Source: a virus. Taken from it: 49,141 nt of DNA. The stretch covers positions 1 through 49,141 of IMG/VR virus record IMGVR_UViG_3300047550_004702; one strand, written 5' to 3'. The notes under the pieces were generated by a model. The model saw nothing but the letters and a program-made list of their open reading frames with translations. It was not told where the DNA came from and ran no database searches. Below are positions 1 to 49,141 of this stretch, in pieces. Position 1 is the stretch's first letter. Every line of letters begins with the position of its first letter. The translations under genes were made by a program, and so were the position numbers.

Positions 1-361
1 ACTTGCGACGATTTGCTGCCTTGCTGCCCTTCTTCAATTTTGAAGGAGGTGTGGTGACAGGAGCCTGAAGATTTCCGCCGGTCTTGCGGTTGTAGTAATC
101 GCGACCCTTCTGAGTCAGCCCGCCGGTCGAACTCTTATGCCCCTTGGCATCGACTGCGGCTTCATCCAAGGCATCTTCCTCCAGGGTTTCTTCCTCTACT
201 GACTCCGAAACCTTATTGTAAATCTGAGAGGCGACATCGACCTTTGCAGCATCCAGCGCAGCATTGACTTTCTCTCCCATCGCAGCTTTGAATGCCGACT
301 CGGCAGCACCAGGCTTTCCTGTGCGCAGAGCATCGATCATCGAAATCAGATTGTTATTCAT
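1..361 (-). CDS. Prohead core-like protein with DUF6321-like tail (3' end outside window)
   Basis: The frame is open from an ATG at 361 to the window edge, so only the first 120 residues are visible. Residues about 5-55 form a helical segment of the type seen in T4-like prohead core proteins (gp67/gp68 group), with an AFKAAMGEK motif and a following VASQIYNKV. An acidic linker rich in Glu follows. Residues about 80-120 carry GLTQKGRDYYNRKTGGNLQAP and end in a Lys/Arg-rich stretch, resembling the small DUF6321 proteins of marine T4-like phages. The position just after the portal gene is where T4 has its prohead core genes 67 and 68, which supports a scaffold role. A late promoter sits 16 bases upstream. 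The family assignments are from memory of the motifs, and the C-terminus is unknown. Confidence 0.7.
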   Translation of the reverse strand, partial: MNNNLISMIDALRTGKPGAAESAFKAAMGEKVNAALDAAKVDVASQIYNKVSESVEEETLEEDALDEAAVDAKGHKSSTGGLTQKGRDYYNRKTGGNLQAPVTTPPSKLKKGSKAANRRK

Positions 362-376
362 TGAAATTATAATGTC

Positions 377-384
377 TATTTATA
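377..384 (-). promoter_or_regulatory. Late promoter upstream of the prohead core-like gene
   Basis: The minus strand reads TATAAATA followed by GACAT. This is the exact T4 late-promoter box, recognised in T4 by the gp55 sigma factor. It lies between the portal stop codon (403) and the next start codon (361), so the leader would be about 10 bases. Confidence 0.75.
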
Positions 385-402
385 GAATTCCGTTGCTCAG
401 AA

Positions 403-1986
403 TTAGGCTGAGCGATCAAACTGTTCATTTCCAGAGATGTCTTCAATACCGCTACCAGTATCTTGTTGCGGATTCTGCAGAGCCTGTTCTGCGGCCATCT
501 CGGCATCTAACTCAATCTCCTCTTGCATCTCCTCGATGTCCTCGTCGGTCATCTTCAGAACATGACGCTTCACCCAGTTCTGAGAGAAGTACGTGCCAAT
601 GAATGGTGTGATAGCATTAAGCTGATCAATTCTTCCTGACAGGATCTCAGCATCCTTCATTTCACTGAAGAAGTTATCCTTGCGGAAGTCGAAGCGGATG
701 CTTTCCTTGAGTTCTGCCCAATCCTCTTCGGTAATCACTCCCTTTAGGATAAGCTGGACTCTCAGCAGTTCGAAGAAGAGAGCCGAGAACTTCTTGCGCA
801 GCTTATTAACAAACTTCTGGAATTTGACCTCGTCTCGGGTGATCTCGGAGGACTTGCCTAGGTTGAACCCTGTATCTGGCTCTAAGCGGGAGATCGGAAC
901 ATTCAGAGAACGATAGAGCTTCTTCTGGAAGAAGATGATGTCGTCGATCTGGCTCAGGTTCTCGCCGCCTGGCAGAGTGCTGATCTCAGTTCCACGACCA
1001 CCTTCGCGACGTGGTAGCCAGAAGTCTTCCAGCATAGACATGTGCTTGCGGTCGTCACGGATCTCACCGGTGACGGCATCATAGACCAGCTTGTTACGGT
1101 ACTGGTTCATTATGTGACGCATGTACTCCTCGGCCTTGCCCTTTGGCAGATTGCCGACGTCGATGTAGAAGATACGACGCTCAGGAGCACGGGAAAGACG
1201 ATAGATCACCAGCGCATCTTCCATCATGCGGAGCTGATTAACCGGCTTTAATGCCTTATGAAGAGGCGAGAGAACACGCTTGCGAGAAGCGTCAAGGATT
1301 CCAGATGGAACGTAGCAGACAGCATCTTTGTTGATCTTCAGACCAACATCGGACTTCTGCAGACCACCGTCCTGGTACAGGTAGTACTCGTCCAGCGTCT
1401 TGATGATCTTGGCACCGGTGACAGAATCTGTCTCTTCCTTGATCTCACGAACCTTGCGGATGCGCAGAGCATCGACGGCGCGCAACTCGAGAATACCCTC
1501 GTCACGGTTCTCTTCATCGACAATGATATGGAAATATAGCCGGCCGTCAACGTACCAGCGACGGAAGATATCCTGGCCATTGAGATTGAAATTGAGAAGT
1601 TGGCAAACCCGATCAAACTCCGCCTTGATCTCTTTCTTGATCGAGTTAGGCTGTTCCAGGTCGTCCAGATTGATGTCCACAGGAGCCTCGTGTTCCTCAT
1701 GGATGATAGATTCGTTGACGATGTCCTCGATCGCCATGTCGCACTCCGGCTGTTCTGCAGAGATGCGATACTTGCGAATCAGGTCGACATCCGTCTTTGC
1801 TGCATCGCCCTCGAGGTCCAGATACTGACCATAGTATCCACCTGCTGCGATCGCTGTCGAACCATCGTCCGACGTCGGCGGAACGAATGACGCCGGCTGC
1901 TCTTCCTGATTCTTCTGACGAAGCAGGTCTCTATCCTGACCAGGTTTAACTCTGTCTAATGTGAATCCGAAGAATTGGAGAGGCAT
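403..1986 (-). CDS. gp20: Portal vertex protein (gp20-like)
   Basis: The 527-residue product is the T4 gp20-type portal, which forms the dodecameric ring at the special capsid vertex through which DNA enters and leaves and on which the prohead assembles. T4 gp20 is 524 residues, nearly the same length. Typical features are the N-terminal acidic segment, the central region around DGRLYFHIIVDE and the APERRIFYIDVGNLPKGKAE segment, followed by a long helical stem/crown region and an acidic C-terminus rich in Glu and Gln. It is flanked by the tail-tube gene upstream and a prohead-core gene downstream, exactly as in T4. It has its own late promoter (2051-2058), and no strong Shine-Dalgarno sequence precedes the ATG. 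Confidence 0.97.
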   Translation of the reverse strand: MPLQFFGFTLDRVKPGQDRDLLRQKNQEEQPASFVPPTSDDGSTAIAAGGYYGQYLDLEGDAAKTDVDLIRKYRISAEQPECDMAIEDIVNESIIHEEHEAPVDINLDDLEQPNSIKKEIKAEFDRVCQLLNFNLNGQDIFRRWYVDGRLYFHIIVDEENRDEGILELRAVDALRIRKVREIKEETDSVTGAKIIKTLDEYYLYQDGGLQKSDVGLKINKDAVCYVPSGILDASRKRVLSPLHKALKPVNQLRMMEDALVIYRLSRAPERRIFYIDVGNLPKGKAEEYMRHIMNQYRNKLVYDAVTGEIRDDRKHMSMLEDFWLPRREGGRGTEISTLPGGENLSQIDDIIFFQKKLYRSLNVPISRLEPDTGFNLGKSSEITRDEVKFQKFVNKLRKKFSALFFELLRVQLILKGVITEEDWAELKESIRFDFRKDNFFSEMKDAEILSGRIDQLNAITPFIGTYFSQNWVKRHVLKMTDEDIEEMQEEIELDAEMAAEQALQNPQQDTGSGIEDISGNEQFDRSA

Positions 1987-2014
1987 ATGATATAACAGTT
2001 CAGTCTAAGAGAAA

Positions 2015-2049
2015 GGCGTGGGAGGAATCCGAAGACTCGCTCCCACGCC
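2015..2049 (-). terminator. Intrinsic terminator after the tail tube gene, overlapping the gp20 promoter start region
   Basis: On the minus strand GGCGTGGGAG (2049-2040) pairs perfectly with CTCCCACGCC (2024-2015) across a 15-base loop and is followed by TTTCTCTT. The 10-bp GC-rich stem and U-rich tail make a good intrinsic terminator for transcripts coming from gp18/gp19. The late promoter box lies directly in front of the 5' arm. Confidence 0.8.
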
Positions 2050-2050
2050 A

Positions 2051-2058
2051 TATTTATT
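2051..2058 (-). promoter_or_regulatory. Late promoter for gp20
   Basis: The minus strand reads TAATAAATA, a one-base variant of the T4 late box, between the gp19 stop (2074) and the gp20 start (1986). It abuts the terminator stem at 2049, so the expected start point (about 6 bases on) falls inside the 5' arm of the hairpin. Confidence 0.65.
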
Positions 2059-2073
2059 AGAGAAAAACGAACC

Positions 2074-2601
2074 TTAGTTCGTCGTGTTACTTTCCCAGTA
2101 GGTGACCTGGAATTCGACGCCGAATTCTTCGATCGTGTTCTCTGAGTCGTAGCTCACATCGATTGCTGAGACCGCTGAAGGCCAGCAGCCGCGGAAATCG
2201 TAGCGCTTGAGGACCTGGCCCTGACGGTCGAGCTGCTCGACTGCCAGATCGGCCATATACTGAGCGGGATTGGTCTCTCCAGTATTTGCAGCGTGAGCAT
2301 TGATGCCGTTCATCCAGCGCTCGAAAGCATTGCGAAGCTGGAAGTCGGTGTCATTGATTACAGTCACGCCCCATGCCTCGAACGTACGGTCTCCAGCGAT
2401 CTGGAGTTGACGACCGCGGAATGGGATCGTGATTGGGGCGATCAGTGATGAAGGCAGTTGAGCAGCCTTGATCAGGAAGGAAGCAAGCTCAACATTTCCT
2501 GCAGCATAGGCAGGAAAGTTTGCGGTGACCTTGAACAGGTTGTTGCGTGCTCCGCCACCGACCAGCTTCGCCTTGAAGTCATTAATACCTAAGTTAGCCA
2601 T
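2074..2601 (-). CDS. gp19: Tail tube protein (gp19-like)
   Basis: The 175-residue protein is the T4 gp19 family member (T4 gp19 is 163 residues) that stacks in hexameric rings to build the inner tube of the contractile tail. Characteristic segments are the N-terminal region ending in NLFKVTANFP, the IPFRGRQLQIAGDRTFEAW segment and the C-terminal YWESN ending. It lies directly downstream of the sheath gene and upstream of the portal, as in T4. A clear Shine-Dalgarno sequence (AAAGGAG) lies about 8 bases before the ATG. It is probably co-transcribed with gp18 from the promoter at 4445 and terminated at 2015-2049. Confidence 0.97.
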   Translation of the reverse strand: MANLGINDFKAKLVGGGARNNLFKVTANFPAYAAGNVELASFLIKAAQLPSSLIAPITIPFRGRQLQIAGDRTFEAWGVTVINDTDFQLRNAFERWMNGINAHAANTGETNPAQYMADLAVEQLDRQGQVLKRYDFRGCWPSAVSAIDVSYDSENTIEEFGVEFQVTYWESNTTN

Positions 2602-2629
2602 GATAGGGTTCTCCTTTGGTTAGTGGTTA

Positions 2630-4384
2630 TTATTTTCCAACCAGCTCGGAGAAATCGACGCCAGTGCGAGTGGCGATGAAATTCAGAGTGATGAAGTTGA
2701 TTGAACGTGCTGGCTTGATGTAGATGTCAGCACGGAACTCGTTGCGATCGATTACGTCGCCTGTGTTGTTAGTCTCATCGCAGACCACCTTGAAGTCGGT
2801 GATACCACGGCGGCCCTGAACATCACGCAGGAATGGTTCGACCATATTGCGGAACATTGCGCGGGTGAACTCGTCGTTCAGCTCGAACAGCTGGAACTTA
2901 GCCGCAGTAGCGACTGACTTTTCAAGTGCAATGAACAGGCGACGGACGTTGATACGATCGAAGGCTGATGGCTTAGCCAGAGCAGTCTTGTCTCCATAGA
3001 GGACAGTTCCCTGACCTGGGAAGGAGACGATCGGATTGATGCGGGCCTTGTACAATGTATCACGATCAGCCTGTTTTGGATTGAAGGCGATCTTCGTGAT
3101 GCCAAGGAGTTGACCGCGATTCAGACCGGCTGGTGAGAACCAGGCATCAGCAACGTTGTCAGTATAAGCACAGAGACCAGCAACGTGTCCGCATGCAGGA
3201 ATCCAGCGATAGACATCGTTGTACTTGTCATAGACCTTAACTGCCGTGCTGTCAATCACCGCATACGACGTCGAAGTGAGCGTATCTGCCCAAGTCTTGA
3301 CATCAGCAGCAGGAGTTGCTGTTCCGACTGTATCCTCGGTTGGAGGCGATACGAAGACCACAATATCCTTGCGAGCATTGGCAACAGAGATTAGCTTTTC
3401 AGCAATCGTATTAGCTCCGTTAGCATCATTCGTGGAGAACAGCAGGTTAACGTCAACTGTTTCTGCATCAGCAAAGACGTCAATTCCGGTGCTCAGCTGT
3501 GATGTACCGACTGTAGAACCATTCGCTCCGCCTGATAACGAATAACCTTTGACGGTCGATTCCGTTCCAAATGAGATTCCAGCGGAAGCTGCTTCTCCAG
3601 AATTTGGCATAATTAGCGCTTGGCCGTCTGGAGCATCAAAGTGGTCGAGCCAGTAGATATAGTTTGACTCGGTATTGACGACGTTCTTGTAGTAGTTTGA
3701 AGTGCCGTCCGCCTTGACCGCGTCAGAGGCCTGGGAAACGAAGGCGAACTTCTCAAGAACCTGACCCTTTGTTCCGCTGATCAGTCCATCCTCGTCGATA
3801 ACGACGATATGGATTTCATCGTTTGACGCTCCATACTGAGCTGCGAATGCACTAGTTCCAGGAGCAGCATCAAAGTTTGATGCATAGTTGATAACGGCAC
3901 CATTTACGGTAGTTGTCCAGGCGCCGAAGGCAGCCGAGCTCGAGCAAACCTCAACTCGAAGCGAATCGCCGAGAACTCCGGGGAACTTGGCACCCCAGAC
4001 TCCTACGTTAGCCGCACCACCTTCATACGAATCTTCGTATGACTGACGGTTCTTGATAAGCAATCCAATGTTACCGCCGGAACCCGATGTCGAATTCTTT
4101 GCAGTAGTTGATCCGCCACTTCCATCCGGAACTACGCGAACTACCTTCAAGGCAGTGGCGTACTTCAGAAATGAAGCGGCAGTGAAAAATGATTTTGCTG
4201 TGGTGTCGTTCGGGGAACCGAATGTGTTTACGAGCTCTTTCTCGCTCGAGACAGTACGGATTTCCTCGGCAGGACCCCAGCTGAAAGCTCCGACGAATCC
4301 ACCGATTGAGGTAGAAACGGCCGGAACGACGTTCGTCAAGTCAATTTCCTTGACCTGAACTCCGGGTGATACTTGGAATGCCAT
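2630..4384 (-). CDS. gp18: Tail sheath protein (gp18-like)
   Basis: The 584-residue product is the contractile tail sheath subunit. The N-terminus MAFQVSPGVQVKEIDLT, with VGAFSWGPAEE a little later, is the classic start of T4-type sheaths. The C-terminal domain contains the conserved core: FELNDEFTRAMFRNMVEPFL, a GRRGITDFKVVCDETNN segment and the YIKPARSINFITLNF strand. T4 gp18 is 659 residues, so the variable, surface-exposed middle domains (roughly residues 90-330) are somewhat shorter here. Position between the large terminase and the tail tube matches T4. A late promoter lies about 60 bases upstream. Confidence 0.97.
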   Translation of the reverse strand: MAFQVSPGVQVKEIDLTNVVPAVSTSIGGFVGAFSWGPAEEIRTVSSEKELVNTFGSPNDTTAKSFFTAASFLKYATALKVVRVVPDGSGGSTTAKNSTSGSGGNIGLLIKNRQSYEDSYEGGAANVGVWGAKFPGVLGDSLRVEVCSSSAAFGAWTTTVNGAVINYASNFDAAPGTSAFAAQYGASNDEIHIVVIDEDGLISGTKGQVLEKFAFVSQASDAVKADGTSNYYKNVVNTESNYIYWLDHFDAPDGQALIMPNSGEAASAGISFGTESTVKGYSLSGGANGSTVGTSQLSTGIDVFADAETVDVNLLFSTNDANGANTIAEKLISVANARKDIVVFVSPPTEDTVGTATPAADVKTWADTLTSTSYAVIDSTAVKVYDKYNDVYRWIPACGHVAGLCAYTDNVADAWFSPAGLNRGQLLGITKIAFNPKQADRDTLYKARINPIVSFPGQGTVLYGDKTALAKPSAFDRINVRRLFIALEKSVATAAKFQLFELNDEFTRAMFRNMVEPFLRDVQGRRGITDFKVVCDETNNTGDVIDRNEFRADIYIKPARSINFITLNFIATRTGVDFSELVGK

Positions 4385-4416
4385 TGGATTAGATTCTCAA
4401 AGTTGAGGTTTGATGT

Positions 4417-4444
4417 GAAGCATAATACGGATTATCAATGCTTC
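4417..4444 (-). other. Small stem-loop in the gp18 leader
   Basis: On the minus strand GAAGCAT (4444-4438) pairs with ATGCTTC (4423-4417) across a 14-base loop, immediately after the late promoter box. There is no U-rich tail, so it is not a convincing terminator. It may be a leader structure or chance. Confidence 0.35.
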
Positions 4445-4452
4445 TATTTATT
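4445..4452 (-). promoter_or_regulatory. Late promoter for gp18-gp19
   Basis: The minus strand reads TAATAAATAG between the gp17 stop (4466) and the gp18 start (4384). It matches the T4 late box with one change and leaves a leader of about 55-60 bases for the highly expressed sheath and tube genes. Confidence 0.7.
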
Positions 4453-4465
4453 ACAGAGCACTTCT

Positions 4466-6097
4466 TCAGTATATTGGAGTAGCTGCTTCATACCACACAT
4501 TTCCGTCTTTATCGACTTCGGTACCATCTTTCTTGGTCTCAGGCTCCAGGTTGCCCATCACTCCGACCGGCGTGACATCCTCTTCAATTAGTTTCAGACG
4601 GTCTGCGTAAAGAAGGTCTCGAACATCCATGCTGGACATCTGAATGAAGAGGTCAGTTGCTGCGAACCAGCCGAACACGACCAGTGCCATGACGGTATCA
4701 TCATGATTTCCTTCGGAAGCCTCATACGACTGACCCTCAGCAATGAATGTGCTAAGCTCTGCAATCGTATCTGCATCAGCGATCAGCAGCTTCTTTCCCT
4801 CGATTAGGTCCTTCAGGTTAGAGCATCCGATCCTCTTGGTCTTCTTGGTCGTTGTCAGTCCAATTGAACCATTCGCCACGGTCGATTCGACGAACATGTT
4901 CTCGTATTCCAAGTCGTAATACAGAGCATTACAAACCACAGACCCCTGGTCGTTGTTCTCCACTACGATGTAGGCATCGTTGTACGTCTTCGCGTACTTG
5001 TAGATCGTATCAGGAAAAATCAGAGGAGACACTAGCGCATCTCGAAATGTCGCCACCTGTTTGAATGGTTTAGCTGTCACATCAATGACTGAGAACGTAG
5101 AATAGTCCTGGTTTCGCCCCTTCGCCACGTCCACACACATCACATAGTTGTGGTCGGAGATCGGCTTCTCGTAGACGCAGACGTTATTCTGCCGATAGAT
5201 TGGAGAGGCTGCCTTCAGCCCCAATAGCGTTTCAGCATTGATCAGAGTATTGCCCGTTCCATGGAACGAATTACCGAATTCTTGCTCGAACTGCAGTTCT
5301 GACGTATTGGAGACGGTCTGCTTCTTCCAGTTCTCATCACGACCCGGCACGTCCCACCAGTCTACGCGGAAGGGCTTGAACTCGTTGACGCCTTGTACAG
5401 CACCTTCCCAGATCTTGTGGAACTGGTTGCCGACACCGTTGGCCGTTGAAGTGATGATGACTCGAGAGGTCTTACCGGACGAAACTACTGGATACGTCGA
5501 GGTGTAGAAGGTCGTGGCGTTCTCAACGAAGGCAAACTCGTCCATGAACAGAAGGTTTACAGACATACCACGGATAGATGATCCTGAGGTAGCGGAGGCG
5601 ACGATTCGAGAGTTATTCGAGAACTCGATGGATCCCTTGTTCAGTGCTCGACAACCAGGCTGAAGGAAGAATGGCAGGTTCTCCAGGGCCAGGGTGACGC
5701 GCGCCAACATCTCTCGAGCCGTGGCAGCCTTATTGGCCAGGATGGCAATGGTCTTGTCAGGAGAGAACAGCGCGAACCAGAGCAGGTAGATGACTGAACT
5801 GATGGACTTACCAGACTGACGGCATGCCAGAACGATGGAGAACCGATTCTCGTTGAAGTGCCTGAACATCCGATCCTGGTAGGGATACGGCTCGAACCGT
5901 ACCAGACCGCGGTCCAGCGAGATCACCTTGACGTACGTCTTCGCGAAGTACACCGGATCCTTCATACACTTCAGGTACTCCGAGATCTCTTCCTCAGTGA
6001 ATTTCTGCTGTACACCATCGCGCTTAACCTGCGGGTTGCCTAAGTACCCCAGATCAGCGTTCTTGACGTACATCTGGCTGTTCTGCGGCTGTGACAT
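4466..6097 (-). CDS. gp17: Terminase large subunit (gp17-like)
   Basis: The 543-residue protein is the ATP-driven DNA packaging motor and headful nuclease. Residues 91-98 are the Walker A motif ACRQSGKS, residues 182-188 the Walker B segment LLFMDEF with catalytic D186/E187, and residues 216-221 the coupling motif TSTANG. The RNase H-fold nuclease follows, with probable metal ligands D323 (in CVDVAKG), E380 (in VVENNDQG) and D466/D467 (in GNHDD). T4 gp17 is 610 residues, so this is a compact member. The ATG at 6097 is preceded by a strong Shine-Dalgarno (AAGGAG) and overlaps the end of gp16 by 44 bases in another frame, suggesting translational coupling of the two subunits. Confidence 0.98.
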   Translation of the reverse strand: MSQPQNSQMYVKNADLGYLGNPQVKRDGVQQKFTEEEISEYLKCMKDPVYFAKTYVKVISLDRGLVRFEPYPYQDRMFRHFNENRFSIVLACRQSGKSISSVIYLLWFALFSPDKTIAILANKAATAREMLARVTLALENLPFFLQPGCRALNKGSIEFSNNSRIVASATSGSSIRGMSVNLLFMDEFAFVENATTFYTSTYPVVSSGKTSRVIITSTANGVGNQFHKIWEGAVQGVNEFKPFRVDWWDVPGRDENWKKQTVSNTSELQFEQEFGNSFHGTGNTLINAETLLGLKAASPIYRQNNVCVYEKPISDHNYVMCVDVAKGRNQDYSTFSVIDVTAKPFKQVATFRDALVSPLIFPDTIYKYAKTYNDAYIVVENNDQGSVVCNALYYDLEYENMFVESTVANGSIGLTTTKKTKRIGCSNLKDLIEGKKLLIADADTIAELSTFIAEGQSYEASEGNHDDTVMALVVFGWFAATDLFIQMSSMDVRDLLYADRLKLIEEDVTPVGVMGNLEPETKKDGTEVDKDGNVWYEAATPIY

Positions 6098-6488
6098 TCT
6101 GCTCCTTCAGTTTTTCGATCAGGTGCTTCTGTAGATCAGTGGTTGATCCGAGGAAAAGGTTGTTCTGAGTCAGTGCTGGCTTCGCAGGATCCGCATCATC
6201 TTTCTTCTCGATGTCCTTCTTGGCCTTCTGTAGAGTCATGAGTTTGTCGGTCATGTCTGAAGTGTTCTTCAGCATGTTGCTGAGGACCTCGAAGGCACGA
6301 GGGTGTTCTGACTGCATAGCCAGATTCAGCATCTGCTCGATCGCCTCGTTTGACTTTGCCACAAGGTTTCGATATGTCTCACGAGAGAACTCGTAGTCAT
6401 CCTGTATGTCTCCCTTCTTGGGAGGCGGCGGAGGAGCCGGCATGTTCTTCTCCAGCTGCTTGATCAACTCTTCTGATTTATTGGTCAT
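6054..6488 (-). CDS. gp16: Terminase small subunit (gp16-like)
   Basis: This 144-residue protein sits between gp15 and gp17 and overlaps gp17, as the small terminase does in T4-like phages (T4 gp16 is 164 residues). It is strongly helical, with a proline run (PAPPPPPKK) near the N-terminus, a central helical pair around residues 35-90 (YRNLVAKSNEAIEQMLNLA, then MLKNTSDMTDKLMTLQ) typical of gp16 oligomerisation coiled coils, and a charged C-terminal tail. The protein would recognise DNA and regulate the gp17 ATPase and nuclease. Identity rests on position, size and coiled-coil character, since gp16 sequences are poorly conserved. Confidence 0.88.
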   Translation of the reverse strand: MTNKSEELIKQLEKNMPAPPPPPKKGDIQDDYEFSRETYRNLVAKSNEAIEQMLNLAMQSEHPRAFEVLSNMLKNTSDMTDKLMTLQKAKKDIEKKDDADPAKPALTQNNLFLGSTTDLQKHLIEKLKEQNVTAAEQPDVRQER

Positions 6489-6505
6489 GACGAAGAGAGG
6501 TTAGC

Positions 6506-7495
6506 TTAAGGATCTAGAAGAAACGGAGGATAGACTCCGGCGACGTTCGTGATTGACCTAGAGATACCAGAAGTCCCTCCGACCAAAGTATCTCCGCCTC
6601 GGAAGACGCCGTCAGCATTCTCAACGACCACGACATTTCCAGAGAATGATGTCACGATACCAGTGGCTCCAGTCATGCTGTCGGTGACGATTTCTCCATT
6701 CGTAAAGTTTCCGACACCGGAATTTACCGTGATGTTAAAAGTATTAGTGAACTCCAGGAAGTCGATCGAAGTAGTGACAGTGTAATTGTCATTCTCGGTG
6801 GCCGAGGAAGGATCGACCTGAACAGTGATGCTGTCACGTCCTGCTCCCGGAGCAGCAAGCTCAACGTCAGCAACCTTGATGACCGCGCGCTTGGAGACTG
6901 GCCCGTAGAATCGTAGGCGTGTCTCGAAATCCAGTGTATAGATGATCGCCCGGCGCTGAACAAAATCTCCTTCGTAGTCCTCGTTCATCTGAACTCCGGT
7001 CAGTACGAACGGCATGTCAGTCTTTACATTCAGTGAATCCAGATCCTTGATAGTGACAGTGTACTCTGGCTGAAAGTGTGGAAGGATCTGCTCCAGACAC
7101 TGAAGAGCATCATCCTGGTTCTTCGCCATGATCGACAACTGCAGCCCCATTCGGTATGGGGCATAATTACGGACCACGCTCTTCTGATTCGGATCCGCGG
7201 AGATGACCTCGATCAGATTGTTTCGATTCGTCTTTATGCTGGCATCGTAAGTCAGAGAAATGATCTCAAATGACATGCGAGGAAGCTTGATTGCTACCTT
7301 GCTAGCATCCAAGTTAGGCTGCTCATCGAGTCTGGCCAGGAACTTCTGTTTTGGTCCATACGCCAGTGGGACTCGTGTGATGTTCACGACCTTACCGCTG
7401 GAATCTTTACGGACAACAGAAATGTTATTGAAGAGCGTTCCAAATACTGAAACGACCTTGCGAATTGTGGCGTGGTAGAAGTGGCCCTGGAACAT
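6506..7495 (-). CDS. gp15: Tail sheath stabiliser / tail completion protein (gp15-like)
   Basis: The N-terminal ~200 residues match the gp15 family, which caps the tail and joins it to the head: MFQGHFYHATIRKVVSVFG at the start, then an LFNNISV strand and a conserved YDASIKTNRNNLIEV segment (compare the equivalent T4 'YNAPFKTN' region). At 329 residues it is longer than T4 gp15 (272). The extra C-terminal part, residues about 205-329, has the FTNGEIVTDSMTGATGIV / FRGGDTLVGGTSG type of beta repeat that is common in virion proteins of marine T4-like phages. It starts 2 bases after the gp14 stop, with GGGAG about 8 bases upstream. Confidence 0.93.
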   Translation of the reverse strand: MFQGHFYHATIRKVVSVFGTLFNNISVVRKDSSGKVVNITRVPLAYGPKQKFLARLDEQPNLDASKVAIKLPRMSFEIISLTYDASIKTNRNNLIEVISADPNQKSVVRNYAPYRMGLQLSIMAKNQDDALQCLEQILPHFQPEYTVTIKDLDSLNVKTDMPFVLTGVQMNEDYEGDFVQRRAIIYTLDFETRLRFYGPVSKRAVIKVADVELAAPGAGRDSITVQVDPSSATENDNYTVTTSIDFLEFTNTFNITVNSGVGNFTNGEIVTDSMTGATGIVTSFSGNVVVVENADGVFRGGDTLVGGTSGISRSITNVAGVYPPFLLDP

Positions 7496-7497
7496 TC

Positions 7498-8457
7498 TCA
7501 GTTCTCCCTAGAGACTTCTCCAAACGGATTATGTTCCGTAAAGTCGATGATCTCATTTGACTCGAGCTCGAAGGCACGATTCTGTGCCTGCTGGTTGCTG
7601 TTCACGAAGGTACGATCCGCGGCTTCGGTCGCAATCGTGTATGCCTGCAGAATATCCCACTGCGCTCCGGATGTCTGCCCGATCAATTTGCCAATCTGAT
7701 TTTCCGTGACCTGGAACTCGTTGTAGTCTCCTGTATTAGTAGTCACCAGTCCCAGATAGAGGTTGAGTTGACCTGCGACATTGATATCCTCAAATCGTAG
7801 CACCTGAGCCGAGATGGTTTTAGCAGCGATACCTCCGGAGGCAGGAGAAAGAATCTGCGTGACAGTCTCACCGAGTTCAAATTGAGTGCCATTCGAGTTG
7901 CCAATCTTGAAGACATATTCTGTGGCAAAAGATCGTGATAGTGCATCAAGCTCGCTGACCCCGGTCTTGATCTCCTCGTTGGAGTACTCGAAGAGCTCGC
8001 AACGTAGCTTGTAGACTGGAAATTTCGACAACTGGTAGAATGGGGACTGGTGGTCGACGAACTTAATCTCAAACAGACCCTTCGACATCGGAAGATAGAT
8101 CAGGTCACCTTCAGCTGGACGATTCGAGATGATGCCGTTGTTCCAGAATCCGACCAGCTTCTCCCAGGTCTTCTTAGCTACCACGAAGGTAGCCTGATCG
8201 CGAATCTCAAGACCGAACTTGCTCATCAGAGAACCGTCACCCTCGAATCCATCCACGCTTTCCAGGTACATCTCAATGGAATACGCATCACTGAACTTAG
8301 ACTCGATGGCCTCATTAAGGACCATGTCGCGCGAGACCATGTGTCTAGGAAGGTACATGACCTCCTGACCGTAGATCTTCAGGGACTCGATGATCAGATC
8401 CTCATAGAGGTTCTGTTCCGAGCGTACCGTCTGTGAAAAGTAGACGTTTCTCGGCAT
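7498..8457 (-). CDS. gp14: Neck protein / head closure (gp14-like)
   Basis: The 319-residue product matches the T4 gp14 neck protein that, with gp13, closes the filled head and accepts the tail. The diagnostic N-terminus runs VYFSQTVRSEQNLYEDLIIE, followed by GQEVMYLPR and a segment with MVLNEAIESKFSDAY and the EMYLESVDGFEGDG motif. T4 gp14 is 256 residues. The extra length lies in the C-terminal half, which contains an ELGETVTQ ... GQTSGAQW beta-repeat region like that in the neighbouring gp15. An AGGA Shine-Dalgarno overlaps the gp13 stop codon, indicating coupled translation. Confidence 0.94.
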   Translation of the reverse strand: MPRNVYFSQTVRSEQNLYEDLIIESLKIYGQEVMYLPRHMVSRDMVLNEAIESKFSDAYSIEMYLESVDGFEGDGSLMSKFGLEIRDQATFVVAKKTWEKLVGFWNNGIISNRPAEGDLIYLPMSKGLFEIKFVDHQSPFYQLSKFPVYKLRCELFEYSNEEIKTGVSELDALSRSFATEYVFKIGNSNGTQFELGETVTQILSPASGGIAAKTISAQVLRFEDINVAGQLNLYLGLVTTNTGDYNEFQVTENQIGKLIGQTSGAQWDILQAYTIATEAADRTFVNSNQQAQNRAFELESNEIIDFTEHNPFGEVSREN

Positions 8458-8462
8458 TTGAA

Positions 8463-9212
8463 TTATCCTACAAAGAAGTCGACAGGTTTCTCATACTTTG
8501 CCTCCATCTCATCCTCAAGCTGCTTGATCTCCTCGATCGCCTCCTGATAGATCTGTTGGCCATTCATCGTGACTCCGCCTGGAAGCTGGATTCCCTCAAA
8601 CTTCTTGAGGTTGATGCCCCACTGGCGCTTGATCAGCGCGGTGGCATACTTCTTCAGGAACATGTCGTTGTAGATGTCGGTGTACGTCGTCGGGTCGACG
8701 GTCGAATACGCGTCGATCATGATGTAATCCCCCTCGATGATCGTGCGTGTCCAGTCGACGTCGATGTGAAGGCGATTCATGTGACGGTTGAAGCGGACCG
8801 GAGGTACTCCATTCAGCTGCATATCCAGCATCTCCAGGAACTGGCGAGTCATCTCGTAGTTGACCAGAGCACCTGCGTATTGCAGATCGTACACGTCATT
8901 TAAGTGCATCTGATAACGTGCTGACCACATTCCAGAGGATGACGATGAGTTGTTCGTCATCGGGAATATACGAGAGACGAACAAGTATCTCTCAGGAAGA
9001 TCGATGTACTTGTTCGTGACGTCGGTAGATGTGATCAGGTGCTTGGTATATGTGCGGATGACGGCATCCGAGTGATACTCCTGATAGAATTGCAGTGCCT
9101 CATCGATACGATCCTCCACCTGATCGTCATCGACGTTGATCTCAATGACCGGAGCTCCTAGTGAGCGAAGGCAGTAATCGATGAGCTGCTGGCGTGAGGA
9201 AGGATTGGCCAT
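8463..9212 (-). CDS. gp13: Neck protein (gp13-like)
   Basis: The 249-residue protein matches gp13, the head-completion/neck protein that binds the portal after packaging. The N-terminal signature is LIDYCLRSLGAPVIEINVDD followed by QVEDRIDEALQFYQEYH, which is the most conserved part of the family. A C-terminal helix rich in Glu, Gln and Lys (about residues 220-243) follows. T4 gp13 is 309 residues. The gene begins the uninterrupted 13-14-15-16-17-18-19-20 series. No good Shine-Dalgarno precedes the ATG. It follows the small AT-rich genes after a gap of 21 bases. Confidence 0.94.
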   Translation of the reverse strand: MANPSSRQQLIDYCLRSLGAPVIEINVDDDQVEDRIDEALQFYQEYHSDAVIRTYTKHLITSTDVTNKYIDLPERYLFVSRIFPMTNNSSSSSGMWSARYQMHLNDVYDLQYAGALVNYEMTRQFLEMLDMQLNGVPPVRFNRHMNRLHIDVDWTRTIIEGDYIMIDAYSTVDPTTYTDIYNDMFLKKYATALIKRQWGINLKKFEGIQLPGGVTMNGQQIYQEAIEEIKQLEDEMEAKYEKPVDFFVG

Positions 9213-9233
9213 ATTAGTATTTGGCTATTATCT

Positions 9234-9449
9234 TTAACTCGAAAGTTGATCAAATTCGGACTTAGTAATTTGATATAACAACCAAGGATCGTTCGTTTCT
9301 GGAAATTGTGTATTCCTGACGATCTTAAAAAACTTATCCTGAAAAGCAAACGATGCAATATTGCCGGAAGTGGTCTTTGCAGTTTCTAACAAGGTATTGA
9401 ATTGTTGCTGTTCTTCAGCAGAATTCAGTCCGAAAACGAGGGTAGGCAT
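9234..9449 (-). CDS. Small protein with the 70-residue repeat module, third copy
   Basis: This 71-residue protein is not a family I recognise. Nearly the whole chain aligns with the 78-residue protein upstream and with the C-terminus of the 276-residue protein before that: EEQQQFNTLLETAK, then FAFQDKFFKIVR, then a WLLY strand. The start codon lies 1 base after the upstream stop (TAATATG), so translation is coupled. Base composition is clearly AT-rich: two sampled 60-base lines in this gene (9241 and 9301) are each 20/60 G+C, while a line inside gp13 is above one half. This suggests recent acquisition or a different selective history. Confidence 0.7.
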   Translation of the reverse strand: MPTLVFGLNSAEEQQQFNTLLETAKTTSGNIASFAFQDKFFKIVRNTQFPETNDPWLLYQITKSEFDQLSS

Positions 9450-9450
9450 A

Positions 9451-9687
9451 TTAAGAAGATGGACTTATTTCAGGTGCAGGCGGAAGTGTTGTTATGTTTA
9501 ACGGAATTCCCGTTATCATACTATTGTATTTTTCCAACGTCATGGGTATTAATACCCAATTTAATGGATTATACTCGTCGCGCTTAAGCGTATAATACTT
9601 GTCTTTGAAGAAAAATGTCTTTTGCTCATCGTCAGCTTTATGCTTTTCGACAAGCAAACGAAATTGTTCTTGATCCGAAATAGTCAT
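9451..9687 (-). CDS. Small protein with the 70-residue repeat module, second copy
   Basis: The 78-residue product is a stand-alone copy of the module found at the C-terminus of the upstream 276-residue protein. Corresponding features are QEQFRLLVEKHKADD, the FFFKDKYYTLKRDEYNP segment, a WVLIP strand and the proline-rich end ITTLPPAPEISPSS, which aligns with DITTIAPNS of the larger protein. It starts 2 bases after the upstream stop, so the two are translationally coupled. The sequence is AT-rich like its two neighbours. Function is unknown; the absence of a signal peptide or membrane segment points to a cytoplasmic or virion protein. Confidence 0.7.
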   Translation of the reverse strand: MTISDQEQFRLLVEKHKADDEQKTFFFKDKYYTLKRDEYNPLNWVLIPMTLEKYNSMITGIPLNITTLPPAPEISPSS

Positions 9688-9689
9688 AA

Positions 9690-10520
9690 TTATGAATTAG
9701 GCGCAATCGTGGTAATATCCGGTAGTGTTATTCCTGGAGGAAGATTATTTGGATCTAATACGCGTATCATAAATCGCCCCGGTTTACCATTTGAGTCTGT
9801 ACGCGGCGTCAAGTAAAAATACTGAGATTTGTATGCAAATACTTTATTTTCGCTCGGCGATTGATGCTTCACCAAGAGCCGACTAAATTCCAATTGTTCC
9901 GGTATTGAAAGATTTTGATGATTTGGGAGACCTTTTATTACTGAGGCGTTTGGTTGCAATTGAGAAATCCTACGAACACCATCAGGGCCTATAACGGCTC
10001 TAAATTGCATTTCTTTCCAGGCAAATCGTCCGTCAAACTTTAAGGCTTGTGTAGCAAGACGATCAATTGCTTCAGCATCTTCTTTTGAAAATTCCTTGTA
10101 AATATCAAGATCCGGCATCGCACGATGCGGACTGTCGAAATTTTTCTGTGCAATCTCAGCCGGATACATTTTTTGTAGAGAAGGCCCCCATTTGTTTACC
10201 GGGCACTGCGAACTTTCAAAGTGGACTTTCTTATCCATGAAACACCCACATCTAGTACAACGCGGTTCCCGAAAAAATTGACAGGCTTTACATATATCCA
10301 TACGCGCCGCGGCTTTTTCTGCAGTTGCTAGAAAAGGTTTCCCTTTAGCGGCGTCAATGCTAGACGTCCATGCTTGTTTCAATAGATTTCTTGCCAACTG
10401 AAATGCTGATGGAAATTCAGATATATTTTCTTCTGCAAGTGCAGACTTGATTTCTTCAAATTTCTCCACAGTAAGAGCGGAGTTCTGATTGGTAGGTTGT
10501 TCTGGTACTGGATTAATCAT
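9690..10520 (-). CDS. Zinc-ribbon-like protein with C-terminal repeat module, first copy
   Basis: This 276-residue protein has three recognisable parts. Residues 1-70 are helical. Residues 77-106 carry six cysteines (C77, C80, C88, C91, C93, C106) in a CKAC ... CTRCGC ... CP arrangement typical of a metal-binding ribbon, preceding a PVNKW motif. Residues about 205-276 are a ~70-residue module (QLEFSRLLVKHQ, VFAYKSQYFYLTPR, DITTIAPNS) that recurs as two separate small genes immediately downstream. The cysteine knuckle resembles small phage proteins with CxxCxx...CxxCGCxM ribbons, so it is probably structural zinc. The role is unknown. AT-rich compared with the flanking structural genes. Confidence 0.75.
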   Translation of the reverse strand: MINPVPEQPTNQNSALTVEKFEEIKSALAEENISEFPSAFQLARNLLKQAWTSSIDAAKGKPFLATAEKAAARMDICKACQFFREPRCTRCGCFMDKKVHFESSQCPVNKWGPSLQKMYPAEIAQKNFDSPHRAMPDLDIYKEFSKEDAEAIDRLATQALKFDGRFAWKEMQFRAVIGPDGVRRISQLQPNASVIKGLPNHQNLSIPEQLEFSRLLVKHQSPSENKVFAYKSQYFYLTPRTDSNGKPGRFMIRVLDPNNLPPGITLPDITTIAPNS

Positions 10521-10532
10521 AATTAAAATTAT

Positions 10533-11459
10533 TTAGCAAGCGCTATATGAACTGCTGTACTCGGGACCCTGTTGCTCTTGGCATGTATAGCGATCACCAT
10601 TCCCGCAGCTATTTCCACACGGGCAGTAGCAATCTTCCGAGCATGTAACTTGACCATTTAAGCATGGATAATTTGGATTAGATACCCAGCTACAATTGCA
10701 AGAGCAGTCGCAAGTGCAGTTTTCGTTATTCTCATCGCAGCAGCCGGTACAACATCCAGTGCATTCATAATTCTGAGAATTATTACAGTAATCGCAAGCA
10801 CCCGGATCGCACGAACAGCCACCGGTGCCATATCCATAGCTATTATCGCAATTGCAATCATAGCTACACGGATTGCAATTGCATGTTTCAGAACAATTAT
10901 GGCATCCCCAAGTTCCGTTATCATTGCAATCTGGGCCGTTTTGGCTGCAATAGTCAAATTCATTACAAGTCATCCAAACTACCCCGATGCCGGGAGAATA
11001 TGTAGTACCTACGCTATTCACCATCTTAAGCCTAAAAGCCATATTTTGGCTGTAATTGACGTAGTTGTTTGCATCAACATTGATCCATCCCGGGGCATTA
11101 TATGTACCCAAATTCGCCGCGTCTGCCCAAGTACAGCTAGATATAGGTGCTCTTTGAAGCGTGATCGTGATATTTCCAGTCCCGGCATTTAAATACCAAC
11201 TTATCTCGTTATCGAAGTTATACCATAAGCATCTGTAACTTGGAGTTGATGTATAAGAACTGACGGATGCTGCTACTGCGCTACTCTTTCCGAATCCATC
11301 GAACAAACTAACAGCGCTACCGGCGGTCGTTTTCTGAAACAATGCTCGAACTGTAGATTGGTTCAGAGAGATCTGCGTGGTATTAGGACTAACACCAAGT
11401 TCGGTGTTAACCTGTTGCATCGAAAGTGAAACTCCTGCTCCAAAATTCGGTAGTGCCAT
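10533..11459 (-). CDS. Extremely cysteine-rich putative virion/adhesin protein
   Basis: The N-terminal ~58 residues (VSLSMQQVNTELGVSP, ISLNQSTVRALFQK, SLFDGFGKSS) match a short element that begins or recurs in many fibre and tail proteins of T4-like phages, so the protein is probably part of the virion. Residues 70-163 look like a beta domain with two cysteines. From residue 165 to the last residue, 308, there are 32 cysteines in 144 residues, arranged mostly as CxC, CC and CxxC, with Asn, Gly, Ser, Asp and Tyr between them. There is no lysine and a single arginine (R290) in that tail. Either dense disulfides or metal binding is possible. A late promoter lies 11 bases before the ATG. Confidence 0.8.
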   Translation of the reverse strand: MALPNFGAGVSLSMQQVNTELGVSPNTTQISLNQSTVRALFQKTTAGSAVSLFDGFGKSSAVAASVSSYTSTPSYRCLWYNFDNEISWYLNAGTGNITITLQRAPISSCTWADAANLGTYNAPGWINVDANNYVNYSQNMAFRLKMVNSVGTTYSPGIGVVWMTCNEFDYCSQNGPDCNDNGTWGCHNCSETCNCNPCSYDCNCDNSYGYGTGGCSCDPGACDYCNNSQNYECTGCCTGCCDENNENCTCDCSCNCSWVSNPNYPCLNGQVTCSEDCYCPCGNSCGNGDRYTCQEQQGPEYSSSYSAC

Positions 11460-11469
11460 AGTATTGTCC

Positions 11470-11477
11470 TATTTATA
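11470..11477 (-). promoter_or_regulatory. Late promoter for the Cys-rich gene and probably the neck/terminase genes
   Basis: The minus strand reads TATAAATAG, an exact T4 late box, just after the terminator at 11488-11516. The ATG of the Cys-rich gene is only 10 bases beyond the box, so the leader would be about 3-5 bases. No other late box is seen until gp18, so this promoter may serve everything down to gp17. Confidence 0.75.
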
Positions 11478-11487
11478 TCAAAGCAAA

Positions 11488-11516
11488 GCGAGCCCTTTCT
11501 GAATGGAAGGGCTCGC
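11488..11516 (-). terminator. Intrinsic terminator after the 133-residue gene
   Basis: On the minus strand GCGAGCCCTT (11516-11507) pairs perfectly with AAGGGCTCGC (11497-11488) across a 9-base loop and is followed by TTTGCTTTG. It lies 18 bases after the stop codon at 11535 and just before the next late promoter. Confidence 0.88.
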
Positions 11517-11534
11517 AGAATTAGCTAGACTGCC

Positions 11535-11936
11535 TTAGCCTGCTGGAGGAGGCGTTGCTGGAGGAACTGTTGGAGCTGCAGGCTGTTCAGTCGGCTCAGG
11601 ATCCCATGGGAACTTGCCTGATCCGACTTCTTCGGACGCATTGACCTTCTCATCGATCTGACGCTGGATCTGCTCGTTGACATGCTCCTCGTATGAGCCA
11701 GTGACGATGCCCTGAATCCAGCCTAGCACCGTCTCTTCGGTTAGCTGATCGAATGGAGTGAAGCTGTTGGGATCGACCTGAGCAGGATCGAACGGAGTTG
11801 CACCGGAGAAAGACCCAGTGTTGCCATTCTCGTCGGTTCCAGTCTTCTGCCAGTATGTCTGAAAGACCACCCCATTGAGTGATCCGGAGTTGCGCTTCTT
11901 CAGCGAGGTGAGTTTCCAGGTATAATTGATTGCCAT
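11535..11936 (-). CDS. Conserved T4-like phage protein of unknown function
   Basis: This 133-residue protein begins AINYTWKLTSLKKR and contains VVFQTYWQKTGTDENGNTG, a signature I recognise from small conserved proteins encoded near structural genes in marine T4-like phages; no function is established to my knowledge. The central part has a helical QLTEETVLGWIQ segment, and the last ~25 residues are a proline/alanine-rich tail. It is a single-gene transcription unit, with a late promoter at 11958 in front and a strong terminator behind, so its dosage is likely set independently. That isolation suggests a virion or assembly protein needed in quantity. Confidence 0.85.
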   Translation of the reverse strand: MAINYTWKLTSLKKRNSGSLNGVVFQTYWQKTGTDENGNTGSFSGATPFDPAQVDPNSFTPFDQLTEETVLGWIQGIVTGSYEEHVNEQIQRQIDEKVNASEEVGSGKFPWDPEPTEQPAAPTVPPATPPPAG

Positions 11937-11957
11937 GTTAGTTTAAGGTTGCTTCTC

Positions 11958-11965
11958 TATTTATT
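11958..11965 (-). promoter_or_regulatory. Late promoter for the 133-residue gene
   Basis: The minus strand reads TAATAAATAG. The first TAA is the stop codon of the outer-membrane protein gene (11964-11966), so stop and promoter are fused. The start codon is at 11936. Confidence 0.7.
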
Positions 11966-12767
11966 AAAATCGCCAGGCGAAGATTATGAAGGATCGGCTG
12001 TCATACCCATCTTTCAGCAATCTGGGCATATATTCTAGGCTCAGATGAGCCGCAGAATTGATCTTGTACTGGAAATTAGGACCGACATACCATTCATGGA
12101 ATCCGCCTTCATAGTCATTGTAGCGGTACATGGTGCTGATTCCCAGTGTGACATGCTTCGTCAATACCTTTGCAATACTGAGAGTGGCTGCGTACTCACG
12201 TTCCTGAGCTTCCTTGGTGTCTGCGATGTTCGCCTCGTAGATGGCATTCAGTCCCCAGATATAGTCAGTCTTGCCGATACGGTCTCCGAGCAACAGCTTC
12301 GGTTCAATTCCTTGTTGGCCATTCAGGAGCTTGTGCTCAAAGTACAGTGTAGGATTGCCGAAGATCTTGCCCCAATCGGCCAGAGCATAACGAACCTCCC
12401 AACTGAATCCACGCCAGCCGAACTGCTTCTTGTTCTCGGGACCGTCGTAGACCGTGTGAGCATACAGGTCAAGCTCGAGGCGATTACCCAGGCCGAAGGC
12501 GAACTCGTCGCGCATACGTACCTGGACAGGTCCGTTCTGGCGTTCGCGTATATCGAACCACTTCTCGTAGATGACTGCTTTCGGAGGAGTCATCACGTAG
12601 ACCCGAGTACTAGGAAATTTCCTGGTCAACGTCCATTCTGGCTGGCCGTATTCTCCAGCAGAAGAAAAGGGAGCATTGCGATTTGCAACGACTCGAACTT
12701 CATTAAGCTGCTCTGCAGCAAAAGCCGAGGCAGCCATTAGCATTGCGATCAATGTCAGTTTTTTCAT
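11964..12767 (-). CDS. Putative outer-membrane beta-barrel protein with signal peptide
   Basis: I place the start at the ATG at 12767, which forms an ATGA overlap with the upstream stop and opens a canonical signal peptide (MKKLTLIAMLMAASAFA|AEQ). An upstream in-frame start at 12809 would add 14 residues in front of it. The mature ~250 residues show alternating amphipathic strands (LELDLYAHTVY, SWEVRYALADW, TLYFEHKLL, YIWGLNAIYEA, VTLGISTMYRYND) and end in FIIFAWRF, a C-terminal aromatic residue of the kind needed for BAM-dependent insertion in Gram-negative bacteria. The N-terminus QLNEVRVVANR recalls the start of TonB-dependent receptors, but there is no room for a plug plus a 22-strand barrel. 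It would act in the host outer membrane, for example as a porin or to block receptors; the role is inferred. Confidence 0.75.
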   Translation of the reverse strand: MKKLTLIAMLMAASAFAAEQLNEVRVVANRNAPFSSAGEYGQPEWTLTRKFPSTRVYVMTPPKAVIYEKWFDIRERQNGPVQVRMRDEFAFGLGNRLELDLYAHTVYDGPENKKQFGWRGFSWEVRYALADWGKIFGNPTLYFEHKLLNGQQGIEPKLLLGDRIGKTDYIWGLNAIYEANIADTKEAQEREYAATLSIAKVLTKHVTLGISTMYRYNDYEGGFHEWYVGPNFQYKINSAAHLSLEYMPRLLKDGYDSRSFIIFAWRF

Positions 12768-13780
12768 AGGAATGTAAATAATGCAGCGGTAGCTAAAAGT
12801 AGTGTACACCAGGCACCGATCGTCTTATAATAAGACCAGAGCGGCGTACCAAAGTATTTATTGCCTATCATCACACACTTGTGCGCAGGACTGAGAAGGT
12901 AACCGGCATATTCAACTGCGAAGAACCAGAGGAAATACTTAGTACCAAACGCTAGAGTCATCACGGTGGCCATTGCGATAAACTTTCCGCTGGATCCCAT
13001 AATGAAGCTGGCCAGAAATCCGACAGCAGTAATTAGTGCCATCCCAGTAAAAGCACCGGCATCAACCTCGAGTGCTCGAACGAATGTAGCGAGCATAGAT
13101 TCGTACCCTTTGCTGAAGTAGCCCAGGAGAATCACTATGGCAGCTACGGCCAACACTCCCCAGCGAACATAGGACAGAAGTTTCCTGAGGTTCCAGGTCC
13201 TGGTCAGAAATGCGTAGTACAGAGCCAGAGATCCAAAGATCGGAAAGATGTATTGCTGTCCGCCTAGATACACGTAGGTCAGGATGGCAGCGAAGAACGG
13301 CAGGACATTACGAATCACCGAGCTCATCTTGAACGGAATGGTGTCGATGTGAATGTCATCCTCCTTCATTCGCCAGACGATGTGATAGGTGATGAACGAG
13401 AGAGTGACGAATATCAGAGGAGAGATCATCCAGAGCCAGGCCCAATAAGACATACCGAGAGCTGCCATCGGTATGATGACGGTCTTCTCAAGTGGACTCC
13501 AGAGATAGTAGTGATGCGTAGAGAGATAATCCACGACTCCCATCTTATGCCGGCACTTGGAGTGAGCCATGGTATCCAATACTCCGGCACTGACCGTCAC
13601 TCTGCCTTCGATAGGAAGAACTCCACCAGCAGCACTGGTCAGAAACAGGACCAGACGATTGCTCTTGAATGACTCCTTGATGTAGGAGTAGATCGGCATG
13701 AACAGGTTGTGCTCCTTGACGATCCCGGCGATAATCATCACGAAGAACAACATCCAGAGATATTGTAGTGCGTCTATCAT
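12764..13780 (-). CDS. DUF401-like polytopic inner-membrane protein
   Basis: I start it at the ATG at 13780 (338 residues), 5 bases after the upstream stop with a GAAGAAAG sequence before it; a GTG at 13828 would overlap the upstream gene by 43 bases. About nine or ten hydrophobic segments span the chain. Residues about 50-67 (GGVLPIEGRVTVSAG) and 296-308 (LSPAHKCVMIGNKYFG) resemble the two conserved signatures of DUF401, a family of integral membrane proteins related to ion transporters, and HHYYLWSPLEKT in between fits the same pattern. The substrate is unknown. It overlaps the outer-membrane protein gene by 4 bases, so the two are probably made together and act in the host envelope. DUF401 membership is a motif-based judgement. 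Confidence 0.7.
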   Translation of the reverse strand: MIDALQYLWMLFFVMIIAGIVKEHNLFMPIYSYIKESFKSNRLVLFLTSAAGGVLPIEGRVTVSAGVLDTMAHSKCRHKMGVVDYLSTHHYYLWSPLEKTVIIPMAALGMSYWAWLWMISPLIFVTLSFITYHIVWRMKEDDIHIDTIPFKMSSVIRNVLPFFAAILTYVYLGGQQYIFPIFGSLALYYAFLTRTWNLRKLLSYVRWGVLAVAAIVILLGYFSKGYESMLATFVRALEVDAGAFTGMALITAVGFLASFIMGSSGKFIAMATVMTLAFGTKYFLWFFAVEYAGYLLSPAHKCVMIGNKYFGTPLWSYYKTIGAWCTLLLATAALFTFL

Positions 13781-13785
13781 AATTT

Positions 13786-15426
13786 TTATGCTTTCTTCAC
13801 GACTGCGATGTAGAATCCGTTCCACCACATCTCTGGATCTTCCTGCTCATTTAGGACGATCTTGTCATAGATGATCTCTAGACCAGATTCTGCGATTCCT
13901 TTCCGAGCTCCGCTGACCACGCCGTCCCAATTTGCATCATCGAAGATCAGGACAGCCTCATCAGCAAAAACATCAGAGAAGTATTTAGCAGCCTGCCGGT
14001 TCATCTCCTCCGAGTGGTCGGCATCGTAGAAGAACAGGTCGATCGATCCTAGCTGAGACTTGTCCACATTTCGAAAGTCGCAGTCGAAGACCTTGATCGA
14101 ATTGGCGCCCTTGAACGCTCGTGCGTTCTGAATGAATGACTCCTTAGATGCTGCGATTGCTACCTTCTGATCAGCTGAGACCGTATTCTCTTTCCAATGA
14201 TCGACGGCGTATGCTCTCAGGGCGTTGTCTTCCAGAGTAGCGCAGAACGTTCCGCCGTTCAGGACTCCAATCTCAAGGTATCCAGTGGAGATCTTGCCCA
14301 GGCCATTCAGGAACTGCCTCATCTTATTTGACGTCAGACCGTCGACTGGACTATGGATCGGCCAGTTGACGGTATCTAGAAGAAGTTGAGCGACAGCTGC
14401 TACCTTCGGATTGTTCTTGTTACCCTTGGCCTTCCAGACCTTGTCGCAGTAGTTGCAGTCCCAGCAATCGAACTTGCAGGTCTTGATCTTCTGCCTCCAG
14501 GCATTGATCGGCTTCTCGATCAGATTCGTCTCCTCGATGTAATCGTTGAAGCCATCGAACAGGATCTCCTCACCTCGGGCGAACCGAGAGATGATATCCA
14601 TCGTCTCGTCCAGTCGATTGCTGTTCTCTCGGCCGTGCATCTTGATGACATCGATGCCTAGATCCAGGAATTGCAGCCAGTCCTCTCGCCACGGCGGGAA
14701 GTTAGCGTTCTTCAGCTTGACCGCCGAGTCTCGAGTGTCCCACAATTGGCAACTGACACGACTGATCGGATCTGTGAAGTACTGTGGACCGTCAGTCCGC
14801 GTGTTGTTGAACTGGTAGTGCTCATTCATCACCGGGCATCCACCAGCGCACCCCTCATTGGCCAGCAGGGACAGCTTGATCCCATACCTATCCTTGGCCT
14901 TCTTGATCTCCTTCAGTCTATCGTGGTCGCGCATCAGCACTCGATCCAGGTTGACATAGTCGAATCCGGCCTCAGCAAGCTTGGCCACATCTCGGGCCTC
15001 GGAGACACCACGCAGGATGGTGTTCTTCACGAACAGCTCTGGGAAGTTATGCTTGACCTGCTTGGTCAGCATCCAGTGCGTGTGCGGAAGCGTGCAGGAC
15101 CTGACGCCCTTCTCGTAGAGTGGGCGGAAGTTTTTGATCCACGTCTCTAGGTTCTTCTGGTCTGGTCGTATAGCGATGTTGTTGAACGTCGCCGAGACTG
15201 GAATCCCAGTAGAATTCTGGACGTACAGAGCAGCCTCAACGAGGAAGGCAGCATCATCAGGTCCTCCAGCGAACACGTCGCCCATCGCATCCTGCAGGAA
15301 TGGCGGTATCCTGCAGGTGAAGTAGATGTCGTAGATCCAGTCCTTATGTGTCTTGCAGAAGGAGAGGAATTTGCTGAACTGCTGCTCTGTTAGTTTCGGA
15401 TTGAGCGGTATACTAAAGATTTTCAC
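13786..15426 (-). CDS. U32-like Fe-S/TIM-barrel protein fused to a class I methyltransferase
   Basis: With the GTG start at 15426 the protein has 546 residues and begins MKIFSIPLNPKL; a TTG at 15447 would add seven. Residues 1-330 look like a TIM-barrel related to the peptidase-U32 superfamily (UbiU/UbiV, RlhA and TrhP type hydroxylases), with NEGCAGGCP (C193, C197), C226 and a CKFDCWDCNYC cluster (C317, C321, C324, C327) likely to hold an Fe-S centre. Residues 355-546 are a Rossmann methyltransferase of the Methyltransf_24 type: YLEIGVLNGGTF (383-394) is the SAM-binding loop, YAVDHW the second strand, and IDLFFYDADHSEEM with AVLIFDDANW follow. The substrate is unknown. It overlaps the end of the 236-residue gene and precedes two envelope-protein genes. 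Confidence 0.72.
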   Translation of the reverse strand: MKIFSIPLNPKLTEQQFSKFLSFCKTHKDWIYDIYFTCRIPPFLQDAMGDVFAGGPDDAAFLVEAALYVQNSTGIPVSATFNNIAIRPDQKNLETWIKNFRPLYEKGVRSCTLPHTHWMLTKQVKHNFPELFVKNTILRGVSEARDVAKLAEAGFDYVNLDRVLMRDHDRLKEIKKAKDRYGIKLSLLANEGCAGGCPVMNEHYQFNNTRTDGPQYFTDPISRVSCQLWDTRDSAVKLKNANFPPWREDWLQFLDLGIDVIKMHGRENSNRLDETMDIISRFARGEEILFDGFNDYIEETNLIEKPINAWRQKIKTCKFDCWDCNYCDKVWKAKGNKNNPKVAAVAQLLLDTVNWPIHSPVDGLTSNKMRQFLNGLGKISTGYLEIGVLNGGTFCATLEDNALRAYAVDHWKENTVSADQKVAIAASKESFIQNARAFKGANSIKVFDCDFRNVDKSQLGSIDLFFYDADHSEEMNRQAAKYFSDVFADEAVLIFDDANWDGVVSGARKGIAESGLEIIYDKIVLNEQEDPEMWWNGFYIAVVKKA

Positions 15427-16123
15427 CTGGCGTCTTGTTCGCCTCAAGCTTCAATTGCTCATTGGCAAATGCATCGATATAGTTGATATTGCTGTCAGTA
15501 AGCTTGAGCTGCTCGACGGCTTCTTTGCCGATTGCATCGACAGCTTTACCGAGCGCGAGATTATACTTGATCGCCAGTCCAAGAGTCTGTTTGACGTCCT
15601 CCAGAGGCATCATCAGGATCGAGTCCATATTGCCCTGGCTGATCCGGCCGATGGTGTTGATATCCAGCGAGGCCTGTTTCGCCATGCGGGTGATCCAGTA
15701 GTTGCGCTCCTCGAGTTCATTGTGCGCAGCAAAGTTCTTGAGATCCTCGATGTTCGGAACTAGGTCACGAATCATAGCAATGAAGTTGTCGATCTCGTTC
15801 TGGCACATCCTCTCCTTCTTGTCGTACATATGGATGTCCCAGTCAGCCTGCTCAAGATCGACTTCCAGCAGCTGTTTCTTCAGGGCATCGATCTCGTTTC
15901 CGATGTCACGCAAGATTATCTGGCGTTGGATTTGCCGCTTCTTGCGCTCACGGTCGATCTGCTTCTTCATACCAATGCGCGTGTCGAGCTCAATCAGAGC
16001 CTGACGAACACGGCGGTAATCGGTAACCTGCGAGTTAACCACAAAGTAACGCGACTGGAAATCAGACATTCCCAGCGAGTTCTCATTCTCCGTCACGAAG
16101 TTCAAAATCTCAGTGTCATTCAT
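15413..16123 (-). CDS. Conserved T4-like phage coiled-coil protein, unknown function
   Basis: The 236-residue protein begins with an SRYFVVNSQVTDYRRVRQAL region that I recognise from a family found in marine T4-like phages, where it is usually just called hypothetical. Residues about 45-135 are a long charged helical region (KKQIDRERKKRQIQRQIIL, then GNEIDALKKQLLEVD), predicted coiled coil. The C-terminal ~100 residues are helical as well. There is no membrane segment or catalytic motif. It is preceded by a 201-residue gene with a 14-base gap and overlaps the start of the U32-methyltransferase fusion. The RVRQAL-plus-coiled-coil pattern could fit a scaffold or assembly chaperone, but I have no direct evidence. 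Confidence 0.8.
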   Translation of the reverse strand: MNDTEILNFVTENENSLGMSDFQSRYFVVNSQVTDYRRVRQALIELDTRIGMKKQIDRERKKRQIQRQIILRDIGNEIDALKKQLLEVDLEQADWDIHMYDKKERMCQNEIDNFIAMIRDLVPNIEDLKNFAAHNELEERNYWITRMAKQASLDINTIGRISQGNMDSILMMPLEDVKQTLGLAIKYNLALGKAVDAIGKEAVEQLKLTDSNINYIDAFANEQLKLEANKTPGENL

Positions 16124-16137
16124 ATAGTATATGTATG

Positions 16138-16743
16138 TCAGAATTTATACCCAAACTTTAGAGGGAAGTCCTTTCTAATGTTGCGCTCTTCATTCCATTT
16201 GCCTAGGCGAGTGGCTAGATCCTTTGACATCTCGATTCCTAGGATCTCCTCACGGGCCTGAACGATCTCATCGATGGTCTTCATCTTGTCGATGTCTTTC
16301 TTCAGGTCAGCATGCTTCTTAGCATTGTGCGCTGGTCTCTTCTTACCATCAAGCTCAGGCTTTCCCTTCTTACGGTCATCCATCTCAATGTCCACATGGA
16401 AGTGAAAGGCTTTCTTCATCAGTGAGATGACAGCTTCTTTCTGAGGATCAGTGATGTAGACTTTCGTTCTGCGGCTGCCCTTTGCCAGTTCGTCGGCATC
16501 TGGCTGTAGACCTTCCAGATCAGAGTACGCTTTACGGTATCCTCGAGTCTCACCGTAGATATTGCGAACCGCGGCCTCAGCCTCAGTTATTTCTAGCAAA
16601 GGGATATTGTCTGGATGAGCACGCACTTCTGCTAATGCCGCATCAGTAACCGAGATGATGTTGAAATTATCCACGCATCCGAGGACTGTCATTCCATTGA
16701 TCTGCGGAATGTACCTGAAGAATTTTGCAAGATAGTATGCCAT
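16138..16743 (-). CDS. Protein of unknown function, Lys-rich C-terminal half
   Basis: I do not recognise this 201-residue protein. The N-terminal ~70 residues look like a compact alpha/beta domain (LAKFFRYIPQINGMTVLG, then DNFNIISVTDAALAEVRAH). Residues about 85-155 are basic and strongly charged (RRTKVYITDPQKEAVISLMK, then DDRKKGKPELDGKKRPAHNAK), and the end contains the helix DEIVQAREEILGIEMSKDLATRL and an aromatic tail GYKF. It lies 8 bases after the 356-residue virion protein and just before the coiled-coil protein, so it is probably in the same late transcription unit. A nucleic-acid-binding or virion role would fit the basic middle, but this is speculation. Confidence 0.7.
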   Translation of the reverse strand: MAYYLAKFFRYIPQINGMTVLGCVDNFNIISVTDAALAEVRAHPDNIPLLEITEAEAAVRNIYGETRGYRKAYSDLEGLQPDADELAKGSRRTKVYITDPQKEAVISLMKKAFHFHVDIEMDDRKKGKPELDGKKRPAHNAKKHADLKKDIDKMKTIDEIVQAREEILGIEMSKDLATRLGKWNEERNIRKDFPLKFGYKF

Positions 16744-16751
16744 AAGATGAT

Positions 16752-17822
16752 TTATATGTTGGTTCCGAGTGTGCCGCCGAGCAATATGCAGCTACCAGTT
16801 CCGCAGCAGCCAGATGATGCTCCGCCGTGTCCTTTGGGTTGAGTGTCTGATCCCATTGCGACCTGAGTATCTGAGGTGTAATACTGCTTCTGAGTATTGT
16901 TAGTCTGAGCACCGTTGTAAGATCCCAGCGCATATCCCCAATCCTGTCCGATCTGCATATTTTCTTCGCCGTTTGATTCTGGCCGCGCAATCGTGGTGAT
17001 CTGAGTCAGCGTGGTGTCATTGAACTTGTATGTCGTACCAGTAACATTTGTGGTTGCATTGTATCCGAATCCCCACTTGCTAGACAAGCCTTTTGCCACG
17101 CCATCAAGATTTCCCGCAAAGCTCCATGCGCCAGCTGCAGACCAAGTCTCGGTTGAAAAGCTCAACTTAGCCGAGTTTCCATTAGCGCCCACTGTTCCGA
17201 AGTACTGGCCAAAGAATCCAGTGTATGCGCCATACGTATTTCCGCCTGATCCGGCAGTACAGACATTTCCAAGGTAACCGGAATAAGCCATCGTGTCAGT
17301 GACTGTGCTGAACTTTTCGGTGACGTTTGATCCACCTCCTGCGATATAGATTGCAGTGAGACCTGGATTCATCAGTGTCTTGGTATCCTGCCGAGCAATC
17401 TTAAGGTCCCAGGATGACTGGTGAGTTCTCAGTGTCTCAGAGATCATACTCATCGATGACACGAATGATGTCGCTCCGTTCCATGACACACCGTTTGGAA
17501 ACACGTAGGAATAGTAATCGCTGAATCCACCGTTGATGTAGTTGGCGATGTAGTCCATCATGTCGCCAAGGTTGACGGTCGTGTCCGTCATATGTACAGT
17601 GCGGTTTGTGTTCCTCCAGGGGGAACTATCCTTGTACCCGCAATGCAGATATCCACGGGTGTAGATCGTACGGTACTTGAACGTATCCTGGCCGATCGGA
17701 TTAGGATTTATCGCATATCCGTCTGAATTCCAGCTCTTGCCGTCGTAGAAGTAGACGTCTCCGTTTGGAGAGACGTACCTGGTACCGGAACTAGGAGAAC
17801 TTGGGAAACTTAGTACGGCCAT
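16752..17822 (-). CDS. Putative fibre-associated virion protein, paralogue 2
   Basis: This 356-residue protein is a tandem paralogue of the 353-residue one just upstream. Shared landmarks in order are VLSFPSSP, RYVSPNGDVYFYDGKSW, INPNPI, FKYRTIYTRGYLHCGYKDSS, the NTNRTVHMTDTTVNLGDMMD segment, GGFSDYYSYVF, SSMSMISETLRT, LMNPGLTAIYIAGG, the STETWSAAGAW strand, GLSSKWGFGYNA, RPESNGEENMQIGQDWGY and the glycine-rich end KGHGGASSGCCGTG. The YRTIYTRGY ... SPWRNTNRTVH core is a signature I recognise from T4-like cyanophage virion proteins encoded beside tail fibres. It probably belongs to the adsorption apparatus. The C-terminal Gly/Ser/Cys-rich segment resembles the glycine-rich tips of phage adhesins. 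Confidence 0.8.
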   Translation of the reverse strand: MAVLSFPSSPSSGTRYVSPNGDVYFYDGKSWNSDGYAINPNPIGQDTFKYRTIYTRGYLHCGYKDSSPWRNTNRTVHMTDTTVNLGDMMDYIANYINGGFSDYYSYVFPNGVSWNGATSFVSSMSMISETLRTHQSSWDLKIARQDTKTLMNPGLTAIYIAGGGSNVTEKFSTVTDTMAYSGYLGNVCTAGSGGNTYGAYTGFFGQYFGTVGANGNSAKLSFSTETWSAAGAWSFAGNLDGVAKGLSSKWGFGYNATTNVTGTTYKFNDTTLTQITTIARPESNGEENMQIGQDWGYALGSYNGAQTNNTQKQYYTSDTQVAMGSDTQPKGHGGASSGCCGTGSCILLGGTLGTNI

Positions 17823-17825
17823 ACA

Positions 17826-18887
17826 TTATATAGAGGTACCCATCGTACCGCCTAGAAGAGTAACACTGCCACTGCCGCAAGAGCCTGATGACATTCCGCC
17901 GTGTCCTTTAGGCTGACCATCGGATCCGAGCGCGACGCAACTATCAGTCAAATAAGAGGTCTTCGTAGAATTGTTAGTCTGACCAGCCCCATTGTACGAG
18001 CCGAGGGTGTAACCCCAATCCTGTCCAACCTGGCAGTTTTCTTCACCGCAACTTTCAGGGCGACTGAAACTAGTAGATAGAGTTCCAGTCGTATCGTTGA
18101 ACTTGTTGTAGGTAGATGATCCAGCATAACTGCCAGCCGCATTGTATCCCCAACCCCATTTACTAGAAAGCCCCTTTGGCTGACCGTCGCTGTTATTTGC
18201 TCCCCAGGCCCAAGTACCGGTAGTCCAGGTTTCAGTTGACCAGGCTAGCCACGCTGAAGATCCACTCGATCCGATAATTCCATACGTTGCTCCCCAAAAT
18301 CCGCTGGCCGCATAATTTCCATTTCCAGAACTTCCGACATAACTGGCATACATCATCGTATCGGTTATTGTATTGAATTTGTCAGTAGTACCAGAATATC
18401 CGGAGGTAATATAGATTCCGGTCAATCCAGGATTCATCAGAGCTTTACAGTTTGTTCTGCTGACGGTCATGTAACGATTCGAGTTGATCGTTCGAAGCGT
18501 CTCAGTGATCATACTCATCGAAGATGTTACGTTAGAGTTTCCTCCCACAGCACCCGAGTTGTTAAAAACGTAAGTATTATAGTCACTGAACCCGCCATCG
18601 ATGTACGATGAGTTATTGTCCATCATATCACCCAGATTGACACTTGTATCCGAGACGTGAATAGTGCGATTCGTATTTTTCCAAGGAGATCCGCCCTGAT
18701 ATCCGCAATGAGTGTATCCGCGAGTGTAGATCGTACGGTACAGGAACGTGTTGTTAGCAATTGGATTTGGATTGATCGTCGTTCCAGTCGAAGACCAGAC
18801 ACGGCCATCGTAGAAGTACGGATGTCCGTTTGGAGAAATGTACCGTGCGCCAGTAGCAGGTGAACTTGGAAAACTTAGTACTGACAT
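17826..18887 (-). CDS. Putative fibre-associated virion protein, paralogue 1
   Basis: The 353-residue protein is the upstream member of a tandem pair, separated from its paralogue by 3 bases. It follows the 1273-residue fibre gene by 4 bases, with AAAGG about 9 bases before the ATG, so all three are probably co-transcribed and co-translated. It has the same landmarks as its neighbour (RYISPNGHPYFYDGRVW, YRTIYTRGYTHCGY, NTNRTIHVSDTSVNLGDMMD, GLSSKWGWGYNA, RPESCGEENCQVGQDWGY). Differences concentrate between residues about 110-270. It ends KGHGGMSSGSCGSGSVTLLG. The glycine-rich end suggests a distal, surface-exposed position; which copy contacts the host, or whether they form a heteromer, cannot be seen. 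Confidence 0.8.
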   Translation of the reverse strand: MSVLSFPSSPATGARYISPNGHPYFYDGRVWSSTGTTINPNPIANNTFLYRTIYTRGYTHCGYQGGSPWKNTNRTIHVSDTSVNLGDMMDNNSSYIDGGFSDYNTYVFNNSGAVGGNSNVTSSMSMITETLRTINSNRYMTVSRTNCKALMNPGLTGIYITSGYSGTTDKFNTITDTMMYASYVGSSGNGNYAASGFWGATYGIIGSSGSSAWLAWSTETWTTGTWAWGANNSDGQPKGLSSKWGWGYNAAGSYAGSSTYNKFNDTTGTLSTSFSRPESCGEENCQVGQDWGYTLGSYNGAGQTNNSTKTSYLTDSCVALGSDGQPKGHGGMSSGSCGSGSVTLLGGTMGTSI

Positions 18888-18891
18888 TGGA

Positions 18892-21800
18892 TTATGCCTT
18901 TGATGCTAGGAGTGCCTTCAGCTCGTCGATCTGGACCTGTTGAGCCTTGATCGCCTCGATGAGAAGCGGGATCATCTTCTCGTAGCGAACAGTCAGGTAT
19001 TCGTCTGAGATAGGAGCGGTCGTCACGATCTCAGGGAGAATTGCTTGTACTTCCTGAGCAGACACGCCGATCTCTCGTTTCTTCTGATAACCTAGAGCCA
19101 CAGCAGTCTCATTCGCCTCGAAGTAGAAACCGGACAGCGCCTTCACCTTCTCGATTGGATTCTCAATTGGACCAAGTTTGGTCTTCAGACGTTCGTCAGA
19201 ATAGTAAGCAGTGATGTTGTCTGTCGCACGGATTTCACCGGCAGTGCCAGATGCATTAGTGTTGATTCCTAGGGACTGGAATCGCGCATATCCAGCATTG
19301 CTGATCGACGCGACATTCGCCGGCGTACTGACATCGCGGAAGATCCATCCACGATTCGCCGTATTATTCATAGTAAAGTAAGTAGCCCAGTCAGTACCAT
19401 TTGATACACTGCCGTGTGTGCCGTATGTCGCGGTACTTGCAAACATCATTCCATATGTCGGCTGAGTGGTTGTTCCTCCAGTATTAACCCACGATGGATA
19501 GAGCGCCAAGCCAAAACCAGCGCTTGATCCAGCGCCATTAACCTCTAAGCTATATTTGAGCTTTGCGCTCATTCCGCTAGTCACACTGTCTGCTGCCGGA
19601 TCTACGAAATATGTGGTATCATTTTGGTCATAGAATACAGAAGAGCGCATCGAATTTGCGCTCCATAGGTCACCGCTCATATTGAGCGTCAGTCTTCCCG
19701 CTGACGCGCTCCATCCACCAATTCGGAATACGTTATCTGGATCCAATCCCATGTTTACTGCATAGGATCCGGATCGATGGAAAGACAAGAATGCAGCGCC
19801 GCCGTCACTAGAATATGCCTGAAGACCAGGACTGTTGGTAGCTCCAAGATATACGCCGGATCCTTTATTGCTGTAAAAATATTGGTTACTGTAATAGCTA
19901 CCGGAACCATTGACCGTCAGTCCGTTAAGATTGGACGTACTACCAGGATCGGTGTAATACGTGGTATCCCCTAGATCGTAATACCGATTGGCATAGAAAT
20001 AACCATTGGACTCGACGTATGCTCGAGTATTATTTCCAGTCCTGAAGTAGATCGCACCTCCTGCATTCGGCGTATTCAGGAATGTGTTCGTGCTTCCATC
20101 AGTGATCAGCGTATAATCAGATCCTTGTCTCCATAGACCGGCATATGACTGATAGCTAGGATGCACACCGATCGTCATCGGATACGATCCACCCGATGTC
20201 GCAGTGATGTTTCCGGTTGCAGTCAGCAGTCCGCTGACACTTACGTTGCCGTTGATGTTACCACCACCGACAGGATAGTACTGCGACATATCTGGTGTCG
20301 GTGTGGCCACAACCCAGGCATTTGCCGTAGACCACCAGATGTTCAGCTTACCAGTATCAGTGTTCCACCAGAGGTCACCGTTTGCGATTGCAGTCGGAGT
20401 ACCTGTCGTAGCACCAGACTGAATGAACATTCCTGGCAGAGTGATGCCGCTAGTGTAGTTGGAGCTGGCTTTTGTCCATGCGCCGTAGAGTGTTCCGCCG
20501 GAGTAAGCATTACCATAGCTCGATCTAACCGCCCAATTACCATTGTTGTTCAATAAACCGAAACCGTCGTTGTCCCAATAAACTAATCCCTTGAGCGTGC
20601 TAGCATGTCCTGCTCTGAATTTCAGCCCGCCGTATGTGAGACTTCCTCCACCAGCAACATTGTAGTAACCGGCTTCACCCGAATAAAAGTGCATCGCATA
20701 GTCGCTATTGTATAGACCATTTGCACCATTTGTCCTGAACCAATTTGCGCTGAAGACATCTCCTAAGTATACTTCACCGCTTCCTCCGCGTTGTACGATC
20801 TGACTTGCAGTATTTGCAGAAGTTGCCGTGATCGTGGCGGAGTTTGCCTGGTTATCAATCGAACGAGCACGGTCAACACGCACACCGTACGTGTTGCTTC
20901 CGTTCCATCCCATTAAGCTGATGGCCTCACCCCATGTATTACTTCCAGCGCCGGTACTATTGATAGTGTTCTGCGCAGTATACTTGTCGATTATACCACC
21001 GCCTGGTTCAGTACCAGCGGACGCATCAATCAAAACGTGGTTGTTTCCATAGTTCTTCCAGCGAAGATATTTTGCAACCTCAAGGTCGTTTGCTGCAGTG
21101 CCCCTAGCTGTAGATATATTTTGACCAGTTAGCGTGATGTCGGCAGAACCGTTAAACGAAACACCTGCAATATTGCGTGCGGTCTGCAGTGTGGTTGCGG
21201 TTGACGCATTGATTGCCCAGCTGCCAGATGCATCGCCACCAGTGCGAGTCGGAACGTTCAATACTGTACGGAAATTGGCAGGAGTATAGTAGCGAATGTA
21301 CTGGTCATATGAAGCGTAAACTCGGTCAATCGCAGAAGTACCCTGATCTCCACTTATAGTATTAATCCAACCAGCTTGAATATAGCCATTTCCATCAGTA
21401 CGAACAATCTTATTTGCTTCATTGTTGGTTCCGGTATGAACATCTAACCCATCTAGAAGATCCGCATTTAGATTTGTGACCTTCGTCGTTGAAGTTACTG
21501 TTAATGGAGCAGTACCTGTGGCAACGTTTGATATCAGTCTTGTACCAGTGACTGTTCCAGATACAACCAAATCCGATACGCCGTTTGCGCTCGGCTTGAG
21601 CGTCATTGCATCATATACTGTAGAACCTGACGGAGTGAATCTCCATCTCCACCAATCATTATTGTTGTCGTCCGTGAGATTAAAGTCAAAGAATGTAGAA
21701 GTTCCACTAATTGTCGTGGCAATAGAAGCACTGTCTGATCCTTCAGTGGTAAATCCAATAGACGTTACACTTGTCAGAGAAGTATGATTATGGCTCGCCG

Positions 21801-22713
21801 CCGCTGCACCAATTTCTCCTAAAGTCCACGAAACGTCCGCCGATCCGTTTACTGATTTTCCGGTACTGCCAATCGTGAATGTGCGTGCCGTAGTCCACGT
21901 TGCTGCACTAGATGCGGTTGACGCATTGCCTGAGAAAGCACCACTGAACGTGGGAGCAGTGACTGTTCCACCGAAGGTAGCATTGTTATTGGTCAGATCG
22001 ATCTGAAGTGGCCAGACACTATTGACCTGAGTCCATGATTCAGTATCATTCGCTCCACGCAACACATAGAAGATATTGCTATTAACATGAATCATCGCGC
22101 TATTGTTATCAGTATCTCTGAACCAGATAGTCGGAGACTGACCGCGGAGGACCAAAGCGCCTGAAGCAAATCGATTTGAAGTATCAGACGAGATATAGTA
22201 TGTCGGAGTGCGAATATCGCCGGATGTCACCTGCAAACCATTGCCGGTATCGACAACTACGTTGTATCCGGATGCTGGACGAAGGTAGATATTGTTTGAC
22301 GCAACTCCAAGTAAATTTCCTCCAGATGTAATAGTACCATTCACTTGGCCGATAAAGGAAATTCCGGCGTTGTTTGCTCCGGCAATTGTCAATTTGTCTG
22401 TTGGAGATGCTGTTCCGATGCCAATTCGATTATTTGTGCCATCGACGACCAGTGTATTCTGAGCATACTTACCCATCACTACTTTGTCGGTAGAAAACAC
22501 CTCTAGGATCGGAAGTCCGGATGTGTCATTGACCGACATCAGGCTTCCGGTCACGGAATCCGCGATGCTGAACAGCGATCCATTAGCGCCGTTAAACGAC
22601 AGGGATCCGTCTGTTAGCACCTCAAGCTTGATGGTGCCAGTCGTGACTCCAGTGAAATCAATCTTAGGATTGGTGCTGGTGCCTCTGTTAGGTGTGATGA
22701 CGATGTCTGGCAT
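18892..22713 (-). CDS. Tail fibre protein with C-terminal S74 auto-chaperone
   Basis: The 1273-residue protein is a long trimeric fibre type. The N-terminus (PDIVITPNRGTSTNPKIDFTG, with SLFSIADSVTGSLMSVNDTSG later) is a common phage-fibre start. One GIGTASPTDKLTIAG beta-helix element follows, then long Ser/Thr/Asn/Gly-rich repeats, an LWWNTDTGKLNIWWSTANAW segment and repeated YxDxxxTTYYTDPG motifs (three variants, around residues 910-1090). The last 102 residues are an S74 peptidase/intramolecular chaperone: SDERLK with nucleophile S1172 and K1177, then IENPIEKVKALSG, IGVSAQEVQAILPE and a terminal coiled coil. The chaperone is expected to fold the trimer and then cut itself off before S1172. 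It is driven by the promoter at 22729. Confidence 0.93.
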   Translation of the reverse strand: MPDIVITPNRGTSTNPKIDFTGVTTGTIKLEVLTDGSLSFNGANGSLFSIADSVTGSLMSVNDTSGLPILEVFSTDKVVMGKYAQNTLVVDGTNNRIGIGTASPTDKLTIAGANNAGISFIGQVNGTITSGGNLLGVASNNIYLRPASGYNVVVDTGNGLQVTSGDIRTPTYYISSDTSNRFASGALVLRGQSPTIWFRDTDNNSAMIHVNSNIFYVLRGANDTESWTQVNSVWPLQIDLTNNNATFGGTVTAPTFSGAFSGNASTASSAATWTTARTFTIGSTGKSVNGSADVSWTLGEIGAAAASHNHTSLTSVTSIGFTTEGSDSASIATTISGTSTFFDFNLTDDNNNDWWRWRFTPSGSTVYDAMTLKPSANGVSDLVVSGTVTGTRLISNVATGTAPLTVTSTTKVTNLNADLLDGLDVHTGTNNEANKIVRTDGNGYIQAGWINTISGDQGTSAIDRVYASYDQYIRYYTPANFRTVLNVPTRTGGDASGSWAINASTATTLQTARNIAGVSFNGSADITLTGQNISTARGTAANDLEVAKYLRWKNYGNNHVLIDASAGTEPGGGIIDKYTAQNTINSTGAGSNTWGEAISLMGWNGSNTYGVRVDRARSIDNQANSATITATSANTASQIVQRGGSGEVYLGDVFSANWFRTNGANGLYNSDYAMHFYSGEAGYYNVAGGGSLTYGGLKFRAGHASTLKGLVYWDNDGFGLLNNNGNWAVRSSYGNAYSGGTLYGAWTKASSNYTSGITLPGMFIQSGATTGTPTAIANGDLWWNTDTGKLNIWWSTANAWVVATPTPDMSQYYPVGGGNINGNVSVSGLLTATGNITATSGGSYPMTIGVHPSYQSYAGLWRQGSDYTLITDGSTNTFLNTPNAGGAIYFRTGNNTRAYVESNGYFYANRYYDLGDTTYYTDPGSTSNLNGLTVNGSGSYYSNQYFYSNKGSGVYLGATNSPGLQAYSSDGGAAFLSFHRSGSYAVNMGLDPDNVFRIGGWSASAGRLTLNMSGDLWSANSMRSSVFYDQNDTTYFVDPAADSVTSGMSAKLKYSLEVNGAGSSAGFGLALYPSWVNTGGTTTQPTYGMMFASTATYGTHGSVSNGTDWATYFTMNNTANRGWIFRDVSTPANVASISNAGYARFQSLGINTNASGTAGEIRATDNITAYYSDERLKTKLGPIENPIEKVKALSGFYFEANETAVALGYQKKREIGVSAQEVQAILPEIVTTAPISDEYLTVRYEKMIPLLIEAIKAQQVQIDELKALLASKA

Positions 22714-22728
22714 AGTAAATGTTTTTTC

Positions 22729-22736
22729 TATTTATT
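22729..22736 (-). promoter_or_regulatory. Late promoter for the 1273-residue fibre unit
   Basis: The minus strand reads TAATAAATAG. The first TAA is the stop codon of the third LamG gene (22735-22737). The fibre ATG at 22713 is 15 bases beyond the box. No further late box is seen until 11958, so this promoter may also serve the paralogue pair and the envelope cassette. Confidence 0.72.
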
Positions 22737-24261
22737 ATAAGCCATACCGGCTTTTCAGAGAGTTGTAATTCCTGCGAATTTCGGCAGCAGAGAGTGCTCT
22801 GTCATAAACTCTGACGACTGGGATTTCTCCATTGAACATCACTCCGCTGCGCAGACCGACGTACTTTGAGCCAGATACTGCAGTGAAGTTGCTGGCTGTA
22901 TCAGAAGCTAATGCTTGAGATACGCCATTGACGTAGAAAGCATGTGTCCCTGCTCCTGTACCTGACCGAGTATACACGACATGGTACCAAGTATTAGCCG
23001 AAAGCAGACCGCCGTTCGTATAAGCTACGTATACCCCTGGAGTGTAGACCTCAAGTCCTCCTGGTGTATTTGCACTGGTGCCGAACATAAGGTTCGTGTA
23101 ATTGGTGCCATAGATCGTCTGGCGAGTGTTTGGAATAGATGTCTTAATTACTGCCTCAATCGTCAGCACATTTGACAGATTATTCAGTGCAGTGCTAGTA
23201 CCAATGTCGATGTAGTTGTTTGCCCCATCAAAAGTGATCGCCGACGAGCTAAATCCAGCATTCGCTAGGTTGACCGTAGTATTTCCAGTCAGATCTAGAA
23301 GTCCCTGTGTGTTGGACCGACTTCCTGCGACAAAGTTAGTAACGTTCCCCTTTGCCTCGACTTGGATATTTGCTAGATCCCATTTGTAGGGCGGCGGTCC
23401 TCCTCCGAACCAATAAGTGATGATATTAGTATTGACAGGTGTAAACGTATAGGTTTGTCTTTGCCAGACCATCAAAGGACCAAGTGTAAAATTTAGGCCA
23501 AAATACTGATATGGGTTCGCTCCATAGTTATAGATGGACATTCCTACATTCTTTCCGACTGCATCTGGAGTCACTGCTCGTGTCCAGAACGAATGTGTAT
23601 TCGGAGATCCGACGGTCACGGTGGCATCTACGTTGTATGACATTCCGTCAATCACGCCGTCTGTTCGAATATAGTGGAGTCGAATGCAATTTGTCTTATT
23701 CAGAGGATCGACATTAAAACCATTCGGTATAATCTCTTTGACCAGTCCTGAATTCGGTAAGTGAGGAGCTCCCCACCACATCGTAGGAAAATTCGTGGAG
23801 TTGATCGATACTCTAACATCGTTCGCAAAATCATCATATACCTTGTGTGTATTCGTCGAGGAACTGATATAACCTTGAGATCCATCCTGTGAGCTATTAT
23901 AGGCATGCAGACTGAATGTTGTATCTGATATTTTCTTGATCAGATAATCAGTGTTTGCAGTGACTCCTCCACCCGTCGTCTGCGGCCGCATAACATCATA
24001 TGATCGCAGCGAATGATTGGCCGACATCGTAACAATATTGTTGGATACGCTAGATACCGTTCCAATCGAAAAAAATGCTCCACTGCCGTATTGGTTGGTA
24101 TTGTATGATCCCCATCCATTTCCATACGTAGGATACGCATTGGTAGTCGGACTTGGAATGGTGTTAGTGGTGGGTTGACCCACGTAACTCTTGATGTTGC
24201 TAGTATCATAGCAAAATAAGAGTCCATCCGTGACAATACCTGGATTTCCAATTACGCTCAT
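22735..24261 (-). CDS. LamG-like (concanavalin-fold) virion protein, third of three
   Basis: The 508-residue protein shares its ends with two neighbours: VTDGLLFCYDTSNIKSYVG at the N-terminus and LSAAEIRRNYNSLKSRYGL at the C-terminus. The last ~190 residues form a LamG/jelly-roll domain (Laminin_G_3 type): ITFDGANNYIDIG, LTIEAVIKT, NTWYHVVYTRSG and HAFYVNGVSQ, then IPVVRVYDRALSAAEI. The additional ~300-residue insert between the N-terminal motif and the LamG domain is beta-rich (NTHSFWTRAVTP and similar strands) and resembles a carbohydrate-binding module. It probably binds host surface polysaccharide at a fibre tip. Start and upstream stop overlap as ATGA, so translation is coupled. Confidence 0.82.
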   Translation of the reverse strand: MSVIGNPGIVTDGLLFCYDTSNIKSYVGQPTTNTIPSPTTNAYPTYGNGWGSYNTNQYGSGAFFSIGTVSSVSNNIVTMSANHSLRSYDVMRPQTTGGGVTANTDYLIKKISDTTFSLHAYNSSQDGSQGYISSSTNTHKVYDDFANDVRVSINSTNFPTMWWGAPHLPNSGLVKEIIPNGFNVDPLNKTNCIRLHYIRTDGVIDGMSYNVDATVTVGSPNTHSFWTRAVTPDAVGKNVGMSIYNYGANPYQYFGLNFTLGPLMVWQRQTYTFTPVNTNIITYWFGGGPPPYKWDLANIQVEAKGNVTNFVAGSRSNTQGLLDLTGNTTVNLANAGFSSSAITFDGANNYIDIGTSTALNNLSNVLTIEAVIKTSIPNTRQTIYGTNYTNLMFGTSANTPGGLEVYTPGVYVAYTNGGLLSANTWYHVVYTRSGTGAGTHAFYVNGVSQALASDTASNFTAVSGSKYVGLRSGVMFNGEIPVVRVYDRALSAAEIRRNYNSLKSRYGL

Positions 24262-25370
24262 AGTCCGTATCTAGATTTTGTGGCGTTAAAATTCTGAAGT
24301 ATCTCGGTTGCCGTCAATCCTCGATTATAGAACTTGACTGAATAGATCTCTACCGCAACATTCGTACAGGTCGCACCACCGCATTGATACCCGAATCGGT
24401 ACGAGAATGAGCCTTGATTCATATAGCCGTTCATCGTGGTAGTAGTCGAGAGAACACCATTACGATAGAATCTGAGAGTCAGCCCGTCAATAGTATAGGA
24501 GAACTGCTGAAGGTTAGTCGTGCCATCAGGGATTCCACTAGAAGTGTAGTATGTACCCGGCGCATTGATTATCGTAGCGCTTGTCGTAAAAATTCTTTCA
24601 CGCCAGTCATTTCTCCATAAAGGTCCCCAGCCACCGTTCAAGTTTATCTGGCGGTATACGATATCTACACTACGGTTTATGCCGTTTGTGATGCTAGGAA
24701 GTTCAATGTATCCGCTAGACCCGTCACAAGCAACTCCTTTTCCGTATGTGGAAACGGTGCTGATTCCTGTAGTTGTAAGTGTGCAATGATTAGAATTTCC
24801 GGAAAGATCAGCAAATCCTCCTCCTGTAGCAACACTAGAACCTCGAGTGCCAACTACAAATGGAGACGCATAGGCGCGCTGTTCAAGCTGAATTCCCCAG
24901 GCAAGTAAATCTCCACTGCGAATGCTGAATCTAGGAATACTAGTAGCACTAGCCGTGGTACCAACTATAGCGAATCTTTGCCAAGATGTAGTAACAGTAA
25001 ACGTAGTAGATCCTCCACCTCCGCCATTATCCTCAAACAGACAAGTTACGTTCTGAGTAGCGTCGGAGTTGCTTTTAAGATATATTGACCAAGTGTAAAC
25101 TGTGCTATTTGCTGGACTAGAAATAATGGATCCCCAATATCCAGTGGTTACCACTCGAGTCGCCAACGAAGTCTCGTATCCTTCAATTCCAGGGCCGCGA
25201 GCATATGCTGGAGTAACTGTAGTTGTAGCTCCAGATGTCCAAAGCGAGAACGTGACCGGATTTGCCTCTAGGTTTACAGTATATTCGCCTTTATAACTCT
25301 TGGAGTTTGAGGCATCTAAATGCATCACCAGGTCATCTGTGACTATCTTAGGACTGTTATGATAAGCCAT
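24258..25370 (-). CDS. LamG-like virion protein, second of three
   Basis: This 370-residue protein begins with the shared VTDDLVMHLDASNSKSYKG motif and ends with LTATEILQNFNATKSRYGL. Residues about 30-180 are a beta-rich domain (SLWTSGATTTVTP, TVYTWSIYLKSN, TVTTSWQRFAIVG, RFSIRSGDLLAWGIQLEQ) that resembles a carbohydrate-binding jelly roll. Residues about 185-370 form a second LamG-like domain (VACDGSSGYIELPS, SVDIVYRQIN, LTLRFYRNGVLS). The start overlaps the upstream LamG gene by 14 bases and its stop overlaps the next start, so all three are one coupled group. Probably a host-surface glycan binder. Confidence 0.82.
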   Translation of the reverse strand: MAYHNSPKIVTDDLVMHLDASNSKSYKGEYTVNLEANPVTFSLWTSGATTTVTPAYARGPGIEGYETSLATRVVTTGYWGSIISSPANSTVYTWSIYLKSNSDATQNVTCLFEDNGGGGGSTTFTVTTSWQRFAIVGTTASATSIPRFSIRSGDLLAWGIQLEQRAYASPFVVGTRGSSVATGGGFADLSGNSNHCTLTTTGISTVSTYGKGVACDGSSGYIELPSITNGINRSVDIVYRQINLNGGWGPLWRNDWRERIFTTSATIINAPGTYYTSSGIPDGTTNLQQFSYTIDGLTLRFYRNGVLSTTTTMNGYMNQGSFSYRFGYQCGGATCTNVAVEIYSVKFYNRGLTATEILQNFNATKSRYGL

Positions 25371-26046
25371 AGCGTCCTTTCAGAGCATTGTAGTTCTGCT
25401 CAATCTGAGATGCAGAAAGACCAATATTGTAGATTGCAACCTTTGCGATTTTACCTCCGAAATAATATCCAGTCGTGGTTCCTCCAAATCTTCCTACAGA
25501 TGCACCAGGTGAAGTTGTAACCAAATTGCCGGCTTTTGCTATAGAATTTTTAAGTACGCCGTTGATATATATGTTTTTTATAGATCCATTCCAAGAACCC
25601 ACGATATGTACCCATTGACCATTAACCACGCCCACGGCCGATTTTTCTGGGCTTTGCGAGTGATATCCTCCATCGCCAGAATGAAAAGTGCGAAACACTA
25701 TATCAGTACTATGACTGAAAAGAGAGTATTGCGTATTTACATCTCCCTTTTCGAATATGAAGTCGTCGCTGTTTCCATCAAAGTTGACCCAAGACTCGAT
25801 AGTCAGTCCAGTGGTTGGATTTAGTGCAGAGTAATTTGAGATCGTAGAAACACTTGAACTATTATTGAAAACGAAGTAGCCTCCATTTCCCGAGTTATAG
25901 GTCATATTGGAGTTAGCGCCATTTCCAGAATTTTCAGTTAAATCTGTCCAGGTACTTCCAGAACCAGAATAGCTTTTGCTATTACCAGCATCTAAGCACA
26001 AGACCAGACCGTCCGTGACAATTCGAGGTGAGTAGTATGTAGCCAT
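25357..26046 (-). CDS. LamG-like virion protein, first of three
   Basis: At 229 residues this is the minimal version: the shared start VTDGLVLCLDAGNSKSYSG, a single LamG/jelly-roll domain (GYFVFNNSSSVSTI, LTIESWVNFDGNSDD, WVHIVGSWNGSIKNIYING, GYYFGGKIAKVAIYN) and the shared end LSASQIEQNYNALKGRYGL. Such proteins are frequent beside fibre genes in T4-like cyanophages. Its ATG overlaps the stop codon of the 2407-residue fibre as TAATG, so the fibre and the LamG protein are translationally coupled, which suggests that they assemble together. It lacks the extra domain found in the other two copies. Confidence 0.85.
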   Translation of the reverse strand: MATYYSPRIVTDGLVLCLDAGNSKSYSGSGSTWTDLTENSGNGANSNMTYNSGNGGYFVFNNSSSVSTISNYSALNPTTGLTIESWVNFDGNSDDFIFEKGDVNTQYSLFSHSTDIVFRTFHSGDGGYHSQSPEKSAVGVVNGQWVHIVGSWNGSIKNIYINGVLKNSIAKAGNLVTTSPGASVGRFGGTTTGYYFGGKIAKVAIYNIGLSASQIEQNYNALKGRYGLS

Positions 26047-29000
26047 TATGCATCAATTTCAACCTGAAGTTTCTCTACGTCGATGCGCTCGGCAAAGACA
26101 GTGTAGAAGCAATCAATTTCGCCGCTGAACAATCCATCCTTCTCGACCACAACGTGCTTGTATGAGACACTCTCCACGTACAACTTCTGGTGTTTTCCAA
26201 CTGGTGTCAGGTTAACAGTGATGGAATCTGGATCAACCAGCTTCTCCCAGTAATCAGGAAGATCGATAGTGTTTGATCCCTTCAGTCGACCGCGGACATA
26301 CACACCATTCTCAGGACCTTCAAGCGATCCGTAACGAAGCTTCTTGCCTTCCTTCGTAGGGTGCTTGATGACGAAGCTCTTTGTTGTCGCTGCGAACGAT
26401 CCGTTGACCTCGAGTTTATAGCCAGGAGATGTGGTACCGATGCCAACGTTGCCTCCATTTTGAATAGTTACTAATTCAGTTCCGGAACCATATGCACCCT
26501 TTTGAAAATGGAATGCATTCGTTGATCCAGTATATACATTGTTGAAATACGTATCTCCAACGGCATTGACATAAGTGAGCATGAATCCCTCACCAGTACC
26601 GTTGTTTTCACCCGTCATTCTAAAGATTGGATTATACGACGAATCGGCTGTCATTCTCAACTCGACATCGCCAGACGTATTATACAGATGCAGTCTACTT
26701 GATGGACTTGCTGTGCCAATACCAACGTTACCGCTGGTCTTGACCCATAGACCTTCGCTACTGCTACTTACGGTACGAATCCATAGATCTCTATATGTCG
26801 ACGAGCCGTAAGAAGTGATCGTGCTGTACGATGCACCGGAATCCAGATATAGCTCGCAGGTATATCCTGTAGCAGAGATTCTTCCTGCAGAGGTAAGGTT
26901 TGAGCTGAAATAGCCATCACCAGCAACGTGCAGACGATATCCCGGAGAGACTGTATTAATTCCCACGTATCCACCGTGGTTAATCATCATTCGTGTCTGG
27001 GCGCCAGTCGTATAATTGTCCGTGGTAGCAAAGTACATCTTCGTACCGTACGAACCAGCACCTTGAACATAGATACCAGCTTGAGCTGCGGTAGAAGCAG
27101 CATCACCACCAGTAAACGTTATGCCGGTTGCATAATTTGCTGTTGCTTGTCCAGAGAAATGCAAGCCATATTTACCGGTGCCAGGAGTAGAAGTATTGAA
27201 CGATGCTTCCGTAGAAATATCCAACTTGCTAGAAGGCGACGCAGTACCAATACCAAGATTACCACTACCGTCAATACGCATTCTTTCCGTATTGTTGGTG
27301 GCAAAATACATCGGATTATTAGTCTCAACATTGAGCGTAATTCCGCCACCACGATTGGTGTAGATATACATTCCATCTTGTCTGTATAATCCAGAAGTTG
27401 TATATCCGCTACCAAATAAAGCTATTCCTGCTCCATTTGTGGAATTAGCATTCGCAAACTGAATTGAGGAATGCGCCGCTGTTCCAGTATTTGGATTATT
27501 TACACGAATTGCAGTTACTGCATTTGTAGAATCGTAAACCTCGAGTTTTGTAGCTGTGCCAATAACGCCAATACCCACGTAGCCGCCATTTACAAAAAGG
27601 GAATTGTTGACGTTTCCTCCTCCCATTCCGACATATGTTGACGAATGCCAGACGTATCCTACGGTGCTTCCGTTATTCTGGAATACGATTTCTTTGCTAC
27701 CACTGTCAGTACTATTAAGCACGTGCTGCACGGTCCCGGAGGCAGACTGAGTCATCAGTCCGTTATTAACCTGAAATACCAGATTATTAAGAGTGCCGTT
27801 CGTGCGATAGAAACGGAAGTCTCCGCTGTGCTGAATTAAGCAAGTAACATCTCCTGCAGTGATTGCTCCAGCCGCATTGTTTGGATATCCGCGCAGTACT
27901 AGACCGTGATAGTTGTCTGCATATGCTACTCTTCCATAGCCACCTCCAATATTGAATCGGAGATCACCGGTCAGAGTTCCGCCGGTCAGAGGTAAAGCAT
28001 ATGAATTGTAGTTTCCAGCATGAAGAGCAGTATTTCCTGCAATGCTCAAAGAGGCTCCAGATCCAGAAATCTGGAATGTGGAATTAGCAATATCGCTTCC
28101 CCAGATAGGAGCTCCAGCAGAATCTAAACCGAAATAGAGTCGTCGCGATCCCGCCCATTGGAATCCGATGTATTTCCAACTGCTGTCAGTCGCATTCAGC
28201 GTAATCGCCTGGTCGGTTGCAGATGATTCTGTGATTGCTCCAGTAACGTTGATGCCAGTACCACGATATACGCCGGCATCGATATCGCCTACAGTTCCGC
28301 TAAATACCTCGCTTGTATTCGTAGCATCTGGAATGAAGGTAAAGTATCCAGTTGAATCGTCGAATCCGAAGAATCCAGTCTTTGCAGCAGTTCCGTTGTG
28401 CCACTTGAATTCAATACCGCGATCCTTGTTATCATCCGATGATGCCGCAGTTCCAGCACTTCCTCCTCCTAGCGTAACGATCGGATCCTTCGTGGTGAGC
28501 GTGGTAGAATCGACCGTTGTGGTTGTGCCATTGACGATCAGGTTTCCTGTGACGGTAAGGTTAGCATTTGCAGTGAGGTGACCAGTGCCTGTTCCAACCG
28601 ATAACGCAATAACTCCATCCCAGGATTGAATTCCGCCTACATTCAGGTATCCTGGATAAGATCCGGCATCGCTAGAAATTTTAACTATACCATTTGAGGG
28701 AGACTCAAGTTGCGCACGACTGGTCCAATTGATCTTGCTGCTGGCACCTGCTGTGATGTTAGTAGCAGCGATAATTCCACCAGAAACCGAAATGCCGGAT
28801 CCAGCAACAGCCGAAATTGCTGCTAAATTCGCATCATGTACTCGAACAATCTCAGATCCGTTTGAGATTAAGCGATTCCAGGTATATCCACTAGCAGTAT
28901 CTGATGTGCTCGAGATTGCCGGTGCATTTGTGAATGCCTGAAGTGCTACCGATGATGGGCCGGTTGTAATTCTAGAAACCGTAATACTATTGTTAGCTGC

Positions 29001-32000
29001 GGTTCCGCCGAAGGTAGAAGTCGTGCCACTGACGGTGAGGTTACCAGCAATCGACGTGCCACTTGTGTCAAATGTTGCTGCGGCGGTTGGGGTTACAACG
29101 GCATCAGCAGTCGTAGCGCCAGATCCTACCAAGATCCGAGCGACTCCTCCATATCGGGCCTCAAACCCGGCATAACCTGTTGCTGCGCTAGTAGCAACTG
29201 TGGTATATGAATCAGAAGATGCCTGACCCTGAAGGTTCTTTGCAAACATCACGTCGCCATAATTGGCACGACGAGTGTTCGAAATGACGGCCGCTTGGTC
29301 TCCCGTGTTTCCGATACGCAGAGAAGCGTTGACAGCGTTGCCAATATTATTGACTCCGCTTGAATTGACCGAAAGATTACCTGCCACGGTCAAGTTTGCA
29401 CCGGTGCTCAAAGTTCCACCAGTGGTAACAGCACCGTTCAGATATGATGTACCGTTATTGTATAGATCATAGCTTGCATTGGCCGTTCCAACAAATACTT
29501 TTGTAGCTAGAATATTTCCGGAAACTTCAAGCTTGTGTCCAGGAGATGCTGCGCCAATACCAAGATTGCCCGCGCTGTTAAGAACCATAGCCGCTGTCGG
29601 AGGAGAAGCCATTCCGGGATATGCGGCTGGAAAGAATTGAATGCCTAAATTAGAATCGGCATCATAATTGAAGATGCTCAGGCCTCGAGCAATTCCGTTG
29701 TTGATATTAGTTCCAGCTAATCCCTTATAATAGCTATTCGTCTGACCGGATACATTATATCTTAACGCGATTGTTCCGCTCCAATCAGTATTAATCGAAG
29801 TGTCGACAAAAAGTCTAGCATTTGGATTATTGCTTGTAGTACCGACAGTCAAATTGCCGGCAACCATAGCATTCTGAGATCCGTTGACTGAGAATCCTAG
29901 AGTTCCCGATGAACCGGTACGAACCTCGAAGTTAGCACCATTGACCGTGGGCCCGATGCCAGCCTGATTGTAGATTCTGGCAGTAGAAGTATTGTATGCA
30001 GATACTCCGCCACCGCTGAATGTCAGAACATCTCCACCTAGAGTCAGTGTCGAGAAGGTCGGCGTGGCACTTGTATGAATGTTCTGTGGCAGAGATAGCG
30101 TGACCGCACCCGTGCTTGCCGAAGCGATTACTTGATTGCTTGTGCCAGTGATCGAACTTACACCATAGGTTGCAATGTTGTTGGTGTTAACTGCAACAGC
30201 GGCTGCTCGAGTCACGATGACGGTATCAAATGATGCTACTCGAGTGATGGCCCATCCGGATGCCCAGGCAGAAGTAAACGTACTATGGCCGCCCAAGAAT
30301 TCAGATACGAACACCTTCGGATAAGACCATGAGCTATTGGTCTCACCGATCCAGATGCAGTTTGACGTGCCGTCACTGCCGAATCGTACATTATACGCAC
30401 CTACCTGAATATCGCTGATCTGTTCGGCAAATACGTTGTACCAATTTCCATCTTGGTAGTTGTATCCTCCGACCCGGAATCGCAGAGATTTGCCGGTGTC
30501 GTAGTTATAGATGTCCACCACGAACACCATCATCGTGTTCGAATTGTAGACCGCCGTAGGGAGCTTGATCTTGAATGCGCCCGTGACACCTCCACCTTCA
30601 GTGAATACTGCTCCACCAGGGCTTTGAATTCTGATAGTATTGGAGTCGATGTTATAGACCCCAGAATAAACACGCAGACGACTGGAGCTGTCGACCATCA
30701 ATTGCCAATTTCCACTGGAATCCAGTAGTCCTTGGCCAGTACCATCGCCGTAGAAGTGTCCGCGCCATGTAGTGGTATGCCCACCGGAGTAAAGACGAAG
30801 ACCAGCAAATGTTTGATTGCTTGAGATATTCCAATGACCGACCGAATTGGATGAAAAATACAGTGAATTTGCGTTGTTGTAGATACCGTATCCAGAGCCA
30901 TCTACGTAGAACCAATCATTGGTACGAACTGGGCCGCCAACGTCGAGCGTGTATGTCGGAGTAGTATTATTGATACCAACCTTGCCGCTAGAATTGATCT
31001 TAAATCTTCCGCCGACGACACCAGCAGCATCGAAGTTGATGACACCAGGAGCAACACTCAGAACTGTAGAAGAGCCGTAGTCTATCGATCCGACACGAGC
31101 TACACCATTAGTTGCAGCCGCACCACTGATCTCAAGGTTATATCCAGGAGAAGATGTGCCGATACCAACATTGCCGCCGTTTGCAAAAAATACGCGTTCG
31201 GTTCCATCAAATCTGAAAGAAATTCCGCTTTCAGCACCACCCGCATTATAAATTGAAGTCGTTCCAGTGCTGGAAATTTCTGTAAAATCCCACGTCGCGC
31301 TAGTGCCGTTTGTTGTAAACAAGCTCGTATTGCTTCGTATCGTACCCGCGACATCGAGCTTATATGCCGGAGAAGTAGATCCAATACCAACATTTCCTGC
31401 ACTGCTGATGCGAACTCTTTCCGCAGATGCCGCGCCATTTTGGCGTGTCCAGAATGTCAACGCGCCAGCGTAATCTCCACTGGTGGCGTTTTCCTTGATG
31501 CCGATGATACCTGATAGATGCCCGATGTTATTTCCACCGCCAGTATTGATGTTGGATCCGAAAGAGATGCCTGCTCCCATTCCGGCGGCAAGAGTACCAT
31601 CGGTATTGAGCAGATTCAGAAGATAGGTAAACGTGTTATCAGAGGTCGGTGAACCATTGATGGATAATCTTGAATTTGGAGTTGTGGTGCCGACGCCGAC
31701 ATTACCGCTCGTATCCAGAGTTACTCTCGTAGTGTTGTTGGTTATGAGCTTGAGAGTATGATTGCTCTCTGTACCAATAGCGCCTGTCGTATCTCCTACC
31801 GATTGCGACTGCAGTTTAGTGATTATGGATCCATCAACTGCTCTGAAGTTTGGATTTCCTCCTGACGATGTAGAAGCTACGTGACCAGCGACGTCCAACT
31901 TCTGTGACGGCGATGCAGTACCGATACCTACATTTCCGCCAGAAAGAATCGTTACACGCGCAGTATTAGATGTACCTAGAACCAATGGGTAAGCGCCAGT

Positions 32001-33269
32001 CGTGGCAATAGCAGCACTTTCTCCAGTAGGGCCGTTCGTCACCAATGCGCTTGCATATGTAGATCCAGAATAGTCGATCTCAAGTGCTCTGCCGTTAGAA
32101 TTCTGATCGTTGTAGATACGAATTCCGCCATAGCTGTTAGCTGTCGAATTTCTGAATATAGCGGTCGATGTCGTCCCGACCACTTCGAGAGGCGCTGCAG
32201 GGCTACTTGTGCCTACGCCGAGATTTCCTCCAGTAAACGATGAGTTTCCAGAGGCAGTGGATTGCACTAGGCTCTTCCAACTTCCAGCATCATTCCAGAG
32301 AGTAACGTTACTCGCTACATTCCATGTAGATGTATTATTGCTGGACGTATACCAATTAACGCCAGTTCCTGGTCCCATGACCAACAGCTGACTATTAGTG
32401 GTATTATTATGATGTACCCATGATCCGTTATTGTAGTAAGTTCCAGCTCCAATATAGACATCATTGTCCCAGGCAAGAACACTATGGGCAGCCTTTGCTG
32501 CTGTCTTTCGAAGGATAAGCTGCGAATCTGTTCCGCTATTTGAATCGACAGTTAGTCCAACCGAAGTCACAAAACTTGGTCCTACTGTGAGTTTTGCGCC
32601 AGGAGCAGTTGTGCCGATACCGACATTTCCAGCAGTCGTAATTCTAACTAGATCCGTTCCTTGATATTTGAAAGCAAATGGCGTATCGGAATCAAACTGC
32701 ATCAGCGATCCGAATCGCCCGATTTGACCAAGAGAGCTACCGCCGCTTGTACCGAAGTAAATGTAAGCGCCGCTTCCAGTGCCAGTGATTCGAGTGGTAT
32801 ATGCGCCGCCAGCAGTTACAGTATTGGCCGATACATCGCCAGTCGTGATGACATTTGAGCTTCGAAGGTTGGAGACTTGTATGTCACCCTGAGTTCCACT
32901 GAATACTTCTGAGGTATTCGTTGCATCCGGAATGAAGGTGAAGTAACCGGTCGAATCGTCAAATCCGAAGAATCCTACCTTTGCCTGTGTGCCATTGTGC
33001 CAACGAAACTCAATACCACGATCCTTGTTGTCATCTGATGCTGGTGCGGTATCTCCACCGAGTGTCAGAATGACATCATCTGCTGTCAGAGTCGTTGAAT
33101 TGATCGTAGTCGTCGATCCATTGACAACCAAGTTGCCCGATAGCGTCAGGTTAGATCCACTGATCGTGCCGGCGGTGATGTTTCCGGAGGAGTCGATGAC
33201 CTCGACCGGCGTAGAACCGACCGATCCTACCGAAAATCCACCTTCCGAGAGAAATGATTTGATTGCCAT
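26046..33269 (-). CDS. Giant tail fibre protein (2407 residues) with 13 GIG-type repeats
   Basis: This is the largest gene in the window. I count 13 copies of a GNVGIGTxSPxxKLDVxG-type element, each followed by a variable Ser/Thr/Asn/Gly-rich segment, which is typical of long trimeric beta-helical fibres. Two copies of a cassette with DDNKDRGIEFRWHNGT and GFFGFDDSTGYFTFIPDATN occur near residues 70-130 and 1600-1660. The C-terminus is not S74 but a ~110-residue domain starting around KSFVIKHPTKEGKKLRYGSL and containing GPENGVYVRGRLKGSNTIDL, a fibre ending seen in other T4-like phages and some bacterial and viral surface proteins. It heads a coupled unit with the three LamG genes, driven by the promoter at 33290. 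No Shine-Dalgarno is evident. Confidence 0.92.
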   Translation of the reverse strand: MAIKSFLSEGGFSVGSVGSTPVEVIDSSGNITAGTISGSNLTLSGNLVVNGSTTTINSTTLTADDVILTLGGDTAPASDDNKDRGIEFRWHNGTQAKVGFFGFDDSTGYFTFIPDATNTSEVFSGTQGDIQVSNLRSSNVITTGDVSANTVTAGGAYTTRITGTGSGAYIYFGTSGGSSLGQIGRFGSLMQFDSDTPFAFKYQGTDLVRITTAGNVGIGTTAPGAKLTVGPSFVTSVGLTVDSNSGTDSQLILRKTAAKAAHSVLAWDNDVYIGAGTYYNNGSWVHHNNTTNSQLLVMGPGTGVNWYTSSNNTSTWNVASNVTLWNDAGSWKSLVQSTASGNSSFTGGNLGVGTSSPAAPLEVVGTTSTAIFRNSTANSYGGIRIYNDQNSNGRALEIDYSGSTYASALVTNGPTGESAAIATTGAYPLVLGTSNTARVTILSGGNVGIGTASPSQKLDVAGHVASTSSGGNPNFRAVDGSIITKLQSQSVGDTTGAIGTESNHTLKLITNNTTRVTLDTSGNVGVGTTTPNSRLSINGSPTSDNTFTYLLNLLNTDGTLAAGMGAGISFGSNINTGGGNNIGHLSGIIGIKENATSGDYAGALTFWTRQNGAASAERVRISSAGNVGIGSTSPAYKLDVAGTIRSNTSLFTTNGTSATWDFTEISSTGTTSIYNAGGAESGISFRFDGTERVFFANGGNVGIGTSSPGYNLEISGAAATNGVARVGSIDYGSSTVLSVAPGVINFDAAGVVGGRFKINSSGKVGINNTTPTYTLDVGGPVRTNDWFYVDGSGYGIYNNANSLYFSSNSVGHWNISSNQTFAGLRLYSGGHTTTWRGHFYGDGTGQGLLDSSGNWQLMVDSSSRLRVYSGVYNIDSNTIRIQSPGGAVFTEGGGVTGAFKIKLPTAVYNSNTMMVFVVDIYNYDTGKSLRFRVGGYNYQDGNWYNVFAEQISDIQVGAYNVRFGSDGTSNCIWIGETNSSWSYPKVFVSEFLGGHSTFTSAWASGWAITRVASFDTVIVTRAAAVAVNTNNIATYGVSSITGTSNQVIASASTGAVTLSLPQNIHTSATPTFSTLTLGGDVLTFSGGGVSAYNTSTARIYNQAGIGPTVNGANFEVRTGSSGTLGFSVNGSQNAMVAGNLTVGTTSNNPNARLFVDTSINTDWSGTIALRYNVSGQTNSYYKGLAGTNINNGIARGLSIFNYDADSNLGIQFFPAAYPGMASPPTAAMVLNSAGNLGIGAASPGHKLEVSGNILATKVFVGTANASYDLYNNGTSYLNGAVTTGGTLSTGANLTVAGNLSVNSSGVNNIGNAVNASLRIGNTGDQAAVISNTRRANYGDVMFAKNLQGQASSDSYTTVATSAATGYAGFEARYGGVARILVGSGATTADAVVTPTAAATFDTSGTSIAGNLTVSGTTSTFGGTAANNSITVSRITTGPSSVALQAFTNAPAISSTSDTASGYTWNRLISNGSEIVRVHDANLAAISAVAGSGISVSGGIIAATNITAGASSKINWTSRAQLESPSNGIVKISSDAGSYPGYLNVGGIQSWDGVIALSVGTGTGHLTANANLTVTGNLIVNGTTTTVDSTTLTTKDPIVTLGGGSAGTAASSDDNKDRGIEFKWHNGTAAKTGFFGFDDSTGYFTFIPDATNTSEVFSGTVGDIDAGVYRGTGINVTGAITESSATDQAITLNATDSSWKYIGFQWAGSRRLYFGLDSAGAPIWGSDIANSTFQISGSGASLSIAGNTALHAGNYNSYALPLTGGTLTGDLRFNIGGGYGRVAYADNYHGLVLRGYPNNAAGAITAGDVTCLIQHSGDFRFYRTNGTLNNLVFQVNNGLMTQSASGTVQHVLNSTDSGSKEIVFQNNGSTVGYVWHSSTYVGMGGGNVNNSLFVNGGYVGIGVIGTATKLEVYDSTNAVTAIRVNNPNTGTAAHSSIQFANANSTNGAGIALFGSGYTTSGLYRQDGMYIYTNRGGGITLNVETNNPMYFATNNTERMRIDGSGNLGIGTASPSSKLDISTEASFNTSTPGTGKYGLHFSGQATANYATGITFTGGDAASTAAQAGIYVQGAGSYGTKMYFATTDNYTTGAQTRMMINHGGYVGINTVSPGYRLHVAGDGYFSSNLTSAGRISATGYTCELYLDSGASYSTITSYGSSTYRDLWIRTVSSSSEGLWVKTSGNVGIGTASPSSRLHLYNTSGDVELRMTADSSYNPIFRMTGENNGTGEGFMLTYVNAVGDTYFNNVYTGSTNAFHFQKGAYGSGTELVTIQNGGNVGIGTTSPGYKLEVNGSFAATTKSFVIKHPTKEGKKLRYGSLEGPENGVYVRGRLKGSNTIDLPDYWEKLVDPDSITVNLTPVGKHQKLYVESVSYKHVVVEKDGLFSGEIDCFYTVFAERIDVEKLQVEIDA
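28281..28561. repeat. Fibre cassette repeat, copy A
   Basis: About 280 bases inside the 2407-residue fibre gene that are clearly similar at DNA level to 32881-33150 and 43028-43296. The encoded landmarks are NLTVTGNLIVNGTTTT, a DP-IVTLGG strand, SSDDNKDRGIEFKWHNGT and FFGFDDSTGYFTFIPDATN. Boundaries are approximate. Confidence 0.75.
32881..33150. repeat. Fibre cassette repeat, copy B
   Basis: Second copy of the cassette, at the N-terminus of the same 2407-residue fibre. Long shared runs with copy C include CTGAGTTCCACTGAATAC and AATACCACGATCCTTGTT on the plus strand. Boundaries are approximate. Confidence 0.75.
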
Positions 33270-33289
33270 TTGGATGAAATTCTATGTGC

Positions 33290-33297
33290 TATTTATT
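33290..33297 (-). promoter_or_regulatory. Late promoter for the 2407-residue fibre and LamG genes
   Basis: The minus strand reads TAATAAATAG. The first TAA is the stop codon of the 1633-residue fibre gene (33296-33298). The next ATG (33269) lies 20 bases beyond the box. Confidence 0.72.
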
Positions 33298-36200
33298 ATG
33301 CCTTGATCAGGTACATGGCAACCTTGAAGACCGTGGAGTTGGTTGACAGCGGAGTGCACAGCAAACGTATCGTTCCGGCGCTGATATCCACGTCATACGT
33401 GGCGACTGCGCCTCCTACGTTGATCGCGGTATACTCGGTATGCGCCACGGTTGATCCGTTATGGATCGCCATGATCTCCTGTGACTGGTACTTGCCAGCT
33501 GTAGCATCGACTGCCTGAATGACGAACTTAGCCGTGCGGTACGCTGTCGATGAGACGGCGGTGACGACCTGGTTTGCCGTGGTCGTAGTCGTCGTAATGG
33601 TGGAGTAGGCCATGACGTGATCCGTGCCCCAGGCAATGTTGCCGGCCACGTCAAGCTTTTGGGTAGGCGAGTTTGTACCGATGCCAACACTGCCTGTGCC
33701 ATTCGTCAGAATTACGTTTCCGTTGTACTGATTGTTGATGCGGACATCAGTATTAGCTTCTGAATTTATCCAGAGTATGCTATCAGTACTATGAATGTGC
33801 GCGTTGCCATCGTCGAACAGCGAGATTCGTTGGCTATTTGTACCGATCTTTGCGTCTCCTGCCACGTGAAGTTTGACCGTCGGCGACGCTATACCAATAC
33901 CAAGATTTCCACTACTGCGAAGTACCATATTCGTAGTAGTACCATTCAAGAATTCAATCGCACCACTATCGGAGATATTAAAATTGGTTCCAATTCCTGC
34001 TTGGTTGGTTCCGCCGCTGTTCTGCCAGCGAATTGCTCCATTTGCTGTACTATCGCTGCAACGAATGATGAGAGCAGTCGCTCCAGTTGCCGCAGTATGA
34101 TTTATTTCAAATTTTCCACCTGGACTTGCTGTGCCAACACCTACATTCGTACCGCTGTCATATACGAGCGAATTCGTCAGTCCCGTCGTCGTTGACCACT
34201 TTGGAATATACCCTGCTGTACCAGATCCAGTCACCGCAGCGCCCGATGAGCTCCATGCTGTACCAGTGCCAGTCGAAGTGAGTACCTGGCCACTTGTTCC
34301 TGCCGAATTTGATGAGTCGTATAGTGCTCCGGTGACTCTGACTGCTCCGGCAAATGTCGCCTTCTGGGTAGTTCCATCGACTGTTAGCGCCAGAGTATTG
34401 TTAGTTTTTAGAACAATATTGCTGGCACTAAGAGTGCGGATATTAAATGCTCCTGCATCGGCGTCGGCAAAAAACTCAGTAGCGTTATGGTAAATATACC
34501 CCTTTCTAACTCCTGAAACCGCAATACCGATGATTGCTCCTCCAGCCCCACCATCAGCCATTAATTGCGCCGAGCCGATTCGATAGAAGCTCGTATCTGC
34601 TCCAAATCCAATTCCACCGGCACTTGTGCTATGAGAAGCAAGTTGAATTCGGCCGTTGCTGTTGTCTGATGTGGTACCGAACAGAGCGTTTCCGTTAGCC
34701 TTCAGATTCAGCAGATCATCAGCACCGTAGAATCCAAGTCCAAGATAATTACTGGTGCTAGCATCAGCAACGTGATGATAAATGATCGTGGCTTCGTTAT
34801 TAGCAGAATCAGTTTTTCCTAGGAATAGGTTTACTTGCTGACCAGCTCCAACTGAACCTGCCTGAAGGAAGGCAGCAGTTCCAGTTGTTCCACGGTTGAC
34901 CTGTATTGGTCCAGCAAATGTGTTAGTTCCTGTTCCGTTGACTGTAACATTACCGGCAATGGTAGTGGCTCCAGTCGTGGGTGCAATTTGCAGTGCGTTC
35001 AATACTCCGCTGTGCGAAATATAGAATGGGCCGCTGTTGTCAGCAAACACGTCCCATGTCTTTGCTGCAGCTGTTGATGTCAGTTTAAGATATGCACTAC
35101 TTCCACTGATTGTACCAGTGCCGCCGTTGACTACGATATTTCCTGCGAGGGTGACAGCTGTACTGGTTACAGCCAAAGCTGTAACTGCATCTACTCCAGT
35201 TCCTCCCTTTCGAAGAATTAAATTAAATCTTCCATAGTTTGAACCATCTGCTCCATAAGCAACGAGCTGAGAAAGACTGGATCCTTCATAGGCAAGATTA
35301 AGCGCGGCAGTTTGATGTGCAGCAAGGAGTCCGGTTATATTCAGATTACCGGCAATGCTACTCGTGCCAGTCCCATTGACTGCAAAATTTCCACCAACAG
35401 TTGCAGCACCGGTCGAATTGTTCAGTGTTAAAGCCGAAGCGCCACCTCCATAGGAATAGAAAGTGAGGTTTGTATCATTTCCGGTTGCTCCGGTGCCAAT
35501 GACCCAATTTTGCGATCCGGCTGTTTGCCACTGAACGTATGCTGAATCAGTGACAGATGCACGATCTAGCTGCAGCTTTTGTTGAGCTGCACCCGAATTT
35601 ATCTTAATCGCTCCCGAAAAATTATTCGTGCCAGTTCCGTTGATTGTAAGGACTCCACCAGCAGTAATTCCACCAGAACCCAACACCACCAAGCCGCTAT
35701 TATTGACATCTACCTTGATTCCCTTGGTCGCAGTGCTATAATCTGCCAAGAAGACATACCCAGTATTGGGTTGTGCAAAAAGCCCAGATTGAGCAGTAGT
35801 GCCATTTGCTTTAAGTGAAATGTTTCCGCCATCTTTATTTGCATTGATTGTTCCGGCAAATGTGGAATCACCGGTCACTCCGAGCGTTGTTCCAATACTG
35901 GTAGCGCCACCAATGTTTGCAGCGCCCGCGACACCCAGTCCACCTGCTGCAACCAACGAGCCAGTAGTCGTGGATGATGATGCAGTAGTATTCGTAGTCT
36001 TTAGAATACCCGCGGTAGTAACAATACCTGATCCTGCGCCAAGTGTAAGATCTGTTGCAGTATCTGAGGTAATACCGTTGATGCCTGTCAGCGATTGAGC
36101 AGCAGATGCTCGATTCAACGCAATGCTGGTCGTACCGATGTAGTGAACATCATTCACACGTGCCACGGTATTGTCTACTGTGATTGTGACCGCTGATGAT

Positions 36201-38197
36201 CCGTTGAAGCTAGTTCCACTCAGACCAGATCCAATCGTCAGAGCATTCGTGGTATTGGCAGTAATTGTGATGTTAGCGCTGCCGTTGAAGGTCACGCCGT
36301 TGATCGTGCGGTTATATGCTAGGATCGTAGCAGAATCAGCATTTCCGACCAGTGCGCCGCGGAAGTTAGCAGCCTGAATGTCAGCCAACGCAAACGAGGC
36401 ATCGCTCGTATTGATGTAGATGTCTGCATCAGGTTCAGGCGTGTAGTCCTTGAATACCTTGAAGTATCCATCTGTTGCATCACGGAAAAATCCAGCATGG
36501 TGGTACGTGCCATCGTTGTATCCTGCCGCCCATCCAAGATCAGGATTTGCTCCGCTCTTTGCGCGAGCAGTTCCGCCCGAGACATAGCTTCCTGTCGCAG
36601 ATCCAGCAACAGTGAAGGTGTATGTTCCGACACCAGTGATTGTCTGATTGCTGATGTTGTACTGTGTAGGACTGACACCAGTCACTGTGACTGACATTCC
36701 AGCAGAATAATTGTGCGCCTCGACTGTGGTATATGTGATGACAGTACCTGAGCCAGAGACAGTAGAGATCGTGGTCTGAATACCGTTATTCAGATAGATC
36801 ATATTGTCGGACACAGTAAGATTTTGAGTATTGACTGTCGTGGTCGTTCCCGTGACTGTCAGGTTTCCTCCAACAGTAACGTTGCCTGTGGTCTGCAACG
36901 TGGTGAACTTGCCCGTACTCGCAGTCGTTGCGCCGATCGGTGTACCATCGATTGCTCCACCAGTGATTGCTACAGTATTCGCATTCTGTGTCGCAATCGT
37001 GCCCAATCCCAGTTTGGTACGGGCATTCGTCGGAGTCGTATTCTTCCAGACATACGTGGCCGAATCGTAGAACAACGAGTCGTTGTTAGCAAGTCCGATA
37101 ATTTGAATGTCGTGCAACTCGTCAATCTGCAGACCATTCTGAATCTTTACGAACAGCTGACCGTTTCCGTTGTTTGCTCGAGCAATGACACCCACGAATA
37201 CTGTATGATACGGAGCAACCGGAAGAGTCGTAGTGATCGTGCCGGGAGTGGTGCCTAGATATACCAGATCGCCTGGATTATACGCGCCTAGACTCAGGCC
37301 ATCGACAACACCGTGCGAGACCACAAATCCAACAGCACCTGGAGCAATGTTTTCTGATGCCACTCCAACAGTCTTCGAGGATGTTGCCTCGGATGCATTT
37401 GATGCTTTCTTGACAGATGCGCGATCTCCGTGAGCACCAAACAAATACACGACCTCACCCTTATTGATTGTCGTGGTATCATCGTTATAGACATAGTTCG
37501 TGAGATGCTGTCCGATGTGATTGATTGAATTACCACCAACCAATCCAAAGCTCAACGTGCCATCGTTTGCATTCCAATATAGCTTTCCGACCGCATTTGC
37601 CTCGGTCGCCGTGGTATCAAATGTTAGCGAATCGATTCCGCTGACATCACCGGTGATAGAAGCATCACCGTTGACTGTCAATCCACCGACAGTAATAGCG
37701 TTAGTTGTCGTTGCACCGCGCGTAGTAACAGTAGCCAGTGTGTCGGATTCTGACTGCAGGTATCGGCTGTCTAGGTTTGTGGTGGCAACCGTGGCCGTCT
37801 GAACGTGTCCGTACGTATCGAAAGTGAATGCGATGTCTTGCAGAACAACTCCAGCCGAGTTGTCCGAAGACAGGTTCGACACCGACGAGGTGTCAGTGTG
37901 AGAGATCGTGACCGTGTCAGTCGCAGAATTCGTGGTCAGGGTGATGGCGCCATTGCCTGCTGCCAGAGTAAGTGTGCCAGTCGCAGTATCTGCGGTGACC
38001 GTGCTCTGACCGCTGACCGCCACATTGGCGAATCCGATCGACTCCGGAGGATTCAGCCTGGCAATACTGTTGCCAGACGTCTTGTAATACAGAGCTCCGT
38101 CCGCGTAATTGAGCGCGAGCTCGCCGTAGTCCAGGTCGGATGTGGTAGGAACCTTTGCCGCAATCGAGGACTTCTTGAGAAGAATGTTGTTTGCCAT
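33296..38197 (-). CDS. Tail fibre protein, 1633 residues
   Basis: The N-terminus (ILLKKSSIAAKVPTTSDLDY, then GELALNYADGALYYKTSGN) is the classic start of phage fibre proteins that display feature tags and attach to the virion. It is followed by a GEVVYLFGAHGDRASVKKAS / VGVIARANNGNGQLFVKIQNG domain (about residues 245-370), a divergent copy of the fibre cassette (GWAAGYNDGTYHHAGFFRD, near 560) and three GIGTxSPxxKxxVxG elements toward the end. The last ~95 residues (TAYRTAKFVIQAVDATAGKY, then QEIMAIHNGSTVAHTEY and IRLLCTPLSTNSTVFKV) form a distinct C-terminal head found on other T4-like phage fibres. There is no S74 domain. It is driven by the promoter/terminator element at 38236-38272. Confidence 0.92.
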   Translation of the reverse strand: MANNILLKKSSIAAKVPTTSDLDYGELALNYADGALYYKTSGNSIARLNPPESIGFANVAVSGQSTVTADTATGTLTLAAGNGAITLTTNSATDTVTISHTDTSSVSNLSSDNSAGVVLQDIAFTFDTYGHVQTATVATTNLDSRYLQSESDTLATVTTRGATTTNAITVGGLTVNGDASITGDVSGIDSLTFDTTATEANAVGKLYWNANDGTLSFGLVGGNSINHIGQHLTNYVYNDDTTTINKGEVVYLFGAHGDRASVKKASNASEATSSKTVGVASENIAPGAVGFVVSHGVVDGLSLGAYNPGDLVYLGTTPGTITTTLPVAPYHTVFVGVIARANNGNGQLFVKIQNGLQIDELHDIQIIGLANNDSLFYDSATYVWKNTTPTNARTKLGLGTIATQNANTVAITGGAIDGTPIGATTASTGKFTTLQTTGNVTVGGNLTVTGTTTTVNTQNLTVSDNMIYLNNGIQTTISTVSGSGTVITYTTVEAHNYSAGMSVTVTGVSPTQYNISNQTITGVGTYTFTVAGSATGSYVSGGTARAKSGANPDLGWAAGYNDGTYHHAGFFRDATDGYFKVFKDYTPEPDADIYINTSDASFALADIQAANFRGALVGNADSATILAYNRTINGVTFNGSANITITANTTNALTIGSGLSGTSFNGSSAVTITVDNTVARVNDVHYIGTTSIALNRASAAQSLTGINGITSDTATDLTLGAGSGIVTTAGILKTTNTTASSSTTTGSLVAAGGLGVAGAANIGGATSIGTTLGVTGDSTFAGTINANKDGGNISLKANGTTAQSGLFAQPNTGYVFLADYSTATKGIKVDVNNSGLVVLGSGGITAGGVLTINGTGTNNFSGAIKINSGAAQQKLQLDRASVTDSAYVQWQTAGSQNWVIGTGATGNDTNLTFYSYGGGASALTLNNSTGAATVGGNFAVNGTGTSSIAGNLNITGLLAAHQTAALNLAYEGSSLSQLVAYGADGSNYGRFNLILRKGGTGVDAVTALAVTSTAVTLAGNIVVNGGTGTISGSSAYLKLTSTAAAKTWDVFADNSGPFYISHSGVLNALQIAPTTGATTIAGNVTVNGTGTNTFAGPIQVNRGTTGTAAFLQAGSVGAGQQVNLFLGKTDSANNEATIIYHHVADASTSNYLGLGFYGADDLLNLKANGNALFGTTSDNSNGRIQLASHSTSAGGIGFGADTSFYRIGSAQLMADGGAGGAIIGIAVSGVRKGYIYHNATEFFADADAGAFNIRTLSASNIVLKTNNTLALTVDGTTQKATFAGAVRVTGALYDSSNSAGTSGQVLTSTGTGTAWSSSGAAVTGSGTAGYIPKWSTTTGLTNSLVYDSGTNVGVGTASPGGKFEINHTAATGATALIIRCSDSTANGAIRWQNSGGTNQAGIGTNFNISDSGAIEFLNGTTTNMVLRSSGNLGIGIASPTVKLHVAGDAKIGTNSQRISLFDDGNAHIHSTDSILWINSEANTDVRINNQYNGNVILTNGTGSVGIGTNSPTQKLDVAGNIAWGTDHVMAYSTITTTTTTANQVVTAVSSTAYRTAKFVIQAVDATAGKYQSQEIMAIHNGSTVAHTEYTAINVGGAVATYDVDISAGTIRLLCTPLSTNSTVFKVAMYLIKA

Positions 38198-38203
38198 AAA
38201 GTA

Positions 38204-38256
38204 CGAGTAAAAACTCCAGCAGATTAAACTAAAACAGGTGAACCGAGTAAAAACTC
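38204..38256. repeat. Two direct copies of a 13-base motif in the leader of the 1633-residue fibre gene
   Basis: CGAGTAAAAACTC occurs exactly at 38204-38216 and 38244-38256, 40 bases apart. Each copy is itself a small inverted repeat (GAGT-AAAA-ACTC). The second copy forms the top of the terminator stem; the first lies just before the start codon at 38197. Confidence 0.7.
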
Positions 38257-38265
38257 AGTCCACCT
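38236..38265 (-). terminator. Intrinsic terminator after the 558-residue gene
   Basis: In minus-strand RNA AGGUGGACUGAGU (38265-38253) pairs over 13 positions with ACUCGGUUCACCU (38248-38236), including two G-U wobbles, with a UUUU loop and the tail GUUUUAGUUUAAUC. On the plus strand the two wobbles would be mismatches, so the structure has minus-strand polarity. Confidence 0.75.
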
Positions 38266-38272
38266 ATTTATA
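38265..38272 (-). promoter_or_regulatory. Late promoter for the 1633-residue fibre gene
   Basis: The minus strand reads TATAAATAGG, an exact T4 late box. Its last base is also the first base of the terminator stem, so the start point (about 38259) falls inside the 5' arm. It lies in the 100-base gap between genes. Confidence 0.78.
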
Positions 38273-38298
38273 ATTTAGGGCAGGGGTGTTCTATCTCT

Positions 38299-39975
38299 TT
38301 AGAAGGTGCCACCATCAATGGTGGCAGTAGCAATTGGGGTACCGGTCGCGTCGAACGCTACGAATTGTGATGTACCGGTGACAAATGATACCGCAGTACC
38401 GGCAGAATTGGAGACAAACACTCCCTTGCCGGTGTAGCTTGATAGTCCAGTACCACCAGAGGATACACCGAGTGGAATCGTCAATGTGACTGTTCCAGTA
38501 ACACCAAGTGTTCCGGTGATAGATGCATCGGCATCGATCTGAACGGTATTGTTAGCGGCATCGATGACCAATGTTCCGCTGGTCGTGGTGATGGTGTTGT
38601 CCGTAGCGACTCCAACGGTGACGTTGCCCAGAGTACCGCCGGTTCCGTAGATCTCACCGAACTGCGCATCCGACCATGGGGTGCTGAAGTTCTCTGGGTT
38701 TGTGGAAGTCGCACCGGTCGCCTTGAACACAAAGCGGCCAGTCTGCATGTCCATACCGAAGAATCCGGTCTGAACTTGAGCGCCGTCGCCGTAGTTAAAC
38801 TTGACGCCACGGTCATTTGAGTCACCGGCCGCCAGAGAGTCTTGGGCCAGGAGGATGACCGGATCTGTCAGCTGAGTGACCGTCGAGTTGACCGTCGAAG
38901 TATTACCGTTGACCGTCAAAGTTCCGGAGACGATCAGGTTGTTGCGGACCGTTGTATTACCGGAGGTAGCACCGATCGCCAGAGTCGTGGCTGCACCGAA
39001 GGCACTGACCGTGGTAGCGTTGGTGTTGAAGACAGAGAACGTCAGGCTGTCCGTCGTGACGTCTGTGCTGAATACTGGGCTCGTGGCGAACACCAGCTTG
39101 CCTGTACCAGTCTCATCCGAGATGACTGAGGCAAGTTGAGCCGATGTTGTGGCGCTAAAGTAATTGAGTGTATCGGTACTACGGGCAACCGTTCCATCAA
39201 GATCCAGTGTAACAGTGTTATTAGTGACCGTCGAGGTGATTCCTGTACCACCGACGAACGTCAGGGTGTCGGTCAGTAGCGAGACCGCGTCTGTCCCGGT
39301 GTCACCGGCGATTGAAAGCGATGTAGCCAGTGCTGCAGTCGTGGCGATCGTAACCCGACCCTTAGAATCGATCGTCAGGACAGGGATCGCCGTCGATGAA
39401 CCGTAGGTCTGAGCAGTGACGCCGGTATTAGCCAGAGTGACGACTCCGCTCTTGGAGATCGTCAGGTCGTTGCTGAGAGATTGGTTCTTCCACTGTTGAG
39501 CTGTACTGTCGTAGATGATAACCTGAGCATCAAGTGGGGTATCAATCGTGGTATCAGCCAGAGAATTGAGAGTCTGGGCCGCGGCAACTGAGTCGGCATA
39601 ACTCTTGACGGCAGCCGCTGTTGGCAGCTCATTGTTAGCCGCGCCCGAACCGATAGATGTGACGACTGTCGTCAGTTCTTGTCCAGAACCATTGGACGTT
39701 GTGAGCTTGATTCCACCCGTGATCAGGTGATCGACCCACTTGTACTGGTCAACGATGATCGTGGATGAGGCTGTCAGGACGCCGGGCGTCTGAGCCATCA
39801 TGTCGGTGTAGTACTTACCACCGATGATGATCGGATCTACCGTGGCACCGCTCGTCTTACCGATGAAGAGGCGATTTGAGGCGAAAGAGTAAGCTTGCTC
39901 CGAATGCGCCAATGCGTCTGGTGCTGGCTGATTCGTGATATCGCTATACTTGGTTTTGATGATTGTTCCTGGCAT
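38299..39975 (-). CDS. Fibre-like virion protein, 558 residues
   Basis: The N-terminus (AHSEQAYSFASNRLFIGKT, then VDPIIIGGKYYTDMM) is a motif common at the beginning of fibre-associated proteins of T4-like phages. The middle contains NNELPTAAAVKSYADS and TLTNKT-type low-complexity repeats. Around residues 385-440 lies a divergent copy of the fibre cassette (SNDRGVKFNYGDGAQVQTGF, then FGMDMQTGRFVFKATG). The C-terminus ends ATIDGGTF, similar to the end IIGGSF of the 81-residue protein just upstream, a shared terminal motif. It probably forms a short fibre or a collar between longer ones. It is the last gene of the unit starting at 40575 and is followed by a terminator. Confidence 0.85.
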   Translation of the reverse strand: MPGTIIKTKYSDITNQPAPDALAHSEQAYSFASNRLFIGKTSGATVDPIIIGGKYYTDMMAQTPGVLTASSTIIVDQYKWVDHLITGGIKLTTSNGSGQELTTVVTSIGSGAANNELPTAAAVKSYADSVAAAQTLNSLADTTIDTPLDAQVIIYDSTAQQWKNQSLSNDLTISKSGVVTLANTGVTAQTYGSSTAIPVLTIDSKGRVTIATTAALATSLSIAGDTGTDAVSLLTDTLTFVGGTGITSTVTNNTVTLDLDGTVARSTDTLNYFSATTSAQLASVISDETGTGKLVFATSPVFSTDVTTDSLTFSVFNTNATTVSAFGAATTLAIGATSGNTTVRNNLIVSGTLTVNGNTSTVNSTVTQLTDPVILLAQDSLAAGDSNDRGVKFNYGDGAQVQTGFFGMDMQTGRFVFKATGATSTNPENFSTPWSDAQFGEIYGTGGTLGNVTVGVATDNTITTTSGTLVIDAANNTVQIDADASITGTLGVTGTVTLTIPLGVSSGGTGLSSYTGKGVFVSNSAGTAVSFVTGTSQFVAFDATGTPIATATIDGGTF

Positions 39976-39987
39976 GGTAGTAATGTA

Positions 39988-40233
39988 TTAGAAGCTTCCG
40001 CCGATGATCTTGGTATTTTGATTATTCAATTCCACGGTGGCGACAAATTTTCCAGAGGTACCGTTGTAAACCAGAAGTGCTCCATCTGCAACGGATCCCA
40101 TCTCGACATCTGACAGGTCAGACAACGCTTTCGGAGCTCCGATCGCAACTGTTCTGGCCTGTACGGACGAAAGATTGCTCAGCGATGCCTTGATGGCCGG
40201 TGTCTGGAATACTGCGCCTCCTATTCCGCTCAT
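39988..40233 (-). CDS. Small fibre-associated protein, 81 residues
   Basis: The product contains APKALSDLSDVEMGSVADGALLV followed by YNGTSGKF, a short beta motif seen repeatedly in phage fibre and tail proteins, and ends with KIIGGSF. Its start codon overlaps the upstream stop as ATGA. It is likely a small structural component or a link between the 112-residue Ig-like protein and the 558-residue protein, all three being in one unit. No enzyme or membrane feature is visible. The shared terminal GG(S/T)F with the 558-residue protein suggests a common interaction surface; this is an inference. Confidence 0.75.
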   Translation of the reverse strand: MSGIGGAVFQTPAIKASLSNLSSVQARTVAIGAPKALSDLSDVEMGSVADGALLVYNGTSGKFVATVELNNQNTKIIGGSF

Positions 40234-40568
40234 GTGCGCGTGACCCTTGGATTGACTTCGACCTGGCCCTCAACGACCCGAGTCACCTTGTTCGTGCCGG
40301 TCTGTACGATCTCGATGTCGTAGACGTACCTTCCTGGCTTCATAGCTGCAGTAGTGGTTGACGTCAGAGAGATCGTGATCTTTCCATTGCTCGGAGTATT
40401 GATCGCTGTAACGAATGGAATCGAAGTACTAGAGGCATAGGACTTGCGTATCTGTCCTCTGGCGGTATATCCAGTCAGATTGAATATGATGCCATCGCTT
40501 CCCTCAACCGTCACATCAGACGTGAAGTCAGACCCTTGATCGATCGGAATGTTTGCGTATACGGCCAT
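40230..40568 (-). CDS. Small Ig-like/BppU-like baseplate or fibre-associated protein
   Basis: The 112-residue beta-rich protein (AVYANIPIDQGSDFTSDVTV, then FNLTGYTARGQIRKSYAS, ITISLTSTTTAAMKPG, YVYDIEIVQTG) has the pattern of small Ig-fold virion proteins and of the N-terminal domain of BppU-type baseplate proteins: an initial QGSDF motif, then an LTGYTARGQIRK strand and a final YVYDIE strand. Such proteins are encoded next to fibres in many T4-like phages. A late promoter box ends 6 bases before its ATG, so transcripts would begin at or within a base or two of the start codon. The next gene starts at an ATGA overlap. Confidence 0.82.
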   Translation of the reverse strand: MAVYANIPIDQGSDFTSDVTVEGSDGIIFNLTGYTARGQIRKSYASSTSIPFVTAINTPSNGKITISLTSTTTAAMKPGRYVYDIEIVQTGTNKVTRVVEGQVEVNPRVTRT

Positions 40569-40574
40569 TGGCTC

Positions 40575-40582
40575 TATTTATA
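40575..40582 (-). promoter_or_regulatory. Late promoter for the 112/81/558-residue genes
   Basis: The minus strand reads CTATAAATAGAG, an exact T4 late box between the S74 fibre stop (40586) and the start codon at 40568. Only 6 bases separate the box from the ATG. Confidence 0.75.
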
Positions 40583-40585
40583 GTT

Positions 40586-43500
40586 TTATTTCTGAGCCTT
40601 CAGCGCCTCGATCTCAGCCTTCAGATCCTTGATGGCCTCGATCAGCAGAGGAACCAGTAGCTCGTAACGGACGGCCTTGAATCCATCTGCGCGATTCGCC
40701 ACGACGTTCGGGAAGACCTTCTCGACCTGCTGAGCAATGACTCCGGAATTATCTGGGCGAACAAAGTATCCATCCACATCACCGTGATCCTTCTTGTAGG
40801 TATCGTTCCAGTCGTAGATGACACCATCGATCTGTGAAACTTTATCCAGAGCATTCTCAATTGGACGGACGTTTGTCTTTAAGCGCTCGTCAGAGGTATA
40901 GTATGCGGTGATATTATCCGTGGCGCGGATTTCTCCTGTTGCCCCGGATGCAGGAGTACCGATACCTAGAGATCCAAACTGAAGGGAAGACACCGTGCTG
41001 ATGCTCTGCGGAAGCGACAGTGTGACCGATCCCGTTGAAGCAGATACTGTGACCTGGTTGGTTGTGCCGGTCAAGCTTGTAACAGCTGTTGTTAGGAATG
41101 ATGGAGCACCACTGACGTCTGACCAAGGCACAGTAGTTGACGCTGTCAAAGTGCCCAGAGCTCCTGAAGCACTTGCCTTGACATATCCAGCTAATCCAGT
41201 TAGTGTTGCTCCAAAAAATGTTGGGCTTGACGTAGTACTGATGTTCTGCGGCAGCGATAGCGTGACTGATCCTGTTGAAGCAGATACTGTGACCTGGTTG
41301 GTTGTGCCAGTCAGACTTGTGACGGCTGATGTAAGATATGTGGTGCTATCGACTGATCCATCTGCCTTCAGGAACTGAGCAGAAGTTCCGCTAGCAGTCT
41401 TAAATCCAGTTGCTTGGACAGTGGAGCTAGCCTCTACAGTTCCATTAGCTTTTAATGACAGACTGCCGTTATTGTTTTGAAATAATAATGTATAGACGCT
41501 AGTGCCACCGATAAGGTGAGAGATATTATTACCAGTCAGAATGACTCTGTACGGATACGTCGAATCCGACTTCATGAACCAAAGTCCATTCACTAGATTA
41601 AAGTTATGGATTTCTAGACTTTCTTTGCACAGTACAGCGTTATTGAATGTCTTTACTCCGCTTGCAGCTTGAGAAGTCGTCAGATCAACGAAGCTTGTAT
41701 TACTGATATCAGCCGAAGGAATCGTAGAGGATGCCGTAAGAGCACTTCCGCCATTTGCCTTGAGGTATCCGGTCAATCCGGACAATGTCATTCCGGCGAA
41801 CGTTGGTGTCGCTCCGGTATGGATATTTTGTGGAGCTGAGAATGTTAATGTAGAACCGGAGGAGTTAAGATGGACCTGATTTGCAGTACCTGTGAAGTTG
41901 ATAGTACCGGCTCCTCCAAAAGATCCGCCAGAAGGCACCAGATTTGCCGTAATTCCAGTGACTCCCGTGTTGGTAAACGTGATGGTATCGGTAGTAGCAT
42001 CTGCCGAAATGGAAATTCCACTTGTTGAAGATGCCGAAAGCGTGAGAGTATCGTTATTAGCGTCTGCTACGCAAGTAATAGAATTTGTTCCAGTTCCGCT
42101 CAGTGCAACATTCTTGAAGATATTCTGGTCAGAACCTTTATCGGTATTAGTGATCGTGACTGCAGAAGATCCATTATACGATACACCGCCAAGACCGGTT
42201 CCGATTGTTAGTGCATTGACCAGAGACCCAGCAGATCCTGTTGTATTCTGATTGAGAGTAGGAATATCTGCCGCGACAAGTGCTCGGAATGTCGGAGCAG
42301 CCGCTGCTCCAGTTGCAGGACCGGCCAAGACAACGTTGGCGGTTTTAGTGCCATATGGATTCAGAGTATCTCCATATGCAGCATTCAGGCTGATCACTGG
42401 CGCGGCGCCGCCGGTCGATGCAACTGGAGAAGTTGCTCCAACAGCAGTGACATAAGTAGCTCCAGTGATCGTAATCGTATCTGCATCTGTGCGCGATACT
42501 GTAACGGACCCGGATCCTATGAATCTGACGCTATCGGTACCACTTCCAGATCCACCGGCATCGAGGTCAAGGAACGCTCCACCACCTGTACCAGGAGCAG
42601 TCGCTTTGATGGAGTACGTGGTATTCGTGTCTGTGTCGACGACTGTTTCTGTGCCAGTCGTGTAACCCGTAACGTGGCCGTAGGTGTCGAATGACAGACC
42701 AGTAACATATCTGCGGCTCGATGCAGTTAGATCTGCAGCAGAACTTGTGTCGGAGTGGCTAATGGTAACCGCCGCCGAACCGTTATAGGTGCTTAACGTA
42801 CCGCTCAACCCAGCACCAATCGTCAGCGCATTCGCGACAGATCCAGCTTGACCCGTAGTGTTTCCATTTGGGCCAATCGCGCCAATTTCTGCCAATGTCC
42901 ATGTTGCATCTGCAGAACCGTTTACAGACTTGCCGGTATTGCCGATCGTGAAAGTACGAGCGGTTTGCCAGGTTGAAGCTGTCGTTGCATTTCCAATAAG
43001 AGCTCCACGGAAATTGGCGGCTTGAATATCTCCCTGAGTTCCACTGAATACCTCAGAAGTATTCGTAGCATCCGGAATAAAGGTGAAGTAGCCGGTAGAA
43101 TCGTCGTACCCGAAGAATCCGGTCTTCGCAGCGGTACCGTTGTGCCATCTGAACTCAATACCACGATCCTTGTTATCATCAGTAACGGCAGCAGCTCCTG
43201 CATCCGCTCCACCGAGAGTGATGATCGGATCCTTAACAGTTGCAGTGGTTGAATTGACTGTTGTGGTCGTGCCATTGATGGTCAGATTACCACTGACACT
43301 GACATTTCCCGAAAATAGAACATCTCCAGTCCCGATCGTTTGCTGAGTTGCATTAGAGAGTCTGAGATAACGAGAGTCAAGATCGGTTGTAGCAACTGCT
43401 GAAGTCAGAACGTGACCATAAGTGTCGTAAGTGAACGCGATATCTTGCAGAACGACACCGTTAGAATTGTCAGAGGACAGATTTCCTACAGAAGAGGTAT

Positions 43501-46267
43501 CAGCATGAACGAGCGTGATCGTGTCGGATGTCGCATTCGTGGTGATGACCAAAGATCCGTCGGTAGCGAGTGTCAACGTATCATCATTGTTATCGGCAAC
43601 GACTGTGGACTGTCCACCAACTGCGATATTCTTGAAGATATTCTGAGACGAACCCCTATCAGTATTTGTCAGCGAGACCGTACCGCCGAGATTTGCAGTA
43701 CCTCCGGCAGATAGACCAGATGATCCGCTGACCGCAAATGTGTAGGCCGAAAGCTTTGCAATATCGATTCCGGATGCAAGCTTTGCATTTGTGACCTGGG
43801 CATCGCCGATCTTTGTAGTTGTAACTGCACCGTCAGTAATCGCTACATTCGTCAGCGAAATCGTGACTGACGACCCTACCTCTGAGGCAGTGCTCGTAGC
43901 GCTTCCGGTCACTGGGCCTCCAGTGAGTTCTACGGTATAGGTCGGAGTAGGCTTATTTGTGACATTTCCCCACAGAGGAGAAAGGGTGGACGAACTGATC
44001 GACGTATTGCCCGCGACAGTAAGGTCTCCCTTGATCGTCACGTTTCCATTCGAATCGACAAAGAACCTATCCTGCAGGTTAGAGGCGTATGTCGTATTCG
44101 TGACACGAGACACCGTAATCGGACTTCCCTGAGCCTGAGCGGTCGTGACCGTGAGCGACGAGCCACTGTAGGTCTTATTTGTCAGAGATTGACTTCCAGC
44201 AGTCGTTACGACCGTCGTGTCCAGTGACCAAGTATTTGCTCCATCCTTCTTTAGATAGCCGGTAGAGCCATCGGCGATCGCTCCGATCGCTGTGAGGTCG
44301 CCATCTAAAGGCTGATACAATCCACCAGCATTAACCGTTGCCAGACCAGTGACGTGGCCATACGTATCAAGTGTGATGCTCTGTATGACTGTTCCACCGC
44401 TATTTGAAGAACTAGCCTGGCTTGAGGTATCGGCGTGACCGATCGTCAGGGTCTTGGTTGTCGCATTTGTCGTGATCGTCAGTCCAGCTAAAGCATCGAC
44501 CGTCGCGATAGCCACATTCAGGGTATCGGTATTGGAATTGGTCGCGATCGTCGTCTGTCCGCTGACGGCGATATTCTTGAAGATATTTTGAGACGACCCG
44601 CGATCCGAGTTAGTCAGCGTAATGGTGCCACCTAGCACAACGTTTCCACCACCGCTCATTCCCGTACCCGGATTTACAGTAACTGAGCTATTCGCCAACA
44701 TCGTATTACTGACCGTTCCGCTGTCACCGGTCGTAACAAGGGTGCCGGTTGTAGCCGGAAGAGTGATCGTGGTCGTGCCGGCAGCTGCTACAGGAGTCAG
44801 CACGATAGTTCCGGAAGTGGCGCCAGGAAGTGTGACGGATGAGATTCCTGTCAAGGCCAGATTTGCACTTGTGCGGTTGAGTGCAACCGACGTTGTTCCG
44901 ATGAAGTGCGTGTCAGCGCGACGAGCGATGGTAGAATCTACAGTGGTAGTTACTGCAGCAGATCCATTAAAGCTACCTCCGGTCAATCCATCGCCGAGAG
45001 TCAACGCGTTCGTGGTACTTGCCGTGATCGTTCCAGATGCACCAAGAGCAACAGTTACGCCGTTATATGTGACGCTGCTATTCGAAAGCTTGCCGTTGGC
45101 GATCGAACCGGCTAGCATCGCATTCGTAACGGTACCAGTGTCGCCACTCGTGATGATCGTGCCGGTCGTAGCCGGCATCGTGAGAGTGGTAGTACCTGCA
45201 ATTGCGACAGGTTGAAGAGTCACTGTTCCGGAAGTAGAACCTGGGAAAGCAACAGATGAAATTCCGGCCAGAGCAAGATTTCCGCTTCCGCGGCTAAGAG
45301 TGATGGAAGTCGTACCGATGAAGGTTGTATCGGCCGTTGTGGCGACCGTACCATCCTTGTCTTGAATCGTCAGGACACGTGTCTGCCCGGCAGTAATTCC
45401 AGAAGCTTCGAAGCGAGCTCTCTTTGTCGGAGCAGCATCGTCGATGATGAAGGTATTGGCATCGGTCAAGCTCTTATTCGTCAGAGTCTGGGAAGCGCCG
45501 ATGGCTACGAAGTCGTCGTCGGTGAGAGCCGTATTGAACTGCGCCAGAGTTCCTGTGATCGTATTGCTTCCTAGCGCAATAGTCTTATTCGTCAGTGTTT
45601 GCGCTGTAGCCAGACCAGCAAAATCGTCATCCGAAAGAGCAGTATTGAACTGGGCCAGTGTTCCGGTCAACGTATTATTGGCCAGGTTGATCGTCTTAGT
45701 CGTCAGCGTCTCAGATCCTGCCAGAGTCGCCAGCGTTCCGCTGGCAGGAACGGTAACCGTGGATCCTGCTGCCTGAGCAATAAGCGTCAGATTTCCTGTG
45801 TTTAACGTGATCGTACGGCCCTGATTATTTACGCCGGTGCCGCCGTAATTTGATGCAATTACCGCACCTTGCCACGTGCCAGATCCGATTATGCCGACAG
45901 AAGTGAGTGACGAATTGACGACGCCTGATCCGAGTGTCGTGGCATTCAGTACCGAGGTGCCATTGATCGTAAATGCCAGACCAGTCGAAAGGTTGAGGTT
46001 CGACGAGAATGTCTTTGTGCCACTGATTGTTACAGTGTTTCCGGTCTTTAGCTCATTCAGCGCCGAAACCAGATCGGTCGCCGTGAAGGTCGACAGACTC
46101 CCTACGACTCCGATGTCAGACTGAAGCTCATTGATGGCAGTGACGAGGGATCCGTTGGCCGTGATGTTGACCGATAGGTCACCCCTTGTACCAAGATCTG
46201 AGGAGATCGTATTGGTCTTTTGGCGCCACAGCTCGAATGTGTCGGAACGTAGGACTTCAGTTGGCAT
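40586..46267 (-). CDS. Tail fibre protein, 1893 residues, with C-terminal S74 auto-chaperone
   Basis: The N-terminal ~100 residues (TFELWRQKTNTISSDLGTRG, ITANGSLVTAINELQSDIG, DLVSALNELKTGNTVTISG) match fibre proteins of T4-like phages. Then come TLTNKTI...FNTALSDDDFAG repeats, many GSSQNIFKNIAVSGQ repeats, one fibre cassette (about residues 1000-1080) and duplicated TGTTNQVTVSASTGSVTLSLP segments. The last 102 residues are an S74 chaperone: SDERLK with S1792 and K1797, NALDKVSQIDGVIYDW, SGVIAQQVEKVFP and a terminal coiled coil. Immediately before it lies LGIGTPASGATGEIRATDN, nearly the same junction as in the 1273-residue fibre. It is expected to self-cleave before S1792. Transcription probably starts at 46417 or upstream. 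Confidence 0.93.
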   Translation of the reverse strand: MPTEVLRSDTFELWRQKTNTISSDLGTRGDLSVNITANGSLVTAINELQSDIGVVGSLSTFTATDLVSALNELKTGNTVTISGTKTFSSNLNLSTGLAFTINGTSVLNATTLGSGVVNSSLTSVGIIGSGTWQGAVIASNYGGTGVNNQGRTITLNTGNLTLIAQAAGSTVTVPASGTLATLAGSETLTTKTINLANNTLTGTLAQFNTALSDDDFAGLATAQTLTNKTIALGSNTITGTLAQFNTALTDDDFVAIGASQTLTNKSLTDANTFIIDDAAPTKRARFEASGITAGQTRVLTIQDKDGTVATTADTTFIGTTSITLSRGSGNLALAGISSVAFPGSTSGTVTLQPVAIAGTTTLTMPATTGTIITSGDTGTVTNAMLAGSIANGKLSNSSVTYNGVTVALGASGTITASTTNALTLGDGLTGGSFNGSAAVTTTVDSTIARRADTHFIGTTSVALNRTSANLALTGISSVTLPGATSGTIVLTPVAAAGTTTITLPATTGTLVTTGDSGTVSNTMLANSSVTVNPGTGMSGGGNVVLGGTITLTNSDRGSSQNIFKNIAVSGQTTIATNSNTDTLNVAIATVDALAGLTITTNATTKTLTIGHADTSSQASSSNSGGTVIQSITLDTYGHVTGLATVNAGGLYQPLDGDLTAIGAIADGSTGYLKKDGANTWSLDTTVVTTAGSQSLTNKTYSGSSLTVTTAQAQGSPITVSRVTNTTYASNLQDRFFVDSNGNVTIKGDLTVAGNTSISSSTLSPLWGNVTNKPTPTYTVELTGGPVTGSATSTASEVGSSVTISLTNVAITDGAVTTTKIGDAQVTNAKLASGIDIAKLSAYTFAVSGSSGLSAGGTANLGGTVSLTNTDRGSSQNIFKNIAVGGQSTVVADNNDDTLTLATDGSLVITTNATSDTITLVHADTSSVGNLSSDNSNGVVLQDIAFTYDTYGHVLTSAVATTDLDSRYLRLSNATQQTIGTGDVLFSGNVSVSGNLTINGTTTTVNSTTATVKDPIITLGGADAGAAAVTDDNKDRGIEFRWHNGTAAKTGFFGYDDSTGYFTFIPDATNTSEVFSGTQGDIQAANFRGALIGNATTASTWQTARTFTIGNTGKSVNGSADATWTLAEIGAIGPNGNTTGQAGSVANALTIGAGLSGTLSTYNGSAAVTISHSDTSSAADLTASSRRYVTGLSFDTYGHVTGYTTGTETVVDTDTNTTYSIKATAPGTGGGAFLDLDAGGSGSGTDSVRFIGSGSVTVSRTDADTITITGATYVTAVGATSPVASTGGAAPVISLNAAYGDTLNPYGTKTANVVLAGPATGAAAAPTFRALVAADIPTLNQNTTGSAGSLVNALTIGTGLGGVSYNGSSAVTITNTDKGSDQNIFKNVALSGTGTNSITCVADANNDTLTLSASSTSGISISADATTDTITFTNTGVTGITANLVPSGGSFGGAGTINFTGTANQVHLNSSGSTLTFSAPQNIHTGATPTFAGMTLSGLTGYLKANGGSALTASSTIPSADISNTSFVDLTTSQAASGVKTFNNAVLCKESLEIHNFNLVNGLWFMKSDSTYPYRVILTGNNISHLIGGTSVYTLLFQNNNGSLSLKANGTVEASSTVQATGFKTASGTSAQFLKADGSVDSTTYLTSAVTSLTGTTNQVTVSASTGSVTLSLPQNISTTSSPTFFGATLTGLAGYVKASASGALGTLTASTTVPWSDVSGAPSFLTTAVTSLTGTTNQVTVSASTGSVTLSLPQSISTVSSLQFGSLGIGTPASGATGEIRATDNITAYYTSDERLKTNVRPIENALDKVSQIDGVIYDWNDTYKKDHGDVDGYFVRPDNSGVIAQQVEKVFPNVVANRADGFKAVRYELLVPLLIEAIKDLKAEIEALKAQK
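41034..41308. repeat. Internal duplication near the 3' end of the 1893-residue fibre gene
   Basis: A 35-base run, positions 41034-41068, is repeated exactly at 41274-41308, inside a longer similar stretch of roughly 100 bases. It encodes the twice-occurring TGTTNQVTVSASTGSVTLSLP segment just before the S74 domain. Confidence 0.8.
43028..43296. repeat. Fibre cassette repeat, copy C
   Basis: Third copy of the cassette, within the 1893-residue fibre gene, similar to copies at 28281-28561 and 32881-33150 at DNA and protein level. More diverged versions are recognisable only as protein in the 1633- and 558-residue genes. Confidence 0.75.
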
Positions 46268-46276
46268 TTGAGTACT

Positions 46277-46501
46277 TTACTTTGACTGGGATTGCAGTAG
46301 ATTTTGAACCATCGCCTTTAGCTCCTCTACGTCTGACTTGAGCTTTTGGATCTCCGCTTCCTTGTTCTCGAAGGTCTGTTTCGCGATCAGGCGGCGGAGA
46401 TAGTCGTTGGTATTCCTATTTATTATAGCTCTGGAATAGCCGTCGCGAATAAGCGACGGATCTTCTTTGACCACCGAATATGGAGCCTTTTGGGAACTCA
46501 C
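46277..46501 (-). CDS. Small coiled-coil protein, 74 residues
   Basis: The N-terminal half contains DPSLIRDGYSRAIINRNTND, and the C-terminal half is a heptad-like coiled coil (RLIAKQTFENKEAEIQKLK, then VEELKAMVQNLLQ). Its start overlaps the upstream stop as ATGA, so it is translated with the 532-residue structural protein. Its stop is 9 bases before the 1893-residue fibre. Small coiled-coil proteins in this position occur in other T4-like phages. It may be a trimeric adaptor or assembly factor, but no function can be shown. A late promoter box lies inside its coding sequence. Confidence 0.8.
   Translation of the reverse strand: MSSQKAPYSVVKEDPSLIRDGYSRAIINRNTNDYLRRLIAKQTFENKEAEIQKLKSDVEELKAMVQNLLQSQSK
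46417..46424 (-). promoter_or_regulatory. Late promoter inside the 74-residue gene, for the 1893-residue fibre
   Basis: The minus strand reads TATAATAAATAGG within the coding sequence, about 150 bases before the fibre start codon. The context matches the other late boxes (TAATAAATAG). A 7-bp GC stem (46440-46459) lies just upstream. It is the least certain of the promoters because it is intragenic. Confidence 0.5.
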
Positions 46502-48096
46502 GTGACTGCGATCGCTCTCAGATCAGAGCAAGAAGGTGCTGCAGCGCTATTAGTCGCAGTAAAGACGATCTTGATGGCAAAGGCCACAAACTTCTTGTTG
46601 GAAATTCCTGAGGCAGCTTCGGTCACGGCATACTCAACGTCCGTATATTCTCCAGCATTGTCCGTGATCGGAACTGAGTCGATCGGATTGACCAGATACC
46701 ATGGAAGAGCATCAAAATTGGCGTCGATGTTGTCAGTTACCTTGTAGTAAACGTCTATGTATGATCCCGTCGGACGATTAGTGGACAGGAAGATACGAAG
46801 TGCAGAAGCTGCTGTGGCCAGGTCAACTCGGCGAGTGATGTATTTTGACAGAGCAGAGGATCCGGTACCGACTGTCTCGGATTGGTAATTTTCAACCACG
46901 TTATATCCAGTCTGTGCTGATCCGATCGGACGATCCAGACGATAGTTGATTGCAATTGCAGATGTACGGTTCAGGTCAATTACCGGAGACAGCGTGGTCT
47001 GGCTCGTGCTAAGGCTTCCCTTTAAGTAGAAGCTCTTGGTCGTTGGACTAGCAGTATTGACTGCACGAACTACCTGAGGATAGTTCATCTCTACGTTCTG
47101 ATTGACCGGGATCTGATAGTACTGGCTCAGGGAATGAGGAATCTCGCTTCCAGCCAAGGACTGTCCACTCGTCGTGCGCACGAACCAGTTTGCCTGAGTA
47201 TTCTTAAACGAAAGCTGCTGAACACTAGGATAGAGAACATCGAACGCTCGGTTCTCCGTGGCTGTGACGGCAGAACCTCCAACTCGGCCGCTTGCGCTTG
47301 CATTGCTAGCAGCCGTGACCTGAATCGTATAGGAATCTCGTTCTACACTGACCACAGTATGTGTCCCGTTGATCTCGCTTCCCAGGATTCCGTTGTAAGA
47401 TGTTGCTCCAACTAGCCCAGCGATTGTGACCTCGGATGCACCGGCGAAGTGGCCATGGTCCTTATGGAAAACTCGGATGTTCTTCGTACCGCTATAGGTA
47501 TAAAGCGGATTTGAATCTAGCGTAACGACTGGAATAGGAGCCTCATTCAGGATGATATCGCCGGCGGTCGCAAATTCGGCTCTGCGAATCAGGAACTTGA
47601 TGTCCAGATTCTGTTCTGGAATCCAGGTCGATGAATTCTGAGACTTGAACATCACACCTGCATATGGCTGCTTTGTGATAGAGAAGGCAGTATTCGTGAC
47701 GTCATTCTTTCCAGTCTCGGCAACCCAGATCTTGTAGTTACGCGAGTTTGCATTGACCACGAAGCAATATTCTTTGGTATCAAGCAAGAATACTGGCGCC
47801 GAGAACGTGAACTTGGTGGCGATCGAGGCGTTTGCGCTGGTGGCCACGTCTGCTGCATTGACCGTCACTGTAGAGAACGGGATGATGATTCCTGTCGGAA
47901 TTCCATTCTCCATCTCTCGAATCTCGAGCGTCACTGGCAGTGTAGAATCCTTTGAGGCGAAGTATAGATCGATCGACGTGAGGAAAGCTCCACCTGGAGA
48001 ATCTACGATGAAGCTTTGCGCGACCGGATCGACGTAGGTCTTCGCCTGTTGTAGCGAAGCGATCTGTGCCTGTGAAAGATATACGTTGCTGCTCAT
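46498..48096 (-). CDS. Large virion structural protein, C-terminal part (separate ORF)
   Basis: The 532-residue product starts with a short helix and then TYVDPVAQSFIVDSPGGAF, followed by LTSIDLYFASKDSTLPVTLE and TKFTFSAPVFLLDTKEYCFV. In the T4-like cyanophage type these segments belong to the second half of one very long structural protein located near the baseplate genes; here they form a separate gene. Later parts include an IRVFHKDHGHFAGASEVTIA Ig-like domain (residues about 205-275) and a beta-rich C-terminus. By position it would correspond to the baseplate/fibre-network region between T4 gp8 and gp13, but I cannot equate it with a T4 gene. It starts 5 bases after the upstream stop in another frame. 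Confidence 0.8.
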   Translation of the reverse strand: MSSNVYLSQAQIASLQQAKTYVDPVAQSFIVDSPGGAFLTSIDLYFASKDSTLPVTLEIREMENGIPTGIIIPFSTVTVNAADVATSANASIATKFTFSAPVFLLDTKEYCFVVNANSRNYKIWVAETGKNDVTNTAFSITKQPYAGVMFKSQNSSTWIPEQNLDIKFLIRRAEFATAGDIILNEAPIPVVTLDSNPLYTYSGTKNIRVFHKDHGHFAGASEVTIAGLVGATSYNGILGSEINGTHTVVSVERDSYTIQVTAASNASASGRVGGSAVTATENRAFDVLYPSVQQLSFKNTQANWFVRTTSGQSLAGSEIPHSLSQYYQIPVNQNVEMNYPQVVRAVNTASPTTKSFYLKGSLSTSQTTLSPVIDLNRTSAIAINYRLDRPIGSAQTGYNVVENYQSETVGTGSSALSKYITRRVDLATAASALRIFLSTNRPTGSYIDVYYKVTDNIDANFDALPWYLVNPIDSVPITDNAGEYTDVEYAVTEAASGISNKKFVAFAIKIVFTATNSAAAPSCSDLRAIAVT

Positions 48097-48101
48097 AGAT
48101 T

Positions 48102-49141
48102 TTAGTTATAGCGCTCGGATTCAGGAAGTGAAGATAGGTTTGCTGGAGGCTCAGCAACGGTGAATACCACAGTATTCGAGTAGTATGTGACTCCATTCCA
48201 GACCGCCTTGGCTCTGACCTGATATGTTCCAGGAAGCGCCGGCGAGATGCGGAAGACTGCGTTTGCGCTGTACCCGCCAGAAGTAGATCCACTCTGGTAT
48301 GCCAGGTTAACCCAGTATCCGAAGTTAGGATCTCCAGCATTGGAACGTTCTTCAACACCGAACGATGTAAGCGTTCCATATCCGGTTGCCGAGGTTGCAC
48401 ACTCAAAGTTGAATGGAATTCCGGAGTACTTAGGACTACGTCCCTGAACATTGAGACCGACAAATGGAGCGACCAACGGGGCAGGACCAGGCTTTGGCGT
48501 CGGAATTACGACAGGAGGCTGAGTGGCCGGAGTTGGAGCCGGTACGAAGATTCCAGTTGCGCGGTAGATCGCTTCTGCAGACGTGAAGGCACTGTCGGTG
48601 CTGTTCAGGTTGTTGTCAACGATTCGGAAGATGCGTTCACCTGTCCGGAACTTCAACGCCGAGTTGTGCGGGATAATGAACGATCCGATGATCTGACCGG
48701 CTGCATCGGTCTGAAGATTTGCAGTGGCACCAGATGGATGCGATGTCAGGTCAACATAATTCCTGTCGTCAGGATTTATAGTGTAGTTATTGAATGTAGT
48801 CGTGTGGACTCCGCCTGACATTGGAGCGTTGACATAACTTCCGATGTTTACTCCATCGAAGAAGGCATAGACACGTGAATTTGGCTTCAGACCAGTTGCC
48901 TTGAAGTAAATCTTGCGTGAACGGATATACGGAACGATCGTGTTATTGACGATCGTATCGGCTACCTGTGTAGATTGTGAATTGCTATAGGCTCCAGTCG
49001 ATGGGCGATAGTACGCCATGCCACCGAATGTCTGAGAACCATCAGCTGAATTTGCACTGACGCTCATGCTGCTGGTGCCTGAAAGAACTCCGGAGTCGTA
49101 TACCTGGTTGTTGAGTTCTGCCTCTTCCTCTGGAGAAACGC
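48102..49141 (-). CDS. Large virion structural protein, upstream part (5' end outside window)
   Basis: The frame is open beyond the Met codon at 49067 up to the window edge: upstream codons read SPEEEAELNNQVYDSGVLSG, so the true start lies outside the window. The visible 346 codons contain VPYIRSRKIYFKATGLKPNS and RVYAFFDGVNIGSY, then IIGSFIIPHNSALKFRTGER, segments I recognise from very large structural proteins of T4-like cyanophages. A proline-rich linker (PAPTPATQPPVVIPTPKPGP, residues about 175-195 from M49067) leads to an Ig-like domain that ends at the stop. It is probably part of the same virion complex as the next gene. No late promoter is visible inside this stretch. Confidence 0.8.
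   Translation of the reverse strand, partial: VSPEEEAELNNQVYDSGVLSGTSSMSVSANSADGSQTFGGMAYYRPSTGAYSNSQSTQVADTIVNNTIVPYIRSRKIYFKATGLKPNSRVYAFFDGVNIGSYVNAPMSGGVHTTTFNNYTINPDDRNYVDLTSHPSGATANLQTDAAGQIIGSFIIPHNSALKFRTGERIFRIVDNNLNSTDSAFTSAEAIYRATGIFVPAPTPATQPPVVIPTPKPGPAPLVAPFVGLNVQGRSPKYSGIPFNFECATSATGYGTLTSFGVEERSNAGDPNFGYWVNLAYQSGSTSGGYSANAVFRISPALPGTYQVRAKAVWNGVTYYSNTVVFTVAEPPANLSSLPESERYN

Follow-up and report, generated by a model that had tools for sequence, protein, structure and literature searches.

This analysis concerned the gap between two virion genes of a T4-like myovirus, in which a late promoter box runs into the foot of a stable RNA hairpin. The layout is most aptly seen as a variation on the T4 promoter-in-hairpin arrangement, and the RNA hairpin that forms its basis is conserved and, it appears, not previously described. 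Judged from the sequence and its relatives, the boundary can be read, tentatively and with a probability of about 0.45, as a T4-type late promoter folded into an intrinsic terminator hairpin, which is probably partial. RNA reading through from the upstream structural gene would carry the whole 13-bp stem and its U-rich tail, and would stop or pause there. Late RNA from about 38259 would lack the six outer pairs beside the U-tract and would not be stopped, opening with a short 7-bp stem-loop at its 5' end.

Promoter box and hairpin ahead of a large fibre-like gene

The window, that is, the whole stretch of DNA analysed (49,141 nt; positions 1 to 49,141 of IMG/VR record IMGVR_UViG_3300047550_004702), is a fragment of a T4-like myovirus in which the minus strand carries nearly all long genes. 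Its portal, sheath, tube, sheath stabiliser, and terminase matched T4-type families, and the portal was 54-59% identical to those of phage C48C1, Methylophilales phage Melnitz, Pelagibacter phage Mosig, and cyanophages. Genes for gp55, gp33, and gp45 were absent from this fragment. Promoter and hairpin sit in a 101-base gap between two minus-strand virion genes (38299-39975 and 33296-38197). The downstream gene probably encodes a tail fibre, as indicated by its neighbourhood and sequence character; its 1633-aa product had no match among the PHROGs. A row of very large fibre-like genes (2407, 1633, and 1893 aa) occupies the minus strand at 26046-46267, and the end of the 1893-aa gene resembles, by eye, an S74-type chaperone. 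The promoter/hairpin region gave no match to isolated phages by megablast. The features of the gap and its flanks are:

38299-39975, minus strand: upstream gene, 558-aa virion structural protein (phrog_6002, phrog_697), C-terminus ..IDGGTF
38265-38272, minus strand: T4-type late promoter box TATAAATA, exact copy, upstream of a structural gene
38259, minus strand: predicted late start by T4 spacing, sixth base past the box, within the 5' arm
38236-38265, minus strand: 13-bp hairpin with UUUU loop and two G-U pairs in the minus-strand RNA (fold and covariation)
38226-38236, minus strand: imperfect U-tract past the stem, U-G-UUUU-A-G-UUU, with 5 T in the first 8 bases beyond the last G-C pair
38205-38216, minus strand: second small hairpin GAGU-UUUU-ACUC, 7 nt before the ATG of the downstream gene
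33296-38197, minus strand: downstream gene, 1633-aa protein, N-terminus MANNILLKKSS..., ATG at 38197

The box TATAAATA is present in four exact copies within the window, that at 38265-38272 being one of them. A preliminary description of this DNA had stated that the box ends on the first base of the 13-bp stem, and this was confirmed: its last A (38265) opens the stem AGGTGGACTGAGT-TTTT-ACTCGGTTCACCT. The same description was also right that two of the pairs exist only in the minus-strand RNA, where they are G-U, the plus-strand RNA having A-C mismatches at these places. The minus-strand fold reached -26.1 kcal/mol (flanking A-U pairs included) with a z of -8.2, a value equalled by none of 200 shuffles, whereas plus-strand RNA of the same segment reached only -12.2 kcal/mol. 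The pattern of box and both arms was found once in the window and in 0 of 100 shuffles. In its stable, GC-rich stem (13 bp) and short loop (4 nt) the hairpin resembles an intrinsic terminator. The U-tract is modest, as it is interrupted and begins after a G, and a terminator scan of the window did not list the hairpin at 38236-38265.

T4-type late promoters have the box TATAAATA, its first base being T or A, depend on gp55, gp33, and gp45, and start RNA 6 nt past the box. The T4 late box itself occupies positions -13 to -6 relative to the start (PMC1524935). By this spacing we infer that the late RNA starts at 38259, inside the 5' arm, and would consequently be unable to rebuild the base of the stem beside the U-tract. 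It had been proposed that a start about six bases on removes the beginning of the stem. The predicted start does lie in the 5' arm, and folding from the predicted +1 takes away the six outer pairs, but 7 of the 13 are kept (ACUGAGU-UUUU-ACUCGGU), forming a residual stem that is flush with the predicted 5' end. The apex of the hairpin, GAGTTTTTACTC, recurs at 38205-38216, a repeat absent from the preliminary description. The likely Shine-Dalgarno sequence of the downstream gene is GGAG (38217-38214), formed by this second small hairpin together with 38217. The 13-bp stem ends 38 nt before the ATG, and both GGAG and the ATG (38197) are outside it.

A conserved hairpin and a separable promoter

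A wider search for relatives recovered 93 distinct gaps before the same gene type, or 62 after thinning. The hairpin was found in 56 of the 62 thinned gaps, whether or not a promoter adjoined it, at 17-46 nt before the ATG, and all but one of these hairpins (55 of 56) had a U-NNNN-A loop, in most cases UUUU or UCUU. When 55 of them were aligned, 95.7% of cells were paired and covariation scored 0.815, compared with 0.21 for shuffles. At the six inner pairs, G-U exceeded A-C by 10 to 3 among relatives, a count biased toward G-U by a hairpin finder that accepted such pairs; the excess points to the coding-strand RNA as the molecule that would fold. Box, stem, and loop were kept in the same gap, with compensatory changes, in L003, L004, L005, L006, and L153, as were box and stem in L173. 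A generic terminator sequence was ruled out, because the TTTTTA (U-loop) type hardly occurs outside the tail-fibre gap, and near the tail tube gene the most frequent terminator-type loop is CUUCGG. Rfam held no match to the hairpin at gathering score, only one at chance level. The mini-hairpin that holds the Shine-Dalgarno sequence recurs in most lineages with the same loop type, its stem varying in sequence while pairing is kept (CCU-UUUU-AGG and CCUU-UUUU-AAGG elsewhere, and CUUGU-UAUU-ACAAG in L234). The conserved U-loop hairpin appears to be a new RNA element of uncultured T4-like phages and of at least one isolate, Limnohabitans phage DC31. In this cultured phage (L253), the promoter, hairpin, and U-tract layout, TAAATAAATACGGGCGGTTTTTACCGCCCTTTTTT, lies at 3945-4003.

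The motif ATAAATA was present in 26 of the 56 thinned hairpin gaps, compared with 2.6 in shuffles, and CTAAATA in 9 of the 30 gaps without ATAAATA, compared with 0.2. CTAAATA is the late box described for Aeromonas phage Aeh1 (PMC1524935). A large group of relatives (L187, L209, L212, L214, and others) has it instead of ATAAATA, 7-10 nt ahead of the hairpin. Across relatives, the spacing between box and stem ranged from 0 to 17. The hairpin is more constant than the adjacent promoter and, since it occurs with or without a neighbouring one, the two are separate parts.

Such constancy raises the alternative of a conserved leader RNA, in which tandem U-loop hairpins, the second at the Shine-Dalgarno sequence, set the translation of the tail fibre, perhaps via a phage or host RNA-binding protein, and in which the promoter overlap of the window's clade is secondary. 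The 56 hairpins with their nearly uniform loop, present with a late box or without, would fit this, as would the near restriction of that loop to the tail-fibre gap (CUUCGG prevailing in the tail tube region), the recurrent Shine-Dalgarno mini-hairpin of like loop type, and the strong covariation. We nevertheless regard it as rather unlikely, although a serious rival: only about 3 pairs survive the predicted start in L131 and L253, so the late message there cannot depend on the hairpin, the pattern of U-tracts described below goes unexplained, and a Shine-Dalgarno sequence in mini-hairpins of 3-5 bp is probably weakly hidden. We know of no protein that binds the U-loop hairpin. More speculative still, and rather improbable, is the proposal that the tandem U-loop hairpins are an undescribed family of cis-acting RNA before one T4-like tail-fibre gene, recognised by a protein or setting fibre dosage, into or against which promoters have repeatedly slid to give a terminator, a leader, or both.

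Start position and U-tract at two boundaries

If a hairpin must stop read-through and yet spare the late RNA, U-tracts are to be expected only with a start inside the stem. The U-tract was scored as the number of T in the next 8 bases after the stem. Tail-fibre gaps averaged 5.7 T in 8 when the box-to-stem distance was ≤4 (n=11), but 3.9 when the box was further off (n=15) and 4.0 when ATAAATA was lacking (n=30), with a Mann-Whitney p of 2e-4.

A location unrelated to the tail-fibre boundary, the gap between tail tube and portal, also carries a late box and hairpin in most T4-like relatives, and in the window it has the same layout:

2015-2058, minus strand: box AATAAATA (2058-2051), long CUUCGG-loop hairpin from 2049, 1 nt from the box, then UUUCUCUU

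In the window, both boundaries place the predicted start inside the stem and have a U-rich tail after it, one of them with the CUUCGG loop, the most frequent terminator-type loop in these phages. Most relatives have, at tail tube/portal, a GC stem 6-10 nt past the box, kept about 0-4 nt from the 5' end of the late RNA, and no U-tract. When this boundary was first tested, no association emerged (p=0.46), because the simpler finder then used missed hairpins with bulges or with loops over 8 nt, the window's hairpin included. Re-analysis with RNAfold, done after this null result had been seen, gave mean T counts of 5.0 for hairpins containing the start (n=11) versus 3.7 for the others (n=28), with p=7e-4 and a Spearman coefficient of -0.51. 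At 4415-4452 on the minus strand, ahead of the tail sheath gene, the window also has AATAAATA and then a GAAGCAT..ATGCTTC hairpin. This hairpin, at 4445-4452, was discarded as a further case, as it is not conserved and is kept only in near-identical relatives.

Extension of the stem was considered as a source of the U's and rejected, since T opposite T was as frequent as T opposite A. The tail base was T opposite an upstream T at 37 of 52 positions, and pairing with the A-rich box does not account for a tail that is U-rich even there. The association cannot be separated from shared descent: lineages were few, the 50-column tree was poorly resolved, offered one supported independent pair, and did not establish independent origins, and the start-inside-stem class at the tail tube boundary came mostly from the window's own clade. 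It yields a testable rule, by which a start inside the stem would go with a U-tract, and a start at or before the stem foot would usually go without one.

Most relatives have the hairpin without a good U-tract, and it is also kept where no late box adjoins. As a hairpin retained without an adjacent promoter, or with one further upstream, often has no U-tract, termination can be neither its sole nor its original role, and in those relatives it must serve in some other way, as a leader RNA acting on translation or as a 5' stabiliser. For the window, support for the stop-and-restart reading is specific yet incomplete and falls short of a full account, given also the imperfect U-tract and the 7 pairs left in the late RNA. 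The preliminary description had proposed a compact insulator that stops upstream transcription and restarts it. The T4-type box, the strand-specific hairpin, and the U-tract link at two boundaries agree with this, while conservation of the hairpin without such a promoter does not.

A stem-loop at the 5' end is known to slow mRNA decay in E. coli, and the hairpin might act in this way, stabilising late mRNA that starts at or just inside its foot, with termination minor or absent. Late RNAs starting with a stable hairpin made up 23/30 and 14/25 at the two boundaries but 18/202 among other late RNAs, and many of the latter 18 are unrecognised members of the two boundary classes; a hairpin at the start was hence rejected as a general trait of late promoters, being found at few of the 202 other late-box sites. 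These proportions would suit a stabiliser, as would the stem that tail tube/portal relatives keep near the late 5' end without a U-tract, and the flush residual stem of the window. Even so, we consider it improbable: a stabiliser would need the stem intact, whereas in the window and in L131 and L253 the start takes away much of it, a U-tract is not predicted, and some tail-fibre boundaries have the hairpin 11-17 nt past the box.

Relation to known T4 arrangements

In T4 gene e, soc, I-TevI, I-TevII, I-TevIII, and segB, and in Aeh1 mobE, the late promoter is inside a hairpin that hides the ribosome binding site (RBS; PMC2988022, PMC3014915). As in the T4 e/soc/I-TevI set, the late promoter of the boundary analysed here is within the DNA of the 5' arm, and in that set read-through RNA folds the hairpin while late RNA cannot. 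The boundary differs from that set in that the stem does not contain the RBS and is followed by a U-tract, and in that both neighbours are virion genes. An RBS-hiding role, by which late RNA would be translated and read-through RNA not, would borrow a geometry proven in T4 in these same accounts. It was rejected as very unlikely, because the stem ends at 38236, leaving the likely Shine-Dalgarno sequence and ATG outside, and because the genes on both sides are structural and presumably late, with no obvious early read-through to silence. The window hairpin is not a member of the T4 RBS-hiding set, but shares its principle, namely that the start takes away some of a structure. Chance overlap of promoter and hairpin is the least credible explanation, and barely so at all: hairpins do follow A-rich words by chance or via terminator A-tracts (65/2003 control words), and the 4445-4452 hairpin is not kept in relatives, but the compensatory changes and the z of -8.2 speak against it, the nearest relatives have retained the structure, and the layout recurs at a second boundary.

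Other comparisons concern the stop-and-restart reading. The seg43(25) leader of Aeromonas phage 25 likewise has a very stable hairpin just upstream of an unhidden RBS, but there the gene encodes a homing endonuclease, and the passage of PMC2988022 on it mentions neither conservation nor a U-tract. T4-like intrinsic terminators consist of a GC stem, 4-nt loop, and U-tract, and the boundary shares with them a GC-rich stem, a loop of 4 nt, and a few U's. At comparable boundaries of coliphage wV7 (T4 type) and phage C48C1, a hairpin or terminator precedes the promoter, an order that fits a role on the upstream message, whereas in the window the box comes first and the predicted start is inside the stem. 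The internal terminator of mobE and the nrdB middle promoter that follows it (PMC2988022) similarly provide stop-and-restart between genes needing different amounts of product, but there terminator and promoter are separate rather than overlapping. The literature search, of partial coverage, turned up no report of a terminator stem that houses a T4-type late promoter.

If the stop-and-restart reading is true, the boundary would be a part of about 50 bases that separates the expression of neighbouring virion genes without taking up extra space, and the known promoter-in-hairpin trick of T4 would be extended from translation to termination.
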